A stretch of DNA of 64,000 nt from Arthrobacter sp. FB24. Its GTDB lineage: Bacteria > Actinomycetota > Actinomycetes > Actinomycetales > Micrococcaceae. Under the pieces are notes generated by a model. It ran no database searches, was not told where the DNA came from, and saw only the letters and a list, made by a program, of their open reading frames with translations. Both the position numbers and the translations under genes were made by a program. Positions 1 to 64,000 of this stretch are shown here, piece after piece. The DNA lies in the NCBI RefSeq assembly GCF_000196235.1, contig NC_008541.1:3906001-3970000 (forward strand), read 5' to 3'. Numbering within the stretch: position 1 is the first letter of the stretch; each line of letters begins with the position of its first letter.

Positions 1-108
1 AAGCTGACCAACAACAGCAAGCTTGAGACCGAGGGCAAGATTGATCAGGGCACGGCAGATGCGAAGCACGCAGCCGAGGACGTCAAGGACACCATCAACG
101 ACAAGTAG
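1..108 (+). CDS. CsbD-like stress protein, C-terminal end only
   Basis: The reading frame is open from the first base and stops with TAG at 106-108, leaving the last 35 residues. They are strongly hydrophilic, rich in Lys, Asp, Glu and Ala, with the pattern EGKIDQGTADAK followed by a helical AAEDVKDTIND tail and no cysteine or hydrophobic stretch. This fits the small (60-70 residue) CsbD family, general-stress proteins of unknown biochemical role. The start lies outside the window. A hairpin follows directly. The family call is inferred from composition and pattern, so it is moderate. Confidence 0.6.
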   Translation, partial: KLTNNSKLETEGKIDQGTADAKHAAEDVKDTINDK

Positions 109-118
109 TCGTTACCCG

Positions 119-157
119 ATGGCCGGGGCGCGGAACCTTCCGTGTCCCGGCCATTTG
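119..157 (+). terminator. Intrinsic terminator after the CsbD-like gene
   Basis: ATGGCCGGG (119-127) pairs with CCCGGCCAT (146-154), and inside the loop CGGAA pairs with TTCCG, making a nearly continuous stem. A short TTT run follows at 154-156. It begins 11 bases after the stop codon. Confidence 0.7.
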
Positions 158-291
158 GTGTCCGGGACACGGCTTGCCGGGACCTTCGCCCCTTCCATTT
201 GAGGGCGTCCGCGACCAGTCTTGTCACATGGCAGCCTGCCCCGGGGGGAACCGACAACGGCGGGCAATGATCGGTACAGGCGGCGACAGCC

Positions 292-1239
292 ATGGACGAG
301 CCAGTGGTGCATATCAGCGGTTTCCGGATGGACTTCGCGGACACCACCGTGGTCCGCGACCTGTCCTTCGATGTCCGGGCCGGCGAGACGTTCGGGTTCC
401 TGGGCAGCAACGGCTCGGGCAAGACCACCACCATCCGCGCCCTCCTGGGCCTCTACGAACCCACGGCCGGGGTCCTCCACATCAACGGCCGGCCCTTCAA
501 ACCCGAGCACGGCAGCAGGCTGGGCTATCTTCCGGAGGAACGCGGGCTCTACAAGAAGGAAAAGGTCATGGACGTCATGACCTACTTCGGCCGGCTCAAG
601 GGAATGGACCGGCATTCGGCGCGGCAGTGGTCCCTGGCCTACCTCGACCGGGTGGACCTGGCCGGCAAGGCCGCCACCCAGGTGGACAAGCTCTCCAGCG
701 GCGAGCAGCAAAAAGTCCAGCTCGGCGTCACCATCATGAACCGTCCGGAGCTCCTCATCCTCGATGAGCCCACCAAGGGCTTCGACCCCGTGAACCGCCG
801 GCTGCTGATGGACATCATCGGGGAACAGAAGAACGACGGCGCCACGGTGGTCATGGTGACCCACCAGATGGAGGAGGTGGAGCGGCTTTGCGACCGCATC
901 ATCCTCCTGAAAGACGGCACGTCCGAGGCCTACGGCACCATCGATGAGGTGCAGAACAAATACGGCGGCCGGATCGTCCGTATCCGGCATGCCGGGCCCA
1001 TACCTCCTTCACCCCATTACGAGGTGACGCTGGAGGAGACCAACTATGCGGAGCTCTCCATCACGGACGACAGCGACGAAGCGGCCATCCTGCGGGAACT
1101 CATGGACGCCGGCCTGGTCATCCGCAGCTTCACCACCACCAAAATCTCGATGGAGGACATCTTCATCCGCGTGTACGGGGACCGCACCCAGCCGCCGTCG
1201 TCCGTTCCCGGGCGCGCAGCCGCAGAGCGGGGTGCCTAG
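292..1239 (+). CDS. ABC transporter ATP-binding protein (NatA type)
   Basis: This is the nucleotide-binding subunit of an ABC exporter. Visible motifs are Walker A GSNGSGKTT (about 38-46), the NatA-style GYLPEERGLY segment (about 78-87), the signature LSSGEQQKVQ (134-143), Walker B LLILDEP (154-160) and switch His191. The protein is 315 residues, longer than a bare ATPase domain (about 230), with the C-terminal extension typical of NatA-like subunits. The permease gene starts 2 bases after its stop, so the two are one operon. NatA/NatB systems export Na+ or, in many actinobacteria, drugs or antimicrobial compounds; the substrate here cannot be read from sequence. Confidence 0.9.
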   Translation: MDEPVVHISGFRMDFADTTVVRDLSFDVRAGETFGFLGSNGSGKTTTIRALLGLYEPTAGVLHINGRPFKPEHGSRLGYLPEERGLYKKEKVMDVMTYFGRLKGMDRHSARQWSLAYLDRVDLAGKAATQVDKLSSGEQQKVQLGVTIMNRPELLILDEPTKGFDPVNRRLLMDIIGEQKNDGATVVMVTHQMEEVERLCDRIILLKDGTSEAYGTIDEVQNKYGGRIVRIRHAGPIPPSPHYEVTLEETNYAELSITDDSDEAAILRELMDAGLVIRSFTTTKISMEDIFIRVYGDRTQPPSSVPGRAAAERGA

Positions 1240-1241
1240 CC

Positions 1242-2534
1242 ATGGCACAGCACAACCTTGGAACGGTCATCAGCTTCGAATTCGTGCGCACCGTCACCAA
1301 GGTGCGCTTCTGGATCGGCACGCTGTCCGTGCCCGTCATCATGGCGGTGGTGTTCGGGATGATCTTCCTCAGCAACACCAGCACCAGCACTGCCGCCGAG
1401 GCCCAGAAGAACGCCCAGTTCAGCATCTCCTACCTGGACGCCTCCGGCCTCATCACACCCGCCGACGCGGCCGCATTCGGCGCCGTTCCCGCGGCCTCGT
1501 CCGACGCCGGGATCCGGGCCGTGCAGTCCGGCGCCGTCGATGCCTACTTCGAGTTCCCCGCGCACCCCGAGACCACTGCGGTGAAGGCGTACGGCGCGGA
1601 CCGGGGACTGTTCGAGAACGGCAAGTACGCCGCCGTCGCGCAGGCCATGCTGGCCCGCGCTGTGGCAGTCAAAATCGGCTCGCCCCAACTGTCCAGCCTT
1701 GCGTCGGGGTCGGCGCAGGTGGACACCGTCACCTACCAGGGGTCCGAGGTGTCCGGCGGCATGAATTCCGTGATCCCGCCGATGGCATTCCTGGTGGTTT
1801 TCTACGGACTGGTGGTGCTCCTTGCCGGGCAGATGCTGAACTCCACCCTGGAGGAGAAGGAGAACAGGGTCACCGAAATGATCCTGACAACGCTCAAGCC
1901 CACCACCCTCATCACCGGAAAGGTGCTGGCCCTGTTCATGGTGGGCCTGGTGCAGGTGGCCGTTTTCGCGTCCCCCATCCTGATCGGCGCCCTTTTCTAT
2001 CGTGACGCCATGCGCATCCCCGAGTTTGACGCGTCGCAGCTCGTCTTCGACCCCCTGCGCATGACCGTCGGCCTGCTCATCCTCGTGGGCGGCTTCGCCC
2101 TGTTCACCACCACCCTGGTGGCCATCGGCGCCGTGATGCCCACCGCCAAGGAAGCCGGGAACTTCATGGGCGTGATGATCGCCCTGATCTTTATTCCGTT
2201 CTACTCCGTCAGCCTGGTGGTCTCCGAGCCGCACTCCCCGATCGTGCAGGTGTTCACCTACTTCCCGTTCTCCGCCCCGGTTACCGCGCTGCTACGGAAC
2301 GCCTTCGGCTCACTGAACATCGTGGAGGCAGCCGTCGTGATCGCCGTCCTCTACATCGGGGCCGCCCTGATGCTCCGGATGGCCGTGCGGCTCTTCCAAT
2401 ACGGGTCCATCTCCTACACCTCGAAGGTCAGCATCAGGACCGCCCTCAAAGCTGGATCCCGGCATGCCGTGGCCGGCCCCGCGAAGCACCCGTCAGAGAC
2501 GCACCCGTCAGAGACGCACGCGGCGGAGCAGTAG
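1242..2534 (+). CDS. ABC transporter permease (NatB / ABC-2 type)
   Basis: The 430-residue protein has one N-terminal membrane segment (about 20-45), a large extracytoplasmic domain of about 130 residues, and then five or six hydrophobic segments in the C-terminal half, the standard layout of NatB-type ABC-2 permeases. The motif LEEKENRVTEMILTT after the second membrane segment is characteristic of this family and probably contacts the ATPase. It is translated directly behind the ATPase gene. The C-terminus is odd: a perfect 15-bp tandem duplication makes the tail HPSETHPSETHAAEQ. Confidence 0.88.
   Translation: MAQHNLGTVISFEFVRTVTKVRFWIGTLSVPVIMAVVFGMIFLSNTSTSTAAEAQKNAQFSISYLDASGLITPADAAAFGAVPAASSDAGIRAVQSGAVDAYFEFPAHPETTAVKAYGADRGLFENGKYAAVAQAMLARAVAVKIGSPQLSSLASGSAQVDTVTYQGSEVSGGMNSVIPPMAFLVVFYGLVVLLAGQMLNSTLEEKENRVTEMILTTLKPTTLITGKVLALFMVGLVQVAVFASPILIGALFYRDAMRIPEFDASQLVFDPLRMTVGLLILVGGFALFTTTLVAIGAVMPTAKEAGNFMGVMIALIFIPFYSVSLVVSEPHSPIVQVFTYFPFSAPVTALLRNAFGSLNIVEAAVVIAVLYIGAALMLRMAVRLFQYGSISYTSKVSIRTALKAGSRHAVAGPAKHPSETHPSETHAAEQ
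2486..2515 (+). repeat. 15-bp perfect tandem duplication inside the permease 3' end
   Basis: GCACCCGTCAGAGAC occurs twice head to tail (2486-2500 and 2501-2515). It is in frame and encodes two HPSET units in the cytoplasmic tail of the ABC permease. Confidence 0.9.
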
Positions 2535-2561
2535 GCGGCGGAAAGGGGCGGGAGGCAGACC

Positions 2562-3545
2562 ATGCGCCTGATATTCCTGGGTGACGTGATGCTGGGCCGC
2601 CTGGTGAACCGGCAGCTCAGGACCGTCCCGCCTGCCTTCCCCTGGGGCGATACCCTCCCCGTCCTGGCACAGGGGGACATCCGGTTCGCCAACCTCGAAT
2701 GCGTCCTGGCCGACGGCGGGACGCCGCAACCGGGGAAAGTGTTCCATTTCCGCTCGGACGCCCGCAACGCGGCCGTCCTGGCCGCGGCGGGCATCGACGC
2801 CGTATCGCTTGCCAACAACCATGTGCTCGACTACGGGGCGGACGCCTTCCGGGAGACGCTGCCGGCGCTGGAACGCAGCGGAATCCTGCACGCCGGCGCG
2901 GGGCCGGACCTGGAGGCCGCGCAAAGGCCGGCGATCAGGCGGGCGGGTCCGGCCGCCGTCGGGCTCATCGCCTTCACGGACAACCAGCCGGACTGGGAGG
3001 CGGGTCCGGACCGCCCCGGGGTGTATTACGTGCCGGTGGCCGGGCGGCAGCAGGACGACAGAAGGGTCCATGACCTGCTGGCGCTGGTCCGCCGCACCAA
3101 GGCCAGGGCCGATCTGCTGGTGGTTTCGGCGCACTGGGGCGGCAACTGGGGAGCCGATGTGCCCTCCGGCCACCGGGACCTGGGACGGGCGCTGGTGGAT
3201 GCCGGGGCCGACGTCGTGTTCGGACATTCGGCGCATATCTTCCGCGGCGTGGAACTCTACCGCGGCCGGCCCCTCATCTACAGCGCCGGCGACTTCATTG
3301 ACGACTATGCCGTGGACCCCGGCGAGCGCAACGACCAGTCGTTCATCTTCTGCATGGAAACCGCAGGGATCTCGCCTGCCCGGCTGCAGCTCCATCCAAC
3401 GGTCATCGCCGGGTTCCAGGCGCAACTGGCCGGTAGGGGCGCACGCCACATCGCCATGCGGATGAAGGGACTCTGCGCGCAGCTGGGAACGCAGAGCCGA
3501 TGGATCGACGAATCGAACGTGCTGGAAATACCGGTGGACAGTTAG
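2562..3545 (+). CDS. CapA/PgsA-like metallophosphoesterase-fold protein
   Basis: Belongs to the CapA (PGA_cap) family named for poly-gamma-glutamate capsule synthesis. Motifs in order are GDVMLGR at residues 7-13, a FANLEC segment, LANNHVLDYG, SAHWGG and GHSAHIFRGVELY near the C-terminus, which together form the predicted metal-binding site. At 327 residues it holds only the catalytic domain, with no signal peptide or membrane anchor at the N-terminus, unlike B. subtilis PgsA/CapA. No other capsule genes are nearby, so a capsule role is doubtful. A GGGAGG ribosome site precedes the ATG, and the gene follows the ABC permease by 27 bases. Confidence 0.8.
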   Translation: MRLIFLGDVMLGRLVNRQLRTVPPAFPWGDTLPVLAQGDIRFANLECVLADGGTPQPGKVFHFRSDARNAAVLAAAGIDAVSLANNHVLDYGADAFRETLPALERSGILHAGAGPDLEAAQRPAIRRAGPAAVGLIAFTDNQPDWEAGPDRPGVYYVPVAGRQQDDRRVHDLLALVRRTKARADLLVVSAHWGGNWGADVPSGHRDLGRALVDAGADVVFGHSAHIFRGVELYRGRPLIYSAGDFIDDYAVDPGERNDQSFIFCMETAGISPARLQLHPTVIAGFQAQLAGRGARHIAMRMKGLCAQLGTQSRWIDESNVLEIPVDS

Positions 3546-3748
3546 TCCCGTTTGTCCCGATCGGTGAATTCCTCATCGAGGTCGTAGTGCCTGAATTCGG
3601 TCTCCGGATTCGGTTCGCCCTCGGCCACGTATTCATAGTCCAGTTGGCGCTGGACCTGGCTGTCGAGGATCTGAAGATCCTTGTCCTCGACTTTGGTGAG
3701 GTCTTCCGGAAACTCGTCTTCCGGGGTGAGATGCAGCTTCTCGGTCAT
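3542..3748 (-). CDS. Small acidic hypothetical protein
   Basis: A 68-residue, highly charged protein (many Glu and Asp, clusters LTPEDEFPEDL and YDLDEEFTDRD) without cysteine or hydrophobic segments. An AGAGAGG ribosome site lies 7 bases before the ATG, and its codon use looks like real actinobacterial coding DNA. It converges on the CapA-like gene and the two stop codons overlap by 4 bases. I do not recognise a family. Confidence 0.65.
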   Translation of the reverse strand: MTEKLHLTPEDEFPEDLTKVEDKDLQILDSQVQRQLDYEYVAEGEPNPETEFRHYDLDEEFTDRDKRD

Positions 3749-3821
3749 TTAGTGCCTCTCTTGGCCAGGAACTGGGTGCTGTTCTGGCAGCATCCTGGCA
3801 GTCCCCAGAATATCCGCACCT

Positions 3822-3889
3822 GGCGGCGGACGGAAGTCTGGCCGGCGCACGACTAGGCGGCGGACGGAAGTCTGGCCGGCGCACGACTA
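3822..3889. repeat. 34-bp perfect tandem duplication at a gene end
   Basis: Bases 3822-3855 and 3856-3889 are identical 34-mers joined head to tail. The right-hand copy holds the stop codon and last 33 bases of the 245-residue membrane protein gene; the left copy is therefore a displaced duplicate of that gene end. This looks like a recent replication-slippage event. Confidence 0.92.
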
Positions 3890-4624
3890 GCCGGCGGAGG
3901 ACCGGGCCCGGGTCTTTCCGTGTTCCTCCCTCCGCCATGCCGAGGCGAAGAGCCCGCCGGTCCATCCGAGGACCAGCACAATGCCGGCCAGGGTGGGCAG
4001 GGTATTGGACACCGAGAAGCCCTCGGCGCCGATGATCCAGCCCTGGGCCAGGTAGGCCGCACCGGAGAGCACCATCAGGTACCCGATGACTCGGGAGATC
4101 CTGTGCGTGGCGGCGACTGAGATGCCGACGAGGATGAGCGCCGCTCCCAACATGAAGCTCTGGTAGCTCCGGACTCCCCACTCAAGCCACCGGATGTCCT
4201 CCGCGGCCGCGAAGCGCAGGGCTTTCTCCCCCTCGGCAGCGCCTGCCCAGGCATCCACGGCATGTTTGAGGGCCACGCCGTCCACGCCCTGCAGGACGCC
4301 GTAGAGCGCCAATGCTGCGACGGCTGCCGCAGCTCCCAGCCGGACTGTCCAGGCCGCCCGCCCGTGCCGCACGTTGAGGGCGTAGGCCAGCACCAGCAGT
4401 CCGCAGAGGATCAGCGCCATGCCGAGGAACTGCCCGAGGTGGACCGCAATCCAGATGTCACTGGCCGCATATTCGGCGAACGTCGCGGGGTGGTCGTTGG
4501 CGCTGGCCGCATCCGGGTGCTGGAGTCCGGACAGCAGCGACACAAGGACGCCGGCGAAGAGCAGCGTGGCGGACAGCCGCAGCTCGGGTCGGCGCAGCAC
4601 GCCGTCGTCCGGGGAATCGTCCAT
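3887..4624 (-). CDS. Hypothetical multi-pass membrane protein
   Basis: A 245-residue integral membrane protein with about six hydrophobic segments (near residues 17-35, 58-82, 93-112, 155-172, 178-196 and 206-226). There are short charged N- and C-termini and no recognisable catalytic motif. It lies 29 bases downstream of the CPBP protease gene on the same strand and is probably cotranscribed with it. Its stop codon lies in the second copy of a 34-bp tandem duplication. Function unknown. Confidence 0.7.
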   Translation of the reverse strand: MDDSPDDGVLRRPELRLSATLLFAGVLVSLLSGLQHPDAASANDHPATFAEYAASDIWIAVHLGQFLGMALILCGLLVLAYALNVRHGRAAWTVRLGAAAAVAALALYGVLQGVDGVALKHAVDAWAGAAEGEKALRFAAAEDIRWLEWGVRSYQSFMLGAALILVGISVAATHRISRVIGYLMVLSGAAYLAQGWIIGAEGFSVSNTLPTLAGIVLVLGWTGGLFASAWRREEHGKTRARSSAG

Positions 4625-4653
4625 GGCACTTGGTCCCTTCCGTCAGATCGCAG

Positions 4654-5532
4654 TTAGGGGTTTGCGGCCCGGAGCGGCCGGATCCGCCGCCGGCGCAGGG
4701 CATGTCCGCTGCTGCCCTGGCCGGTGGTCCGGGACCTCACGGCGAGGTACGCCGCGACCGCCGCTGTCAGCACCACCACCGCCGGGATGAACTGCCACCA
4801 GTCCACCGTGTCCATGCCTTGGGACGCATTCATGGACCCGTGCAGGAGTCCGAGAACCAGGATGCTTCCGCCGGTTCCAACAAAGACCATACCCAGTAGG
4901 TAACGCGCTATGGCGGCGAAGCCGAAAAGGACGGCCCACGAGAGGGCAACGTCCGCCCAGGGCGTGGCGGCGAACCCGCGCTGCGCGAAAGCCTGGGGCA
5001 GATGGATCAGAGCGAACGGTACGGCCGTCAGCAGGGAGCCTGCGAGCACGCCCTTCCGGTCCATCAACCGCCGCTGAACCACTCCCGCCCAGGCCAGTTC
5101 CTCCCAGACGTTGCCCAGCAGGGCGCCGATCACCACGGCCTTCAGCAGATACAGCCCTGCGGTTGACGCCCACGTGCTGCCGGGCTCGCGGAGGGTACCG
5201 GTCACGACGGCGGTCAGCAGCGTCAGGACCGGCAGCGCCAGCAACGCGATGACGTACCAGCCGGCAGCCACGCGCCAACGGACAACCCCGGCGAAGAGTC
5301 GCCTGACGCCGGCGCGGCCTTCGGCCGCCGCCGTCACGAGGACCGCGGTCCCCAGCAGGACCAGCAGTTCCACCAGGAGTCCGGGAGTGATGTCCTGCAG
5401 CAGGACGATGGCCAGGGCCTGCGCCAGCCAGGCCAACGGGATGGCGAGGATCAGGAAAGCGGCAACAGGGTGCGCGGCTATCCGGGAGCGGATGCTTCCC
5501 GCGGACTCCGGTGCATGCGATTCACCACTCAT
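4654..5532 (-). CDS. CPBP family intramembrane glutamic protease (Abi/CAAX type)
   Basis: A 292-residue membrane protein with about eight hydrophobic segments. The CPBP signature is visible: motif 1 WEELAWAGVVQRR (EExxxxR type), motif 2 FALIHLPQ and motif 3 LLHGSMNAS, which supply the catalytic Glu and His residues inside the membrane. Family members (Rce1-like in eukaryotes) cleave prenylated or other membrane substrates, and bacterial ones are often linked to bacteriocin self-immunity; the substrate here is unknown. A GAGG ribosome site precedes the ATG. It leads a probable two-gene operon with the downstream membrane protein. Confidence 0.85.
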   Translation of the reverse strand: MSGESHAPESAGSIRSRIAAHPVAAFLILAIPLAWLAQALAIVLLQDITPGLLVELLVLLGTAVLVTAAAEGRAGVRRLFAGVVRWRVAAGWYVIALLALPVLTLLTAVVTGTLREPGSTWASTAGLYLLKAVVIGALLGNVWEELAWAGVVQRRLMDRKGVLAGSLLTAVPFALIHLPQAFAQRGFAATPWADVALSWAVLFGFAAIARYLLGMVFVGTGGSILVLGLLHGSMNASQGMDTVDWWQFIPAVVVLTAAVAAYLAVRSRTTGQGSSGHALRRRRIRPLRAANP

Positions 5533-5632
5533 GATGCGCCTCGGATCCAGGCCAAATCACCAGATGCTATCAGCTGCAGAGTACGCCGGTTGCAGCGCTG
5601 AATCCATGGTCTCCCGTGCGGGCGCCCGCCCG

Positions 5633-8296
5633 TCAGCGACCATGGGTGGTCCTGGCCTTCCGCTTCCGCCCGCCGCGGACCAGCTGTCCGCGCAGGGGGC
5701 GGGCTACCGGGGTGCTGAAACGGGCCGCGCGGCGGGAAATATGGTGCGTGGACCGCCGTCGCGGAATGACGGCCGGCCGGACCGGAGGCTGCTGGGCTGT
5801 GCGGGCAAAGAACCAGCTCTTGGCGAATTCGACCATGACCAGGTACACCACCGTCATGCCAAGCAGCGCCAGGAAGAAAGGCGTGGGCAGCGGGTCGAAC
5901 CCCAAAACACCGGCCAGCGGAGACAGCGGGAGGAAGATACCCAGTGCCACCACGCCAAGGGATGCGCCCAGCAGGCCGGCCGAGGGCCTGCTCCGCAGGA
6001 AAGGAACCCGCCGGGTGCGGATGGCAAAAATGATCAGTGTTTGCGTGGCGATCGATTCGATGAACCAGCCCGCCCGGAATTCGCCGGGCACCGCGTTGAA
6101 CGCGAACAGCATCAGGGCGAAGGTGGCGAAATCGAACACGGAGCTGATGGGGCCGAAGAGGAGCATAAAACGCCGGATGAAGCCGATGTTCCAGTGCGAC
6201 GGGGCCAGCAGCTGTTCCTTGTCCACGCGGTCGCCCGGGATCGCCAGCTGGCCGGTGTCGTAGAGCAGGTTGTTCAGCAGGATCTGCCCGGGCAGCATCG
6301 GCAGGAAGCTCAGGAAGACGGAGGCCGTGGCGGCACTGAACATGTTGCCGAAGTTACTCGAGGTTCCCATCAGCACGTACTTGATGGTGTTGGCGAAAAT
6401 CCTCCGCCCTTCCATCACCCCCTCCGCCAGCACGCCCAGGTCTTTGTCCAGCAGGACAACGTCGGCGGCATCCTTGGCCACATCCGTGGCGCTGTCCACG
6501 GAGATGCCGATGTCCGCCGCGTGCAGGGCCAGCGCGTCATTGACGCCGTCGCCCATGAACCCGACGGACCCCCCGCTTTGGCGCAGCAGGCGGATGATCC
6601 GGGCCTTCTGCTCCGGCGAGACACGAGCGAAGATGCTGGCCTCGCGGGCCGCCGCGGCCAGTTCTGAGTCCGAGAGGGCTTCCACCTCGGCGCCGGTGAG
6701 CGTGCCGCCGGAGAGCACCCCGAGCTCGTCACAGACCTTCTCGGCAACCTTGGCGTTGTCCCCGGTGGCGATCTTAACCGTGATGCCGAGCGTTTCAAGC
6801 TGGTCCAGTGAAGCCCTGGCGTTTGCTTTGGGCCGGTCCAGGAAGACCAGCAGCCCCTCCAGGACCAGGTCCTTCTCGTCGGGGGGTTCAATCGACGTCA
6901 TTCCGCCGGCGGCCCGGCTGGCGACGGCCACCACGCGGGATCCCGCGTTGAACTGTTCGTCCAGCATCGCCTGCACGCCTGCCGGGGTGTCCACGCAGAG
7001 CGCCAGGACATCTTCCGGCGAGCCCTTGGTGACCAGCCGCGCCGCTGCGCCGTCCTCGCTGACCAGCACGCTGGTCCGGCGGCGCAGGTGGTCAAAATCA
7101 ATGACGTCGAGCCGTTCGTAGCGGTCCGGCTGGAATCCGGCCGCGTCGGCGGAGGCCCAGAGCGCCATGTCCAGCGGGTTTAGTCCCACCGTGGACACCT
7201 TCGCTTCCGTGTACTCCGCTTCCGTGGCGAGAAGTCCCAGCGTCAACAGGGCGCCCGGGGATACGCCGTCCCTGGCGGGCAACGCTGCAGTGAAGCTGAT
7301 CCTGCCTTCGGTGAGCGTGCCGGTCTTATCCGTGACCAGCACGTCCATGTCCCCGAGGTCCTCAATGCACACCAGCCGCTTGACCAGCACTTTGCGTTTG
7401 GCCAGCTGGCGGGTACCCGTGGCCAGGCTGGTGCTCACGACGGCCGGCAACAGCTGCGGGGTGATTCCGACGGCGATGGCCAGCGAGAACAGCAGGGATT
7501 CAATGACAGGCCGCTGCAACAGGAGGTTGGCGATGAAGATCAGCGAGGTGAGAACAATGGCCACCTGCAGCAGCAGGTAGGAGAAACGCTTCAGGCCGAG
7601 CTGGAACTCGGTCTGCGGCTGCCGCTCACCGAGCCCCAGGGCGATCCTTCCGAATTCGGCCCGCCCGCCCGTGGCCACCACCACCCCTGTGCAGCTCCCC
7701 GATTGGACCACGGTCCCCATGAACAGGCAGGACGTCAGGTCCGCGAGCGCAACGGCACCGGTGACTGGTGCAGGGTCTTTGCTGACGGGCAGGGATTCGC
7801 CGGTCAGGATGCTTTCGTCGCAGAGCAGGTCTTTGGCCGTCAGCAACCTGATGTCAGCCGGGATGATCGCACCGATGGCCAGATGCACGACGTCGCCGGG
7901 CACCAGCGTGGTGACGCCGACTTCGTCCATGGTCCCGTCGCGGAGAACCGCCGCCAGGTGGGTGACGCGGGAGTGCAGCGCCTCGGCGGCGCGTTCGGCC
8001 CGGAACTCGTTGGTAAAGCCCAGACCGACGCTGACAAGCAGGATCACACCGATCACGATGGAGTTTGTGGCATCCCCCAGGAAGAGCGACAGCCCGGCAG
8101 TGATGGCGAGAAGGATCAGGATGGGGCTGCCTAGTTGCCGCCCCAGCACAGACCATCCGCTGGCTTGATGCGTCCGCACGGCGTTGGGGCCCACGGCAGC
8201 CAGCCGTTTGGCGGCTTCCCCGCTGGCCAGCCCCCCGCTGCCGGATTCCAACTGGTCCAGGACCTCTTCCACGGGAAGCTGCGCGGCGTGCGCCAT
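5633..8296 (-). CDS. mgtA: Magnesium-translocating P-type ATPase (MgtA/MgtB family)
   Basis: An 887-residue P3B-type ATPase that imports Mg2+ into the cytoplasm. With the ATG at 8296 as residue 1 the actuator motif TGES is at 165-168, the phosphorylated Asp323 lies in DKTGTLTEG, and the hinge GDGVND follows in the P domain. About ten membrane segments are arranged 4 + 6 as in MgtA. Length matches the family (about 900). The start is uncertain: in-frame GTG codons at 8302 and 8356 would add 2 or 20 residues, and none has a strong ribosome site. The C-terminus carries an unusual Arg/Lys-rich tail of about 50 residues. The gene follows the subtilase gene closely on the same strand. No M-box-like leader is visible. 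Confidence 0.9.
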   Translation of the reverse strand: MAHAAQLPVEEVLDQLESGSGGLASGEAAKRLAAVGPNAVRTHQASGWSVLGRQLGSPILILLAITAGLSLFLGDATNSIVIGVILLVSVGLGFTNEFRAERAAEALHSRVTHLAAVLRDGTMDEVGVTTLVPGDVVHLAIGAIIPADIRLLTAKDLLCDESILTGESLPVSKDPAPVTGAVALADLTSCLFMGTVVQSGSCTGVVVATGGRAEFGRIALGLGERQPQTEFQLGLKRFSYLLLQVAIVLTSLIFIANLLLQRPVIESLLFSLAIAVGITPQLLPAVVSTSLATGTRQLAKRKVLVKRLVCIEDLGDMDVLVTDKTGTLTEGRISFTAALPARDGVSPGALLTLGLLATEAEYTEAKVSTVGLNPLDMALWASADAAGFQPDRYERLDVIDFDHLRRRTSVLVSEDGAAARLVTKGSPEDVLALCVDTPAGVQAMLDEQFNAGSRVVAVASRAAGGMTSIEPPDEKDLVLEGLLVFLDRPKANARASLDQLETLGITVKIATGDNAKVAEKVCDELGVLSGGTLTGAEVEALSDSELAAAAREASIFARVSPEQKARIIRLLRQSGGSVGFMGDGVNDALALHAADIGISVDSATDVAKDAADVVLLDKDLGVLAEGVMEGRRIFANTIKYVLMGTSSNFGNMFSAATASVFLSFLPMLPGQILLNNLLYDTGQLAIPGDRVDKEQLLAPSHWNIGFIRRFMLLFGPISSVFDFATFALMLFAFNAVPGEFRAGWFIESIATQTLIIFAIRTRRVPFLRSRPSAGLLGASLGVVALGIFLPLSPLAGVLGFDPLPTPFFLALLGMTVVYLVMVEFAKSWFFARTAQQPPVRPAVIPRRRSTHHISRRAARFSTPVARPLRGQLVRGGRKRKARTTHGR

Positions 8297-8357
8297 CGTC
8301 ACTTTCCCGGGTAACTGCTCCTGGACGTGGGAGTCCGGCACGTGGAGTTCCGGCACG

Positions 8358-10451
8358 CTAGGACAGCCGCCAAACGTAGGCGTAGGGCTGCGGGAACTGC
8401 GTGATCCGGAAAGCCCTGACCACGATCCTGGCCTGGCCGGGCGGCATGCCCGTCCAGAGCACCTGTTCCACGTTGTTGCGGCGGTCGAAGCCGGCGGTCG
8501 TTCCTGAATTTCCGTGGCGCTCGCTGCCGTCGGCTGCCAGCACAATGAGGTCGAGGTCGTTCTGCAGCTGCGGGCCGGGCGGATCGGACCACACGAGGGT
8601 GATCTTCAGCGTCACCCCGGCTGCGGTCAGCGCCGGTTCCGCGGCCGGGCCCCGGTTCCGCCTCCCTTTGGCAGCAACCTTCGGGACTTCCTCAGGGATG
8701 TCGATGGTGAAGGAGTCCTCCTGCCCCTGCTCCAGCGGTCCCCCTTCGCCCAGGCCGGCGTTGCCGGGCTGCCCGGGCAGGACCACGGACCGGGCCAGGT
8801 TGACCCGGCCCCACCCGGAGTTCCCGTTCGGCGATTCCCCGGCCTCACTGGGGTTGTACTGTCCGGGCAGGACGTCGGCGCCATTGACCAGGAGGGCTTT
8901 GACCAGGGCCGCACTTGGCGAGTTGAGGCCGTTCTTCACCAAGGTCTCGCGCAGAACCGCGGCGCAGCCGGCCACCAGCGGGGTGGCCATGGAAGTTCCG
9001 GAGTCGAAGAAGAACAGCGGATCGGTGGAGGTGCCGAAGGTGTTGCCCATCGGAGCGTTCCGCGAGAGCGTGGACAGGATGCTGGTTCCCGGCGCCACGA
9101 CGTCGGGCTTGATGCGGCCCTCCTTGGTGGGCCCGCGGCTGGAGAAGGCCACCATCCCGTCCGGGTTGTTGGCCTGCTTGTCCCGCTTGACGGGATTCGC
9201 GGGGAAATCTCCGGGCCAGTAGGTGCCGTAGGACGGCGTGAACTCCTTGCGGAGGCTTTCGCTGGCGCCCACGGTGATGCAGTTCTTCGCAGCGGACTGG
9301 GAACCGATGGAGTTCGAGTCCACCGTGCCGTCGCTGTTGCCGTCCACGCCGTCATTCCCCGCCGCAAAGCAGATCACCTGGTCCGGGTGGTTCCACACGA
9401 ATTCGTCGATCTCCCGCGAACTCGCATCGTACGGAAGGTTGAGTCCGGGCACGCCCCAGGAATTCGTGTGTACGCGTGCGCCGTCGTCGTACGTCTTTTG
9501 GAAGAGGTCGTTGAGATTGACCGGGATGCCGCCCAGGCCGCCGTTGGGGTCGAGGAGGCTCTGCAGGATCAGCAGGGCCTCCGGCGCCGTGCCCTCAATC
9601 GCTCCGCCCATGGTGGCCGAGTTTCCCCGGCCCAGCACCGAGCCGGCCACGTGCGTCCCGTGGCCATGCGGGTCGTCTGCCTTGTCCGGTGCCGTGCGGC
9701 CCAATGCGTAGAGTGTCTGGACCCGTCCGGTGAATGCCGGGTGCGGGTTGGCGGCGTCTCCGGTGTCAAAGCCGGTGTCCGCTACGGCCACCACCTCGCC
9801 GGCGCCGCGGTATGTTGTCCCGTTGAGCTGAACGTCGGCGTTCAGGATCTCCCGGGCCACGTTGTTGAAGAGCTGGCGCTCGCGGACCGGATGGATCTCG
9901 CGGATCTCATCGATGGCGGCAAGTTCCGGGAGCTGGCCGACCGACGTGGTGATGCGCAGCTTGCCCGGGGTCACCGCGACGGCGTCGGGCTCCACCCTGG
10001 CGGCGGCGGCCACCCGGGCGATCAGCTCCGGTCCGGCCTCGATGCCCGGGTGCAGGAGCAGGTCCACTCTTTCCAGCCGCCGGTCCGGATGCGGTTCATG
10101 GTCCGCCAGGGACCGGACATTGCCCGTGTCCGCGCTGCGCGGCAGCAGGGGCGGCGGGATCTTGAAAACGCGGGAGTAAACGTCCGCCCAGCTCACGAAC
10201 GGCAGGGCGCGCACCCGGTTCAGGTCCGCCGGCGGGAACGCCGCCAGGTAGGTGTTGTCCGAGACGTATTCCTGCATCTCGACGTCGATGCCGGCAAGTT
10301 CCGCACGCTGTTCCGCTGTCAGCGGCTCGGCGGTCTGGATGAGGATGTGGTCCGACTCCGAGGCGTCCTCGGCAACCAGCCCGGCGTCACGCAGGGCCCG
10401 GTTCTGTTTGATCGGATCAATGGTGATGCCGTTGATGGTTATTTCAGACAT
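8358..10451 (-). CDS. S8 family serine peptidase (subtilase)
   Basis: A 697-residue subtilisin-like protease with a complete catalytic triad: Asp225 in VAVADTGFD, His264 in PHGHGTHVAG and Ser487 in DSGTSMATP. The oxyanion Asn is in CFAAGNDG near residue 364. The first about 200 residues resemble a propeptide-like region and the last about 130 a beta-rich domain including TLVWSDPPG-type segments (P-domain-like). No N-terminal signal peptide is visible, so it is either cytoplasmic or exported by another route. An AGGGGG ribosome site precedes the ATG. It sits between an upstream hairpin and mgtA. The link to Mg2+ transport, if any, is unknown. Confidence 0.9.
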   Translation of the reverse strand: MSEITINGITIDPIKQNRALRDAGLVAEDASESDHILIQTAEPLTAEQRAELAGIDVEMQEYVSDNTYLAAFPPADLNRVRALPFVSWADVYSRVFKIPPPLLPRSADTGNVRSLADHEPHPDRRLERVDLLLHPGIEAGPELIARVAAAARVEPDAVAVTPGKLRITTSVGQLPELAAIDEIREIHPVRERQLFNNVAREILNADVQLNGTTYRGAGEVVAVADTGFDTGDAANPHPAFTGRVQTLYALGRTAPDKADDPHGHGTHVAGSVLGRGNSATMGGAIEGTAPEALLILQSLLDPNGGLGGIPVNLNDLFQKTYDDGARVHTNSWGVPGLNLPYDASSREIDEFVWNHPDQVICFAAGNDGVDGNSDGTVDSNSIGSQSAAKNCITVGASESLRKEFTPSYGTYWPGDFPANPVKRDKQANNPDGMVAFSSRGPTKEGRIKPDVVAPGTSILSTLSRNAPMGNTFGTSTDPLFFFDSGTSMATPLVAGCAAVLRETLVKNGLNSPSAALVKALLVNGADVLPGQYNPSEAGESPNGNSGWGRVNLARSVVLPGQPGNAGLGEGGPLEQGQEDSFTIDIPEEVPKVAAKGRRNRGPAAEPALTAAGVTLKITLVWSDPPGPQLQNDLDLIVLAADGSERHGNSGTTAGFDRRNNVEQVLWTGMPPGQARIVVRAFRITQFPQPYAYVWRLS

Positions 10452-10526
10452 GGAATTGTGCCCCCTGGCGCGCCGCCGGAAACAGCCTCGGCACCCGGCG
10501 GCCGCGTGCGTTCTAGAAGGAGACCC

Positions 10527-10575
10527 GGGCCCCCGCCGAGCGGGGGCCCCGGAAGGTGAGCGTCAGCTTACGCTC
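10527..10575 (-). terminator. Double hairpin ending the cyclic-substrate catabolic operon
   Basis: Reading along the minus strand from the flavoprotein stop, GAGCGT pairs with ACGCTC (10558-10575) and then a perfect 10-bp stem GGGCCCCCGC / GCGGGGGCCC with a 3-base loop follows (10527-10549), trailed by a pyrimidine-rich stretch. This is a plausible operon terminator before the subtilase gene, although there is no long T run. Confidence 0.65.
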
Positions 10576-10581
10576 GGCACC

Positions 10582-12453
10582 CTAGGCGGTCAACGCCGCA
10601 TGGGTAGCCGGCGGCGCAGCGGGCCCGGCAGCAGGTCCCTCCGGCGTCGCCTGCGCCACATTGATGTCGTCCTCATACGCGCCGGCCCCGGCCAGGTCCC
10701 TGCCGGCGATGTAGCCGAAGGTGAGGGCCGGTCCCAGGTTGATGCCGCCCGCGGGGTAGTGCCCGCCCATCACGTTGGCCTGGTCGTTGCCCGCAACGTA
10801 GAGACCTTCGATCGGCCGGCCGTGGTTGTCCAGGACTCGGCTGCGGCCGTCCGCCTCCAGACCGGCGAAGGTGCCGAAGCTGCCGGGAACCACGCGGACG
10901 GCGTAATAGGGCCCCTTCTCAATCGGGGCCAGCGACGGATTGGGCCGGTTGCCCGCGTCGCCGCCGTAGCGGTTGAAGGCTGTCTCGCCGCGCCCGAAGT
11001 CCGGGTCCACGCCGTCGCGGGCGTTGCGGTTGAACTCCTCCACGGTGGCTTTGAGGCCGCCGGGGTCGATCCCGCACTTTGCGGCGAGTTCCTCGATGGT
11101 GCGCCCCTTCTTGAGGTAGCCGGAGCGCAGATACGGGAACAGCGGGACCGGCAGCGGCTTGGCCATGCCCAGCGGGAATTTCCGGACGAACCGGCTGTCC
11201 GCGATCTGCCACGACTCTGCGGTGCCGCCCGCGGGCGTGGCCGCCATCAGGGCGGCAACATAGTCGTAGTAGCCGTTGGCCTCGTTGACGAAGCGTTTGC
11301 CGTTCGCGAGGACGCCGATGCTGCCCGGCTTGGCGCGGTCCATGATGTGCGGGAAGGTGCCCGTGCGGCCGTTGCGGTAAGGCACCAGCGAGACGGGGCA
11401 CCACGCCGCGGCGGACTTCACGTCGGTCTTGAACCGGGCGCCCACGGCCTGGGCCAGGCTGATGCCGTCGCCGCTGGTTTCCGCGGGGGCCAGCGTCCAG
11501 TGTTCGCGGCCGGTGGGAGTGTGGGGAAACAGCTCTTTCCGGCGCTGGATGTCGTGGGGGAAGCCGCCTGCGGCGAGCACGACGCCGCGCGCCGCGTTGA
11601 TCTGCAGCTCACCGTCCGGGGAACCGACGACGGCGCCGGTCACCTTGCCTGTGTTGTCGGTGAGAAGCCGTTTAGCGGGCGTGGAGACGCGGAGGTCCAC
11701 GCCCAGGTCGTCAGCGGATTTCAGGAGGCGCCCGGTGAGGGCAGTGCCGTTGACCAGCTGCATGTTGCGCCGGTGGATCAGCAGGTCCAGGAGGTGGAGG
11801 CCCAGGCGCCAGCCGGCGTGGAAGATGCCTTTGAGGTTTCCCTGCGAGGCGGAAAGGAACAAGCTGAGGTCCGGTCCGGCCATGATGCCCATGCCCAGGA
11901 AGGACGTCTCGTAGAGCTGGTGGCGCATCTTGGCCCGGAGTTCCGGGCGGATCCGGCGTGCGTTGATGGGTTTGGGCCCCACCGAGCGGTTGCCGGTGCC
12001 TGCGCCCGGTACCTTGCCGTAGATGTCATTGATCCTGGCTCCCGGGACGAACTGAAGGGACGTCTTGTCCTGGAAGAACCCCACCATGTGCGGCACGGCC
12101 TCGAGGAAGGCGTCCACCTTGTCCGCCTGGTACTCCTCCCCCAGCGTGTGGCGCAGATAGGTTCGGAAGGTTTCCTTGTCCTCGTTGACGCCGGCCGCCT
12201 TGGCGAGTGGGTTGCCGGGGCTCCAGGCCCAGCCTCCGGACCAGGACGTGGCCCCGCCGCAGACTTCGGCCTTTTCCACCACGATGACTTTGAGGCCGTG
12301 GTAGGCGGCGGTGACGGCGGCGGATAATCCGCCGGCACCGGATCCCACCACCAGGACATCGCAGTCCAGGGCGGGAAGCCGGTGGTCCTGTTCCGGTGTG
12401 GAAGCCGGTGCCTGTGTCGAGTCCGGCATTGCCGAATCGGTGCTCGCGTTCAT
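10582..12453 (-). CDS. FAD-dependent oxidoreductase (KstD / fumarate reductase flavoprotein family)
   Basis: A 623-residue flavoprotein. The dinucleotide-binding motif VVGSGAGGLSAA lies near residue 33, a GGATSWSGG segment follows, and the C-terminal FAD motif GLYVAGNDQANVMGGHYPAGG closes the fold. This family includes 3-ketosteroid delta-1-dehydrogenases and fumarate/urocanate reductases, which introduce or remove a ring or chain C=C bond. The ATG at 12453 is chosen because GGAGAA sits 5 bases before it and because it overlaps the stop of a short upstream ORF as ATGA; an ATG at 12465 has only a weak ribosome site. No steroid genes are nearby, so a steroid substrate is not supported; oxidation of a cyclohexane-type acid fits the context better. 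Confidence 0.85.
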   Translation of the reverse strand: MNASTDSAMPDSTQAPASTPEQDHRLPALDCDVLVVGSGAGGLSAAVTAAYHGLKVIVVEKAEVCGGATSWSGGWAWSPGNPLAKAAGVNEDKETFRTYLRHTLGEEYQADKVDAFLEAVPHMVGFFQDKTSLQFVPGARINDIYGKVPGAGTGNRSVGPKPINARRIRPELRAKMRHQLYETSFLGMGIMAGPDLSLFLSASQGNLKGIFHAGWRLGLHLLDLLIHRRNMQLVNGTALTGRLLKSADDLGVDLRVSTPAKRLLTDNTGKVTGAVVGSPDGELQINAARGVVLAAGGFPHDIQRRKELFPHTPTGREHWTLAPAETSGDGISLAQAVGARFKTDVKSAAAWCPVSLVPYRNGRTGTFPHIMDRAKPGSIGVLANGKRFVNEANGYYDYVAALMAATPAGGTAESWQIADSRFVRKFPLGMAKPLPVPLFPYLRSGYLKKGRTIEELAAKCGIDPGGLKATVEEFNRNARDGVDPDFGRGETAFNRYGGDAGNRPNPSLAPIEKGPYYAVRVVPGSFGTFAGLEADGRSRVLDNHGRPIEGLYVAGNDQANVMGGHYPAGGINLGPALTFGYIAGRDLAGAGAYEDDINVAQATPEGPAAGPAAPPATHAALTA

Positions 12454-12575
12454 GGGGTTCTCCATTTGTGGTTCTTTCGGTGTCTCGTAGTGTCCGTAGC
12501 TTGGGCCAGCCCGATCAGCGGAACGTGGATGCCGGGGGCGAGCTCCGTCGTCGTGCTTTCCTGCACCGTGCTCAT
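12450..12575 (-). CDS. Possible small translationally coupled ORF (41 aa)
   Basis: Between the TIM-barrel gene and the flavoprotein gene a 42-codon frame begins with an ATG that overlaps the preceding stop (ATGA at 12575-12572) and ends with a TGA that overlaps the flavoprotein ATG (ATGA at 12453-12450). The product begins MSTVQESTTTELAPGIHVP and ends in a basic tail RHRKNHKWRTP. Exact four-base overlaps at both ends are typical of coupled actinobacterial operon genes. I know of no family; it could be a real small protein, a remnant of a longer gene or simply a coupling device. Confidence 0.45.
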   Translation of the reverse strand: MSTVQESTTTELAPGIHVPLIGLAQATDTTRHRKNHKWRTP

Positions 12576-13408
12576 TTGGACCCCGCTTCCTGGAGGTCCT
12601 CCGCTGCCGCCAGCACGGCGTCGGCAGCGGCCTTCAGTGCCCGGGCCCAGCCCTGCTCGCCGAGTTGGGCAACCCTCCGGTCCGACGGCGTTTCCACGCT
12701 GACCGGTGTCCCGGCGGGGAAGGCGGCTACCAGTGCGGCGAGATCGAAGGCGCCCTCGCCGGGAACGCCGCGTTCAGAGCGGGACTCGGCCACGAGTTCC
12801 TCGCGGCTGGCGGGCCGCTGTACCGGGCCGTCGCAGAGCTGCAGCAGCGGGACAAGGTCCACGCTGGCTGCCAGCTGCTCGAAAGTGCCGCCGAAGCGGT
12901 TGAAGTGCAGGGCGTCCACCACGATGTTGCAGCCGGCTGCACGGGCCAGCTCCGCGGCGGCGGGGATGGAATGTACCGCCTGGTAGGAGATCGGTTCCAG
13001 CGTGGGCACGATGCCAAAGTCCCGGCCGTCCTCCGTCATCCGGGCCAGGGTGTCTGCCAGCCGGGCGGTGTCCGCATCGGCGCCGGCAACGGTCAGCGAG
13101 CCGGCGCCCAGCGCGTGGCCTGCTTCCATCATCCGCAGCCAGGCCTCGCGCTGCTCGCTGCCGTCCAGGAGCAGGAACTCGATGTCCTTCACCGCCACCC
13201 CGGTGTCCCGCATCCGGGCCAGGGTTTCCTTCAGCATGGGCGATCCGGGGTGCAGGTCGTAGGCCCGCTCGGCGGCGGTGACCGGCCGCACGCGGGCGCC
13301 GATGAAATCGAAGCCCGCTTCTGCGGCGATGGTCACGAGGTCCGGCGGCGCGGTCCCCACGAGGGACAGCTGGGCGAGGCCCACCTGGCGGCGTGCCTGC
13401 GTGGTCAT
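12572..13408 (-). CDS. Sugar phosphate isomerase/epimerase-like TIM-barrel protein
   Basis: A 278-residue AP-endonuclease-2-type TIM barrel. Visible features are the start GLAQLSLVGTAPPDLVTIAAEAGFDFIGAR-like first strand and helix, a PTLEPIS strand with a metal-binding Glu (about 140), VVDALHFNR with Asp and His (about 170), and a late SVETPSD strand with another Glu, giving the usual divalent-metal ligand set. Such proteins include xylose isomerase-like epimerases, hydroxypyruvate isomerases and 3-dehydroshikimate dehydratases. With a flavin dehydrogenase and an MHS transporter as neighbours, a dehydratase on a cyclic hydroxy acid is possible but not shown. It is coupled to the upstream gene by an ATGA overlap. 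Confidence 0.8.
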   Translation of the reverse strand: MTTQARRQVGLAQLSLVGTAPPDLVTIAAEAGFDFIGARVRPVTAAERAYDLHPGSPMLKETLARMRDTGVAVKDIEFLLLDGSEQREAWLRMMEAGHALGAGSLTVAGADADTARLADTLARMTEDGRDFGIVPTLEPISYQAVHSIPAAAELARAAGCNIVVDALHFNRFGGTFEQLAASVDLVPLLQLCDGPVQRPASREELVAESRSERGVPGEGAFDLAALVAAFPAGTPVSVETPSDRRVAQLGEQGWARALKAAADAVLAAAEDLQEAGSK

Positions 13409-15456
13409 GATGCTGCTCCGTTCAGGGAAAGATTCGCTTGATCTCGGCGGGCTCGATCAGCAGAGGGGCGGGCGGCCAGCGCAGCTGCCACGCGCTGGGC
13501 TGCGTCGTAGCCGCTCTTCACGGCGTTGGAGGCGATGGCCGGGGTCCGGTCCACCACTGTGCCGGCGAGGGTCACGGGAACTCCGGCCGCGAAGCTCAGT
13601 GCGGCATCGCGCTCACGGGCAGGCACGGAGCCGTCCAGCGGGGCAACCGAACGGGAGACCAGCAGGGGCCCCGGGGCGTCCAGCCATTCGCCGCTGCTGA
13701 GCCGGACGCGGGCGCCGTCGTATGCCTCGATGCTCACTCCGAGCCGGATCCGGACCCGGGGGTTCTCCTCGAGCCGCGGCACGGCCAGGATCTTTGCGCG
13801 CCGGCCCGATTCGGGCGCGATGACCTCCTGCCGCCCTACGAGCAGCACGGCGGTGCCGCGGTCCGCCAGGGTGTCCGCCACGCTCATGGCCACGGAGTCG
13901 GCACCCCAGATGGTCACGGTCCCGGGGATCTCCGAACCGTCCAGAACGCGCGGGTGGGCGGCAAGCCACTCGCGGATGTCCAGGACGTTCGGGGAATCCC
14001 CGCCGGGAAACCCGGCGGCCGGGCGCAGCCCGCCCGTGGCCAGCACGACGGCGTCGGCGCCGGTTTCCCGGACGAGCGCGGCGACGTCGTCGGTGTCCAC
14101 GTGCGTGCCGGGCCGGACCTCGACGCCGAGCCGTGCGTTCTCCTCCGCCGACCATTCGGCGAAGCGGTGGAAGTCCGGGGTGGACTTCATGCGCTCGGCG
14201 AGGGCGAACTGGCCTCCGGGGCGGGCGCCGTCGTCGAGCACGGTCACCTGCGCACCGGCTTCGGCGAGTTCACGGGCGGCGGTGAGGCCGGCCGGACCGG
14301 CGCCCACCACCACTATGCGGGAGCCTTCCCGGACGGCGGGCGTGGGGACAGGGACGCGGGAGCGGCCGACGGCAGGGTTGACGGTGCAGGTCACCTGGCC
14401 GAGCCCCAGGTTGTCGATGCAGACGTTGCAGGCGATGCACGGGCGGTACCGCTCGTCGTGAAGGACGCCGCCAACGAAGGCGGGGTCGGCATGGATGGCG
14501 CGTGCCAGGCTGACGTAGTCGCAGGTGCCCTCGCTGAGGACCTCCTCGATGATGGCCGCGGAGTTCAGCCGGCCGGCCATGCCCAGGGGGAGGCCGAAGC
14601 GGCGGTAAGCCTTGGCGTAATCGGCCAGGATGCCGGGCTTCCACTCGCCCGGCTGCACGATCCATTCGCCTGCCTCATAGCTGCCGGCGGAGATGTCCAG
14701 GAAGTCGAGGTGCTCGAGGTGGGCCTTGGCGACGATCTCCAGCTGCCGGTCAGCGGTGATGCCGTCCGCCGGGCCCTCCACCACGGAGACGCGCATGCCG
14801 ACGATGGCATCGGGAGCGGCGTGCCGGACTTGGTCGATCACCAGGTTCATGAAGCGTTCCGGTGCGGCGAATTCGTCCGTGCGGCGGTTGGAGACCGGGG
14901 ACATGAACTGATGGATCAGGTAGCCGTGCGCGCCGTGGATGTTGATGACGTCGAAGCCGGCTTGCACCGCGCGGCGGGCGGCCTGCCCGTACGCGTCCAC
15001 GAGGTCGTGGCACTCCCCGGCGGTGAGCTCGCGCGGCACCTCGCCGCCGGCCACCTCGCACGGCACCGGCGACGGCGCCAGGTTCTTGAACCCGGACACC
15101 GCGGCCTGCGCGGTGCGGCCGCCATGGTTGATTTCGACGGCGGCGAGGGCGCCCTCGGCGTGCAGGGCGTCCGTGAGTCTGCGCAGGCCCGGGACCATGG
15201 CATCGTTGTGCAGTCCCAGCTGGTGGGTGCGGCCCTTGCCGTCGGCGCGGACGTAGGTGGCCTCGGTGGTCACCATACCCAGTCCGGCCCTGGCACGGGT
15301 TACGAGGTAATCGATGTATTGCTCGGTGATGCGGCCGTCCGTGGTGCCGTAGTTGCGTTCCATCGGAGCGGACGCCAGCCGGTTACGGAGGGTCCGCGGT
15401 GTGCGGCCGTTGCGTCCGAGGGTCAGCGGGCGGGCTGCGTAGCGTTCGGTGGTCAT
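13405..15456 (-). CDS. NADH:flavin oxidoreductase, 2,4-dienoyl-CoA reductase type (OYE + Fe-S + FAD)
   Basis: A 683-residue three-domain enzyme. Residues about 10-350 form an Old Yellow Enzyme-type FMN barrel with the INIHGAHGYLIHQF active-site segment. CIACNVCIDN plus a downstream CTVNP supply the C-x2-C-x2-C-x11-C set for one 4Fe-4S cluster (about 335-355). The rest is a pyridine nucleotide-disulfide-type FAD/NAD(P) domain starting with VVVGAGPAGLTAA. This is the architecture of FadH, trimethylamine dehydrogenase and bile-acid BaiCD, which act on activated C=C bonds or amines. A GGAAGG ribosome site precedes the ATG 9 bases after the upstream stop, and its own stop overlaps the next start as ATGA. 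Confidence 0.88.
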   Translation of the reverse strand: MTTERYAARPLTLGRNGRTPRTLRNRLASAPMERNYGTTDGRITEQYIDYLVTRARAGLGMVTTEATYVRADGKGRTHQLGLHNDAMVPGLRRLTDALHAEGALAAVEINHGGRTAQAAVSGFKNLAPSPVPCEVAGGEVPRELTAGECHDLVDAYGQAARRAVQAGFDVINIHGAHGYLIHQFMSPVSNRRTDEFAAPERFMNLVIDQVRHAAPDAIVGMRVSVVEGPADGITADRQLEIVAKAHLEHLDFLDISAGSYEAGEWIVQPGEWKPGILADYAKAYRRFGLPLGMAGRLNSAAIIEEVLSEGTCDYVSLARAIHADPAFVGGVLHDERYRPCIACNVCIDNLGLGQVTCTVNPAVGRSRVPVPTPAVREGSRIVVVGAGPAGLTAARELAEAGAQVTVLDDGARPGGQFALAERMKSTPDFHRFAEWSAEENARLGVEVRPGTHVDTDDVAALVRETGADAVVLATGGLRPAAGFPGGDSPNVLDIREWLAAHPRVLDGSEIPGTVTIWGADSVAMSVADTLADRGTAVLLVGRQEVIAPESGRRAKILAVPRLEENPRVRIRLGVSIEAYDGARVRLSSGEWLDAPGPLLVSRSVAPLDGSVPARERDAALSFAAGVPVTLAGTVVDRTPAIASNAVKSGYDAAQRVAAALAARPSADRARRDQANLSLNGAAS

Positions 15457-15465
15457 GGGCCTTCC

Positions 15466-16629
15466 CTAGCGTGCGGCCGCAGTGCGGCTGGTGAGTTGAA
15501 CTGCCGGTGCCTCCGGCGCGGAGTGCCGGCCGGTGATGTCCGGTGGCTCCACGGCGGCGAAGCGGACCGGGACGCCGGTCCGGGAGGATTCGTAGACGGC
15601 CAGCAGGATGCGCAGCGCCTTGGTGGCGTCCTCGCCCGTGATGGCCGGTTCGGTGCCGTTTTCCAGCGCGGCCACGAAGTCGCGGACCTGGCTGGTGTGG
15701 TGCGGAATGAGCTGGCCGTTGATGGAGGCCAGGTCCACGTTGGGGCGGACGCCGGCCGGGTGGACGGCTTCCGTGCTGATGGTCTCGCCGACGGCCCACA
15801 GGTCCAACCGGCCGTCGCTGCCCTCGGGGAACTCGGTGAGGGAAGCCGACGCGCCGGTCTCGCCGGTGATCCGGATCTGCACGCCCAGGCTGGGCGAGAC
15901 CGCCGTCGAGGCTTCCAGCGTTGCCATGGCCCCCGAGGTGAACGTCAGGACGGCCGTGGCGGAGTCCTCCACCTCGATGTGGGCGCCGTGCTTGTAGCTG
16001 TTGATCCTGCCGTAGACCTCGGCGATGTCCCCCATGAACCACTGCAGCAGGTCGATGTAGTGGATGGCCTGCGTCATCAGCACGCCGCCGCCGTCGTTGG
16101 CCCAGGTTCCCCGCCAGGCGTCCTTGGAGTAGTACTCGGGTTCGCGGTGCAGCATCACCGAGCACTGGCCCATCACCGGGCGGCCCAGCGTTCCGTCGTC
16201 GATCGCCTTACGGATCCGCTGGGCGCCAGGCCAGAAGCGGCGCTGGAAGAGCACGCCCAGCTTCACGCCGGCGTCGGCGCAGGCAGCGGTCATCCGCTCG
16301 GCGGAGGGCAGGTCGGTTGAGATGGGCTTCTCGCAGAGCACGTGGACGCCGGCGGCGGCCGCCTGCAGCACCACTTCCTCGTGGGTGGGGTGCGGCGTGC
16401 AGACCGAGATGATGTCCACGCCGAGGTCCAGCAGTTCGCCCACCGTGCTCACGGCGTTCGGCACATCCCAGGACTCGGCAGTGGCACGGGCCCGGTCCAG
16501 GTCGATGTCGCAGACCCCGACGATCCGGACGTTGGCCAGGGAGCCGAAGGCCTCAAGGTGGTTGCGGGAAATGGCGCCGCAGCCGACGATGCCGACGCGG
16601 AAGGTGCGGGCGGATACTGATGGAGTCAC
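15466..16629 (-). CDS. Gfo/Idh/MocA family NAD(P)-dependent oxidoreductase
   Basis: A 387-residue dehydrogenase of sugars, inositols or related cyclic polyols. The Rossmann motif VGIVGCGAISRNH lies at residues 11-23, the family signature CEKPIS near 105, and the catalytic-region GGGVLMTQAIHYIDLL near 185, followed by the C-terminal beta-sheet domain. The start is a GTG at 16629, chosen because it gives the normal N-terminus; no good ribosome site is visible before it, so the start is uncertain. The gene lies 83 bases after the transporter gene and 9 bases before the OYE-type gene in the same operon. Confidence 0.88.
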   Translation of the reverse strand: MTPSVSARTFRVGIVGCGAISRNHLEAFGSLANVRIVGVCDIDLDRARATAESWDVPNAVSTVGELLDLGVDIISVCTPHPTHEEVVLQAAAAGVHVLCEKPISTDLPSAERMTAACADAGVKLGVLFQRRFWPGAQRIRKAIDDGTLGRPVMGQCSVMLHREPEYYSKDAWRGTWANDGGGVLMTQAIHYIDLLQWFMGDIAEVYGRINSYKHGAHIEVEDSATAVLTFTSGAMATLEASTAVSPSLGVQIRITGETGASASLTEFPEGSDGRLDLWAVGETISTEAVHPAGVRPNVDLASINGQLIPHHTSQVRDFVAALENGTEPAITGEDATKALRILLAVYESSRTGVPVRFAAVEPPDITGRHSAPEAPAVQLTSRTAAAR

Positions 16630-16712
16630 GGGAGGATCAACTTTCTGGTGCGTGGATGCGGGCCGCCAGCCGGGCGGCCAAGCGGGCGGGGCGCTGGGCA
16701 CAAACTGGTGCG

Positions 16713-18119
16713 TTAGGCGGAAACGCGGCGCTTCCGGGGCAGGCCGAGCTCTTCGAGCGGGGTCCTGTGGGTTTCCTTCGCCGTCGCAATGGCGATCGCG
16801 GAGACCGCCAGGCAGACCACCGTGAAGCTGGCCACCGGGATCCAGCCGCCGGGGCCGGGCTGTGCGAGGACCGTGGCGATGACGGGGGCGAACCCGGTGA
16901 GGATCAGTCCCACCTGGCTGCCGATGGCCATGCCCGAGTAGCGGACCGCTGCGGGGAACATCTCGGGGAAGAAGACCGTCCAGACGCCGTTCCAGCAGGA
17001 GTAGAACACGCTCATGTTCAGGAAGCCGAAAACGAAGATCAGGGGGACGTTGTGCTCGCTGATGGCCCAGAAGTAGCCGAACGAGGTGACAGCGCAGCCA
17101 AGGGCGCCCACCAGGAGCACCTTCTTGCGGCCGAACTTGTCCGAGATGATGCCGGCCAGCGGGATGGTGAACATGGACAGGCCAATGGTGACGGCGTTGA
17201 CGGTGAGCATCAACGTCCGGTCCAGCCCGATGGAGCTTCCCGTGGCGTAGGCCAGGGCGTAGACAGTGAAAGTGGTCTGCATGACGGAGAACAGCATGAC
17301 GAGGGCTACCCGCAGGACGTCGCGCCACTGGGTTTTCAGTACTTCGGCCGCGGGCATGCCCTTGGGCTTGGCCGGATCTACGGCTTCTTCGAAGACCGGC
17401 GGTTCCTCCAGCCGGGTGCGGATCCAGTAGGCGACGCCGAGGACCACAACGGAGAGCCAGAACGGGATGCGCCAGCCCCAACTGAGCAGCTGGTCTTCGG
17501 GGAGGGCCGCCAGCGGGATGAAGACCACGGTGGAGAGCACCATGCCGGAGGCGTAGCCGGTCATGACGAAGCTGGTGAAGAAGCCGCGGCGGCCTTCCGG
17601 GGAGTGTTCCATGGTGAGGGTGGATGCGCCGGCGGCTTCGGCACCCGCCGAGAAGCCCTGGGCCAGGCGGCCAACCAGGAGCAGGGCCGTGGCCCAGTAG
17701 CCTATTTGGCCGTAGGTGGGCAGGAAGCCGATGCCGATGGACGCGACGCCCATGATCACCAGCGTGATCATGAGGGCCTGCTTACGGCCCACCTTGTCAC
17801 CGAAGTGGCTCATCACGATGCCGCCGAGCGGCCGGGCCAGGTAACCGACGCCGAAGGTGGCCATCGCTCCAAGCAGTGCCACCACGGGGTCGCCGCCGGG
17901 GAAGAAGATCTTGGGGAAGACCAGCGCTGCCGCGGTGCCGTAGATGAAGAAATCGTAGTACTCCAGGGTGGAACCCAGGAACGAGGCCAGCGCCGCTTTC
18001 CTGGGCATCTTGGCCGGACGGATTTCGGCCTGGTTTTGGATGTCCGGTTCCAGGACGTCGCCGCGCAGGACGGCAGTCTCCCGGACGTCAAGTGCCGGGG
18101 GTTCTTGGACAAGTCCCAT
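16713..18119 (-). CDS. MFS transporter, metabolite:H+ symporter (MHS) family
   Basis: A 468-residue, 12-segment proton symporter. The MHS/ShiA hallmark is the N-terminal LGSTLEYYDFFIYGTAAAL followed by FPGGDP, and the loop 2-3 signature HFGDKVGRKQ is intact, as is the second-half SDKFGRKK. MHS members carry shikimate, 2-oxoglutarate, citrate, proline or protocatechuate-like acids. The ATG at 18119 is chosen because GAGGAG lies 7 bases upstream; a longer TTG start at 18173 has no ribosome site. It is the first gene of the operon that runs to 10582, so it most likely imports that operon's substrate. A palindrome and a CRP-like site lie upstream. Confidence 0.88.
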   Translation of the reverse strand: MGLVQEPPALDVRETAVLRGDVLEPDIQNQAEIRPAKMPRKAALASFLGSTLEYYDFFIYGTAAALVFPKIFFPGGDPVVALLGAMATFGVGYLARPLGGIVMSHFGDKVGRKQALMITLVIMGVASIGIGFLPTYGQIGYWATALLLVGRLAQGFSAGAEAAGASTLTMEHSPEGRRGFFTSFVMTGYASGMVLSTVVFIPLAALPEDQLLSWGWRIPFWLSVVVLGVAYWIRTRLEEPPVFEEAVDPAKPKGMPAAEVLKTQWRDVLRVALVMLFSVMQTTFTVYALAYATGSSIGLDRTLMLTVNAVTIGLSMFTIPLAGIISDKFGRKKVLLVGALGCAVTSFGYFWAISEHNVPLIFVFGFLNMSVFYSCWNGVWTVFFPEMFPAAVRYSGMAIGSQVGLILTGFAPVIATVLAQPGPGGWIPVASFTVVCLAVSAIAIATAKETHRTPLEELGLPRKRRVSA

Positions 18120-18279
18120 TAGTGTCTCCTCATCGAGTTCACGGGCTAAGTGTGGTGGGAGCCGGCGCCACAATGCGGCGGCACGGTCCGTAAGAGTTCT
18201 CGCGGCCGGCGTCCTGTTCAGGGCCGGACTTCCGGGTGCCCGTTGGCGGTGGCTTGCGTGGCTCCCTGACTCAAAACTG

Positions 18280-18325
18280 TATGAGCGGCATCACGACAGA
18301 CAGCGGTCAATCCCATTCAACGGGA
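18280..18325 (-). promoter_or_regulatory. Promoter region of the cyclic-substrate operon with IclR-type and CRP-like sites
   Basis: A 15-bp near-perfect palindrome TCCCATTCAACGGGA lies at 18311-18325 just outside the IclR gene. It abuts a minus-strand -35-like TTGACC (18310-18305). TATGA-N6-TCACG at 18280-18295 matches a CRP/GlxR half-site pair at 8 of 10 positions and lies where a -10 would be expected; no good -10 is evident. The palindrome is the likely operator for the adjacent IclR protein. Confidence 0.5.
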
Positions 18326-18338
18326 CGGTGGCGGATGC

Positions 18339-19169
18339 TTAGATGTTCGCGTCCCGGGCGTCCGCGGACTGGCGGCCCGTCTCGAGCCAGGGCCGGGTGC
18401 CGTACGGCCGGCGCTCCGCACCCATCGTTCGGGAGAGGCCGCGGCCCGCGGCCACCAGGACCGGGAGGATCACCTGGGGCTTCTCGTCAGCGGTGGGGAC
18501 GACGACGGCGATCGCACCGATCACGCTATTGCCCTCACCAAACACAGGCACGGAGTACGCGGTGTTTTCGGGGACCAGGACGCCGGCCAGCCGGACGTAG
18601 CCCCGCTCGCGGATCAGGGCCAGGTGCGCGCGGATCTTGACGGGATCCGTTTCCGTAGCGGGCGTGGTCTTCTGCAGCGGGCCCGCCAGGAAACGCTCCT
18701 GGACGTGGCGGGGCATGTGGGCCATCATGGCGAGGCCCGATGACGTGTTGTGGATGTCCAGCCGGCCGGCGACGTCGGCGAGGTTCAGCACTGTGCCGTG
18801 CCGGTCAAGCCGCTCAAGGTACAGGACACTGCCGGATTCCACGTCGGGGACGGACAGGGAAACGTTCTCGCGGACGGCCGCGTGGACGCCTTCCAGGAAG
18901 GGAAGCCCGCGGCGCCGGAACTCTTCGAGGGGGTTGCTGCGCGAGGCGAGCTCCCACATTTTTACGCCTACGCCGTAGTCCCCGTCAGCGCCGCGGTTGA
19001 GCAGCCCGCTGTCCACCAGGCCGCCTGCCAGGCGGTGGGCGGTGCTGCTGGACATCCCGGTGATGCGGACCAGCTCAGCGAGCGTCAGCCGCGGATTCCC
19101 CCGGGAGAAGGCGTCCAGGATTTTCACCACGCGCTGGATGACGGACTCCCCCGATGCGGAGTTCGCCAT
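18339..19169 (-). CDS. IclR family transcriptional regulator (first copy)
   Basis: A 276-residue regulator. The N-terminal winged helix (residues about 8-70) contains LTLAELVRITGMSSSTAHRL as the recognition region, and the C-terminal IclR ligand domain (about 85-255) follows with GLAMMAHMP and the SVPVFGEGNSVIGAIAVVVP strand. The ATG at 19169 is chosen because GGGAGGG lies 4 bases upstream and the length fits the family (about 250-280). It lies upstream of, and on the same strand as, the MHS transporter operon and is the likely local regulator, sensing a small organic acid. IclR proteins may activate or repress. Confidence 0.9.
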   Translation of the reverse strand: MANSASGESVIQRVVKILDAFSRGNPRLTLAELVRITGMSSSTAHRLAGGLVDSGLLNRGADGDYGVGVKMWELASRSNPLEEFRRRGLPFLEGVHAAVRENVSLSVPDVESGSVLYLERLDRHGTVLNLADVAGRLDIHNTSSGLAMMAHMPRHVQERFLAGPLQKTTPATETDPVKIRAHLALIRERGYVRLAGVLVPENTAYSVPVFGEGNSVIGAIAVVVPTADEKPQVILPVLVAAGRGLSRTMGAERRPYGTRPWLETGRQSADARDANI

Positions 19170-19658
19170 GGTCCCTCCCGGTTGCGCCAGCTGTTGTCCT
19201 GCCAATATATCCCCCTGCCGGCAGGACCGCGGACGCGTGGAAGTAGCCCAGGACCGAGCAAAGCCGCACGCGGATACGAACCCCCGGAGCGGGCCATCAA
19301 GGGAACACCGCCGGGAGGAACTACGTGGAGCTGCGGCTGATCGGGGAACGCCGCGGCAAGGGGCCGACGGACAAACGTGTGATGCAGGACACACGGGAAA
19401 TTCCACTGAAATGATTGCCTTGCGGCCCGGCTGTCCGCCACACTAAGGGTGGATCCGCAGGAACGACACAACGTTCCCGGTCCCTCCGCCGGAAGCTTCG
19501 CACCGGCCCCGCCCCATCACAGAATGCCGGGCCCCCTCGAATTATCTCCAGCCTCAACCGGCGCTACTTTTGTCCTCGGCAATTTTGTCCAAGGAACACC
19601 CCTCACCAAATCCGCCCTCAGAGGCCTACCGCCCCGTCATCGCGAAAGAGAGCACCCC
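19170..19658. other. 489-bp intergenic region between iclR and a small divergent gene
   Basis: Besides the iclR promoter repeats near its left end, the region holds one further inverted repeat, CGTGTG-N8-CACACG (19376-19395), and an IclR-like ATTCCACTGAAAT segment about 10 bases downstream of it. I see no convincing gene, RNA or terminator in the rest; reading frames present here have no ribosome site or recognisable product. Confidence 0.5.
19197..19226 (-). promoter_or_regulatory. Promoter with inverted repeats before the first iclR gene
   Basis: TCCTGCC (19197-19203) and GGCAGGA (19220-19226) form a perfect inverted repeat, and the right part is itself the palindrome CCTGCCGGCAGG (19214-19225). 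Between them on the minus strand lies a -10-like TATATT. The arrangement would suit autoregulation by the IclR protein. Confidence 0.4.
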
Positions 19659-19889
19659 ATGATCAAGCACCACTCGGACATCCTGCTGGAAATCATTGCC
19701 CACGACCCCGCAACCATCGAAAACGACCTCAACAGTGCGGTGGACATCGCCCTCCGGCACGCCATGCAGGAGCGGCGCCACGGTGTGCTGGTCACCCAGA
19801 CCGGCTTCTCCAGTTACACCGTGGCCGTCAGCCGCGACGTTCCCTACGGCGAAACCCGCGAACTGCGGCAATGGGCTTCCATGGCATAG
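19659..19889 (+). CDS. Small hypothetical protein (76 aa)
   Basis: A 76-residue soluble protein starting MIKHHSDILLEIIAHDP, with a predicted N-terminal helix (about 6-37) and a short beta region (HGVLVTQTGFSSYTVAVS, about 41-58). There are no cysteines or membrane segments. The ATG at 19659 follows AAAGAGAG by 8 bases. The pattern looks like coding sequence but I do not recognise a family. Confidence 0.55.
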   Translation: MIKHHSDILLEIIAHDPATIENDLNSAVDIALRHAMQERRHGVLVTQTGFSSYTVAVSRDVPYGETRELRQWASMA

Positions 19890-19938
19890 GGCAGCAGCGG
19901 AGGCGCCTGTACTCGCTTCCCGCCCGCCTGTAGCGTGG

Positions 19939-19956
19939 GAAAGTCAGTGCACTTTC
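19939..19956. promoter_or_regulatory. Inverted repeat upstream of the 79-aa gene
   Basis: GAAAGT-CAGTGC-ACTTTC is a perfect 6-bp-arm inverted repeat 44 bases before the next ATG. It could be an operator or a 5' leader hairpin; there is no further evidence. Confidence 0.3.
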
Positions 19957-19999
19957 TACACGCTCGTGCAGTCAGACACCGCAAGACGAGGAGTAGTCA

Positions 20000-20239
20000 A
20001 TGAGCACGGAACACAACGAGCCCCAAGACATCGTGAGCGACGGCGTCGAGGACGGAACAAGACCAGTGCCGAGGGAGGAGCCGGCGGACCGCAGCTCCGG
20101 CCGCCACGCAGCCTCCGGCCCCGCTGATGGCGGCCCGGCCGGCTCAGGAGGCACCAGGCCTCCGGGACCGGCCGAGGAACAGAACAGCGAAACCGCGGAC
20201 GACCGGGGCCTCACCACGGAACCCAGCTCCAGCGACTGA
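20000..20239 (+). CDS. Small acidic, probably disordered protein (79 aa)
   Basis: A 79-residue protein of very low complexity, rich in Gly, Pro, Ser, Glu and Asp, with no hydrophobic core, so it is likely intrinsically disordered. A GAGGAG ribosome site lies 7 bases before the ATG and a strong terminator follows the stop by 8 bases, which supports it as a real single-gene unit. No family recognised. Confidence 0.6.
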   Translation: MSTEHNEPQDIVSDGVEDGTRPVPREEPADRSSGRHAASGPADGGPAGSGGTRPPGPAEEQNSETADDRGLTTEPSSSD

Positions 20240-20247
20240 CCCGGGTG

Positions 20248-20305
20248 ACAGAAGAAGAGAGGCCCGACGGCGGCAATTGCCGCCGTCGGGCCTCTCTTCT
20301 TCTGT
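20248..20305. terminator. Bidirectional terminator, perfect 29-bp-arm palindrome
   Basis: Bases 20248-20276 and 20277-20305 are exact reverse complements (58 bp in total, no mismatch), with a GC-rich centre and AGAAGAAGAGAG/CTCTCTTCTTCT ends. It lies between the convergent 79-aa gene and the PfpI gene and would fold on transcripts from either side. Confidence 0.85.
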
Positions 20306-20329
20306 GGTCACGCAGTTGCTGCGCGACGG

Positions 20330-20896
20330 TCAGGCAGTCTGGCCGGCGTGCTCGCCTTCCTCGATCTCCTCGAGCAGTTTGTCGTTGAAGGCGTTGAGGT
20401 CGCCGGGGTGCCTGCTGGTCACGAACCCCTGGTCCACCACCACTTCCGCGTCACTCCAGTCCGCACCGGCGTTCTTCAGGTCGGTCTGGAGCGTGTGGTA
20501 CGAGGTCAGCTTGCGCCCGCGGACCACTCCGGCGTCGATCAGCAGCCACGGGCCGTGGCAGATGGAGGCCACGGGCTTGTGCTGCTCAAAGAAGCTGCGG
20601 GCAAAGGCCTGGGCGTCCTTGTCCACGCGAAGGTGGTCGGCGTTGACCACACCGCCGGGGATGACCAGGGCGTGAAAATCGGAGGCATTGGCCTCCGCCA
20701 CCGTGATGTCGACGTCGAAGGTCTCGCCTTTTTCGGTGCCGTCGTAACCCTGCAGCTTTCCCGCCTTGGGCGCGACGAGCGTGGGCTCGCCGCCGGCTTC
20801 CTTCACGGCATTCCAAGGGCTGGTGAGCTCCACCTGTTCCACGCCGTCGGTCAGCAGGAACGCAACCTTCTTGCCTGCAATATTGTGCGCTGACAT
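20330..20896 (-). CDS. DJ-1/PfpI family protein (type 1 glutamine amidotransferase-like)
   Basis: A 188-residue cytoplasmic protein of the PfpI/YhbO branch, which has protease, chaperone or deglycase-type protective roles in stress. The nucleophile Cys is in ASICHGPW (about residue 114), its neighbouring His follows directly, and the acidic partner is in DGVEQVEL (about 18-25). The segment HALVIPGGVVNADHLR is typical of the family. The ATG at 20896 has a strong AGAGGAGG ribosome site. A promoter is visible upstream on the minus strand. Confidence 0.9.
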   Translation of the reverse strand: MSAHNIAGKKVAFLLTDGVEQVELTSPWNAVKEAGGEPTLVAPKAGKLQGYDGTEKGETFDVDITVAEANASDFHALVIPGGVVNADHLRVDKDAQAFARSFFEQHKPVASICHGPWLLIDAGVVRGRKLTSYHTLQTDLKNAGADWSDAEVVVDQGFVTSRHPGDLNAFNDKLLEEIEEGEHAGQTA

Positions 20897-20930
20897 ATGT
20901 CCTCCTCTTGCCGGATTCCTTACGGGTTTA

Positions 20931-20959
20931 ACACTAGGAACCCCGGAAATAATAAGCAA
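20931..20959 (-). promoter_or_regulatory. Putative sigma-70-type promoter of the PfpI gene
   Basis: On the minus strand TTGCTT (20959-20954) and TAGTGT (20936-20931) are separated by 17 bases, ending 34 bases before the PfpI ATG. Confidence 0.5.
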
Positions 20960-20976
20960 GCTGATAATCCTGCTGC

Positions 20977-21032
20977 GCCGGACAAACAGTGCGGGCCAAA
21001 CAGTGCCGGACAAACAGTGCCGGACAAACAGT
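20977..21032. repeat. Four tandem copies of a 14-bp unit
   Basis: The unit GCCGGACAAACAGT is present at 20977-20990, 21005-21018 and 21019-21032, with a diverged copy GCGGGCCAAACAGT at 20991-21004. The array lies in the divergent intergenic region between the PfpI gene and the secreted-protein gene, 104 bases before the latter's ATG. Confidence 0.9.
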
Positions 21033-21136
21033 GCTAGCACGGAAGTCAGCGACAGCACCCCCGCCGCACCATGGAAACACGGCATCAGGAAAGGATTCCT
21101 GGCCGAAACCACAATCACCGCAACAGGAGCAAACAA

Positions 21137-21631
21137 ATGTCCATGACCGCCGGAACAACGAAGTCCCGTCCCTCCCGCGCCAAGATCGCACTCGTTTCAG
21201 CAATGACGCTGGGACTTGCTGCGGGCGGCGTCGCCCTGGCCGCGCCTGCCCAGGCCGCCACCACCAACTACGCCTGCACCGTCACCCCGCTGAAGCCCGT
21301 CTTTGCCGGTTTCAACTCCTCGGGCACCAAGCTGGTGGATTACCAGATCCAGGTGCGCTGCTACAACAACCGTTCCGTCTACATCGAGCAGCAGCGTTGG
21401 GAAAGTGACGACTGGCCCAACGGCGACGACCACCTCGGCAACTCCAGCTTCAGCCGCAGCCTCGGCTACTACAGCGGCACTGTCACCATCCACAACGTCC
21501 GGACCCTGACCAATACGGAGATCGGCAATGAGGAGGTGTACCAGAAGGTCCGCCACCAGGAAGGAGCCGGCGGGGTCTGGTCGCCGTTCACGGGCTGGAA
21601 GAGCAGCGGCACCACGTCCATGTCCAACTAG
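21137..21631 (+). CDS. Secreted hypothetical protein
   Basis: A 164-residue protein with a Sec signal peptide: a basic start (TKSRPSRAK), a hydrophobic core (ALVSAMTLGLAAGGVALAA) and an AQA-type cleavage site near residue 43. The mature part of about 120 residues is beta-rich, with two cysteines that may form a disulfide (NYACTV and VRCYNN) and many aromatic residues. The ATG at 21137 has AGGAG 8 bases upstream. The domain is not recognised; it may bind the cell surface or a polymer. It stands alone between a repeat array and a terminator. Confidence 0.75.
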   Translation: MSMTAGTTKSRPSRAKIALVSAMTLGLAAGGVALAAPAQAATTNYACTVTPLKPVFAGFNSSGTKLVDYQIQVRCYNNRSVYIEQQRWESDDWPNGDDHLGNSSFSRSLGYYSGTVTIHNVRTLTNTEIGNEEVYQKVRHQEGAGGVWSPFTGWKSSGTTSMSN

Positions 21632-21662
21632 CGCGATGTCCAACTAGCGTCCCTCTGACCGG

Positions 21663-21700
21663 AACCCGGCGGCCGTCCCACAAGGGCGGCCGCCGGGTTT
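21663..21700. terminator. Bidirectional terminator
   Basis: AACCCGGCGGCCG pairs with CGGCCGCCGGGTTT across a short loop, with one bulge, and the right arm ends in TTT. It lies between the convergent secreted-protein gene and the LuxR-type regulator gene. Confidence 0.75.
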
Positions 21701-21701
21701 G

Positions 21702-22358
21702 CTAGTGCTGGCGCAGGTAGGTGAGCACGGCGAGGACCCGGCGGTGGTCCTCGGGTTCAGGTCGCAGACCAAGCTTCAGGAAGATGCTCCGGATGTGCGC
21801 CTCCACCGTCCGCTCCCCCAGGAACAGGGTCTTCCCGATCGCCTGGTTGGTGCGCCCCTGGGCCATCAGTTCCAGGACGTCCCGTTCCCGGCTGCTGAGC
21901 TCATCTTCCCGCTGGTGGCCGTTATGCGGCCGCGCCACCATCCGTGCCACCAGTTCAGGGTCGACGGCGGTCCCGCCGGCTGCCACCCGGTGCAGCGCGT
22001 CGATGAACTCGTCGATGTCCGAGACCCGCTCCTTCAGGAGGTAGCCCAGGCCTTTCGCTCCGTTCCCCAGGAGCTGCATGGCGTTTTCCGTCTCCACATA
22101 CTGGGACAGCAGGAGGACGCCCGTTCCGGGTTGGTCTTGCCTGATCGCCGTCGCGGCCTGGATCCCTTCGGTAGTGAAGGTGGGCGGCATGCGGATGTCG
22201 ACGACGGCAACATCGGGCTGAAGGGCGGCAACACACGCCAGCAGTTCCTGGCCATCCGCAGCCTCGCAGACCACCTCCAGCCCTTCGGAGGCGAGCAGCG
22301 CGGCCAGGCCCCGGCGCAGCAGCGCCGAATCGTCCGCGATGGCGACGCGCAATGTCAT
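21702..22358 (-). CDS. NarL/LuxR-type response regulator
   Basis: A 218-residue regulator. The receiver domain (1-120) has the acidic pocket ADDS, phosphoacceptor Asp in VVDIRMPP (about 54) and Lys in LLKERV (about 108). The C-terminal LuxR domain (about 145-210) has [25 protein letters not shown] followed by a recognition helix. It is coupled to the upstream kinase gene by an ATGA overlap, so the two form one two-component system. The target genes are not evident. Confidence 0.93.
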
Positions 22359-24196
22359 GGCATGTCCTCCGTGGGGTCGGCCGCGAACGGCAGGGTTGCC
22401 GCCACGGTTGTTCCGCCGCCTTCCGGACTGGTGACCGTCAGGGAGCCGCCCAGGGCTGCCGCCCGGTCGGCCAGCCCCAGCAGCCCGCCGTCGGCCCCGG
22501 GGCTTGCCCCGCCGATCCCGTTGTCCGTGACGTGGAGCCTGAGTCCGGCGTCCGCGCCCGTGACGCTGATCTGCAGGTTCGAGGCACGGGCGTGTTTGGC
22601 CGCATTGGTCACGGCCTCGGCGCAAATGAAATACGCCGCGAGTTCCACCTGCGGCGGCGGCCTCTGCGGCAGGTCAACGTCCAGTTCGATGGGGAGCGCC
22701 GAGCGCTCGGCGAGCGCCGTCAGGGAGCCTGCCAGCCCCCTTTCCCGCAACGACGGCGGGTAAACGCCCCGGGCCAGCTCACGAAGTTCCGCCAGTGCGA
22801 CGGCGAGCTCGTCGCTGGCCTGGTCCACCAGCTCCTTCATCTCCGCCGGGGTCGCGGCCCGCCGCGCCCTTGCCAGGTCCATGGACACCGCAACGAGCCG
22901 CTGCTGGGCGCCGTCGTGAAGGTCCCGCTCGAGCTCACGACGCCGGGCGTCCCCGGCCGTGACAATCCGTTCCCGGGAGCGCCGGACCTCGATCAGCTGG
23001 TCCCGCAGCTGCTGTTCCATGTTCTGGTTGTCCAGGGCCAGGGACGTGGCGCTCCGCACGGCGGCCATTAGCTGGGGCTGGTCCCGGAGGGCCTCGTCGA
23101 AAACCAGCGCCCCCACAGGAGTGCCGTTGCGCTCCAGCACCATGGCCGCCCGCCCGGATCCGTCCTCCGGGACCGCGCGGGGCACGCCGTCGTCGTCCAC
23201 GAAGCCGGACAGCGCGGGCGACCACCGCCACAGACTGAGGGTGGGGTCCCGGACCGACCTGCGCAGGGCCCGGATGAGCCGGTCGCTGACCGGCGCCATC
23301 CCGATCTCCACCATCAGCTCGCTCAGGGCACCGCGGGCGAACCTGTAGCGCCACAGCCCCAGCAAGACGGCGAGCGGGACGATCGCCGTCGCCGGGTACT
23401 GCCAGAACAGAGCCTCGTTGGAGAGTGATCCGGTCAGCTGCACCACGGCGAGCGAGACCCAGACGGTGGACGCGGTCTTGATGATCACCGCCAGCCACAG
23501 CGGCAGGAATGCTGCCCGGTACGCGGGCGAGCCGGACCGCCAGCGGGAGACCAGCACGGCCACAATGGCCATGCCGATGCCCACCTGGACAATGCGGGCA
23601 GCGTCCCCGATGGCGCTGGTCAGCTGCGGGCTGTCCCACAGCAGAAGCAGGTTGCGGGAGGTGGACTCCCCCGCCGCGATGTGCAGCCGCGGGTCGAAAA
23701 AGGCCCAGCTCGCCACTGCGATGACTGCCCAGGCAGCAAAGAAGAAAACGACGGCAGCCCGTTCCGCCCGCGAGCGCAGGACTCCCGAGGGGAAGCTCAG
23801 GGCCAGCTGCAGCAGCGGCGGCTGGTACATGAGCGTCAGCGCCACACCGGCTGTGAACAGCACCGGATCACTGGACCGCCGCACTCCGGCGGCCAGCCAC
23901 AGCAGTCCGGCGAGCACCAGCAGAAGGCCGGGATTCCGGTTGGGCCGGGTCTGCCACGCCGTCATGCCGGCCAGGACAAAGGCCAGTCCCACTGCCACGA
24001 ACAGGGAGAGTTCAAACACGGAGAAAGGTGCCCTGTCCGGGTTCTCGCCCCAGCGGATGACTCCTTGGGCATTCAGGACGCCCAAGGTCCGGGCGGGATC
24101 CTGCAACGCAGCCGGTGCCCAGTCGATCGAAATCAGCACCAGGGCCAGGACGCCCACGGTGGCAGCCACTACGAGAACCAGTTGCTTGGGAGTCAC
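22355..24196 (-). CDS. NarL-type sensor histidine kinase
   Basis: A 613-residue membrane kinase with about ten hydrophobic segments in the first 330 residues, an atypically large membrane sensor part, followed by a GAF-like stretch, the HisKA_3 dimerisation helix with the phosphorylated His in [13 protein letters not shown], and an HATPase domain with [16 protein letters not shown] and GLLGLADR boxes. The GTG at 24196 is preferred because GGAGGG lies 7 bases upstream; upstream ATGs at 24274, 24262 and 24229 would add up to 26 residues. It is translationally coupled to the response regulator. Ligand unknown; the membrane sensor suggests an envelope signal. Confidence 0.9.
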
Positions 24197-24300
24197 GGTG
24201 CTTCCCTCCGCCAAGCTTAAGAATCCCATGCCACGGGGCCCCCGGCCATAGTTCGGGGCCATGTTCGGGGCCATGGCTCGGACGTGCAGCCGGGGGCAGG

Positions 24301-25133
24301 TCAGCCGGCATCTAGTTGCGGCGCGAGCCGGTAGCCGATTCCCCTGACGGTCTCAACCCATCGCGGCGCGCGCGAATCGTCCCCCAGCCTTTTCCGCAGA
24401 TTCCCCATGTGGACTTCGACGGCGCGCTCTTCGGCGGTGCTGACATAGGAACCGGTGTCGTAGGGTTCGTTCCTCAGGCGGCGGACCAGGTCGGCCTTGG
24501 TCTGCACCAGGCGTCCGTTTTCCAGGAGGACCAGGAGGAGATCGAACTGCGTCCGGGTCAACTCAACCCTCGTTCCCTCAAACTCGGCGGTCCTGGTTCC
24601 CTCGCTCAGCGTGAGCCCGTTGTGCTCGAACTCCGCGAGATCTGAACCGGAACGGTCTCGCTCACGGGGTCCGACCTGCAGCATGCCGGCCGGACGCGTT
24701 GGCACGGCCGGCCCGGCAGGGGCTCCGCGCAGGTCACCGGCAGGCACGGCCGCCTCGACGGCCTGCCTGGGCCGGCGGAGCATCGCGGCGATCCTCGCGC
24801 GGAGCTCGCGGGGGCGGAAGGGCTTGGTCAGAAAATCGTCCGCCCTGCTTCGAATCCCATGATGGCGTCGGCTTCGTCCACCCGGCCGGTCACGATGACG
24901 AGGTAGGCGTCGCTGAACGTGCGGATGCGGCGGGAGGCCTCAAGGCCGTCAAAGTCCGGAAGCCCCAGGTCCATGGTGACCACCACGGGGTTGTACCGGC
25001 GGACCGCCTCTACCCCTTCGAGCCCGGAAGACGTCGCGTAAACGGAGAACCCTGATTGCAGCAGCACTTCCCTGAGGGAATGCCTGACGTCGTCGTCGTC
25101 CTCTACAACAACGGCAATACCGCGTTCTTCCAT
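24301..25133 (-). pseudogene. OmpR/PhoP-family response regulator broken by a frameshift
   Basis: The first 101-residue frame (25133-24828) is a receiver domain with VVVEDDDD, the phosphoacceptor Asp in VTMDLGLPD and the switch Thr in IVTGR, then it runs out of register after GFEAG. In the next frame the sequence continues as ADDFLTKPFRPRELRARI, the expected end of the receiver with its conserved Lys, through a linker to a complete winged-helix DNA-binding domain ending VRGIGYRL. One base is missing near 24843-24847 (GCAGGGCGG where GCAGGNGCGG would keep the frame). Both halves otherwise look intact, so it is either a recent mutation or a sequence error. A GGGGG ribosome site precedes the ATG. 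Confidence 0.85.
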
Positions 25134-25448
25134 CTATGCCCCCATAGTCTCCGGTCACACCCTTAAACATTCGTCTGCGAAAACACCTTGGATGGGTATT
25201 TCCATTATCTGGATTTAAGGGGGTTCGTTGATGAGCCTACACACGGAGCGAGATGCGGCATCGCCGGGTCATCAAATCTTGTGCATCTCTTGAGACGACC
25301 ACGGGAATCCTCCTGAACTTGAGCAAAAATTGCGTCAAAGTCGCGTCATTCGTGATTCCGCCGGTCCACCCTTGAGTCATACATCCAGGCGGGAACCCAG
25401 CACCCGTGAGAAGGAAGCATCACAGGCTGCAAGGAAGCAGGACTGGCC
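25134..25448. other. 315-bp divergent intergenic region
   Basis: The region separates the broken response regulator from the ATPase-only gene. It is more AT-rich than its surroundings. The one structured element found is a pair of GCGTCA direct repeats with an 11-bp period (25332-25348), the spacing used by OmpR-family regulators. No gene or RNA is recognised. Confidence 0.5.
25332..25348. promoter_or_regulatory. Candidate OmpR-type direct-repeat operator
   Basis: GCGTCA occurs at 25332-25337 and 25343-25348, one 11-bp helical turn apart, about 100 bases upstream of the ATPase-only gene. A winged-helix regulator such as the adjacent frameshifted protein would be the natural ligand. Confidence 0.35.
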
Positions 25449-25922
25449 ATGAAAAAGGCTCCAGCTGTCAATGAAGTCGCCGCGATCCACGGCGTCATTA
25501 CCGATCAGGCACCGGTGGATTTTCATGCCCTCGGGCTCGCCGGCTGCATAGACCGGCTCGCCGCCCCGCTCCGGGAGCAGGGGACCACGGTCCGGTGGGA
25601 GACGCCGCACCACGGTATCGAGATCCCGGCCGGCAGTGCCGGGCTGCTTTACCACGCCGCGCAGGAGGCGCTGAGCAACGCTTTCAAATTCGCCGCCGCC
25701 ACCGAACTCACGGTCCGGCTCGCTGCGGTGCACCACGGCATCCGGCTGACCGTGGCTGACAACGGCACCGGTTTCGACCGCGCTGACCGCTGCGGCAGCC
25801 GGCCGCAGGGGTTCGGACTGCTCCTGATGTCCATCGCGGTCCACGAAGCCGGCGGCACCGCGACCGTCGACACCGCGCCCGGCCAGGGCACACGCATCAC
25901 GGTCACCCTTCCACTGGACTGA
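25449..25922 (+). CDS. Histidine kinase-like ATPase domain protein (catalytic domain only)
   Basis: A 157-residue protein resembling only the second half of a NarL-type kinase. It begins just before a FHALGLAGCIDRLA segment and then shows the N box AAQEALSNAFKFA (about 70-82), G1 box VADNGTGFD (about 101-109) and the GFGLLLMSIAVHEAGG lid/G2 region (about 122-137). The phosphorylated His and its dimerisation helix, any sensor and membrane segments are absent. It could be a decayed kinase, an ATP-binding anti-sigma-like protein or a partner acting in trans. An AAGGAAG-like ribosome site precedes the ATG. It is divergent from the broken response regulator. Confidence 0.75.
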   Translation: MKKAPAVNEVAAIHGVITDQAPVDFHALGLAGCIDRLAAPLREQGTTVRWETPHHGIEIPAGSAGLLYHAAQEALSNAFKFAAATELTVRLAAVHHGIRLTVADNGTGFDRADRCGSRPQGFGLLLMSIAVHEAGGTATVDTAPGQGTRITVTLPLD

Positions 25923-26013
25923 CCGCCACGCTTCACGGGGGGAAACACCATGCACCTCAGTCCGGGCCGCTGTGCCCACAGGACCAGCCACCTGCTCCAG
26001 TATTATTCTGCCC

Positions 26014-27372
26014 ATGACCAGGCCTGCGGTGAAGGTGCCTGTCGCGGGCGTTTCCCGCACAGCGCTCGATACCGCATGGGACCGGATCTTCTTCCTGGTC
26101 GGTGGTGTCGCCGCCGTCTGGTTGACCTATCTCCTCCTTGAGCTGAGCTTCCAGTGGGGCTGGGGCCAGCTTTGGTTCATGTTCATCTTTTGGGCCATGC
26201 TCGCCTACCTCGTGCTGCCCAGGCTCCACTCGATCCTGACCCGCCTCTATGTGCCCGATTACTTCATCGGGCGCGCCCGCACCAGCGACGGCCTCCTCGG
26301 CGATCCGGTGAACGTTGCCCTGCTTGGCTCCGAAGCCCAGCTCCACCACGTGATGCGCCGGGCGGGCTGGACCATCGCGGACGACGTGACCCTCGCCAGC
26401 AGCTGGAGGATCGTCACCTCCACCGTGCTGCGCCGCAGCTACCTTGAGGCTCCGGTCAGCCCGCTCTTCCTGTTCGGCCGGCAGCAGGACTTCGCCTACC
26501 AGCAGGAGGTGGACGGAAACCCCGGCAAGCGCCACCACGTCCGTTTCTGGCGATGCCCGCCCGGCTGGCTGCTCCCCGGCGGCGTGGCCGCGGACTGGTT
26601 GGCTGCCGGTACCTATGACCGCAGCGTCGGCTTCTCGCTGTTCACCCTCCAGATCACGCACAAGATCGACGAACACACGGACGACGAGCGGGACCATATC
26701 GTCGCGTCCATTTCCGACGCCGACCCGGCAGCCGTCGTCCGGGTCATCCGGGACTTCTCCACCGGCTACCACAGCCGCAACGGCGGGGGTGATGAGATTG
26801 CCACCGACGGAGACCTCCCCATTGTTGACCTGCGCGCAACGCCGGTGCCCGGACTTGCCGCGCCGCGGCTCCCGAGCGACAGCCGGAACAGACGGCCCGC
26901 CCCCACCATCATCGGGGCGGTCCTCGTCGCCGGCCGTGCAGTGGCCGCGGCAGCCCTGGCCGTGTCCATCATTCTTTTCCCGGCCGCGCACCTGGAGCCG
27001 CTCCTTCAACCTGGCAGCGGAACCAGGGCGGGCCTGACCACGGGCCAGGCGCTGCTGGCGCTTTACCTTGGCGTGGCCGTGGTGGCCCTTTTTGCCTTCG
27101 CTGAAATGCTTCTCGCCTGGTTCGTTTTCCTGGGCCGGAACTGGGCGCGAACGCTCACGATGGCGGTGAGTACGGCGGCGATCGGCTTGCAGGTCATTGA
27201 CGTGGCCAACGGCGGCCCGGGGATCACCCTGCAGACCAACCTGCCAGGCCTCACCCTGGATATCCTGCTGATCCTGGCCCTGTCCAGCGAGCGGTCCCGC
27301 ATCTACGCCCGGCGCGACCGCAAGGAGCCAAAACGGATCGCAGCACGTCCGGGCGGCCGCGCGGCGATCTAA
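26014..27372 (+). CDS. LssY_C domain membrane protein
   Basis: A 452-residue protein. Two hydrophobic segments (about 25-70) precede a soluble LssY C-terminal-type domain (about 85-250) with PVNVALLGSEAQLHHVMRRAGW, the FLFGRQQDFAYQQE segment and VRFWRCP; three or four further membrane segments follow (about 310-430). LssY_C domains occur beside or fused to PAP2-type phosphatases but have no established activity. The ATG at 26014 lies 7 bases after a TATTAT that could be a -10 element, so the transcript may be leaderless; a GTG at 25972 would add 14 residues. No phosphatase gene is adjacent. Confidence 0.7.
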   Translation: MTRPAVKVPVAGVSRTALDTAWDRIFFLVGGVAAVWLTYLLLELSFQWGWGQLWFMFIFWAMLAYLVLPRLHSILTRLYVPDYFIGRARTSDGLLGDPVNVALLGSEAQLHHVMRRAGWTIADDVTLASSWRIVTSTVLRRSYLEAPVSPLFLFGRQQDFAYQQEVDGNPGKRHHVRFWRCPPGWLLPGGVAADWLAAGTYDRSVGFSLFTLQITHKIDEHTDDERDHIVASISDADPAAVVRVIRDFSTGYHSRNGGGDEIATDGDLPIVDLRATPVPGLAAPRLPSDSRNRRPAPTIIGAVLVAGRAVAAAALAVSIILFPAAHLEPLLQPGSGTRAGLTTGQALLALYLGVAVVALFAFAEMLLAWFVFLGRNWARTLTMAVSTAAIGLQVIDVANGGPGITLQTNLPGLTLDILLILALSSERSRIYARRDRKEPKRIAARPGGRAAI

Positions 27373-27412
27373 TCGACGGGCGAACTGACCGACGCGGCGA
27401 AGTGACCGACGG

Positions 27413-28345
27413 TCAGAGCGTGGACGGGTCCGTGTTCGCTCCGCAGAGGATCACGGCTACGCGCTCGCTCTGCGTCGGGACGTAGGCCCCCGAGGCCAGG
27501 GCGGCAAAAGCGGCCGCCGCGCCATGCTCCACCACCATCCGGTAGTCGGCCCACAGCCGCGAGCGCGCGGCGACGATCTCGTCGTCGGACACCAGCACGC
27601 CCACCACGCCCGTCCGTACCGCGACATCGAAACCGATCTGTCCGATCCGGCGCGCCCCCAGCGAGTCGGCGGCGATCCCGGAGACGGCCACGTCCACCGG
27701 CGTGCCTGCCTTCAGCGCGGCGTGCAGGGTGGGGGCCGTTGCCGGCTCCACGGCCACCACCTTGGCAAAGCCTTCGACGGCGGCCGCTATCCCGGCCATC
27801 AGGCCCCCGCCGCCCACTGCCACCAGCACGGTATCCACGCCGCCCAGTTGTTCCAGGAGTTCCGAGCCGACAGTGCCGGCACCGGCGGCAATCTCGGGCT
27901 GGTCGTAGGCGTGGCAGTACACGGCCCCGGTTTCGGCCGCATACGCGATCGCGGCGTCGTAGGCGACGGCGTATTCGGCACCGCGCTGGACGACGGACGC
28001 CCCGGATTCCCGGAGTTTCTTCACCTTCATGGCCGGGGCGGTCTCGGGGACAAAGACCGTGGCAGGCACGCCTGCCTGTGCTGCGGCATAGGCGTTGGCG
28101 AGGCCGGCATTCCCTCCGGAGGCGACGACGATTCCGATGTCCTCTTTGAGCTCGCCCCTCTCGCGGCAGGCCAGCACGCGGTTGAACGCACCCCGGGCCT
28201 TGAACGTACCCGTGTGCTGCATGAACTCGCATTTGAGCCAGACAGTCCCGGGGAAGCTCTCCCGGTCCGCTTCGATCACCGGAGTGCGGCGGATCAGCCC
28301 GGCGATCCTGTCTGCGGCTTCATCGACGTCGTGGCGTGTGATCAT
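27413..28345 (-). CDS. Threonine/serine dehydratase-like PLP enzyme
   Basis: A 310-residue fold-type II PLP enzyme. The Schiff-base Lys49 lies in TGTFKARGAFN, the substrate-loop ASGGNAGLANA is at about 76-86, and the phosphate-binding GGGGLMAG near 183. It has the length of catabolic threonine/serine dehydratases (about 310-330) without a regulatory ACT domain, so it deaminates a hydroxyamino acid, threonine or serine being likely. The ATG lies one base beyond the stop of the IclR gene (TAAcATG), so it is coupled to that regulator. Confidence 0.85.
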   Translation of the reverse strand: MITRHDVDEAADRIAGLIRRTPVIEADRESFPGTVWLKCEFMQHTGTFKARGAFNRVLACRERGELKEDIGIVVASGGNAGLANAYAAAQAGVPATVFVPETAPAMKVKKLRESGASVVQRGAEYAVAYDAAIAYAAETGAVYCHAYDQPEIAAGAGTVGSELLEQLGGVDTVLVAVGGGGLMAGIAAAVEGFAKVVAVEPATAPTLHAALKAGTPVDVAVSGIAADSLGARRIGQIGFDVAVRTGVVGVLVSDDEIVAARSRLWADYRMVVEHGAAAAFAALASGAYVPTQSERVAVILCGANTDPSTL

Positions 28346-28346
28346 G

Positions 28347-29144
28347 TTATCCCCGGGTTGCAGTAGTGAGTGGTGCGGCGGCCCGGCCGCCGTAGTCGTG
28401 GCCGATCTGCCGTGCGGCGTCCTGCAGCAGCGGAACCACCGTTTTTTCGATGGCTTCCGCCGGGGCCCGGTGGGTCTGGAGGGACACGTTGACCGCGGCG
28501 ACCACCTCGTGGCCGCGCCAGACCGGAACGGCCACACCGCGGAGGCCCTCCTCCAGTTCCTGCGAGACCATGGACCATCCCTTCGTCCTGGCCTGGTCCA
28601 CCTCGGCCTGGAGCTGCTCCAGGCTCCCGATTGAGCGTTCGGTAAACCGCTGCAGCTGGACGGACTCGAAGTACGTCTCCAGCTCGGCGGTGGACAGCGC
28701 ACCCAGCAGGACCCGGCCCATCGAGGTTGCCCAGGCGGGGAACCGGGTGCCCACACTGATGGAGACACTCAGGAGCCGGGGCGACGGAACGCAGGCGACA
28801 TAGACGACGTCGGTGCCGTCGAGAATGCACAAGGAGGTCGTTTCGTTGAGTTCCGCGGCCAGCGACTTGAGGTGCCGCTCGGCGATTCTCGGAAGTGCCA
28901 GGTTCGCCAGGAAGGACTGTCCGATGTCCAGCGAACGGGGCGTCAGTTCGAAGTACGGACCGTCGGCACGAAGGTATCCGAGGTCGGTCAGCGTCAGCAG
29001 GAACCTCCGGGCGGAGGCCCGGGTCATGTCCGATTTTGCGGCGACCTGGGACACAGTCAGGCGGGGCTCGTCGGGGGCGAAGGAGCGCAGCACGTCAAAC
29101 GCTTTTTCCACAGACTTCACGAAGTAATCGGGTTGCTCCGCCAT
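28347..29144 (-). CDS. IclR family transcriptional regulator (second copy)
   Basis: A 265-residue regulator of the PcaR/PobR branch: winged helix at about 10-70 with LTVSQVAAKSDMTRASARRFL, then the ligand-binding domain with VYVACVPSPRLLSVSISVGTRFPAWATSMGRVLLG, the typical effector-site segment. Members regulate aromatic or hydroaromatic acid pathways. The downstream dehydratase follows after one base and the shikimate dehydrogenase-like and MHS genes are upstream, making this protein the probable regulator of the locus. Confidence 0.9.
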   Translation of the reverse strand: MAEQPDYFVKSVEKAFDVLRSFAPDEPRLTVSQVAAKSDMTRASARRFLLTLTDLGYLRADGPYFELTPRSLDIGQSFLANLALPRIAERHLKSLAAELNETTSLCILDGTDVVYVACVPSPRLLSVSISVGTRFPAWATSMGRVLLGALSTAELETYFESVQLQRFTERSIGSLEQLQAEVDQARTKGWSMVSQELEEGLRGVAVPVWRGHEVVAAVNVSLQTHRAPAEAIEKTVVPLLQDAARQIGHDYGGRAAAPLTTATRG

Positions 29145-29203
29145 GGAATCGCTTGCCCTCCCTGAAGCTCAATGTCGGCCTCCGCGGACGCGGGTCCGCA
29201 GGC

Positions 29204-29226
29204 TTATTCCGATCATATCCGGATAA
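29204..29226. promoter_or_regulatory. Candidate IclR operator upstream of the second iclR gene
   Basis: An imperfect inverted repeat TTATTCCG-N8-CGGATAA lies 60 bases before the iclR ATG. Its ATTCCGA half also occurs, on the opposite strand, in the operator candidate at 30181-30208 before the MHS gene. Confidence 0.4.
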
Positions 29227-29268
29227 AGCGCGGCGGGTCCGCGGGGTCAGACCGGTTTCGGCCCGTGG

Positions 29269-30105
29269 TCAGTTCCCTGTCCTGATGTCCGCGAGTGTCC
29301 GGCCCAGGAGGGCACCGGTCTCCGGTGCCAGTCCAAGGATGGGGATCATAGCCACCGCCTGCGCCCGAAGGTGGTCCCAGCCGTCGGCACAAGGCAGGCC
29401 CTGCGCCCTCGCGGCTGCGATGGTGGCAGTCGTGTGGCCTGCATAGACGAAGTCATAGACAAAGGTGTCCGGCGAGAGCCCTGCAGGACCCCAGGCAGGT
29501 TCGTCGGCACTGCTCTTGCCGAGGGGCGTCGCATTGACGATCAGCGAGGCGTCCGCCGCATGATCCCGCGCCTCGGCCCACGTCACTGCAGCGGCTTCCA
29601 TGCCCAGGCTGGTGGCGAGATCCAGCAACTGCCGCGACGCACGCGGATCCTTGTCTGTCACAGTGACCCGGTCCGCCAGTTCCGCCAGCGCGACCAGTGC
29701 TGCACGCGCGGCGCCGCCCGCCCCGAGCATCAGGGCATGCCGCTGGTGCCCGCCGCCCAGCAGCTCGGCGACGGCAGTGATGTCAGTGTTGTGTGCACTC
29801 AGCCGCCGCCCGTGCCGGACCAGCAGGTTGGAAGCTCCGCTGATCCGGACCTGTTCGGTAACAGTGTCAGCCGTCCCCGCGGCCCACTGCTTGTGGGGCA
29901 TTGTCACGTTTGCGGCCACGACGTCGGCGCCCAGCATCGCGGCGCGGACGCCGGACATGTCCTGCCCGGCGGGGACATCCCAGGCCTCGTAGGTCCAGCT
30001 GCTTCCCAGCTGTTCCAGGACAGGACCCCAGAGCCCGGGTGACATGGCGGCCGAGGCTTGCGAGCCGATGAGGAACAGCCGGGAGGCCGGTGTGCGGTTT
30101 TCCAT
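29269..30105 (-). CDS. Shikimate dehydrogenase-like enzyme (AroE/YdiB/QsuD family)
   Basis: A 278-residue NAD(P)-dependent dehydrogenase. The catalytic Lys72 is in NVTMPHK and catalytic Asp108 in HNTDIT; the Rossmann glycine motif LGAGGAARAAL is at about 127-137 and the end Gln-containing region AQAVAMIPIL is present. The substrate-binding N-terminus reads SQASAAMSPGLW rather than the biosynthetic SxSHSLSPxxHN pattern, so it may use another hydroaromatic substrate such as quinate. It is divergent from an MHS transporter with which it probably works in uptake and oxidation of shikimate/quinate-like acids. Confidence 0.82.
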   Translation of the reverse strand: MENRTPASRLFLIGSQASAAMSPGLWGPVLEQLGSSWTYEAWDVPAGQDMSGVRAAMLGADVVAANVTMPHKQWAAGTADTVTEQVRISGASNLLVRHGRRLSAHNTDITAVAELLGGGHQRHALMLGAGGAARAALVALAELADRVTVTDKDPRASRQLLDLATSLGMEAAAVTWAEARDHAADASLIVNATPLGKSSADEPAWGPAGLSPDTFVYDFVYAGHTTATIAAARAQGLPCADGWDHLRAQAVAMIPILGLAPETGALLGRTLADIRTGN

Positions 30106-30142
30106 GGTGGCACCTTTCGCTTGGGAGACTCAGCCGGGGGTG

Positions 30143-30208
30143 TTGTGAGGCACCTCACTCTGCGCTACTCTTTCAATAATCGCATACCGCACAGCTGTTC
30201 GGAATGCG
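30143..30208 (+). promoter_or_regulatory. Promoter of the second MHS transporter with CRP-like and IclR-type sites
   Basis: TTGTGA (30143-30148) and TACTCT (30166-30171) are 17 bases apart. The -35 overlaps TGTGA-N6-TCACT (30144-30159), a 9 of 10 match to the CRP/GlxR consensus with the core GTGAGG-CA-CCTCAC perfectly symmetric. Downstream, CGCATACCG-N10-CGGAATGCG (30181-30208, one mismatch between arms) would block transcription if bound by the IclR protein. Confidence 0.55.
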
Positions 30209-30258
30209 CACAAATTTAGCAAACAACGACCGTCTTTCAGCGCGGAAGGGCAAGCACC

Positions 30259-31587
30259 ATGACAAATACAGCTACAGGCGCCAGCATCGGAGCCGAACAG
30301 CGCCAGCTCAAGCGGGCCAAGAAAGCAGCCCTCGCCGCGTTCCTTGGCGGCGCGCTGGAGTATTACGACTTCTTCATTTACGCGACCGCCGCGTCGCTGG
30401 TCTTTTCCAAGATCTTCTTTCCGGCAGGAGACCCCACCGTTGCCCTGATCGCTTCTTTCGCCACCTTCGGCGTGGCGTATGTGGCACGCCCCTTCGGCGC
30501 GGTGGTCTTCGGCCACCTGGGTGACAAGATCGGCCGCAAGAACACCCTGGTGCTGACGCTGGTGCTGATGGGTTCGGCCACGTTCCTCATCGGCATGCTG
30601 CCCGACTTCAACACCGCCGGCTACTGGGCCCCTGCCCTGCTGGTGCTCCTGCGACTCATGCAGGGCCTCTCCGCAGGAGCCGAAACGGCCGGCGCCTCCG
30701 CCCTGTCCACCGAGGAGGCCCCGGAAGGGCGCCGCGGCTTCTTCGCAAGTTTTGCGATGAGCGGCATCTCCGCCGGCATCGTCCTGGCCTCGCTGGCATT
30801 CCTGCCCGTGGCTGCCATGAGTGAAGCCGACCGCCTCGCCTGGGGCTGGCGCATCCCGTTCTGGCTCTCGTTGATCGTGCTGATCGTCGCGTACCTGGTC
30901 CGCCGCTCGCTCGAGGAACCCGAAGTGTTCGAGGAGAAACATGATCACGGCGAGCTGGTGAAGCTCCCCTTCGCCAAGATGTTCAAAACGCACCCGGCCC
31001 AGTTCTTCCAGGTGGCCCTGATGTCCTTCGAGACCGTCACCAACACCTTCATGCAGTCCTTTGGCCTGGCCTATGCGGTGTCTGTCGGGGTTCCCGCTTC
31101 CACCATGCTCTGGGTCAGCATCACCGGCAACGTCCTGGCCATCGCAACCCAGCCGCTGATGGCCTGGTTCTCTGACAAGTACGGCCGCCGCCCGGTGTTC
31201 ATCACCGGCGTCCTCGGATCAGGAGCCATGATCTTCGTCTACTTCTCCGTGATTTCCACCGGCAACGTCCCCATGATCTTCCTGACAAGCACGCTGATCA
31301 CGGCCGGCACCTACGCCATGTCCAACGCCATCTACCCGGCCTGGTTCTCGGAGCTATTCAACGTGAAAGTCCGCTACTCGGGCATGGCCATCGGCCTGCA
31401 GGTCGGCATTCTGTGCGCCGGCTTCACCCCGCTGCTCGGCACCGCACTCGTCGGCGCGGACAAGGCAAACTGGGGCCCCGCCGCCTGGATCGTGGCCGCG
31501 TCCTCGCTCCTGGCCGTCGCCGGTGCGATCTGGGCCCGCGAGACCAGCAAGACCCCGCTGCGCGAACTGGGCAACTCGGTCCACTGA
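30259..31587 (+). CDS. MFS transporter, MHS family (shikimate-transporter-like)
   Basis: A 442-residue 12-segment proton symporter with the MHS start LGGALEYYDFFIYATAASL, the loop signature HLGDKIGRKN and a second-half SDKYGRRP. It is clearly similar in pattern to the first MHS protein at 16713-18119 but more compact, lacking that protein's long N-terminal extension. Organic acids such as shikimate are the usual substrates. It is divergent from the AroE-like gene, which supports uptake of a hydroaromatic acid. Confidence 0.9.
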   Translation: MTNTATGASIGAEQRQLKRAKKAALAAFLGGALEYYDFFIYATAASLVFSKIFFPAGDPTVALIASFATFGVAYVARPFGAVVFGHLGDKIGRKNTLVLTLVLMGSATFLIGMLPDFNTAGYWAPALLVLLRLMQGLSAGAETAGASALSTEEAPEGRRGFFASFAMSGISAGIVLASLAFLPVAAMSEADRLAWGWRIPFWLSLIVLIVAYLVRRSLEEPEVFEEKHDHGELVKLPFAKMFKTHPAQFFQVALMSFETVTNTFMQSFGLAYAVSVGVPASTMLWVSITGNVLAIATQPLMAWFSDKYGRRPVFITGVLGSGAMIFVYFSVISTGNVPMIFLTSTLITAGTYAMSNAIYPAWFSELFNVKVRYSGMAIGLQVGILCAGFTPLLGTALVGADKANWGPAAWIVAASSLLAVAGAIWARETSKTPLRELGNSVH

Positions 31588-31601
31588 CGGACAGTCGGTC
31601 C

Positions 31602-31631
31602 GGCCTGCCGGGACCCGGGTCCCGGCAGGCC
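31602..31631 (+). terminator. Hairpin after the MHS transporter
   Basis: GGCCTGCCGGGACCC and its exact reverse complement are joined without a spacer (30 bp perfect palindrome) 14 bases after the stop. No T run follows, so it may be a weak terminator or transcript-stabilising hairpin. Confidence 0.6.
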
Positions 31632-31725
31632 CGCGCACAGTTGCCCGCCGCAACAATGGGACCTTGTTGGCTGGAGGCCGGGGGAAACAACACAGCGGTT
31701 GCCATTTGCCACCAGAGGAGTTCCG

Positions 31726-32172
31726 ATGGGCCACATCAAGCTGAACACAACGATTGACGCACCCGTGGAGCGGGTCACGGAGATCGCCACGGATCCGCGG
31801 CACTGGGCCTCCTGGTGGGTGAATCTCGGAGAAGCCAAGAAAGTAACGGGCGACGGCGGTGCCGGCACCGTGGTGGAGCACAGTTACCTGATGGCCGGCG
31901 TTCCGTTTCCGGTGACCACGCACGTTGTGGAGAACCAGCCGACGCCCGCCGGAGGGAAACACCTACGGATTGAATTCGACGGTCCGCTCAAGGGCTGGCA
32001 GAACTGGGATTACGAACCAGCTGGGACCGGGACGCTCGTCTCTATGGAGATCGAATACAACGTGCCGGGCAGTGCGATCGGCAAGTTCGTGGACCATGTC
32101 ATGATTGAACACCTCCAGGAACGCGCACGGCAGCAGACGCTGGAAAACCTCAAGCTCATTGCGGAGCGCTAA
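31726..32172 (+). CDS. SRPBCC/polyketide cyclase-like protein
   Basis: A 148-residue single-domain START/Bet v1-type fold: LNTTIDAPVERVTEIATDPRHWASWW is the usual first strand and helices, and a long C-terminal helix (FVDHVMIEHLQERARQQTLENL) closes the cavity. Such proteins bind hydrophobic small molecules; function is not predictable. The ATG at 31726 has a strong AGAGGAG site 5 bases upstream. The 3' end overlaps the convergent membrane-protein gene by 4 bases. Confidence 0.8.
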   Translation: MGHIKLNTTIDAPVERVTEIATDPRHWASWWVNLGEAKKVTGDGGAGTVVEHSYLMAGVPFPVTTHVVENQPTPAGGKHLRIEFDGPLKGWQNWDYEPAGTGTLVSMEIEYNVPGSAIGKFVDHVMIEHLQERARQQTLENLKLIAER

Positions 32173-32642
32173 GGGCCGACCATCAAGGCCGTACGCCGCA
32201 GCCTGGCCACCAGCGTCGCGGCGAGTAACGCCGTCGTGATTTCCATGGCGATGATGGGGAGCATGCCCCCGGCAGCGGAAACCGCGGCGTCCGCTGCCGG
32301 CAGCCCGGAGACCCCGTGGCTGTGGCCGGCCGGACCGGCAGCCGGCACGTCGCCCAGCAACAGGAAAGCGTGCACGGCGGCCATCGCCAGCGCGCACGCC
32401 ATCACCTGCCGCAGCGAACCAGGCCTGCCGTCGCGCCAGATGTGGACCGCGCACGGCAGGCATACCCCCACCATGGCCAGCATCAGCAGGTTCAGCCACA
32501 TCCCGTGGTGGTTTCCCGCGACGAGCCACAGGTGCACCAGGGAGGACGCAACAGTGGCCGCGGCAACGGCGCGCATGTGCAGCACGGGCCGGGGGTGGCG
32601 GACGGAGCCGGCGGCGCGGCTCCATCCACGCAGTGCTGTCAT
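32169..32642 (-). CDS. Small membrane protein cotranscribed with the copper amine oxidase
   Basis: A 157-residue protein with four hydrophobic segments (about 23-42, 49-66, 78-96 and 125-145). Two histidine-containing external-loop patterns, NHHGMW and GHSHG, plus several Met residues are notable. It begins 9 bases after the amine oxidase stop with an AGGAC ribosome site, so the two genes form an operon. Family unrecognised; a role in copper or product handling is only a guess from the neighbour and the His residues. Confidence 0.65.
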   Translation of the reverse strand: MTALRGWSRAAGSVRHPRPVLHMRAVAAATVASSLVHLWLVAGNHHGMWLNLLMLAMVGVCLPCAVHIWRDGRPGSLRQVMACALAMAAVHAFLLLGDVPAAGPAGHSHGVSGLPAADAAVSAAGGMLPIIAMEITTALLAATLVARLRRTALMVGP

Positions 32643-32651
32643 GGCGTCGTC

Positions 32652-34577
32652 CTAGCCGTGGCAGTGTGCGCCGGCGGCGGGCGTGCTGTTCGGGTTGGCT
32701 GGCACATCCAGCACGGGGCTGCGGTCGAAGAAACCCTCAGGCCGCAGCTTGAAGCCGACCGTGTCCACGGGCATGATGGGCCAGTCCTCGATCCGGGGGA
32801 AGTGGGTCAGGCCGAAGGTGTGCCAGACCACGATGTCCTGGCCGTCGATCTCGCGGTCCTGGGCGATGTAGGCCGGCAGCCCCGCTCCCCCGGAGTGCTG
32901 GTTCACGAAGTCGCCGGTGGGGTACCGCTCGTCCTCTGCGAACCGGGTCACCCACAGGTCCTTGGTGGCGAACGCCGCCCGGCGGGCAATGGAGGAATCC
33001 GGATCCGCCAGGAGCGTGGGCTGGCCCTGGGCATGCAGCTTGTAGCCCACCGGTTCGCCCAGCCGGTTGCGCGACTCCGGGTTGGAGATGATCCAGGTCC
33101 GGCCGCTGCGTGCATCGGCTTCCCGGACGGCCTCGGATTCCCGGGTCAGGACAGTCCTCTTCCGGGAAAACGCGTTGCCGCGCTCGTTGCCTTCGCCCAT
33201 GGGCGGCCGGACCACGTCCTCCTCCTCCACCCGGTTGGTGAAGCCGTCAATCGCCATGTCCAGGCGGGCGCTGAAGAGGTGCTGGTGGAACGGTGCGCCG
33301 AGCCCCGGTGCGAGCTGGGAAATGTTGGCCGAGCCGCCTTCGGGGAAGGCGCTGGTGAAGACGACGCCGGTGGCCTTGGCCTCGAATTCGATGGTGCCGT
33401 CGAGGTAGAGGTACCAGTAGAAGCCGTAGTCGTAGTTGCCTATGGTGGTGAAGAAGGAGATGACCAGGCGGCGGTTGCGGCGGGTGTAGTTGATGCCCGT
33501 CCAGAGGTCGCTGTGCTTTGCCAGGATGCCCCAGTCCTCCTCGTGCATGCAGATGCCGTTGCGGATTTCGCGTGGGTTGCCGAACGCATCGCTGATCACA
33601 GGGCTGAGGTACGTGATCTCGCCGAGGCAGTCGCAGCCCAGTTCGAGCGAGTTGGCGTACTGGCCCACCAGGTATTCGCCGGTGTCGAAGTAGTTCTGCC
33701 AGGACCGGATGGGCGACGGGTCGCCGTAGGGAACCACCATCTCGGCAATGGAGGCGCGGTTGATGATGGGGCGCTTCCGGTCGCCGTCCTGGAAAGCCAG
33801 GTTGTGCAGCACCACGCCCTCGCGGACATCGAAGCCGACGTCAACGCTCCACTTTTCCCACTCAACGTGGTTGCCGCCCGTGACCGTAAAGCTGGGCCCT
33901 TCGGGCTGCGTGATGTGGAGCGGCTTCTGGGTGGTGCGGACCGGACCGGTGAGCTCGGGGTCGGTGTAGTTACCGTGTTCGGCCGGGATGGGCACGGCTC
34001 CCAGGTCCAGGACCTGCGTGACTTCCCTGCTGACGACGTCGATGTAGGCCACCAGGCCGTCAACGGGATGCGCCCAGGCGCTGTCCTCGGGAAAGTCCTG
34101 CACAAAGGCCAGCCCGCGGAGGATGCGCCGGCCCTTTTCCTCCGGGTACTCGAAGACACCGGCGGACAGCGGAGCAACGCGGACCTTGCGGACGTCGAGT
34201 CCGCGGTCGGCCAGGGCCTTCAGCCACCGCCCGTCGGAGGCCAGGAGCTCCTCGACCACCTCGAACTCCTCTTCCAGCACCGGAAGTTCGCCGGCGACGG
34301 CGGTGTCCAGTTCGACGGCGGAGGTCACCTCGCCGCGCGTCACGGAGACCGTCACGTCGAGGGGGCGGCCGCCGGAAACATCGTGGACGAACACGCGGAA
34401 GCGACGGTCCTCGGAATCCTTGGCACTGCCCCGGGCGCGGTCCAGCAGGCCGAGGTAGGCGATCCGCTTCGCCGGGTCCAGCAGTCCCCCGGCGCGGAGA
34501 ATGCCCTGGACTTCGGTGATTTCAGCGCCGGTTGCCAGGCGGTACGGGGTGACTGTGTCAGTTGATGCAAGTGTCAT
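32652..34577 (-). CDS. Copper-containing primary amine oxidase (phenylethylamine oxidase type)
   Basis: A 641-residue quinoprotein that oxidises primary aromatic amines to aldehyde, NH3 and H2O2. All catalytic residues known from the A. globiformis phenylethylamine oxidase fall at identical positions: general base Asp298 (YFDTG), the tyrosine converted to topaquinone Tyr382 (IGNYDYG), and copper ligands His431, His433 (HQH) and His592. From memory the whole chain is nearly colinear with that 638-residue enzyme, so phenylethylamine or tyramine is the likely substrate. There is no signal peptide. The TetR gene is divergent with an operator-like palindrome between, and a small membrane protein follows in the operon. 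Confidence 0.96.
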
Positions 34578-34619
34578 GCGCTCGACCTTCGTCCGGGACC
34601 GTGTTGGGGTCGGAATTTT

Positions 34620-34643
34620 TATTTTCTATAGTTGTAGAGAATA
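34620..34643. promoter_or_regulatory. Palindromic TetR operator candidate
   Basis: TATTTTCTA-N6-TAGAGAATA (arms matching at 8 of 9 positions) lies in the AT-rich gap between the amine oxidase and the TetR gene, 43 bases from the oxidase start. It is well placed for control of both genes. Confidence 0.55.
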
Positions 34644-34702
34644 ACCGTCCGTAAGATGGCTCACAATAGCCAGCCGCAAAATATTTCCGGGGGAGCACCA
34701 CC

Positions 34703-35299
34703 GTGCCAAAGATTGTTGACCATGATGAACGGCGCCTGGAACTCGTGGATGCGACTTGGCGGATCATCGCGCGGCTGGGCATCGAAGGTGCCACCATGCG
34801 GGAGATCGCCCTCGAGGCCGGCTTCGCCAACGGCGCCTTGAAGCCTTACTTCCCCACCAAGGACACGCTGCTGACATTTGCCTTCGGTCACGTCTTCAAC
34901 AGGACCAATGAGCGCATCCGGGAGGTGACGGCGGGCAAGGCCGGAATTCCGGCGCTCAGGGCTTTTTGCGTTGAGGTGCTGCCGTTGGACTCCGAGCGCG
35001 TCAATGAAGCGCGGATCGTGGTCCCGTTCTGGCAGAAGGCCATCAACGATCCGGAAAAGGCTGCCATCCACCGCGAGTCCATGGACCAATGGCATGCCGC
35101 GATCGTGGCGCACCTGGCCCAGGCCAGGACGCGGGGTGACGTGCATGCCGCCGTCGACGACTCAGCGGTTGCCGGTCACCTGCTGAACATGCTGCTGGGT
35201 GCGCAAATAGCTGCCGCACTCGCCCCGGACGGCCAGGCGGATCCGGGCCTGAACGACCAGCTGGAAGCATTCCTGACCCTGCTTCAGGCCGCGCCCTGA
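34703..35299 (+). CDS. TetR/AcrR family regulator (amine oxidase locus)
   Basis: A 198-residue regulator. The N-terminal helix-turn-helix (about 10-55) contains GIEGATMREIALEAGFANGALKPYFPTKDTLL, and the rest is the alpha-helical ligand domain, TetR_C_6/BetI-like in pattern. It is divergent from the copper amine oxidase gene and probably represses it until an amine or its product binds. Confidence 0.9.
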   Translation: MPKIVDHDERRLELVDATWRIIARLGIEGATMREIALEAGFANGALKPYFPTKDTLLTFAFGHVFNRTNERIREVTAGKAGIPALRAFCVEVLPLDSERVNEARIVVPFWQKAINDPEKAAIHRESMDQWHAAIVAHLAQARTRGDVHAAVDDSAVAGHLLNMLLGAQIAAALAPDGQADPGLNDQLEAFLTLLQAAP

Positions 35300-35328
35300 T
35301 CTTTTTTCGACGTCCGTCGAAAAAAGAT
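35299..35328. repeat. Perfect 30-bp palindrome with T run on the wrong side for a terminator
   Basis: ATCTTTTTTCGACG (35299-35312) and its exact reverse complement (35315-35328) are separated by two bases. The T run comes first and the A run last on both strands, the reverse of an intrinsic terminator, so this looks more like an operator. It lies immediately after the TetR stop and 100 bases before the AraC start. Confidence 0.75.
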
Positions 35329-35427
35329 GACAATGCCAGCCATCGGCGCTAACCTGAAATGACTGTGTCGCAGGACACAGTATTGGGGAACCACTATTCA
35401 GATGGCTATCCGGCGTCAGGAACATCC

Positions 35428-36387
35428 ATGTCTGCAATTACAGCCCGCCCCGCTGGCCAGGACCTCACGTCCAGCGTGGCCACCTCATTCGACCACTGGC
35501 GGCACCTCGTGGCGCAGTCCTTTGTGCCGCTGGCCGCCGAGACGGATCATCCCGACACTTTCCGCGGCCGGATGCGCTCCAGGGTCCTGGACCGGCTGTG
35601 CATCGTGGAGGTCTCCGCCTCGGGCCACAGCGTCCACCGCACGCCGGCCCTGGTGGCCCGGCCTGGCCAGCGCTATTTCAAGCTCAACCTCCAGCTGGAG
35701 GGCACCGGGCTGCTCATCCAGGACAACCGTGAGGCAGTGCTGCGCCCAGGCGACCTCGCCATTTACGACACCAACCGCCCGTACACCCTGGCGTTCGAAG
35801 AGCAGGCCCGGGTCATGGTGGTTATGTTTCCGCACGACTCCCTGTCCCTGCCCCCGGATTACGTGGGCCAGCTTTCGGCGGTCCGGCTGGCCGGCGGGCA
35901 CGGGCTGACCGGCATCGTGGGCCCGTTCATTGCCCAACTGGCAGAGAACCTCGAGGCCCTCAGCGGCCCCAGCGGTTCGCGGCTGGCAGCCAACGCCCTG
36001 GACCTGGTATCAACCATGCTTCATTCTGAACTGGACATGGCCCGGGACAGCATGAAGCCCCAGGTACTGCTGGCCACGTCCGTCCGCGAATACATCGAGG
36101 CCAACCTCGCCGATCCGCAGCTTTCGCCGGCCAGCATTGCGGCGGCGCACTTCATTTCCACCCGCCACCTGCACAACATCTTCCACGAGACGGGCACCAC
36201 TGTTGCCAGCTGGATCCGGAGCCAGCGCCTGGAACGCATCCGCCGCGACCTGAGGGATCCGCTACTCAACGGCACGTCCGTGGGGGCAGTCGCCGCACGG
36301 TGGGGGTTCCTGGACGCAGCGCATTTCAGCCGCACCTTCCGGGATGCCTACGGCGAATCCCCCAGCGACTGGCGCCGCGGCGCCTGA
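35428..36387 (+). CDS. AraC family transcriptional regulator
   Basis: A 319-residue activator with an N-terminal AraC_binding_2-type domain (about 20-190, with YFKLNLQLEGTGLL and LRPGDLAIYDTNRPY) and a C-terminal double helix-turn-helix (about 210-315, with ISTRHLHNIFHETGTTVASWIRSQRL and WGFLDAAHFSRTFRDAYGESPSDW). This class (NphR, FeaR-like) activates aromatic or amine catabolic genes. The ATG at 35428 has AGGAAC upstream; an ATG at 35359 would add 23 residues. It follows the TetR gene and is likely to control the amine oxidase or related genes. Confidence 0.88.
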   Translation: MSAITARPAGQDLTSSVATSFDHWRHLVAQSFVPLAAETDHPDTFRGRMRSRVLDRLCIVEVSASGHSVHRTPALVARPGQRYFKLNLQLEGTGLLIQDNREAVLRPGDLAIYDTNRPYTLAFEEQARVMVVMFPHDSLSLPPDYVGQLSAVRLAGGHGLTGIVGPFIAQLAENLEALSGPSGSRLAANALDLVSTMLHSELDMARDSMKPQVLLATSVREYIEANLADPQLSPASIAAAHFISTRHLHNIFHETGTTVASWIRSQRLERIRRDLRDPLLNGTSVGAVAARWGFLDAAHFSRTFRDAYGESPSDWRRGA

Positions 36388-36395
36388 ATCGGCTG

Positions 36396-37742
<1,347 letters not shown>

Positions 37743-37798
37743 TTAAGTCGAACCGGGGCCCGGGACGTCTCCGGCGACGCCGCACCGGCAGCCTTTTA

Positions 37799-37810
37799 TT
37801 GAAACTTCAA
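37799..37810. promoter_or_regulatory. Short palindrome upstream of gdhA
   Basis: TTGAA-AC-TTCAA lies 66 bases before the gdhA ATG within an AT-rich stretch of the divergent gdhA/amiS region. It may be part of a nitrogen-responsive control site, but I cannot match it to a known box. Confidence 0.3.
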
Positions 37811-37938
37811 CATACCCAATTGTGACTGCGAGGGCCACCCACGGCCAGTCGCCGTTCCACTAACCTCCGTATTGTGACATCTAATATCCATAAAACGAAA
37901 GTTACGGCCTCGGTTCCAGCTCCGGCGGGGGACTCCTG

Positions 37939-38634
37939 ATGGCCCACATTTGCCTGCTTCTCTCCGGGCCCGCGCTCCTGATCAACGGGCTCGCAGCGCT
38001 GAAGCTGCTCCCCCGCAGGGACTCCGCGGTGATCAGCCTGGTCATCGGCAGCATCCAGCTGGTCCTCGGCATCACGTACTTAGGCGGCGCCTATACGGGC
38101 ACCGGCGACGGCGGCCCGCATTTGCTGCTCGGGGCGTCCGGGATGTTCCTGTTTGGACTGACCTACATGTACGTCGGCCTGGATTTCCTGCTGGGGCTCG
38201 GGTCCAGGGGGCTCGGCTGGTTCTGCGGGGTGGTGGGGCTGTGCGGCCTCCTGCTTGCCGCCGCCTGGTCCGGGGAGGATCCGCTGCTGGCCGTTCTCTG
38301 GCTCTGCTGGACCTACCTGTGGCTGCTGTTCTACCTGCAGCTTGCGCTGGGCATGGAGCGCCTCACGCCACTCATCGGATGGTCGCTCGTCCTCACCAGC
38401 CAGGCATCGGCAACGATTCCGGCGTTCATGGGTATGACAGGCCGCTGGCCCGATGGTCCGGAAGCGGCGACGACGGCGGCGGGCGGCGCAGCAGCTCTGG
38501 CGGTGCTTCTGCTGCTGGCCGGCTGCCTCGCGTGGCGCGGGCGCCACACCGCCGCCCGCGCCGCCGTCGCCGGCTCTTTCGGCGTCCCTGTTGTTACCCA
38601 GGAAAGCCGGCTACCGGACCAGCTCAAGCTCTGA
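37939..38634 (+). CDS. AmiS/UreI family urea/short-chain amide channel
   Basis: A 231-residue protein with six or seven membrane segments. The core FLFGLTYMYVGLDFLLGL, GLGWFCGVVGL and LWLCWTYLWLLFYLQLALG, followed by MERLTPLIGW, matches the AmiS/UreI pattern in which the conserved Trp, Tyr and Phe residues line the pore. It allows passive or proton-gated entry of urea or small amides. It carries an extra C-terminal segment compared with UreI (about 195). No amidase or urease gene is adjacent, which is unusual; divergent gdhA suggests a nitrogen role. The 3' end overlaps the convergent permease gene by 24 bases. Confidence 0.85.
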   Translation: MAHICLLLSGPALLINGLAALKLLPRRDSAVISLVIGSIQLVLGITYLGGAYTGTGDGGPHLLLGASGMFLFGLTYMYVGLDFLLGLGSRGLGWFCGVVGLCGLLLAAAWSGEDPLLAVLWLCWTYLWLLFYLQLALGMERLTPLIGWSLVLTSQASATIPAFMGMTGRWPDGPEAATTAAGGAAALAVLLLLAGCLAWRGRHTAARAAVAGSFGVPVVTQESRLPDQLKL

Positions 38635-40086
38635 GGCCCGGATCTGCCGCTCCACCCGGATCTCCACCAGCACGCCGGCCAGGAACAGGGCGGGAACAGC
38701 CGCCAGCAGGCCCGCGGCCGTTTCGGTGCTGCCACCGATAAGGGACGTGAAGTTGCTGACCACCAGATACAGCACCCACGCCAGCAGCGCGGAAGCGAGC
38801 ACCGGGGCGATGAACGTCTGCCAATGCTGGCCGGCTACCTTTTCCCGGCGGAAATAGGCGACGACGGCGAGGGAGGACAGCATGTACAGCACCAGCAGTG
38901 CCGCGACGGCGAGGCCGCTGAACCAGGAGAACAGGGTCAGCACCGGGTCCAGCCCCAGCAAGGCGAACGGCGCCACCAGCAGGGCGGCCACTACGGTCTG
39001 GATCCAGGCCGCGGCGGCCGGCGCGCGGTGCCTGTTGGTCCGGGCCACCACTGCCGGCATGGAACCGCGCAGGGCCAGCGAGTGGAGATATCGGTTGATG
39101 CCGTTGTGGAAGGCAATGATGCCTGCCAGCAGCGAGGTCACCAGCAGCACTCCGGCGGTGATGCCGGCCCAGGGGCCGAACATTTCAACGATGGGGCCGA
39201 TTACGAACGATGTGGCATCGCCGGATTCCAGGGCGGCGCCCGCGGCATCCGCCACGTGTGAGGGCCCGTAGAAGCTGACCAGCATCCAGGTGATGAAGGA
39301 GAAGAAGACGGCGATGATGCCCACGGACAGGTAGGTGGCCCGTGCAACGGTCCGGTGCGGGTCTTTGGCCTCGGCGGAGTAGATGGCGGTGGATTCGAAG
39401 CCGAACATGGAGGCCACTGCGAACATGATGGCGACGCCGGGAGCTCCGCTGGCAATGGCTTCCGGCGCGAACGAGGCGGCGAGGTCCAGCCCTTCGGGGC
39501 CGCCGCCTTTGAACAGCACGGCGAATCCGAACATCAGGAGGATTGCCACTTCCAGGCCCACCAGTACGGCGAGGACGCGGGCTCCGAGTTCAATGTTCAT
39601 GGAACCCAGGACCTGGACGCCGGCCATGGTGGCCACCGCGAGCAGCCACCAGGGAACAGTTACGCCCGCGGTTGCCAGCAGCCCGGAGAATGCCGCTCCG
39701 TACAGCCCGTACATCGCCGCCTGCACCGTGCTGTAGGCCAGGAGGGCAAGCCACGCCGCGCCGGCACCGATCTTGCGGCCGAACGCTGCGGTGACATAAG
39801 CGTAGAAGGCGCCGTTGGTCTGCACCTTCCGGCTCATGGCCACGAAGCCCACCGCGAAGATGACAATGACGATGCCGACCACGAGGTAGGCGCCCGGGGC
39901 GCCGGCACCGTTGCCGAGCGCGGCAGCGAGCGGCGCTGCTCCCACGATGCCGGTCAGCGGGGCCTGTGCGGAAAGGACAAAGAACAGGATGCCCAGGACT
40001 CCGATGCTTCCTGCGCGCAGGGCGGTGGAGTGTTCCTGGCGGGAACCGGGTTCTGCGGTCCGCGATTCAGGGTTCGAAATACTCAT
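38611..40086 (-). CDS. APC family amino acid/amine permease
   Basis: A 491-residue transporter with 12 membrane segments. The first contains GVLGILFFVLSAQAPLTGIVGA, the substrate-binding unwound helix of APC transporters, and ESTAIYSAEAKDPHRTVARAT is the conserved sixth segment and following loop. It lies downstream of the flavin amine oxidase and cupin genes on the same strand, so it probably imports the amine that they oxidise (polyamine, GABA-like or aromatic amine). The 155-base gap before it may hold its own promoter. Confidence 0.88.
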   Translation of the reverse strand: MSISNPESRTAEPGSRQEHSTALRAGSIGVLGILFFVLSAQAPLTGIVGAAPLAAALGNGAGAPGAYLVVGIVIVIFAVGFVAMSRKVQTNGAFYAYVTAAFGRKIGAGAAWLALLAYSTVQAAMYGLYGAAFSGLLATAGVTVPWWLLAVATMAGVQVLGSMNIELGARVLAVLVGLEVAILLMFGFAVLFKGGGPEGLDLAASFAPEAIASGAPGVAIMFAVASMFGFESTAIYSAEAKDPHRTVARATYLSVGIIAVFFSFITWMLVSFYGPSHVADAAGAALESGDATSFVIGPIVEMFGPWAGITAGVLLVTSLLAGIIAFHNGINRYLHSLALRGSMPAVVARTNRHRAPAAAAWIQTVVAALLVAPFALLGLDPVLTLFSWFSGLAVAALLVLYMLSSLAVVAYFRREKVAGQHWQTFIAPVLASALLAWVLYLVVSNFTSLIGGSTETAAGLLAAVPALFLAGVLVEIRVERQIRASELELVR

Positions 40087-40241
40087 TGGATCCTTCTTAA
40101 CGGTAATGAGTGCTGGGTGAAAGAGCTAGGGGAGGGGGCCTGGGCCCGGGCAAAGGTGCACCGTGAAATCCAGCATGGCACTTGCCGCCGGGCCCGGCTT
40201 GTCGTGCAGCGATCAGTTGTTGTTCCTGAGCGCAGCGTGGT

Positions 40242-41549
40242 TCAGGGCCGCCCGCCTGCCAGCAGGGACGCTGCGTCAAGGGCGGCCCCCATGCCGCTCT
40301 CAATGGCGCCGTCGATGAATCCGCACCAGCCGTTGGCAATATCGGAACCAGCAAAGAGAACCAGGCCGTGCGAGGCCTGCATGGCGGGTAGGTGCGTCGA
40401 CAGAAAGCCGGTGCGGTGCATGGGCCAGGTTTCACCGGACAACGGATCGTCCACCCAGTTGTGGCTGGCCACCGCGACCACTTCGGCTCCCGGCACCAGG
40501 CGCGCGAGCTGTGCTTGGACGGCGACCGGATCCTCCACCTCGATCTTTGCGGCGTCAGGACCGAACCCGACGGCGATCGTGTCGCCGTCGAGCGCGTATT
40601 CCACCTGGAAGAAATTCAGTGGCCAATCGGCACCTCCCAGGGCCACGAACGGTGCATGTTCGCCGCGAAGCCGGAACCAGACCTTGGCCCCCTTGGAGAC
40701 CTGCCCAAGGCTGGCGGCTTCGGCCTTGGCCGCCGGCAGGGGCGGCTCGAAGTCAACTGCATTCAGGGCATGAAGCGGAACGGTGACAATCGCAGTCCGG
40801 GCACGGACCGTCCGACCGTCCGCACTGCGGATTTCCACGACATCCGCGTCCTCAGCGACGGCTTCAACCTTAAAGCCGTATTGGATGCCGGCCCCCGAGT
40901 CCGCGAGCATCGAAGCTGCCAGTGCGGCTGTGCCACCAACGATCTTGTACGTGGCACACGCCTCGAAGTTCACCGCCCAGTCGCCGTTGGTTAGTGCCAC
41001 CCAGCGAAAAGCCTGAGTCAACGCGGCGTTGTCCAGTGGACCATTGAAGTTGAGGGCCCAAAAGGATTCAAGAATGTCCCGCGGCGCGCCTGCGGGGAAT
41101 TGTTCACGGATCCTCGCTTGGACTGACACGTGGTCGATCGACTTGAAATCGTCGCGGGCCATGGGCCTGAAGGGCTCCGGAAAATACTTGCGGGAGTCGC
41201 GGACGAACTCCTCGTTTGTCTGGCCGATGAGCCCCAGCAACTCATCCGGCCTGCCTTCGTGACGGCACCCGTCCGCCCACCAGAAGGCGCGTTCCGGTTC
41301 GGGACTTGGCGTGGTCTCCAGCCCGTAGCGTGTCAGTTCGGCCCAGACGTGCGGCTGCGTCCAGTGCACCCAGGTCCCGCCGATTTCAAGGTCCCGGCCC
41401 AAGCGGTGGTCCAGCCAGGTCCGGCCGCCTATCCGGTCCCTGGCCTCGACGATATGGACGGCCAGTCCCTGCCTGCTGAGCTCGCGGGCCGCGGTCAGAC
41501 CGGCAAAGCCTGCGCCGACCACCACTGCGTCATACACTTCGTTTCCCAT
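40242..41549 (-). CDS. Flavin monoamine oxidase family protein
   Basis: A 435-residue FAD amine oxidase. The FAD motif VVVGAGFAGLTAARELSRQG is at about 9-28, followed by VEARDRIGGRTW (36-47) and GGTWVHW; near the C-terminus FAGSDIANGWCGFIDGAIESG is the family's closing FAD-binding motif. It oxidises a primary or secondary amine to an imine/aldehyde with H2O2. The ATG at 41549 has GTAGGG upstream. It follows the cupin gene by 8 bases and precedes an amine permease, forming a catabolic operon. Confidence 0.9.
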   Translation of the reverse strand: MGNEVYDAVVVGAGFAGLTAARELSRQGLAVHIVEARDRIGGRTWLDHRLGRDLEIGGTWVHWTQPHVWAELTRYGLETTPSPEPERAFWWADGCRHEGRPDELLGLIGQTNEEFVRDSRKYFPEPFRPMARDDFKSIDHVSVQARIREQFPAGAPRDILESFWALNFNGPLDNAALTQAFRWVALTNGDWAVNFEACATYKIVGGTAALAASMLADSGAGIQYGFKVEAVAEDADVVEIRSADGRTVRARTAIVTVPLHALNAVDFEPPLPAAKAEAASLGQVSKGAKVWFRLRGEHAPFVALGGADWPLNFFQVEYALDGDTIAVGFGPDAAKIEVEDPVAVQAQLARLVPGAEVVAVASHNWVDDPLSGETWPMHRTGFLSTHLPAMQASHGLVLFAGSDIANGWCGFIDGAIESGMGAALDAASLLAGGRP

Positions 41550-41557
41550 GGCGCGCC

Positions 41558-41902
41558 CTACGAGTACACAAAGAATTCGACGGTGGGCGCAAGGACAGCC
41601 CACCGGGTACGCGCACCCTTGTTGAAGGAGGCTGCACCTCCGGCAGTGAGATCGTAGGCGTCCCCGCCCTCCACTTCGATGCGCAGGTGCCCGTCGACGA
41701 TCGAGATCGTCTCGTCCGCCTCCATCACCAGGTCGAAAGGCTCCGGCGCCTCGGCGGGCGTTACATGCCAGTAACCGCAGGCAAGGGAGGGACGGTCCCC
41801 CTCCCCGAAGCGGCGCACCCACTGAACCTGCCCGAGTTCGAAGGGTTCTATCTTCTCTGGATTAAGGGCGGACGAAGTGGTGAAAGCAATGGGCTCTGGC
41901 AT
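41558..41902 (-). CDS. Cupin domain protein (EutQ-like/DUF861-like)
   Basis: A 114-residue single cupin. The conserved strands DLVMEADETISIVDGHLRIEVEG and AGGAASFNKGARTRWAVL give the two cupin motifs, although the first lacks the usual metal-binding histidine pair, so it may be a ligand-binding or non-metal cupin. The ATG at 41902 has GGAG 5 bases upstream. It is the first gene of the amine oxidase-permease operon, divergent from a TetR gene. Confidence 0.78.
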   Translation of the reverse strand: MPEPIAFTTSSALNPEKIEPFELGQVQWVRRFGEGDRPSLACGYWHVTPAEAPEPFDLVMEADETISIVDGHLRIEVEGGDAYDLTAGGAASFNKGARTRWAVLAPTVEFFVYS

Positions 41903-41979
41903 GTTGACTCCAAGGGGAATGACGGCTCGGCCGGGCGCGGGTCGGGTTGGGTTGGGGTGGTGTTCCAGCAAGCCTGAAT

Positions 41980-41995
41980 AGTGAGCCGCATCACC
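41980..41995. promoter_or_regulatory. CRP/GlxR-like site upstream of the amine operon
   Basis: AGTGA-GCCGCA-TCACC matches TGTGA-N6-TCACA at 8 of 10 positions with an intact GTGA/TCAC core, 78 bases upstream of the cupin ATG. Confidence 0.45.
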
Positions 41996-42008
41996 ACCTG
42001 GGATCAAT

Positions 42009-42024
42009 CTAAGCAGTTGCTTAG
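42009..42024. promoter_or_regulatory. Palindromic TetR operator candidate
   Basis: CTAAGCA-GT-TGCTTAG is a perfect 16-bp palindrome in the divergent region, 52 bases before the TetR ATG and 107 before the cupin ATG. Confidence 0.6.
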
Positions 42025-42075
42025 TTTAAGTCAATAGCGTTTTAACGGCTCTTCGTCGCTGGCTAGACTCGGATT

Positions 42076-42669
42076 ATGAATTCCTCTCCTGCCGCCGCCC
42101 CGCCGTCAAAATACGGCACGGGCAAGGAGGCCTTGCTCCGCGCCGCCGTGACTGTGGTGGCAGCAAAGGGATTGCGCGGGCTGACGTACCGGTCGGTGGC
42201 AGAAGCTGCCGGCGTCAACAACACGCTGGTGGCCCACCATTTCGGTTCCCGGGACGCGCTCATCGCCGCGGCCCTGGACTGGGCCACCGAGCAGTCCATC
42301 AGCGCGTCCAAGTTGCGCGAGGCGGCCACGCTGGGCCACTCGTTCACGGAGACGTTGCTGGGGCTGCTGCTGGCCGACCCCGAACTACAGGTATTTCAGT
42401 ACGAGATGATCCTGGAAGCGCGGCGGCGCCCCGAGCTTTCGGAAGCGGTCACCGCCCTCTACGAAAACTATGTCGGGGCCCTGGCCGCAGGGCTGAGTGC
42501 CTCCGGCGTGACCCACAACGTTCAGGTTGTGGCCCGCACCCTGTTTGCTGCCCTCGATGGCCTTGTCCTCCAGTATCTGGCAGGTGTCGATCGCTCAGCG
42601 ATCGCGGCATCCCTCGAGGAAGTCCACGAGGTACTCCTGCTCAGGACGGGCTCCGGCACACAGCCCTGA
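42076..42669 (+). CDS. TetR family regulator (amine operon)
   Basis: A 197-residue regulator with an N-terminal helix-turn-helix (about 18-62, LRGLTYRSVAEAAGVNNTLVAHHFGSRDALI) and an all-helical ligand domain. It is divergent from the cupin/amine oxidase/permease operon and the palindrome between them is the likely operator. A TAGACT element ends 6 bases before the ATG, and there is no ribosome site, so translation may be leaderless. Confidence 0.88.
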   Translation: MNSSPAAAPPSKYGTGKEALLRAAVTVVAAKGLRGLTYRSVAEAAGVNNTLVAHHFGSRDALIAAALDWATEQSISASKLREAATLGHSFTETLLGLLLADPELQVFQYEMILEARRRPELSEAVTALYENYVGALAAGLSASGVTHNVQVVARTLFAALDGLVLQYLAGVDRSAIAASLEEVHEVLLLRTGSGTQP

Positions 42670-42826
42670 GGCCAGCCCTGTCGTTCAGGCCCGCCGGACT
42701 GTTCGCCACAGGTCAAGTGCCGTACGCGGATACACAAGACCCGCGGCGCCGGCCGGAGCACGCTTAAGGCAGCGCTATTAGGCCGTACCGGCCGCGTTCT
42801 CTGACCTACTCGAAGTGGAGTACCCC

Positions 42827-44236
42827 ATGGAAACCTACGACGCCCTTCTGGCCTCGATCACCGCGGACACCGGCGAAACCCGGACCATCCTGGACCCCGC
42901 CACCGGGGAACCTGTAGGCGAGGCGCCGGTCCACACCGTTGCGGACCTCGAGGCGGCCATCGCCGCCGCCGCAGCCGCCCAGCCCGCGTGGGCAGCACTG
43001 GGCCACGACGCCCGGTCCGCCGCGCTCCTCAAAGCAGCCGACGCCGTCGAACGTTCCGCCGAAGAACTCGCCCGGCTGCTCTCCCGCGAGCAGGGCAAAC
43101 CGCTGAACGGCCCCAACGCCCGCTTCGAAGTCGGTGCCTGTGCCGCGTGGCTGCGCGTCGCTGCCGGCACGCCGCTGGAACCGGAAACCGTGGTGGACGA
43201 CGGCGAAACCCGGGCCGAACTGCACTACCGCCCCATCGGTGTCGTGGGCGCGATCGGGCCGTGGAACTGGCCCATGATGATCACCGTCTGGCAGATCGCC
43301 CCCGCCCTGCGGATGGGCAACGCAGTGGTGGTCAAGCCCTCCGAATACACCCCGTTGTCCGTCCTGGCGCTGGCCAGGGTCCTCAACGAGGAACTCCCCG
43401 AGGGCCTCCTCACGGTGGTCTCCGGCGGCCGCGACGTCGGCGCCCGGCTCGCCGAACACCCCGCGATCGGCAAGGTCATGTTCACCGGCTCCACCGCCAC
43501 CGGCAAGGCGATCATCAAATCCTCCGCGGACACCGTGAAGCGCCTCACCCTGGAACTCGGCGGCAATGACGCCGGCATCGTCCTTCCTGACGCCGATCCC
43601 AAGGCCATCGCTGAAGGCCTCTTCTGGGGCGCCTTCATCAACACCGGCCAGACCTGCGCGGCCCTCAAGCGCCTCTACGTCCACGATTCGCTGTATGAGG
43701 CCGTGTGCGAGGAGCTCACCACGGTGGCCGCCGCGATGCCCATGGGCAACGGCCTGGATGAGAACAACGTCCTGGGCCCGCTGCAGAACCGGCAGCAGTA
43801 CGACATCGTGGCCCGCCTCGTCGAGGCCGCCCGCGACTCCGGGGCCCGCGTGCTGCTGGGCGGCAACCCGGACACGGACCAGCCCGGCCACTTCTACCCC
43901 GCCACCCTCGTGGCGGACATCGACAACGGCAACCCGCTGGTGGCGGAGGAGCAGTTCGGCCCGGCCCTGCCCATCATCCGCTACAGCACCGTGGATGAGG
44001 CAGTCACCATGGCGAACGCGCTCGACGTCGGGCTGGGCGCCTCCGTCTGGTCCTCCGATCCCGCCGCCGCGCGGGACGTTGCCGCCAGGCTCGAGGCAGG
44101 CACCGTCTGGATCAACAAGCACGGCGCCGTTGACCCCCGCGTCCCCTTCGGCGGCGCCAAGCAGTCCGGCTACGGCCTGGAATTCGGCGTCGAAGGCCTG
44201 AAAGCCCTCGGCGTCCCGCAGGTGATCAACGGCTAG
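42827..44236 (+). CDS. NAD(P)+-dependent aldehyde dehydrogenase
   Basis: A 469-residue ALDH. The coenzyme segment GPWNWPMMI (about 145), the general base Glu in LELGGND (about 246) and the nucleophile Cys in NTGQTCAALKR (about 280) are all present, with EQFGPALPI near the end. The ATG at 42827 has GGAG 7 bases upstream. Position next to two amine oxidase loci suggests oxidation of the aminoaldehyde or arylacetaldehyde they produce; the exact substrate cannot be read. A bidirectional hairpin follows. Confidence 0.9.
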   Translation: METYDALLASITADTGETRTILDPATGEPVGEAPVHTVADLEAAIAAAAAAQPAWAALGHDARSAALLKAADAVERSAEELARLLSREQGKPLNGPNARFEVGACAAWLRVAAGTPLEPETVVDDGETRAELHYRPIGVVGAIGPWNWPMMITVWQIAPALRMGNAVVVKPSEYTPLSVLALARVLNEELPEGLLTVVSGGRDVGARLAEHPAIGKVMFTGSTATGKAIIKSSADTVKRLTLELGGNDAGIVLPDADPKAIAEGLFWGAFINTGQTCAALKRLYVHDSLYEAVCEELTTVAAAMPMGNGLDENNVLGPLQNRQQYDIVARLVEAARDSGARVLLGGNPDTDQPGHFYPATLVADIDNGNPLVAEEQFGPALPIIRYSTVDEAVTMANALDVGLGASVWSSDPAAARDVAARLEAGTVWINKHGAVDPRVPFGGAKQSGYGLEFGVEGLKALGVPQVING

Positions 44237-44240
44237 CGCG

Positions 44241-44274
44241 GGCCCTGGCTACAGCGGCCGCTGCAGCCAGGGCC
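44241..44274. terminator. Bidirectional terminator between aldehyde dehydrogenase and nagB
   Basis: GGCCCTGGCT and AGCCAGGGCC flank CAGC-GGCC-GCTG with one A/C mismatch, forming a long stem between convergent genes. It overlaps the last codons of nagB. Confidence 0.75.
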
Positions 44275-45055
44275 TGGTGGGCGTTTGGCCCAGCTGGTCG
44301 TTGAACTCCTGGGCGTCCCGGTAGTAGTCCAGCAGGCTCAGGCGGGACGCCGCTGCCGGGTCCAGGATGACCACGGCCCGGCGGTGCAGCTGCAGCACGG
44401 AAGCGGGGCAGTGCGCGCTGACCGGCCCTTCCACCATGGCCTGGACCGCACCGGCCTTGTTCTCCCCCATGGCAACGAGTACCGCAAGCCTGGCTTCTCG
44501 GATGGTTCCCAGCCCCTGCGTCAGGCACAGCCGCGGAACGTCGCCAGCCGGAAAGAACCGGGCGTTGTCGGCACGGGTGGCACCGGCCAGGGTCTTCACC
44601 CTGGTGCGCGAGGCAAGGGATGAGGTGGGCTCATTGAAGCCGATGTGGCCGTTGGCACCGATGCCCAGGATCTGGATGTCCACCCCGCCGGCGGCCGAGA
44701 TGGCGGCGTCGTAGCGGTCGGCTTCGGCGATGAGGTCCGGCGCATTCCCCTGCGGGGTGATGAGCTGCTCCGGCGGCAGGTCCACGTGGTCGGTGAATTC
44801 GCGCCGGATAGTGGAGTGATAGCTCTGTTCGTGCTCCGGCGCCAGCCCGGCGTATTCGTCCAGGGTGAAAGCGGTGACCCGGCTGAAGCTCAGCTGTTCC
44901 TCGCGGTGCCTCCGGATGAGTTCCCGGTACGTGGATTTTGGCGAACCTCCCGTGGCCAGCCCCAGGACGGCCGGGCCCTGCCGGACCCGGGCGTCAATGA
45001 TGTCGGCGGCCCTGCCCCCTACGTGTTCCGCGGACTCACACAGAATGATCTGCAC
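44249..45055 (-). CDS. nagB: Glucosamine-6-phosphate deaminase
   Basis: A 268-residue enzyme converting glucosamine-6-phosphate to fructose-6-phosphate and NH3. Motifs are GLATGGSPKSTYRELI (phosphate binding, about 32-47), the catalytic-Asp segment TLDEYAGL (about 69-76) and ILGIGANGHIGFNEP (about 129-143). Length matches E. coli NagB (266). The start overlaps the end of nagA by 20 bases, so the two are coupled in a nag operon with the PTS EIIC gene. Confidence 0.96.
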   Translation of the reverse strand: MQIILCESAEHVGGRAADIIDARVRQGPAVLGLATGGSPKSTYRELIRRHREEQLSFSRVTAFTLDEYAGLAPEHEQSYHSTIRREFTDHVDLPPEQLITPQGNAPDLIAEADRYDAAISAAGGVDIQILGIGANGHIGFNEPTSSLASRTRVKTLAGATRADNARFFPAGDVPRLCLTQGLGTIREARLAVLVAMGENKAGAVQAMVEGPVSAHCPASVLQLHRRAVVILDPAAASRLSLLDYYRDAQEFNDQLGQTPTRPWLQRPL

Positions 45056-46325
45056 TCGTTTTCCTTTCCTCCGTTAGCGGTGCGCCGGCCCGGTAGGCCT
45101 GCAGCAGTTCAATTTCTTCGGTGGCCACCAGCACGTCGGCGCGGTACCCGGTGATGATGGATCCGACCTGCGAGGGGCCCGGCTGATCCAGGCCCATAAG
45201 GCGGGCGGGAGTGGCCGAGGCCGCAGCAACGGCGTCGGCCAAGGGCACGCCCCACCCGACGCAGCGGCGGACGTTTTCCAGCAACAGGCTGGTGGCCCCG
45301 GCGATCGCCCCGGGAGGGGCACCCTCCGCCGCGGGCGCCAGCCGGGCCACCCGGTCCTGGACCAGCACGTCCAGGCTCCCCAGCGTGTACTGGCCATCGG
45401 ACATCCCGGCGGCGGCCATGGCGTCCGTTATCAGCGCGATCGAGCCCGGTCCCACCAGGTTGAACACCATGCGGACAATCTCCGGGTCCAGGTGCACACC
45501 GTCGGCCACCAGCTCCACGACCATCCGGTCCGGTGACTGCCGGGCCTCCTGCAGCAGGACCGGAATAGGCCCCGGCGCCCGGTGGCCCAGCGCCGGCATC
45601 CGGTTGAACAGGTGGGTGGCGGACCAGCGTCCGGCGCCCGCCCCTCCCCCGAGTACTTCACGCGTCCGGGCCGCCGTCGCACCTGTGTGGCCAAGGGACG
45701 GGACCACCCGGTACTCCCGGCACAGGGCAACCAACTCGGCAAAGTGCGGCGTTTCCGGGGCAAGGGTCAGCGACCGCACCGTTCCCCGCCCCGCCTCGAG
45801 CCACTGCCGCAGGAGCGCCGGGTCCCCATCGATGATGGCCGCCGGGTCCTGCGCTCCGCACATGCTCCTGGCGATGAACGGCCCTTCCAGGTGCAGGCCG
45901 GCCAGCGTGCCGTCGTGCACCAGCTCCCGCAGCACGGCGATCTGCTCAAGCAGCACACCGGACGGCGCCGAAACGAGCGAGGCGAGCACCGACGTCGTAC
46001 CCTGCCCGGCATGGAAACCTGCCGCCCGGCGGGCGCCGTCCGCATCCGCGGAGAAGGTGTGCCCCACTGCGCCGTGGCAGTGCACGTCCACCAGTCCGGG
46101 CAGGATGAGCGGAACCTGTGTCGTTTGGACGTCGACGTCGGCGGGCAGCTCCGCCGTCGGGCCGCACCACACGATGCGTCCCCCGGCGATCACCACCGTG
46201 CCGTCGTCGATCACTCCATCCCCGGGGCGGCCGGTGACCAGGCGGCCCCGCAGCCCCAGGCCGCCGCCGTCTTCGCCTTCCGCTCCGGGTTGAGTCAGCC
46301 CCGGCGCGCCGGGTTCAGCTTGCAT
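45036..46325 (-). CDS. nagA: N-acetylglucosamine-6-phosphate deacetylase
   Basis: A 429-residue amidohydrolase making glucosamine-6-phosphate. Metal-binding features are GLVDVHCHGAVG (about 76-87), the Glu in HLEGPF, HTGAT, HLFNRM and the catalytic Asp in ITDAMAAAG. The N-terminus (MQAEPGAPGLTQPG) is a little longer than usual; a downstream start is possible. It overlaps the EIIC gene end by 11 bases and nagB by 20, showing tight operon packing. Confidence 0.94.
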   Translation of the reverse strand: MQAEPGAPGLTQPGAEGEDGGGLGLRGRLVTGRPGDGVIDDGTVVIAGGRIVWCGPTAELPADVDVQTTQVPLILPGLVDVHCHGAVGHTFSADADGARRAAGFHAGQGTTSVLASLVSAPSGVLLEQIAVLRELVHDGTLAGLHLEGPFIARSMCGAQDPAAIIDGDPALLRQWLEAGRGTVRSLTLAPETPHFAELVALCREYRVVPSLGHTGATAARTREVLGGGAGAGRWSATHLFNRMPALGHRAPGPIPVLLQEARQSPDRMVVELVADGVHLDPEIVRMVFNLVGPGSIALITDAMAAAGMSDGQYTLGSLDVLVQDRVARLAPAAEGAPPGAIAGATSLLLENVRRCVGWGVPLADAVAAASATPARLMGLDQPGPSQVGSIITGYRADVLVATEEIELLQAYRAGAPLTEERKTSADHSV

Positions 46326-47589
46326 CGGCTTTGGCCATCGAGCCGTTCTCGTCGGTTTCGTCTTCGCGCCCCATGGTGCGGAGGTTCCAGCGCCGGATCA
46401 CGAAGCGGAACACCACGTAGTACACCGCCGCGTAGCCCAGCCCGATGGGCACCAGCCAGAGCGGATTCTGCGCGATGCCGAAGTTGAGCAGGTAGTCGAT
46501 GGCCCCGGCGGAGAACCCGAACCCGTGGTGGATGCCCAGGAAGTTGACCAGCATCATGGAAGTTCCGGTCAGGACGGCGTGGACGAGGTAGAGCGGCCAT
46601 GCCACGAACATAAAGGAGAATTCCAGCGGTTCGGTGATGCCGGTGAGGAAGGCGGTGAGGCCGGTGGAGAGCATGACGCCGCCGACGATCTTCTTCTGGG
46701 ACGGTTTGGCCTCATGCCAGATGGCGAGGGCGGCCGCCGGCAGGGCGAACATCATGATGGGGAAGAACCCGGTCATGAAGACACCCGCCGAGGGGTCACC
46801 CGCGAAGAAGCGGTTCAGGTCGCCGTGGGCGCCGTTGTAGTCGCCGATGATGAACCAGACGATCGAGTTCAGGATGTGGTGCAGGCCCAGCGGGATAAGC
46901 AGCCGGTTGAGTGTGCCGTAGATGCCGCTGCCCACCACCGTGTTGTCCGCGACGGCGTTGCCCACGGCTGTCAGGCCCGTGTTGAAGAAGGGGTAGAGGA
47001 GCGCCATGACCACGCCGATCACGATGGCCGCGAACGAGGTCAGGATGGGCACCAGCCGCCGGCCGGCGAAGAACCCGAGCCAGTCCGGCAGGGTGGTCCG
47101 GTGGAACTTCTGCCACAGCCAGGCCGTGGTCAGGCCCATCACGATGCCGGCCAGCACCCCGTAGTTGATGACGGGATCCTTGCCGCCCTCCGGGGCGGCA
47201 CCCAGCACCATGGGTGCCATGACTTTGAAGACGTTGGTCAGCACCAGGAAGCCGACGACGGCGGCCAGCGCCGTGGAACCGTCGCCCTTCTTGGCGAAGC
47301 CAAAGGAAATGCCGACGGCGAAGAGCAGAGGCAGGTTCTCAAAGAGAGCTCCGCCGGCCGCGCCGATCACCTGGGCAACGGTGGTCAGGCCTTCAAACCG
47401 GCCCAGCAGGTCGTCCTGGCCCAGGCGCAGGAGGAGCGCGGCGGCGGGAAGGGCGGCGATGGGGAGCATGAGGCTGCGGCCGAAGCGCTGCATGTTCTGC
47501 AATGCCTTGCCGCTGCCCTTGGCCTTGCCCGGGGCCGGTGTGGCCAGCGGGCCGGCCCCGGCTGAAGCGGACGGGTTTTCCGTGGACAT
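46315..47589 (-). CDS. PTS EIIC, N-acetylglucosamine type
   Basis: A 424-residue PTS membrane permease domain (glucose/GlcNAc superfamily) with about ten hydrophobic segments; the His/Gly-rich GLHHILNS and the TGITEPLEFSF motif typical of EIIC domains are present. The protein has no EIIA or EIIB domain; those are separate genes on the opposite strand. It leads the nagA-nagB operon, so the substrate is most likely GlcNAc, phosphorylated on entry. Its promoter contains a DasR-like palindrome. Confidence 0.92.
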   Translation of the reverse strand: MSTENPSASAGAGPLATPAPGKAKGSGKALQNMQRFGRSLMLPIAALPAAALLLRLGQDDLLGRFEGLTTVAQVIGAAGGALFENLPLLFAVGISFGFAKKGDGSTALAAVVGFLVLTNVFKVMAPMVLGAAPEGGKDPVINYGVLAGIVMGLTTAWLWQKFHRTTLPDWLGFFAGRRLVPILTSFAAIVIGVVMALLYPFFNTGLTAVGNAVADNTVVGSGIYGTLNRLLIPLGLHHILNSIVWFIIGDYNGAHGDLNRFFAGDPSAGVFMTGFFPIMMFALPAAALAIWHEAKPSQKKIVGGVMLSTGLTAFLTGITEPLEFSFMFVAWPLYLVHAVLTGTSMMLVNFLGIHHGFGFSAGAIDYLLNFGIAQNPLWLVPIGLGYAAVYYVVFRFVIRRWNLRTMGREDETDENGSMAKADAS

Positions 47590-47653
47590 GAGGTTCCTCG
47601 TTTCCAGAAAGGGGTGCTTGTGCGGGGATGCGGGATTCAGTAGAGTTTTGCTA

Positions 47654-47669
47654 ACTGGTTATAACCAGT
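47654..47669. promoter_or_regulatory. DasR-like (dre) operator
   Basis: ACTGGTTATAACCAGT is a perfect 16-bp palindrome resembling the dre element bound by DasR/NagR-type GntR regulators. It lies 65 bases before the EIIC ATG and 107 before the EIIB ATG, placed for control of both divergent units. Confidence 0.85.
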
Positions 47670-47683
47670 GACAATCATCACTG
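47666..47683. promoter_or_regulatory. CRP/GlxR-like site overlapping the dre palindrome
   Basis: CAGTGA-CAATCA-TCACTG is a perfect inverted repeat with the spacing of a CRP/GlxR site (8 of 10 to TGTGA-N6-TCACA). It overlaps the dre palindrome by 4 bases. Confidence 0.5.
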
Positions 47684-47775
47684 TGAAGTGCACCGGGCTT
47701 AGTTGTCAACCTCAGGCAGGAAAAAAGCTTCAGGACCGGCCGGACTCACCGCGAAAACGACCAACAGGAGTGGAC

Positions 47776-48006
47776 ATGTCCAAAGCAGAAATCATCCTCG
47801 CCGCCCTGGGCGGCGCCGATAACGTCGAAGAGATCGAAGGGTGCATCACCCGCCTGCGCACCGAAGTGGTGGACGCCGGAAAGGTGGACGAGGCAGCCCT
47901 CAAGGCGGCGGGCGCCCACGGCGTCATGATGGCCGGCTCGGTGGTCCAGGTGGTAGTTGGCCCCGAAGCGGAGAGCCTGGCAGAAGACATCCAGGACCTG
48001 ATGTGA
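47776..48006 (+). CDS. PTS EIIB, glucose/N-acetylglucosamine type
   Basis: A 76-residue free-standing EIIB domain. The phosphorylated Cys is in IEGCITRLR (about residue 23), the family signature. AGGAG lies 6 bases before the ATG. It passes phosphate from the EIIA encoded just downstream to the sugar at EIIC. Its stop overlaps the next GTG start. Confidence 0.93.
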   Translation: MSKAEIILAALGGADNVEEIEGCITRLRTEVVDAGKVDEAALKAAGAHGVMMAGSVVQVVVGPEAESLAEDIQDLM

Positions 48007-48032
48007 GCACGGCGGATATGAGCACGGCGGAC
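48003..48032 (+). repeat. 15-bp tandem duplication at the EIIA start
   Basis: GTGAGCACGGCGGAT (48003-48017) is followed by ATGAGCACGGCGGAC (48018-48032), 13 of 15 bases identical, giving two adjacent in-frame start codons. Confidence 0.8.
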
Positions 48033-48515
48033 GTGGAGGCTGCGCCGGCCGGGGCCATCAGCGTGGCCTCGCCCCTGCCCGGCCGGCTCATCCCGCTGGG
48101 CGAAGTGCCGGACCCCGTGTTCGCCAAGGGGCTCGTCGGCGGAGGCGCCGCCGTCATCCCGGACGACGACGCCGGGGTGCTCACCGCCGTCGCACCGCTG
48201 GACGGCCGGGTCATCAAAGTCATGCCGCACGCCTACATCGTCCAGCACGCCTCGGGACCCGCAGTGCTGGTCCACGTCGGCATCGACACGGTGGGCCTGA
48301 AGGGCGAAGGCTTCAGCGTACTGGCGCAGAAAGGGGACCAGGTCCGGGCCGGAGACCCCATGATCAGCGTCGATGTCACGTTCGTCCGCTCGAACAACCT
48401 GAGCATGTGCAGCCCCGTGGTGGTCCTGGACAGCAAAGCGGATGCCGTTGAACTGCCGGCTTCCGGCGGCCGCGTGGAAGCGGGCGGACACCTGTTCAAC
48501 CTGCCCGGACAATAG
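48003..48515 (+). CDS. PTS EIIA, glucose (Crr-like) type
   Basis: A 170-residue EIIA domain with the phosphorylatable His in LVHVGIDTVGL and the family features ITPDDD-like VIPDDDAGVLTAVAPLDGRV and LVLD-type end. The start is GTG 48003, overlapping the EIIB stop as GTGA; an in-frame ATG at 48018 is equally possible because a 15-bp duplication repeats the start region (VSTAD-MSTAD). It belongs to an EIIB-EIIA-GntR operon. Confidence 0.92.
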   Translation: MSTADMSTADVEAAPAGAISVASPLPGRLIPLGEVPDPVFAKGLVGGGAAVIPDDDAGVLTAVAPLDGRVIKVMPHAYIVQHASGPAVLVHVGIDTVGLKGEGFSVLAQKGDQVRAGDPMISVDVTFVRSNNLSMCSPVVVLDSKADAVELPASGGRVEAGGHLFNLPGQ

Positions 48516-48519
48516 AGCT

Positions 48520-49236
48520 ATGGATACGGCGGGGGAACTCAAACACGTCTGGGTGCGCAGGCAGCTCCAGGACCTCGTGGCCACCAGGCTGCGGCCCGGG
48601 GACGCGCTGCTGGGGGAACGCCAGCTGGAGGAACAGTTCGGGGTGTCGCGCATTACGGTGCGGCGGGCAATCTCGGACCTCGTCCAGGACGGGGCACTGG
48701 TCCGGATCAAGGGCAAGGGGACCTTCGTCTCGCACGGGCTGGTTCGTTCAACCCTCCATCTGGCCTCCTTCAATGAGGACATGCGGGCTGCCGGCTTCGA
48801 ACCCAGCACCAAGGTCATCACGGCCGCGACGGCGGAGCCGCCCGCCGCGGCGGCCGAGCACCTGGGGCTGCCTCCGGGGCAGGCGGCCTACCAGGTACGC
48901 AGGCTGCGCCTCGCAAACGGGGCACCCGTCAGCGTTGACGAATCCTGGCTGCCGCCCCCGCTCCTGCCGGACCTGCTCGCCGAGGACCTGACTGGCTCGC
49001 TTTACCGGGTCCTCGCTGCCTCCGGGCATCCGGTGCAGCATGTGGAACAGACCGTCGAGGCTGCCGCCGCATCGGAGGACACCGCGGTCCTGCTGGACAT
49101 CGAGCCCGGGGCCCCCGTGCTCCTCTTCAGGCGCCGCTCCTTCACCGGCCAGGAGGATCCGGGCACGCCCATCGAGTACTCCATCTCGACGTACCGCTCA
49201 GACCGGTACCAGGTGTCGATGCGGCTGGCGCTCTGA
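48520..49236 (+). CDS. GntR/HutC-family regulator (DasR/NagR-like)
   Basis: A 238-residue regulator. The N-terminal winged helix (about 10-70) contains LLGERQLEEQFGVSRITVRRAISDLVQDGALVRIKGKGTF, and the C-terminal UTRA domain (about 90-230) senses an amino sugar phosphate in DasR/NagR relatives. Its gene follows the EIIA gene by 4 bases. It is the natural candidate for binding the dre palindrome at 47654-47669 and repressing both nag units until GlcN-6-P or GlcNAc-6-P accumulates. Confidence 0.9.
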   Translation: MDTAGELKHVWVRRQLQDLVATRLRPGDALLGERQLEEQFGVSRITVRRAISDLVQDGALVRIKGKGTFVSHGLVRSTLHLASFNEDMRAAGFEPSTKVITAATAEPPAAAAEHLGLPPGQAAYQVRRLRLANGAPVSVDESWLPPPLLPDLLAEDLTGSLYRVLAASGHPVQHVEQTVEAAAASEDTAVLLDIEPGAPVLLFRRRSFTGQEDPGTPIEYSISTYRSDRYQVSMRLAL

Positions 49237-49360
49237 CGGGAGCGCGGCTGTTCTCGTCCCACCCAACTGACTGGCAGTGAATGTCGTGAAACGCGCGAAT
49301 GGCGACGTTAAATGCGAGCCGGTTGGGTGGGAGCCGCCAGGACGTGAAACCATACCGACC

Positions 49361-50218
49361 ATGGCCCAGAAGATTGCGTACCAAGGTGAACCCGGCGCTA
49401 ATTCCAATATTGCGTGCGCCCAGATGTTCCCGGAGCTGGAGAGCATCCCGTGCGCCAGCTTCGAGGACGCCTTCGAGCTGGTATCCGGCGGTGAAGCCGA
49501 CCTGGCCATGATTCCGATCGAGAACTCGATCGCGGGACGGGTGGCGGACATCCACATCCTGCTCCCCCAGTCCCGCCTGCAGATCGTGGGCGAGTTCTTC
49601 CTGCCCATCCACTTCGACCTGCTGGGCATCCCCGGCAGCACCATCGAAGGCGCCACGGAGGTCCACAGCCACATCCACGCCCTGGGCCAGTGCCGGCGCC
49701 TCATCCGCAGCGCCGGCCTGAAGCCTGTCATTGCCGGGGACACTGCAGGCTCTGCCCGGGAGGTGAGCGAATGGAACGATCCTGCCAAACTTTCCCTCGC
49801 TCCCCCGCTCGCGGCACAGATCTACGGCCTGGAGGTGCTCGCCTCGAGGGTTGAGGATGACCCCTCCAACACCACCCGGTTCGTGGTCCTGGCGCCGGAA
49901 AAGGAACTGCCCTCCCGGGAGGCGTTGCCGGGACCGGCCGTGACCAGCCTCTTGTTCCGAGTCCGCAACGTCCCCTCCGCGCTCTTCAAGGCCCTCGGCG
50001 GATTTGCCACAAACGGCGTGAACATGACCCGGCTGGAAAGCTACATGGTGGGCAACGAGTTTGCCGCCACCATGTTCATGGCCGACGTCGAAGGCCACCC
50101 CGAGGACCTGCCCGTCCGGCTGGCCCTCGAGGAACTGGACTTCTTCACCACCGCAGTGCGCATCCTGGGCGTCTATGCCGCCGCCGAATACCGGACAGGG
50201 CAGGCAGTCGCCGGCTGA
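49361..50218 (+). CDS. pheA: Prephenate dehydratase
   Basis: A 285-residue enzyme converting prephenate to phenylpyruvate. The periplasmic-binding-type catalytic part (about 1-185) has IAYQGEPGANSNIAC, MIPIENSIAGRV and the TTRF active-site motif (NTTRFVVL, about 166), and an ACT domain (about 195-275) contains the VRNVPSALFKALGGFATNGVNMTRLES phenylalanine-binding region. The GEPGANS start differs from the GPEGTF(T) form I would expect in actinobacteria and resembles the alphaproteobacterial branch. The ATG at 49361 gives the normal N-terminus; upstream GTG codons would add a poorly supported extension. Confidence 0.93.
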   Translation: MAQKIAYQGEPGANSNIACAQMFPELESIPCASFEDAFELVSGGEADLAMIPIENSIAGRVADIHILLPQSRLQIVGEFFLPIHFDLLGIPGSTIEGATEVHSHIHALGQCRRLIRSAGLKPVIAGDTAGSAREVSEWNDPAKLSLAPPLAAQIYGLEVLASRVEDDPSNTTRFVVLAPEKELPSREALPGPAVTSLLFRVRNVPSALFKALGGFATNGVNMTRLESYMVGNEFAATMFMADVEGHPEDLPVRLALEELDFFTTAVRILGVYAAAEYRTGQAVAG

Positions 50219-50227
50219 CGTCCGGGG

Positions 50228-52144
50228 CTAGACTGCCGCGGCCCGTCCCGTAGCCAGGAGGGGTGCGAAGAACGCACCGAGTTCCGCCGTCGCAGCCAGG
50301 GGCAGGACGTTGGCCACGTATTGGTCCGGGCGAACCACCACGATCACGCCGCCGCGGTCCAGGCCGCGCAGCTCGAAGATGTCAGCCTTCGGATCGGTGG
50401 CGTACACCTTCTCGTAATCCGTCAGCTGGAACGGGCCAACCTGCGGCTTGAACACCGCCGGCACTGCGTTGATATCGATGTCCGTGTGGGGCTGCTGGTA
50501 GATCACCTTCACGTCGAACCATGCGTCGAGGTCGGCGCCCGACGGCGTGGCGGCCAGCGGCGAGTCCGGCGCCTGCGCAATCCACTCGGCAAAGTCGGCC
50601 ACTGCTGAGGGGACACCCTGCTGTCCCGCTGCCGGCGCGGCGGCGTCGGCGAAGACATAGATGCGCCACCGTCCGTCGGCTGTGGCGTGGTGTCCGAGTT
50701 GCATGGGGTTGGTATCGCAGACCCGCACGACGGGCGCTGACTTGAAGCGCTTGCCGACGGGGAAACCGGCGGCCAGGTCCTGGTGTCCGGTGCCGCCGGT
50801 GAGCATCGACGGGGCGTACTGGGTCATGAATCCGGCCGGGAACTCGGCGGTGCTGACGTAGAAGTCCTCAAGCTCGGAAGGGCTCTCGAACTCTTCAGGC
50901 TTCTTCGCCATCATCGTGGACCACTCTTTGTCGAAGTCGATGAGGTTCTTGGCGATGACCTGACGTTCGTCCGAGTACGTGGTCAGCAGGCTTTCCGGGC
51001 TGCGGCCCTCGAGGACGTGGCCAAGCTTCCAGGCCAGGTTGAAACCGTCCTGCATGGAGACGTTCATGCCCTGGCCGGCCTTGGCGCTGTGCGTGTGGCA
51101 GGCGTCGCCGGTGATGAATACGCGCGGCGTGCGGGTGCCCCGCTGGTCCGGGAGGACGTCGTCGAACCGGTCAGTGAGCCGGTGGCCCACCTCGTACACG
51201 CTGTGCCACGCGACATTTCGGACGTCGAGCGTGTACGGGTGGAGGATCTCGTTCGCCTTGCGGATGATCTCTTCGATGGAAGTGTTGCGCACGGCGCCCT
51301 TGTCGTTCGGGTCCACCTCGCCGAGGTCAACATACATGCGGAACAGGAAGCCGCCTTCGCGCGGGATGAGCAGGATGCTTCCGCCCGACCCGGACTGGAT
51401 GGCGCACTTTGTGCGGATATCGGGGAAGTCGGTGACGGCCAGGGCGTCCATAACACCCCAGGCGTGGTTGGCGGCGTCGCCGGCCAGGGTGCAGCCAATC
51501 GCATCGCGTACCTTGCTGCGCGCGCCGTCTGCACCAATCACATATTTGGCCCGGACAACCTTCTCCCGGCCTTCCTGGGGGCCTGCAGTGTGAAGCAAGG
51601 TCACCGTGACCGGATACTCGCCCTCGCCGGTGACCTCCAGGCTCCGGAACTCAAAGCCGTAGTCAGGCGCCATGCGGGTAGGCGAGTTCGCCATGAATTC
51701 AGCGAAGTAGTCCAGCACGCGGGCCTGGTTGACGATGAGGTGCGGGAACTCACTGATCCCCATCTCGTCGTCCACCGCGCGGGCTCCCCGGATGATGCGC
51801 GAGTGGTCGGCCGGGTCCGGCTTCCAGAACGCCATTTCGGTGATGTGGTACGCCTCGGCGATGATCCGCTCGGCGAAGCCGAAGGCCTGGAAGGTCTCGA
51901 CGCTCCTCGCCTGGATGCCGTCTGCCTGGCCGATGGGCAGCCTGCCGGCACGGCGTTCCACGATCCGCGTGGTGACGCCCGGGAACTGGGACAGCTGGGC
52001 GGCGGCCAGCATGCCGGCAGGGCCTGTGCCGACAATCAGGACGTCCACTTCATCAGGAAGCTCAGTAGGCCGATTGATGCCTACGCCTGCTGCCGGCTGG
52101 ACTCGCGGGTCACCGGATACGTAACCGTGATGGTGGAATTGCAC
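50228..52144 (-). CDS. FAD-dependent aromatic hydroxylase (MobA-like, 3-hydroxybenzoate 4-monooxygenase family)
   Basis: A 638-residue class A flavin monooxygenase. Motifs are VLIVGTGPAGMLAAAQL (about 36-52), the DG motif VIGADGARSKVRDAIG and the GD motif FITGDACHTHSAKAGQGMN, followed by a C-terminal thioredoxin-like dimerisation domain. From memory it is colinear with MobA (639 residues) of Comamonas, starting VQFHHHGY like MobA's MQFHLNGF; this favours the GTG at 52144, which has GAGG 6 bases upstream, over the GTG at 52156. It would hydroxylate a 3-hydroxy-substituted aromatic acid next to the hydroxyl. Divergent from the homoprotocatechuate operon, so 3- (or 4-) hydroxyphenylacetate is a plausible substrate. 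Confidence 0.85.
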   Translation of the reverse strand: MQFHHHGYVSGDPRVQPAAGVGINRPTELPDEVDVLIVGTGPAGMLAAAQLSQFPGVTTRIVERRAGRLPIGQADGIQARSVETFQAFGFAERIIAEAYHITEMAFWKPDPADHSRIIRGARAVDDEMGISEFPHLIVNQARVLDYFAEFMANSPTRMAPDYGFEFRSLEVTGEGEYPVTVTLLHTAGPQEGREKVVRAKYVIGADGARSKVRDAIGCTLAGDAANHAWGVMDALAVTDFPDIRTKCAIQSGSGGSILLIPREGGFLFRMYVDLGEVDPNDKGAVRNTSIEEIIRKANEILHPYTLDVRNVAWHSVYEVGHRLTDRFDDVLPDQRGTRTPRVFITGDACHTHSAKAGQGMNVSMQDGFNLAWKLGHVLEGRSPESLLTTYSDERQVIAKNLIDFDKEWSTMMAKKPEEFESPSELEDFYVSTAEFPAGFMTQYAPSMLTGGTGHQDLAAGFPVGKRFKSAPVVRVCDTNPMQLGHHATADGRWRIYVFADAAAPAAGQQGVPSAVADFAEWIAQAPDSPLAATPSGADLDAWFDVKVIYQQPHTDIDINAVPAVFKPQVGPFQLTDYEKVYATDPKADIFELRGLDRGGVIVVVRPDQYVANVLPLAATAELGAFFAPLLATGRAAAV

Positions 52145-52253
52145 GGGGGTCCTCACTTCATTGTGTGGCGGCGAATCGCCGTCTTCGGTATTCGATATCA
52201 GAACTCAGTGTTCGATAATAGAAATCTAATGCTCAATCAAAACTGTACGCAGA

Positions 52254-52269
52254 TATGACCTGCGTTACA
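52254..52269. promoter_or_regulatory. CRP/GlxR-like site in the hydroxylase/hpa divergent region
   Basis: TATGA-CCTGCG-TTACA matches TGTGA-N6-TCACA at 8 of 10 positions. The 17-mer from 52254 recurs with a single change at 61860-61876 before the gluconate genes. Confidence 0.45.
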
Positions 52270-52300
52270 AGCAGCCCGGAAAACTCCCGAATGCAAGGGG

Positions 52301-52342
52301 TTGACGTTCCACGCTTCCTAGGCAATAGTTATCGTATACGAT
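52301..52342 (+). promoter_or_regulatory. Promoter and GntR operator candidate of the hpa operon
   Basis: TTGACG (52301-52306) is followed after 17 bases by AATAGT (52324-52329; TAGTTA at a 19-base spacing is an alternative). Immediately downstream, ATCGTATACGAT (52331-52342) is a perfect 12-bp palindrome with a GTATAC core, which is common in FadR-type GntR operators. It would overlap the transcription start. Confidence 0.6.
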
Positions 52343-52366
52343 TTCGTACTCGATGAGGAGTAACTC

Positions 52367-53836
52367 TTGGAACAGGTCACCGACCACCTCCTGGCCGCGG
52401 CCCGCAAAGTCATCGCGGTGCATATCAACTACCCCAGCCGGGCAGCCCAGCGCGGCCGCACTCCGGAGCAGCCCTCGTACTTCCTGAAGCCGTCCTCCTC
52501 CCTGGCGATCGGGTCGGCAGAAGCCCCTTCAACGGTGGAGCGCCCGGCCGGATGTGAGCTCCTCGGTTACGAAGGCGAGATCGCCCTGATCATCGGCAAG
52601 CCGGCCCGCCGCGTGGGCATCGAGGACGCCTGGAGCCATGTCGAATGGGTCACCGCCAGCAACGACCTAGGCGTCTACGACCTCCGCTACGCGGACAAGG
52701 GCTCCAACCTCCGTTCCAAGGGCGGGGACGGTTTCACGCCGATCGGCCCGGGGCTGATCGCCGCCGACGCCGTGAACCCCGCACAACTGCGGATCCGCAC
52801 CTGGCATAACGGCGAACTGGTCCAGGACGACACCACCGAAGACCTCCTCTTTCCGTTCGCCCGGCTCATCGCGGACCTGTCCCAGCTGCTCACCCTCGAA
52901 GAGGGCGACATCATCCTCACCGGCACCCCGGCCGGCGCTTCCGTCGCCAAGCCGGGCGACGTCATCGAGGTTGAAGTCAGCACTCCTGACGCGACCACCG
53001 GGCGGCTGGCCACCCGGGTGGAGGAAGGCACGACGCCGTTCGCGGACTTCGGCGCCCGCCCCAAGACCGATGACCTCCAGCGGGAGGAAGCATACGGTTC
53101 GCGGGAAGCGGCCGGGCTTGCCGCCGTCGGACCTGTCCTCTCGCCGGAGCTGAAGGCCAAGCTGGAAAGCGTCTGCACGGCCACGCTGTCCTCCCAGCTG
53201 CGCAAGCGCGGCCTGAACAACGTCAGCATCGACGGCCTCACCTCAACGCGTCCGGAGAAGCGGATCGTGGGCCTGGCCCGGACCCTGCGCTACGTGCCGA
53301 ACCGCGAGGACCTCTTCAAGACCCACGGCGGCGGCTTCAACGCCCAGAAGAAGGCCATCGACTCGGTCAACGAGGGCGAAATCCTGGTGATGGAAGCCCG
53401 CGGCGAAAAGGGCACCGGCACCATCGGCGACATCCTGGCCCTCCGCGCCCAGGTCCGCGGCGCCGCCGCCGTCATCACCGATGGCGGCGTCCGTGACTTC
53501 TCCGCTGTGGCCGCCATGGACATGCCCACGTACTACTCCAACCCGCACCCCGCGGTGCTGGGGCGCCGGCACATCCCGTGGGACACCGACATCACGATCG
53601 CCTGCGGCGGCACCACCGTACAGCCCGGGGACATCATCGTGGCCGATGCGGACGGCATCCTGGTGATCCCGCCGGCCCTCGCCGAGGAGCTTGCGGACGA
53701 TTCCATCGCCCAGGAACGCGAGGAGGCGTTCATCGCCGAGATGGTGCAGCAGGGCCACAGCGTGGACGGCCTCTACCCGTTGAACTCCGAATGGCGGGCC
53801 AAGTACGACGAATGGGAAGGCCCCGCACATGACTGA
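52367..53836 (+). CDS. Fused fumarylacetoacetate hydrolase-family / RraA-family protein (HpaG-like)
   Basis: A 489-residue two-domain protein. Residues about 15-235 are an FAH-type hydrolase/isomerase domain with CELLGYEGEIALIIG metal-ligand Glu residues, NDLGVYDLRYADKG and EGDIILTGTPAGAS. Residues about 255-470 are an RraA/HMG-aldolase-type domain with ATLSSQLRKRG, GDILALRAQVRGAAAVITDGGVRD and CGGTTVQPGDIIVADADG. In the standard pathway HpaG has two FAH domains that decarboxylate and isomerise 5-carboxymethyl-2-hydroxymuconate-derived acid. Here the RraA part (family with oxaloacetate decarboxylase activity) may replace the decarboxylating domain. The start is TTG with GAGGAG 7 bases upstream. 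It overlaps the GntR gene by 8 bases. Confidence 0.85.
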   Translation: MEQVTDHLLAAARKVIAVHINYPSRAAQRGRTPEQPSYFLKPSSSLAIGSAEAPSTVERPAGCELLGYEGEIALIIGKPARRVGIEDAWSHVEWVTASNDLGVYDLRYADKGSNLRSKGGDGFTPIGPGLIAADAVNPAQLRIRTWHNGELVQDDTTEDLLFPFARLIADLSQLLTLEEGDIILTGTPAGASVAKPGDVIEVEVSTPDATTGRLATRVEEGTTPFADFGARPKTDDLQREEAYGSREAAGLAAVGPVLSPELKAKLESVCTATLSSQLRKRGLNNVSIDGLTSTRPEKRIVGLARTLRYVPNREDLFKTHGGGFNAQKKAIDSVNEGEILVMEARGEKGTGTIGDILALRAQVRGAAAVITDGGVRDFSAVAAMDMPTYYSNPHPAVLGRRHIPWDTDITIACGGTTVQPGDIIVADADGILVIPPALAEELADDSIAQEREEAFIAEMVQQGHSVDGLYPLNSEWRAKYDEWEGPAHD

Positions 53837-54512
53837 AACAGTGGTGGCCGGTAGCAAGTCCGAGCAGGCGTACGCGGCCGTCAAGGCCCGGATCGTGGAC
53901 GGCACCTACTCCCCCGGTTACCGGCTGGTGCTGGCAAAAATTGCCGAGGACCTGGGCGTCAGCGTGGTGCCCGTCCGCGAAGCCATCCGCCGGCTCGAGG
54001 CCGAAGGGCTGGTCACGTTCGAGCGGAACGTCGGAGCCACCGTGTCCGGCATCGACCCCACCGAGTACCTCTACACCATGCAGACCCTGAGCATCGTCGA
54101 AGGTGCCGCCACGGCTCTCTCGGCTCCACTGATCGGGTCGGCGGACGTGGCCCGGGCCCGGGCCGTCAACGAGGAAATGCGCGAATGCCTCGAGCACTTC
54201 GACCCCGTCCGCTTCACCCGGCTGAACCAGGACTTCCACAGCGTCCTGTTCGAGCACTGCCCCAACCCGCACATCCTGGACCTGGTCCACCGGGGCTGGA
54301 ACCGGCTAGCTTCGCTGCGGTCCTCCACGTTCCGGTTCGTCCCCGGCCGCGCCCGCGACTCCGTGGACGAACACGAGGCCCTGCTCCGGCTCATCGAATC
54401 CGGTGCGGGGGCCGACGAAATAGAAAAGGCGGCCCGCCTGCACCGCAGCGCCACCCTGGACGCCTACCTGGCCCAAGCCACCTCCACCGAACAACAGACC
54501 GCACAGCAGTAA
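53829..54512 (+). CDS. GntR family regulator, FadR/FCD subfamily (hpa operon)
   Basis: A 227-residue regulator with an N-terminal winged helix (about 12-75, LVLAKIAEDLGVSVVPVREAIRRLEAEGLV) and a C-terminal FCD domain (about 85-215), whose His and Asp residues usually bind a metal and an organic acid. It is translated from within the end of the FAH-RraA gene and followed after 9 bases by hpaE. It probably represses the operon through the ATCGTATACGAT palindrome and responds to a homoprotocatechuate pathway intermediate. Confidence 0.9.
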   Translation: MTETVVAGSKSEQAYAAVKARIVDGTYSPGYRLVLAKIAEDLGVSVVPVREAIRRLEAEGLVTFERNVGATVSGIDPTEYLYTMQTLSIVEGAATALSAPLIGSADVARARAVNEEMRECLEHFDPVRFTRLNQDFHSVLFEHCPNPHILDLVHRGWNRLASLRSSTFRFVPGRARDSVDEHEALLRLIESGAGADEIEKAARLHRSATLDAYLAQATSTEQQTAQQ

Positions 54513-54521
54513 GGAAAAACA

Positions 54522-56036
54522 ATGACGTTCACTGCCGCAGAAACCACGTCCCATTACGTTCCGCAGGACCTTCCCAGCCACATCCAGCACTACATCAACG
54601 GTGAATTCGTTGACTCCGTGGGCGGTAAGACCTTCGACGTCCTGGATCCGGTTTCCAACACCAACTACGCCACCGCCGCCGCCGGCCAGAAGGAAGACAT
54701 CGACCTCGCCGTCGCCGCCGCCCGCGAAGCCTTCAGCAACGGTCCCTGGCCGAAGATGAAGCCCCGCGAACGTGCCCGGATCCTGAACAAAATCGCCGAC
54801 GCCGTCGAAGCCCAGGAAGAACGCCTGGCCGAACTGGAAACGTTCGACACCGGCCTGCCCATCACCCAGGCCAAGGGCCAGGCCCTGCGCGCGGCAGAGA
54901 ACTTCCGTTTCTTCGCGGACCTGATCGTGGCCCAGTTCGACGACGCCATGAAGGTCCCGGGCTCGCAGATCAACTACGTGAACCGCAAGCCGATCGGCGT
55001 CGCCGGGCTCATCACCCCGTGGAACACCCCGTTCATGCTGGAGTCCTGGAAGCTCGCCCCGGCACTGGCCACCGGCAACACCGTGGTCCTCAAGCCCGCC
55101 GAATTCACGCCGCTCTCCGCCTCGCTGTGGGCCACCATCTTCAAGGACGCAGGCCTGCCCGACGGCGTGTTCAACTTGGTCAACGGCCTCGGCGAGGAAG
55201 CCGGCGACGCCCTGGTCAAGCACCCGGACGTCCCGCTGATTTCCTTCACCGGCGAGACCACCACCGGGCAGACGATCTTCCGCAACGCCGCCGCCAACCT
55301 CAAGGGCCTCTCCATGGAACTCGGCGGCAAGTCCCCCTGCGTCGTGTTCGCCGACGCCGACCTCGACGCCGCAATCGACTCCGCCCTCTTCGGCGTCTTC
55401 TCCCTCAACGGCGAACGCTGCACCGCCGGCTCCCGCATCCTGGTGGAACGCGCCATCTACGACGAGTTCTGCGAAAGGTACGCCGCCCGCGCCAAGAACA
55501 TCGTCGTCGGCGACCCCCACGACCCCAAGACCCAGGTGGGCGCCCTGGTCCACCCGGAGCACTTCGCCAAGGTGGCCTCCTACGTGGAGATCGGCAAATC
55601 AGAAGGCCGGCTCCTCGCCGGCGGCGGACGCCCGGAAGGCCTGCCGGAAGGCAACTACATCGCCCCCACCGTGTTCGCCGACGTCGCCCCCGACGCGAGG
55701 ATCTTCCAGGAGGAAATCTTCGGCCCCGTCGTCGCCATCACCCCGTTCGAGAACGACGACGAAGCACTCGCCCTCGCGAACAACACCAAGTACGGTCTGG
55801 CCGCCTACATCTGGACCCAGAACCTCACCCGCGCCCACAACTTCTCGCAGAACGTCGAGGCCGGCATGGTGTGGCTGAACAGCCACAACGTCCGCGACCT
55901 CCGCACCCCGTTCGGCGGCGTCAAGGCCTCCGGCCTGGGCCACGAGGGCGGCTACCGCTCCATCGATTTCTACACCGACCAGCAGGCCGTGCACATCACC
56001 CTCGGCACTGTCCACACCCCCAAATTCGGCGCCTAG
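54522..56036 (+). CDS. hpaE: 5-carboxymethyl-2-hydroxymuconate semialdehyde dehydrogenase
   Basis: A 504-residue aldehyde dehydrogenase of the HpaE type, oxidising the ring-cleavage semialdehyde to 5-carboxymethyl-2-hydroxymuconate with NAD+. The coenzyme region TPWNTPFML (about 165), base Glu in MELGGKSP (about 266) and nucleophile Cys in NGERCTAGSRI (about 300) are intact. An AAGGA ribosome site precedes the ATG. Placement directly before mndD and after the FAH-RraA and GntR genes supports the specific assignment. Confidence 0.92.
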   Translation: MTFTAAETTSHYVPQDLPSHIQHYINGEFVDSVGGKTFDVLDPVSNTNYATAAAGQKEDIDLAVAAAREAFSNGPWPKMKPRERARILNKIADAVEAQEERLAELETFDTGLPITQAKGQALRAAENFRFFADLIVAQFDDAMKVPGSQINYVNRKPIGVAGLITPWNTPFMLESWKLAPALATGNTVVLKPAEFTPLSASLWATIFKDAGLPDGVFNLVNGLGEEAGDALVKHPDVPLISFTGETTTGQTIFRNAAANLKGLSMELGGKSPCVVFADADLDAAIDSALFGVFSLNGERCTAGSRILVERAIYDEFCERYAARAKNIVVGDPHDPKTQVGALVHPEHFAKVASYVEIGKSEGRLLAGGGRPEGLPEGNYIAPTVFADVAPDARIFQEEIFGPVVAITPFENDDEALALANNTKYGLAAYIWTQNLTRAHNFSQNVEAGMVWLNSHNVRDLRTPFGGVKASGLGHEGGYRSIDFYTDQQAVHITLGTVHTPKFGA

Positions 56037-56086
56037 TCCCGGTCCGCAAGACCACCCCGACCCCCTTTCAAAGAAGAGAGAACGCC

Positions 56087-57172
56087 ATGAGCAACGTCAT
56101 CCCCAAGCCCTCCGTTCCGGCCCCTGACATCGTCCGCTGCGCGTACATGGAAATCGTGGTCACGGACCTCGCGAAGTCCCGCGAGTTCTACGTTGACCTC
56201 CTCGGCCTGCACGTCACCGAGGAAGACGAGAACAACATCTACCTGCGCTCCCTCGAGGAGTTCATCCACCACAACCTGGTGCTGCGCAAGGGACCCATCG
56301 CCGCCGTCGCAGCCTTCGCCTACCGGGTGAAGTCCCCCGCCGAGGTGGACGCCGCCGAGGCGTACTACAAGGAGCTCGGCTGCCGCACCGAACGCCGCAA
56401 GGAAGGCTTCACCAAGGGCATCGGCGATTCCGTCCGCGTCGAGGACCCGCTGGGCTTCCCGTACGAATTCTTCTACGACGTGGAGCACGTGGAACGCCTC
56501 ACCCAGCGCTACGACCTCTACTCCGCCGGCGAACTGGTCCGGCTGGACCACTTCAACCAGGTCACCCCGGACGTTCCCCGCGGCCGCAAGTACCTCGAGG
56601 ACCTCGGTTTCCGTGTCTCCGAGGACATCCAGGACTCCGACGGCGTCTCCTACGCCGTGTGGATGCACCGCAAGCAGACCGTCCACGACACCGCACTGAC
56701 CGGCGGCAACGGCCCCCGCATGCACCACGTCGCGTTCGCCACCCACGAGAAGCACAACATCATCCAGATCTGCGACAAGATGGGCGCCCTGCGCATCAGC
56801 GACCGGATCGAACGCGGCCCCGGCCGGCACGGCGTGTCCAACGCCTTCTACCTCTACATCCTGGACCCGGACGGGCACCGCATCGAGATCTACACCCAGG
56901 ACTACTACACCGGAGACCCGGACAACCCCACCATCACCTGGGACGTCCACGACAACCAGCGCCGCGACTGGTGGGGCAACCCCGTCGTCCCCTCCTGGTA
57001 CACCGAGGCCTCCCTCGTCCTGGACCTCGACGGCAACCCGCAGCCCGTCATCGTCCGCGAGGAAAAGTCCGAGATGGCCGTGACCGTGGGCGCCGACGGC
57101 TTCTCCTACACCCGCAAGGACGGTTCGCCCGAGGGTGACCGGACGGGCTTCAAGCTCGGAGTCCAGGTCTAG
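56087..57172 (+). CDS. mndD: Homoprotocatechuate (3,4-dihydroxyphenylacetate) 2,3-dioxygenase, probably Mn-dependent
   Basis: A 361-residue type I extradiol dioxygenase. The metal ligands His155 (LDHFNQ), His214 (MHHVAF) and Glu267 (HRIEIYTQD) and the second-sphere His200, His248 and Tyr257 all fall at the positions known for the A. globiformis enzyme MndD, with which the chain is nearly colinear from memory; that enzyme uses manganese rather than iron. It opens the ring proximal to form 5-carboxymethyl-2-hydroxymuconate semialdehyde, the substrate of the HpaE encoded 50 bases upstream. The metal cannot be decided from sequence alone because the Fe and Mn enzymes share their ligands. Confidence 0.96.
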   Translation: MSNVIPKPSVPAPDIVRCAYMEIVVTDLAKSREFYVDLLGLHVTEEDENNIYLRSLEEFIHHNLVLRKGPIAAVAAFAYRVKSPAEVDAAEAYYKELGCRTERRKEGFTKGIGDSVRVEDPLGFPYEFFYDVEHVERLTQRYDLYSAGELVRLDHFNQVTPDVPRGRKYLEDLGFRVSEDIQDSDGVSYAVWMHRKQTVHDTALTGGNGPRMHHVAFATHEKHNIIQICDKMGALRISDRIERGPGRHGVSNAFYLYILDPDGHRIEIYTQDYYTGDPDNPTITWDVHDNQRRDWWGNPVVPSWYTEASLVLDLDGNPQPVIVREEKSEMAVTVGADGFSYTRKDGSPEGDRTGFKLGVQV

Positions 57173-57174
57173 CC

Positions 57175-57960
57175 ATGCTGGATGCCAAGACGATCGAAGC
57201 CATTGCAGACGAACTGCTGGAAGCCGGCCGCAACCGCAAGCCGGTGCCCCGCCTGACGTCCCGCTACCCGGAGATGACCGTGGAGGATTCCTACGCCGTC
57301 CAGCAGCTCTGGCGGAGCCGTAACGAGGACGCCGGCCGAAAGCTCGTCGGCCGCAAGATCGGCCTCACGTCCAAGGCGATGCAGGCCGCCACCGGCATCA
57401 CCGAACCGGACTACGGCGCCATCTTCGATGACATGGTCCTCGAAACCGGCTGCTCCGTGCAGTGGGACCGGTACACGCATCCGCGGGTGGAGGTCGAGCT
57501 GGCATTCGTGCTCAAGGACGGGCTCAAAGGCCCCGGCTGCACCATCTTCGATGTCCTGAACGCCACCGACTACGTGGTTCCGGCCCTGGAGATCCTGGAC
57601 TCCAGGATCGAAATGGAGGGCAGGACCATCGTGGACACCATCGCGGACAACGCCGCGATGGGCGCCATGGTGGTCGGCGGCCGCCCGGTGAAGCCGGACG
57701 CCGTGGACCTCCGCTGGGTCTCGGCCATCCTCTACAAGAACCAGACCGTTGAAGAAACCGGCGTGGCCGCCGGGGTCCTGGACCACCCCGCCAACGGAGT
57801 GCACTGGCTCGCCAACAAAATCGCCGCCCACGGTGACGGCATGAAGGCCGGAGACATCATCCTCGCCGGCTCCTTCACCCGCCCCCTCTGGGTGTATAAG
57901 GGCGACACCGTCCACGCAGACTACGGACCCCTGGGAGTTGTGACATGCCGCTTCGAGTAG
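57175..57960 (+). CDS. hpaH: 2-oxo-hept-4-ene-1,7-dioate hydratase
   Basis: A 261-residue hydratase of the MhpD/HpaH family, related in fold to FAH enzymes. GRKIGLTSKAMQAATGI is the substrate-binding motif (about 59-75), and PRVEVELAFVL with its acidic residues supplies the metal ligands (about 102-112). It adds water to the product of the FAH/RraA step. It starts 2 bases after the mndD stop and overlaps hpaI by 16 bases. Confidence 0.94.
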   Translation: MLDAKTIEAIADELLEAGRNRKPVPRLTSRYPEMTVEDSYAVQQLWRSRNEDAGRKLVGRKIGLTSKAMQAATGITEPDYGAIFDDMVLETGCSVQWDRYTHPRVEVELAFVLKDGLKGPGCTIFDVLNATDYVVPALEILDSRIEMEGRTIVDTIADNAAMGAMVVGGRPVKPDAVDLRWVSAILYKNQTVEETGVAAGVLDHPANGVHWLANKIAAHGDGMKAGDIILAGSFTRPLWVYKGDTVHADYGPLGVVTCRFE

Positions 57961-58766
57961 AACCGGACGCCACGTTCCGCCACGCCCTCGCCGCCGCCAG
58001 CCGGCCGCTCATGGGGATGTGGGTGTGCTCCGGCAGCCCCCTGGTGGCCGAACTCTGCGCGGGGGCCGGCCTGGACTGGCTGCTGATCGACGCCGAGCAC
58101 AGCCCCAACGGGCTCGAATCCGTCCTCGCCCAGCTGCAGGCCGTCCACGGCTACCCGGTCCAGGCCATGGTCCGGCCGCCGGTCAACGACACCGTGCTGA
58201 TCAAGCAGTACCTGGACCTGGGCGTCCAGAACCTGCTGGTACCCATGGTGAACTCCGCCGCGGAGGCCGAAGCCGCAGTGGCCGCCACCCGGTACCCGCC
58301 CCACGGGGTCCGCGGTGTGGGCTCAGCCCTGGCCCGGGCCTCGCGGTGGAACCGCATCCCGGACTACCTCGCCCGCGCCAGCGAAACCGTCAGCGTCACC
58401 GTCCAGATCGAATCCGAAGCCGCGGTCGCCGCCGTGGAGAACATTCTGGCAGTCGACGGCGTGGACGCCATCTTCCTGGGCCCCTCCGACCTCGCCGCCT
58501 CCATGGGCGTGCTGGGACAGCAGGAACACCCCCAGGTGCGCGCCGCCGTCGAACACTGCCTCACCGCCGCCAAAGCGGCAGGCAAACCAGCCGGAGTGAA
58601 CGCCTTCAACCCCGCCACCGCCCGCAGCTACCTCGCGGCCGGCGCCACATTCGTGCTGGTGGGCGCCGACGTCGCCCTCCTGGCCCGCGGCACCGAAGCC
58701 CTCGCCGCCGAATACATCCGTCCGGAACCGGTGGTTGAGCCGCCCCACACCCCAGCCAGCTATTGA
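57945..58766 (+). CDS. hpaI: 4-hydroxy-2-oxo-heptane-1,7-dioate aldolase
   Basis: A 273-residue class II pyruvate aldolase (HpcH/HpaI family) that yields pyruvate and succinate semialdehyde. LLIDAEHSPN (about 41-50), the AMVRPPVND loop, IESEAAVAAVENI (metal-binding Glu, about 150) and FLGPSDLAASMG (Asp, about 178) are present. It is the last gene of the hpa operon. No succinate-semialdehyde dehydrogenase follows, so that step must be encoded elsewhere or be performed by one of the other aldehyde dehydrogenases. Confidence 0.94.
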   Translation: MPLRVEPDATFRHALAAASRPLMGMWVCSGSPLVAELCAGAGLDWLLIDAEHSPNGLESVLAQLQAVHGYPVQAMVRPPVNDTVLIKQYLDLGVQNLLVPMVNSAAEAEAAVAATRYPPHGVRGVGSALARASRWNRIPDYLARASETVSVTVQIESEAAVAAVENILAVDGVDAIFLGPSDLAASMGVLGQQEHPQVRAAVEHCLTAAKAAGKPAGVNAFNPATARSYLAAGATFVLVGADVALLARGTEALAAEYIRPEPVVEPPHTPASY

Positions 58767-58886
58767 GCCGCCACCCCCCTTCGGCGGGTAGGACAGCAGG
58801 ACGGCAGGGTAGGGCAGTAGGACTCTGTCCGGCTGGCGGCCGCCCGGCGTAGCCTTGAATCACTGGCACGCGTGATAGCTGGAAAA

Positions 58887-61058
58887 ATGGCGCCGAAGAA
58901 GCGATGGGGTTCCCGTCTGGCCGCAGCCTTGGGAAGGCTGATCGGATTTATTGCCGTGAGCGCCGTCTGCGGGGTCCTGGCCGCCAGCCTGGTGGCACCC
59001 AGCGTGGCGGCGGCAGGTGTGACGGTCAGCACTTCGATCACGTTCTTCAACAGCCTGCCCGGTGACCTCACCGTCGATCCTCCCTCGCAGGCCACCAAGA
59101 TGGTGACCGCAGACGGCCAGCCCATCGCCACCTTCTACGCGGAGAACCGGGTGCGGGTCACCCTCGACCAGATGTCGCCCTTCATCAAGGACGCCATCGT
59201 GGCGATCGAGGACAGCCGCTTCTACGAACATGGCGGCGTCGACCCGCAGGGCATCCTCCGGGCGCTGACGTTCAATGTCACCCAGGGCGGCCGTCAGGGT
59301 GCGTCCACGCTGACCCAGCAGTACGTCACCAACGTCATCAACGAGTCGCATCTCTCTGCGGATCAAAGCGAGCAGGTGGTCCTCAGCGGCCAGAAGAGCG
59401 TTGGCGACAAGGTCCGGGAGATGAAGCTCGCCGTCGAGCTGGAGAAGAAATACACCAAGGACCAAATCCTCGAAGGCTACCTGAACATCGTGTTCTTCAA
59501 CCGGGACGCCTACGGAATCGAGGCAGCCGCCCGGCACTTCTTCAGCACGTCCGCCAAGGACCTCACCTTGCCGCAGGCGGCCATGCTGGCCGGGCTGGTG
59601 AACAGCCCCAGCTTTTACGACCCCGCCGTGCATCCGGAGAACTCGCTGCAACGCCGCAACCAGGTCCTGGGCAACATGCTGGAGCAGCGGAAAATCACCC
59701 AGGCCGAGCATGACGCCGCCGTGGCCACGGGGGTGGAACTGAAGGTCACCCCGGGCCGGCAGGGCTGCGCCGCCGCCGTTATTGCACCGTACTTCTGCGA
59801 CTACGTGTCCCACCTGATCCTCAACAACCCGGCCTACGGCGCGGACCCCAACGACCGGGAACGGCTGTTGTACCGCGGCGGCCTGACCATCGTCACCACG
59901 CTGGACAGCAGGCTGCAGGCCGCCGCCCAGGCCCAGGTGGACGCCACCGCCGGCGCGAACCCGGACAAATGGGGGGCTGCCCTGGTAACCATCCAGCCCG
60001 GGTCCGGCAGGATCCTGGCCATGGCGCAGAACACCGTGTTCCTTCCCGCGGAAGGAAAGTTCGACACCCAGCTGAACTTCAACGTCGACTCCAAGGACGC
60101 CAACGGCAATGACCTCAACGGGGCCGGCGGGTTCCAGCCCGGATCCACCATGAAGCCGTTCACGTTCGCGGAATGGCTGAATGAAGGCAAACCCCTGAAC
60201 GCGATGGTCGACGCCTCCCGGCGGACCTATCCGCTCGACTTCCCGTGGCGGTCCAGCTGCGGAAAGGTGCTGGGTGCCTACAACACCGCCCAGCGGAACG
60301 AGGGCGCGGCGGACGATCTCCAAAACAATGACCCGGGCTACTACCGGCCCATGCCCGTCAATTACGGCCTGTACAACTCCATCAATACGGCAACCTTCGC
60401 TGAAGCCGCGCAGCTGGACTTCTGCGGCATCCAGAAGATGGTGGATGCAGTGGGCCTCCACAGCGGCCTGGACGGAGCGCAGGTGAACATGCACCAGCTC
60501 GGCAACCTGCTGGGCGCCATCGGCGTGGCTCCCCTTCACCTGGCCAACGCCTTTGCCACGTTCGCCGATGACGGCCGCTACTGCTCGCCCATCGCCATAG
60601 CGGACGTGACTGACACGGCACAACGCCACCTGCCGTCCGAGTCCTCCCAGTGCCGCAGCGCCGTCAAGCCCGATGTGGCCCGCGGCGTCAACGCCGTGCT
60701 CCAGGACGTACTGAAGTTGGGATCCGGTGTCTATATCGAGCCGAAAGTCCAGAGCAAGGTGCCGGTGGCGGCCAAGACGGGAACGTCAAACAACAACGGC
60801 GCCACCTGGGTGGTCGGTTACACCTCCAGCCTGGCCACGGCGTCCTTCTTCGGAGACACTTTGGAAGGCCAGCAGCGGGCAGGCCAGAACGTCACCATCA
60901 ACGGCAAGTTCTACAAGTCGATCGACGGCTACATGCTCGCCGGGCCGCAGTGGGCCAACTATATGATGCAGGTGGCCGGGCTGTACCCGGCCGAGGCCTT
61001 CCCTCCGCCGCCGCCGTCCATGAGCAACCCGACGCCGGCGCCGACGCCTTCCCGCTAG
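58887..61058 (+). CDS. Class A penicillin-binding protein (bifunctional transglycosylase/transpeptidase)
   Basis: A 723-residue membrane-anchored cell-wall synthase. One N-terminal membrane segment (about 15-40) is followed by a GT51 domain with catalytic Glu in IEDSRFYEHGG (about 108) and GASTLTQQYV, then a transpeptidase domain with Ser420-x-x-Lys423 (STMKPF), Ser498-x-Asn500 (SIN) and Lys630-Thr-Gly (KTGTS). The end is Pro-rich (PPPPPSMSNPTPAPTPSR). The ATG at 58887 is chosen over the GTG at 58872, neither having a strong ribosome site. It is a single gene converging on the gntR gene. Confidence 0.93.
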   Translation: MAPKKRWGSRLAAALGRLIGFIAVSAVCGVLAASLVAPSVAAAGVTVSTSITFFNSLPGDLTVDPPSQATKMVTADGQPIATFYAENRVRVTLDQMSPFIKDAIVAIEDSRFYEHGGVDPQGILRALTFNVTQGGRQGASTLTQQYVTNVINESHLSADQSEQVVLSGQKSVGDKVREMKLAVELEKKYTKDQILEGYLNIVFFNRDAYGIEAAARHFFSTSAKDLTLPQAAMLAGLVNSPSFYDPAVHPENSLQRRNQVLGNMLEQRKITQAEHDAAVATGVELKVTPGRQGCAAAVIAPYFCDYVSHLILNNPAYGADPNDRERLLYRGGLTIVTTLDSRLQAAAQAQVDATAGANPDKWGAALVTIQPGSGRILAMAQNTVFLPAEGKFDTQLNFNVDSKDANGNDLNGAGGFQPGSTMKPFTFAEWLNEGKPLNAMVDASRRTYPLDFPWRSSCGKVLGAYNTAQRNEGAADDLQNNDPGYYRPMPVNYGLYNSINTATFAEAAQLDFCGIQKMVDAVGLHSGLDGAQVNMHQLGNLLGAIGVAPLHLANAFATFADDGRYCSPIAIADVTDTAQRHLPSESSQCRSAVKPDVARGVNAVLQDVLKLGSGVYIEPKVQSKVPVAAKTGTSNNNGATWVVGYTSSLATASFFGDTLEGQQRAGQNVTINGKFYKSIDGYMLAGPQWANYMMQVAGLYPAEAFPPPPPSMSNPTPAPTPSR

Positions 61059-61061
61059 GTC

Positions 61062-61796
61062 CTAGGGCAGCCCCATCGCGGTGCGGACCTCATCGAGGAT
61101 GTTGTGCATGGCGGCCTCCGCTGTGCCGGCGTCGCCCCCGGCAACCGCCGCCGCCACGGCCTCGTGCGCCGCCAGCGCTTCAGGACGCGGCTTGAAGGGC
61201 ATCAATCCTTGTTTAGTCCGGCTGGACAGGACTTCGGCCACCATGCCGTCCAGGGCCTTGAACATTTCGTTCCCGCTGCTGTGCAGGAGCAGGCTGTGGA
61301 AGGCGATGTCCGCTTTGAGGAATGCTTCCAGCTCGCCGGCTTCGCCAAGCCGCCGTAATTCTGCAGCCAGCGCGGTGAGCTGACGGCGTTCGGCTGCGCC
61401 CGCACGCCGCGCAGCACCCGCCGCGGCAATGGGTTCGACGGCGATCCGGAGTTCCGTGAGGCTGCTGTACTGCTCGGCCCGGCGGCTGGACGCGAGCCGC
61501 CACCGCACCAGCTTGGGATCAAAGACGTTCCAGAGTTCGGGGTCCTGCACCACGATGCCCACCCGCCGGCGTGAGTACACCAGGTTCATCGATTCCAGGA
61601 CGCGCATGGTGTCCCGGGCCAGGGTGCGGGACACGTTGTACTGCTGCTGCAGGTCGTCCAGGGTCAGCCGGCGGCCGGGGGCCAGCTCACCGGAAACGAT
61701 GGCTTCGCCGAGGGCGTCGAGCACCCGCAGGTGCAGGGCCGGAACCGCCGTCTCACCATCGGTTGCGCCTGCGTGGTCCTCTGTCTCCATCGACAT
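61062..61796 (-). CDS. GntR family regulator, FCD subfamily (gluconate locus)
   Basis: A 244-residue regulator with a winged helix at about 20-85 (RRLTLDDLQQQYNVSRTLARDTMRVLESMNLV) and a C-terminal FCD ligand domain. The ATG at 61796 has GGGAGG 9 bases upstream. It is divergent from gntK-gntP and is the likely gluconate-responsive repressor (a GntR in the original sense). The short divergent gap contains a CRP-like site. Confidence 0.9.
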   Translation of the reverse strand: MSMETEDHAGATDGETAVPALHLRVLDALGEAIVSGELAPGRRLTLDDLQQQYNVSRTLARDTMRVLESMNLVYSRRRVGIVVQDPELWNVFDPKLVRWRLASSRRAEQYSSLTELRIAVEPIAAAGAARRAGAAERRQLTALAAELRRLGEAGELEAFLKADIAFHSLLLHSSGNEMFKALDGMVAEVLSSRTKQGLMPFKPRPEALAAHEAVAAAVAGGDAGTAEAAMHNILDEVRTAMGLP

Positions 61797-61859
61797 CTTT
61801 GTAGCCTCCCTCTGCGCCGCGGCGCCTGGCCTCCAGTTTAGGCCACAAAACGTCAAAGG

Positions 61860-61876
61860 TATGACCTGTGTTACAA
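61860..61876. promoter_or_regulatory. CRP/GlxR-like site in the gluconate divergent region
   Basis: TATGA-CCTGTG-TTACA (61860-61875) matches TGTGA-N6-TCACA at 8 of 10 positions, 64 bases before the regulator ATG and 112 before gntK. It is almost identical to the site at 52254. Confidence 0.45.
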
Positions 61877-61987
61877 AAAGATGCTACTAATCGCCTCAAA
61901 TGGTGCTATCTTATTTTCCTATCCAGCGTCCGCTGCTGGCTTGAGCTTCATTCCGAAGCCAACGACGTCTTCTACGGAGGTAGAACA

Positions 61988-62533
61988 ATGAAGTTTCCTG
62001 CCATGCATTTGGTAGTCATGGGTGTCGCCGGAGCCGGCAAGTCCACCATCGCCGGGGCCCTCTCCCGGGATCTCGGCTGGGACATGGCCGAGGCGGACCA
62101 GTTCCACCCCGACTCCAACATCGCCAAAATGAACGCCGGCACACCGCTGCAGGATGAGGACCGCTGGCCTTGGCTGCAGTCCATCCGCGATTGGATGACC
62201 GCCCAGGCCGCGGAAGGCAAAAGCACCGTCCTGACCTGCTCCGCCCTCAAGCACAGCTACCGCCAGCTCCTCTCGGAGGCAGAAGGCACGGTGGTCTTCA
62301 TCCACCTCGACGGCGATCCCGCCCTGCTCGGCGAGCGCATGCGCGGACGCGAGGGACACTTCATGCCGGTGACGCTCCTGCCCAGCCAGCTGGCCACCCT
62401 TGAGCCGCTGACGCCGGAGGAACTCGCCGCCGGAAGCCTTCGGCTGGACATCACGCGCACACCTGAAGACCTGATCCAGGCCATCAAGGCCGAACTCCAC
62501 CTGCCGGCCGGCCACGCCCCCAGCACTTCCTGA
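61988..62533 (+). CDS. gntK: Gluconokinase
   Basis: A 181-residue P-loop kinase that makes 6-phosphogluconate for the pentose phosphate or Entner-Doudoroff routes. The Walker A MGVAGAGKST is at about 11-20, FHPDSNIAKMNAGTPLQDEDRWPWL is the GntK signature region, and TCSALKHSYR is the lid/acceptor segment. GGAGGTAG lies 5 bases before the ATG. It is followed after 72 bases by gntP. Confidence 0.95.
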   Translation: MKFPAMHLVVMGVAGAGKSTIAGALSRDLGWDMAEADQFHPDSNIAKMNAGTPLQDEDRWPWLQSIRDWMTAQAAEGKSTVLTCSALKHSYRQLLSEAEGTVVFIHLDGDPALLGERMRGREGHFMPVTLLPSQLATLEPLTPEELAAGSLRLDITRTPEDLIQAIKAELHLPAGHAPSTS

Positions 62534-62605
62534 TCTCCCGCTTCCCCTAAGCTCCACTCCCCCAAGCTCCACAGCCCCCCAACACATCTGTTTCAAAGGA
62601 GAACC

Positions 62606-64000
62606 ATGACCATCGAAGGATGGACTCAAACCCTCGGCGCAGGCCCCCTGCTGCTGATTGCCGGCGCCGCCATCTTGGTGCTGCTGTTCCTCATCATCAA
62701 GCTGCGCATGCACGCGCTGCTCGCCCTGATCCTCATCAGCCTGGCAACCGCCTTCGCCACCGGCATCCCGGCGGACAAGGTGGTTCCGGTGCTGGTCAAC
62801 GGATTCGGCAGCACCCTGGGCACTGTTGCCCTGCTGGTCGGCCTCGGCGCCATGCTGGGCCGCATCGTAGAGACCAGCGGCGGCGCCAAAGCCCTGGCCG
62901 ACTACCTCATCAACCTCTTCGGTGAGAAGCGCGCGCCGTTCGCGCTGGGCCTCGCCTCGCTGATCTTCGGCTTCCCCATCTTCTTCGACGCCGGCCTGGT
63001 GGTCATGCTGCCCGTGGTCTTCGCAGTGGCGCACCGGCTTGGCGGCGGCGTGCTGCGCTACGGCCTGCCGGCCGCAGGTGCCTTCTCCGTGATGCACATC
63101 TTCCTGCCCCCGCACCCGGGACCGGTCTCCGCGGCTACGTTCTTCGACGCCAACATCGGGCTCGTCCTGATCGCCGGCCTCATCACTGCCATCCCCACCT
63201 GGTACGTCACTGCCTACCTGTTCGGCCTGTGGACCGGCAAGAAGCTGGTCCTCCCCGTTCCGGAACTGCTGGGCCACGCCGACTCCGCCGCCGAAGAGAA
63301 CCCGCCGCGCTTCCGCACGGTCGTGGGCGTCCTGCTCCTCCCGCTGGTCCTCATCTTCCTTAACACCGGCCTCAGCACCCTGGCTTCCTCCGGTGTCCTT
63401 CCGGCTTCGGCAAAGACCGAAGCCTGGTACCAGATCCTGCGCACCCTCGGTGAAACGCCGGTGGCACTGCTGATCGCGGTACTGGTGGCCATGTTCGTAC
63501 TGGGCAGGCTTCGCGGCTCCCGCGGCGCCACCCTGGAGAAGCTGCTCGAATCCTCGCTCGGCCCGGTCTGCTCCGTCATCCTGATCACCGGCGCCGGCGG
63601 CATGTTCGGCGGCGTGCTGCGCACCTCCGGCATTGGCACCGCCCTGGCCGGCGTCCTCGGCGACGTCGGCATCCCCCTGCTGCTGGCCGGCTTCCTGATC
63701 TCGGCCATCCTGCGCATCGCACAGGGTTCCGCCACCGTGGCACTGACCACCACCGCCGGGCTGATCGCTCCCGCGGTGGCCCTGGCCGGCATGAACGGCA
63801 TGCAGGTGGCCGCCCTGGTCATCGCCGTAGCCGCCGGCTCCGTGGTGGTCTCGCACGTCAACGACTCCGGCTTCTGGCTGGTGGGCCGCTTCTTCGGCAT
63901 GGACGTCAAGACCACCCTGAAGACCTGGACCGTCATGGAAACGCTGATCGGCGTCATGGGTTTCGCTATCGCTGCCGCCATCTTCGGCGTGGCCGGCCTG
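62606..64000 (+). CDS. gntP: GntP family gluconate:H+ symporter, runs off the window end
   Basis: The frame is open for 465 codons from the ATG at 62606 (AAAGGAG ribosome site) to the last base. It encodes a protein with about 12 hydrophobic segments; the GntP-type LGAMLGRIVETSGGA, FGFPIFFDAGLVVMLP, HIFLPPHPGPVSAA, RIAQGSATVALTT and VVVSHVNDSGFW motifs are all present. Family length is about 440-470, so only a few residues are missing. It imports gluconate for the kinase encoded upstream. Confidence 0.94.
   Translation, partial: MTIEGWTQTLGAGPLLLIAGAAILVLLFLIIKLRMHALLALILISLATAFATGIPADKVVPVLVNGFGSTLGTVALLVGLGAMLGRIVETSGGAKALADYLINLFGEKRAPFALGLASLIFGFPIFFDAGLVVMLPVVFAVAHRLGGGVLRYGLPAAGAFSVMHIFLPPHPGPVSAATFFDANIGLVLIAGLITAIPTWYVTAYLFGLWTGKKLVLPVPELLGHADSAAEENPPRFRTVVGVLLLPLVLIFLNTGLSTLASSGVLPASAKTEAWYQILRTLGETPVALLIAVLVAMFVLGRLRGSRGATLEKLLESSLGPVCSVILITGAGGMFGGVLRTSGIGTALAGVLGDVGIPLLLAGFLISAILRIAQGSATVALTTTAGLIAPAVALAGMNGMQVAALVIAVAAGSVVVSHVNDSGFWLVGRFFGMDVKTTLKTWTVMETLIGVMGFAIAAAIFGVAGL

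Follow-up and report, generated by a model that had tools for sequence, protein, structure and literature searches.

The closest described counterparts of the enzyme treated here are HpaG/HpcE of E. coli and the split pair HpaG1/HpaG2 (OPETD/HHDDI), which act at the same point of the pathway and likewise have one metal site of the FAH fold. According to a biochemical study from 2025 (PMC12718150), the HpaG counterpart is encoded by two separate genes in other bacteria, the metal-bearing C half of HpcE is assigned as decarboxylase, and the sharing of decarboxylation and isomerisation between the two FAH domains of HpaG is called ambiguous. In A. baumannii, three proteins serve CHM conversion, with OPETD and HHDDI being efficient only as a complex (its activity exceeds that of isolated OPETD 60-fold and that of isolated HHDDI 12-fold) and CHMI accelerating the process, and the unaided isomerisation of CHM is slow (PMC12718150). 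In hpa gene stretches of Deinococcus and Gemmobacter, one FAH gene and HpaF are found beside hpaE and hpaD, with no linked RraA. Hence, the two-FAH HpaG, taken as canonical in an earlier sequence-only reading of the locus described here, is one arrangement among several and not a general standard.

Growth on 4-hydroxyphenylacetate, homoprotocatechuate and tyrosine has been reported for Arthrobacter sp. Rue61a, for which a meta pathway was proposed (PMC3534580). From the C. aurimucosum genome, an operon hpaGLEDHI with gabD2 has been deduced, in which HpaG is read as OPET decarboxylase and to which an hpaF elsewhere on the chromosome is added (PMC2830990). Arthrobacter and related soil bacteria possess a fused enzyme in the 4-hydroxyphenylacetate operon where others have HpaG and HpaF. 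Among the matches listed in the open-licence PMC literature (titles and abstract starts), a description of an FAH-RraA fusion or of its RraA half was not found.

The fusion gene and its operon

In the 64,000-nt window, i.e., the whole stretch of DNA analysed, the operon is unremarkable except for its middle enzyme (Table 1). The reading frame of 489 codons was confirmed, with GAGGAG being located 6 bases upstream of its TTG. That a single FAH domain and an RraA domain are joined in one protein, as had been suggested from the bare sequence, is borne out by Pfam search with FAA_hydrolase (PF01557) at residues 14-218 (168.7 bits, cut-off 23.9) and RraA-like (PF03737) at residues 271-433 (108.5 bits, cut-off 24.5). 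Only one PF01557 stretch is present, in place of the two FAH domains of HpaG, and the models of the HpaG halves, TIGR02303 and TIGR02305, give 141.9 and 93.2 bits (cut-offs 276.4 and 228.65). Scores are also below the cut-offs of the RraA (RNase E regulator) models TIGR01935 (47.5 versus 123.8 bits) and NF006875 (48.3 versus 136) as well as of the aldolase/decarboxylase models NF006731 (84.2 versus 179) and TIGR02798 (78.1 versus 304.5). The protein belongs to the existing sequence family PRK12764 (NF009399), matched over its full length (897.5 bits at residues 3-486, cut-off 444) with no difference seen, and 39 of 39 members of an alignment match the model as well; this family is named just 'fumarylacetoacetate hydrolase family protein', without specific function in the name. 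Some relatives bear the JGI name OPET decarboxylase/HHDD isomerase. Relatives sharing 49-93% identity are full-length fusions, and a chance or frameshift fusion was consequently rejected. The best-scoring solved relative is HpcE (1gtt); compared with HpaG/HpcE, the fusion has one FAH domain, which lies outside the HpaG clade, an Arg for the lid His and an RraA domain replacing the second FAH.

Table 1. Features of the fusion locus, with positions in the window.
Feature	Position	Strand	Evidence
FAH-RraA fusion, 489 aa, TTG start	52367..53836	+	PF01557 and PF03737 matches, NF009399/PRK12764
FAH half, residues 14-218	52406..53020	+	E69/E71/D100 and K118 kept; R25/Q28 replace lid His-Glu
RraA-like half, residues 258-484	53138..53818	+	D355-x20-R376-D377; PRK08245 is best NCBIfam match
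GntR/FCD family regulator	53829..54512	+	8-base overlap with fusion
hpaE, CHMS dehydrogenase	54522..56036	+	TIGR02299, 666 bits (cut-off 638)
hpaD (VOC type), homoprotocatechuate 2,3-dioxygenase	56087..57172	+	TIGR02295, 447 bits (cut-off 321)
hpaH, hydratase	57175..57960	+	TIGR02312, 374 bits (cut-off 351.5)
hpaI, aldolase	57945..58766	+	TIGR02311, 323 bits (below cut-off 368.8)
FAD monooxygenase, phenol 2-monooxygenase type, divergent	50228..52156	-	PRK08294, 1073.5 bits
Palindrome ATCGTATACGAT, operator-like	52331..52342		starts 36 bp 5' of fusion start codon

The presence of hpaE, hpaD, hpaH and hpaI, likewise proposed before, holds, the first three exceeding their NCBIfam equivalog cut-offs and HpaI being the best-matching model for the fourth although its cut-off is not reached; for hpaD, profile searches were begun at 56075, four codons upstream of the ATG. 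All these genes lie on one strand, with distances of 9 bases between the GntR gene and hpaE, 50 between hpaE and the hpaD ATG and 2 between hpaD and hpaH, and with hpaH and hpaI overlapping by 16. From spacing and strand, we infer that fusion, GntR gene, hpaE, hpaD, hpaH and hpaI form one transcript, which would put the fusion under common transcription with hpaE, hpaD and the hydratase and aldolase genes, as is typical of HpaG. The divergently encoded flavoprotein is possibly the ring hydroxylase of the pathway, acting on 4-hydroxyphenylacetate. Among the best 80 of 554 loci, 28 have a gene of this phenol 2-monooxygenase type in the vicinity of the fusion and 2 have HpaB. A prephenate dehydratase gene (49277-50218, + strand) adjoins the operon, and such a gene occurs within 10 kb in 7/80 loci (best 80 of 554), all named Arthrobacter or Pseudarthrobacter.

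The palindrome upstream of the fusion may represent the operator for the GntR protein. The pattern ATNGTATACNAT has its only match in the window at this site; of 77 loci, 30 carry it ahead of the fusion, and these account for 30 of its 32 occurrences across 1.56 Mb of related loci.

Distribution of the fusion and search for HpaF and HpaG

The genome-contig scan confirmed 554 relatives, of which the best 80 were kept as neighbour loci; all 80 are fusions under Actinomycetota names. A census with fixed score thresholds and no positive control of its own gave GntR in 78, hpaE in 76, hpaD in 72, HpaH in 48 and HpaI in 47 of these best 80 loci. Where hpaD was not seen (eight loci), the contig ends early in seven cases but not in L132. 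The fusion is constant across the 80 loci and the downstream module is variable, with HpaH plus HpaI in 47 and a DapA-type gene in 20, never together; HpaH alone is seen in one locus, at a contig end, and neither module in twelve, of which seven end early and L105, L107, L108, L139 and L143 do not. The DHDPS (DapA)-family gene replacing hpaH and hpaI in the 20 loci, all within L072-L151, also occurs in L054-L057 and L062. Novelty of this replacement was not maintained, as an NCBIfam exception model that already exists, TIGR02313, gives the best match to the corresponding proteins of L051 and L062 (312 and 331 bits, below its cut-off of 396.7).

A draw of 394 Actinomycetes genomes was searched with the RraA half and with the PRK12764 and hpaD models. 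The RraA half matched in 31 of them, comprising seven already known full fusions and 24 above the PRK12764 cut-off; one stop codon, possibly the true gene end, falls within four of 25 over-cutoff fusion matches (G543, G650, G689 and G598, the last being also cut at a contig end). Over the curated cut-off, hpaD was detected in 32 of the 394 genomes, namely the 31 with the fusion and G682, and at all 32 fusion places (G567 has two) the contig also carries hpaD, at a distance of no more than about 4 kb. With linkage in 31 of 31 fusion genomes of the draw, the arrangement of fusion and hpaD exceeds what chance would give (Fisher p about 3e-45, ignoring shared ancestry). In the fusion-free G682, the hpaE match starts only at residue 172 and hpaD shifts frame (L162, 8953-11206), so that this operon looks like a decayed remnant. 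In a wider phylum draw of 396 genomes, eight exceed the fusion cut-off, seven of these being common to both draws, and all eight have an over-cutoff hpaD (on another contig in G338); five more genomes have an over-cutoff hpaD without the fusion.

HpaF (PF02962) was not found in the genome of the window in a profile search that detected three control records, and an HpaF of this type was therefore rejected for this organism, as had been supposed from the lack of an hpaF-like gene nearby. Nor was it detected in any of the 13 genomes of the phylum draw that have hpaD, a set including eight fusion genomes (three controls detected). Among 26 more genomes, of which 24 carry the fusion, a single weak match appeared (G567, 39.9 bits) on a contig other than those of its two fusions. 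For the co-occurrence that was to be surveyed, linked hpaD is thus seen in every fusion genome of the Actinomycetes draw, and HpaF went unseen in all but one of 32 fusion genomes, the exception being weak and unlinked. Around the best 80 of 554 fusion loci, neither HpaF (0/80) nor an HpaG-type FAH (0/80) was seen, an extra FAH being counted only if it resembled HpaG-type references more closely than it did the fusion.

PF01557 matches at least seven places in the genome of the window, i.e., the fusion, four short FAH proteins and two longer proteins with weak matches (31 and 25 bits), and hpaH, outside these seven, matches weakly as well (31.4 bits). None of the four short proteins attains the TIGR02303 or TIGR02305 cut-off. 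Three of the four short proteins carry the lid His-Glu. Two other RraA-like places are present, and a gene for a small 4-OT family tautomerase lies far from the operon at C4:886350.

On these grounds, the position of the fusion as middle enzyme of the homoprotocatechuate meta-cleavage operon can be strongly argued for, and good support exists for its standing in, as a non-orthologous protein and with HpaF lacking, for HpaG; this replacement appears very probable. The claim of a distinct enzyme solution for the pathway stands insofar as one fusion occupies the place of HpaG with no HpaF or HpaG-type FAH nearby, and has to be qualified insofar as the family PRK12764 and the JGI names already exist. 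The pathway role is half recognised already, because of these names and of the reading of HpaG in C. aurimucosum (PMC2830990). The fusion operon of G735 has the same gene order as the latter's hpa operon, and the C. aurimucosum hpaG is for this reason probably an FAH-RraA fusion. Database names such as methyltransferase (Paenarthrobacter TC1) or RNase regulator for such proteins would be corrected accordingly.

Conserved residues of the two halves

Residue counts refer to 91 sequences (best 80 of 554 loci, ten others and the window), of which at most 90 are distinct, L044 and L086 being identical. In the FAH half, the metal triad E69, E71 and D100 and the lysine K118 characteristic of the FAH superfamily are invariant (91/91), and the superfamily's lid dyad His-Glu is missing. 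At the lid, where HpaG2-type proteins have His-x-x-Glu, the fusions have Arg25 (90/90) followed by Gln28 (83 of 90; Glu in 7), one sequence having no letter at these sites. A tree computed for 36 FAH domains groups the fusions with a set of standalone FAH proteins (99/97) and separates them from HpaG1, HpaG2, the protein of Deinococcus and those of other actinobacterial hpa operons; support for the side holding HpaG, Deinococcus and these other actinobacterial proteins is 94/93, just below the star limit, with HpaG1 on a long branch. For human FAHD1, a His30-Glu33 lid dyad was proposed for the hydrolase reaction and a K43-D102-K123 network for ketonisation (PMC8398924), and FAHD enzymes with oxaloacetate tautomerase activity have been described (PMC10825186). 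Since the lid dyad is lost and metal triad and lysine are kept, the FAH half, read against these enzymes, looks like a tautomerase that would not hydrolyse.

In the RraA half, 42 of 227 positions are invariant in the 91 sequences, among them D355, R376 and D377 (D-x20-R-D). We take D-x20-R-D, in this exact form, to be the motif of the HMG/CHA aldolase/oxaloacetate decarboxylase family. It aligns to the aldolase/oxaloacetate decarboxylase 3noj and does not separate aldolase from RraA, because the RraA protein 3c8o has it too. With HMG/CHA aldolase (LigK type) and RraA, the fusion has sequence family and motif in common, and it differs from both by scores below their cut-offs and by the joined FAH domain. 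The best NCBIfam match of the RraA half is PRK08245 (240.8 bits, cut-off 208); this match and that of 5x15 extend to residues 484-485, that of 3noj ends at 436. HMG/CHA aldolase decarboxylates oxaloacetate, with R123K lowering kcat 181-fold, and in the presence of phosphate it exchanges the methyl protons of pyruvate at a rate of 604 per s (PMC5065237). Because this enzyme does both, the motif of the fusion would fit a decarboxylase and an isomerase equally. Standalone close RraA relatives are found under the names Streptomyces and Curtobacterium.

Possible division of labour in CHM conversion

In the pathway, CHM, the HpaE product, is ketonised, decarboxylated and isomerised before the next enzyme acts, and the fusion would carry CHM to 2-oxohept-3-enedioate, on which that enzyme acts, as HpaF plus HpaG do elsewhere. 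The most far-reaching form of the reading we prefer, with a probability of roughly 0.4, is that the RraA fold was recruited as OPET (vinylogous beta-keto acid) decarboxylase and fused to an FAH isomerase of non-HpaG lineage, giving a two-site enzyme for a pathway of Actinomycetes without HpaF or HpaG. The metal/Arg motif of the RraA half would bind the 2-oxo acid end and CO2 would be removed via a Mg-stabilised dienolate, and the FAH half, with Mg site and ketonisation Lys and no lid His, would perform the keto-enol/double-bond isomerisation. The halves are so assigned because the FAH domain has lost the HpaG2-type lid dyad and the RraA motif is preserved without exception. The full division of labour, with an RraA decarboxylase and an FAH isomerase, stands at about even odds; the allotment of the single steps to the halves is weak. 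A decarboxylating RraA half, as suggested in the sequence-only reading, is plausible given the family motif kept in 91/91, but it is not forced.

The latter restriction is due to four actinobacterial operons (G081, G032, G058 and G111) with one HpaG-like FAH and no linked RraA, in whose genomes HpaF was not found genome-wide; they argue against inferring the RraA function by elimination. These operons comprise a DapA-type gene, the HpaG-like FAH, hpaE, hpaB and hpaD, with a GntR gene in three of the four. In the drafts (93-97% complete), no RraA-like match is present in G081 and G058 and one each, on another contig, in G032 and G111. Their FAH lid is His in G032, G058 and G111 and not readable in G081. 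As such operons exist, a His-lid FAH alone may be enough for the whole CHM conversion, and the idea that RraA replaces HpaF only was not kept. Three further points speak against the proposed division. The lid dyad of FAHD1 is linked chiefly with hydrolase activity, and its loss might leave decarboxylation possible; the RraA half scores far below the aldolase/decarboxylase model cut-off (84 versus 179 bits); and in the Gemmobacter operon, an Arg-lid FAH that falls with the fusions in the tree (92/84) occurs together with HpaF and with no RraA within 40 kb, the nearest RraA-like gene of the plasmid being about 43 kb off in another setting.

The reverse assignment, in which the FAH half decarboxylates and the RraA half acts as keto-enol isomerase in lieu of HpaF or the HpaG N half, is the strongest competitor, albeit rather unlikely. 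It would agree with the FAH metal triad and Lys being intact (91/91), with decarboxylation being assigned to the metal-bearing half of HpcE (PMC12718150), with the fast enolisation of a 2-oxo acid by HMG/CHA aldolase (604 per s with phosphate; PMC5065237) and with HpaF missing from fusion genomes. However, Arg-Gln stands in place of the HpaG2-type lid His-Glu, and the single-FAH operons manage with neither HpaF nor linked RraA. Moreover, we know of no RraA protein serving as a dedicated tautomerase.

Improbable is help in trans, whereby the fusion would cover one step only and a short FAH, a further RraA-like protein or the C4:886350 tautomerase the rest. Candidates are at hand in the genome of the window (four short FAH proteins, three with a His-Glu lid, two RraA-like places and one 4-OT gene), hpaF was placed elsewhere on the chromosome by the C. 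aurimucosum authors (PMC2830990), and CHM isomerises slowly unaided (PMC12718150); but a small tautomerase was found in just 5 of 8 fusion genomes tested, the short FAH proteins score below the HpaG cut-offs, and none of the candidate genes is inside the operon. Very unlikely, finally, is an RraA half with a largely structural role, comparable to that of HHDDI towards OPETD, beside an FAH half doing all the chemistry, for although the A. baumannii complex exceeds its single proteins 60- and 12-fold (PMC12718150) and a degenerate RraA-like domain is retained in a fusion of R. erythropolis BG43, a scaffold would not need 42 of 227 invariant positions including D-x20-R-D.

The plasmid-encoded BG43 protein (WP_052741042; L152, 7983-9194) resembles the Arthrobacter fusion in having an FAH domain of the Arg-lid clade and an extradiol dioxygenase as neighbour; it differs in that the catalytic motif of its RraA-like domain is lost (24.0 bits versus a Pfam cut-off of 24.5) and in that a separate His-lid FAH is encoded nearby; an MhpA-like hydroxylase is a further neighbour. 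Loss of the motif beside a separate His-lid FAH is a suggestive side finding. Standalone RraA in hpa operons was considered as a way to probe the role of RraA, and the one case (G109) is too few for a conclusion: there, dienelactone hydrolase, standalone RraA with D-x20-R-D kept, a DHDPS-family gene and hpaD lie in a row (L051, 3350-7891), and no FAH gene was found in this stretch.

With one FAH domain having been naturally replaced by an unrelated fold, each half of the fusion could be inactivated by point mutation within one protein, which is of use given the ambiguity about HpaG. Besides, standalone Arg-lid FAH genes are found in L157, L158 and L160 beside genes for an HpaE-like dehydrogenase and a LigB-type dioxygenase (both below family cut-offs in L157, the dioxygenase also in L160), and these clusters possibly encode an undescribed meta-cleavage pathway in Actinomycetota.
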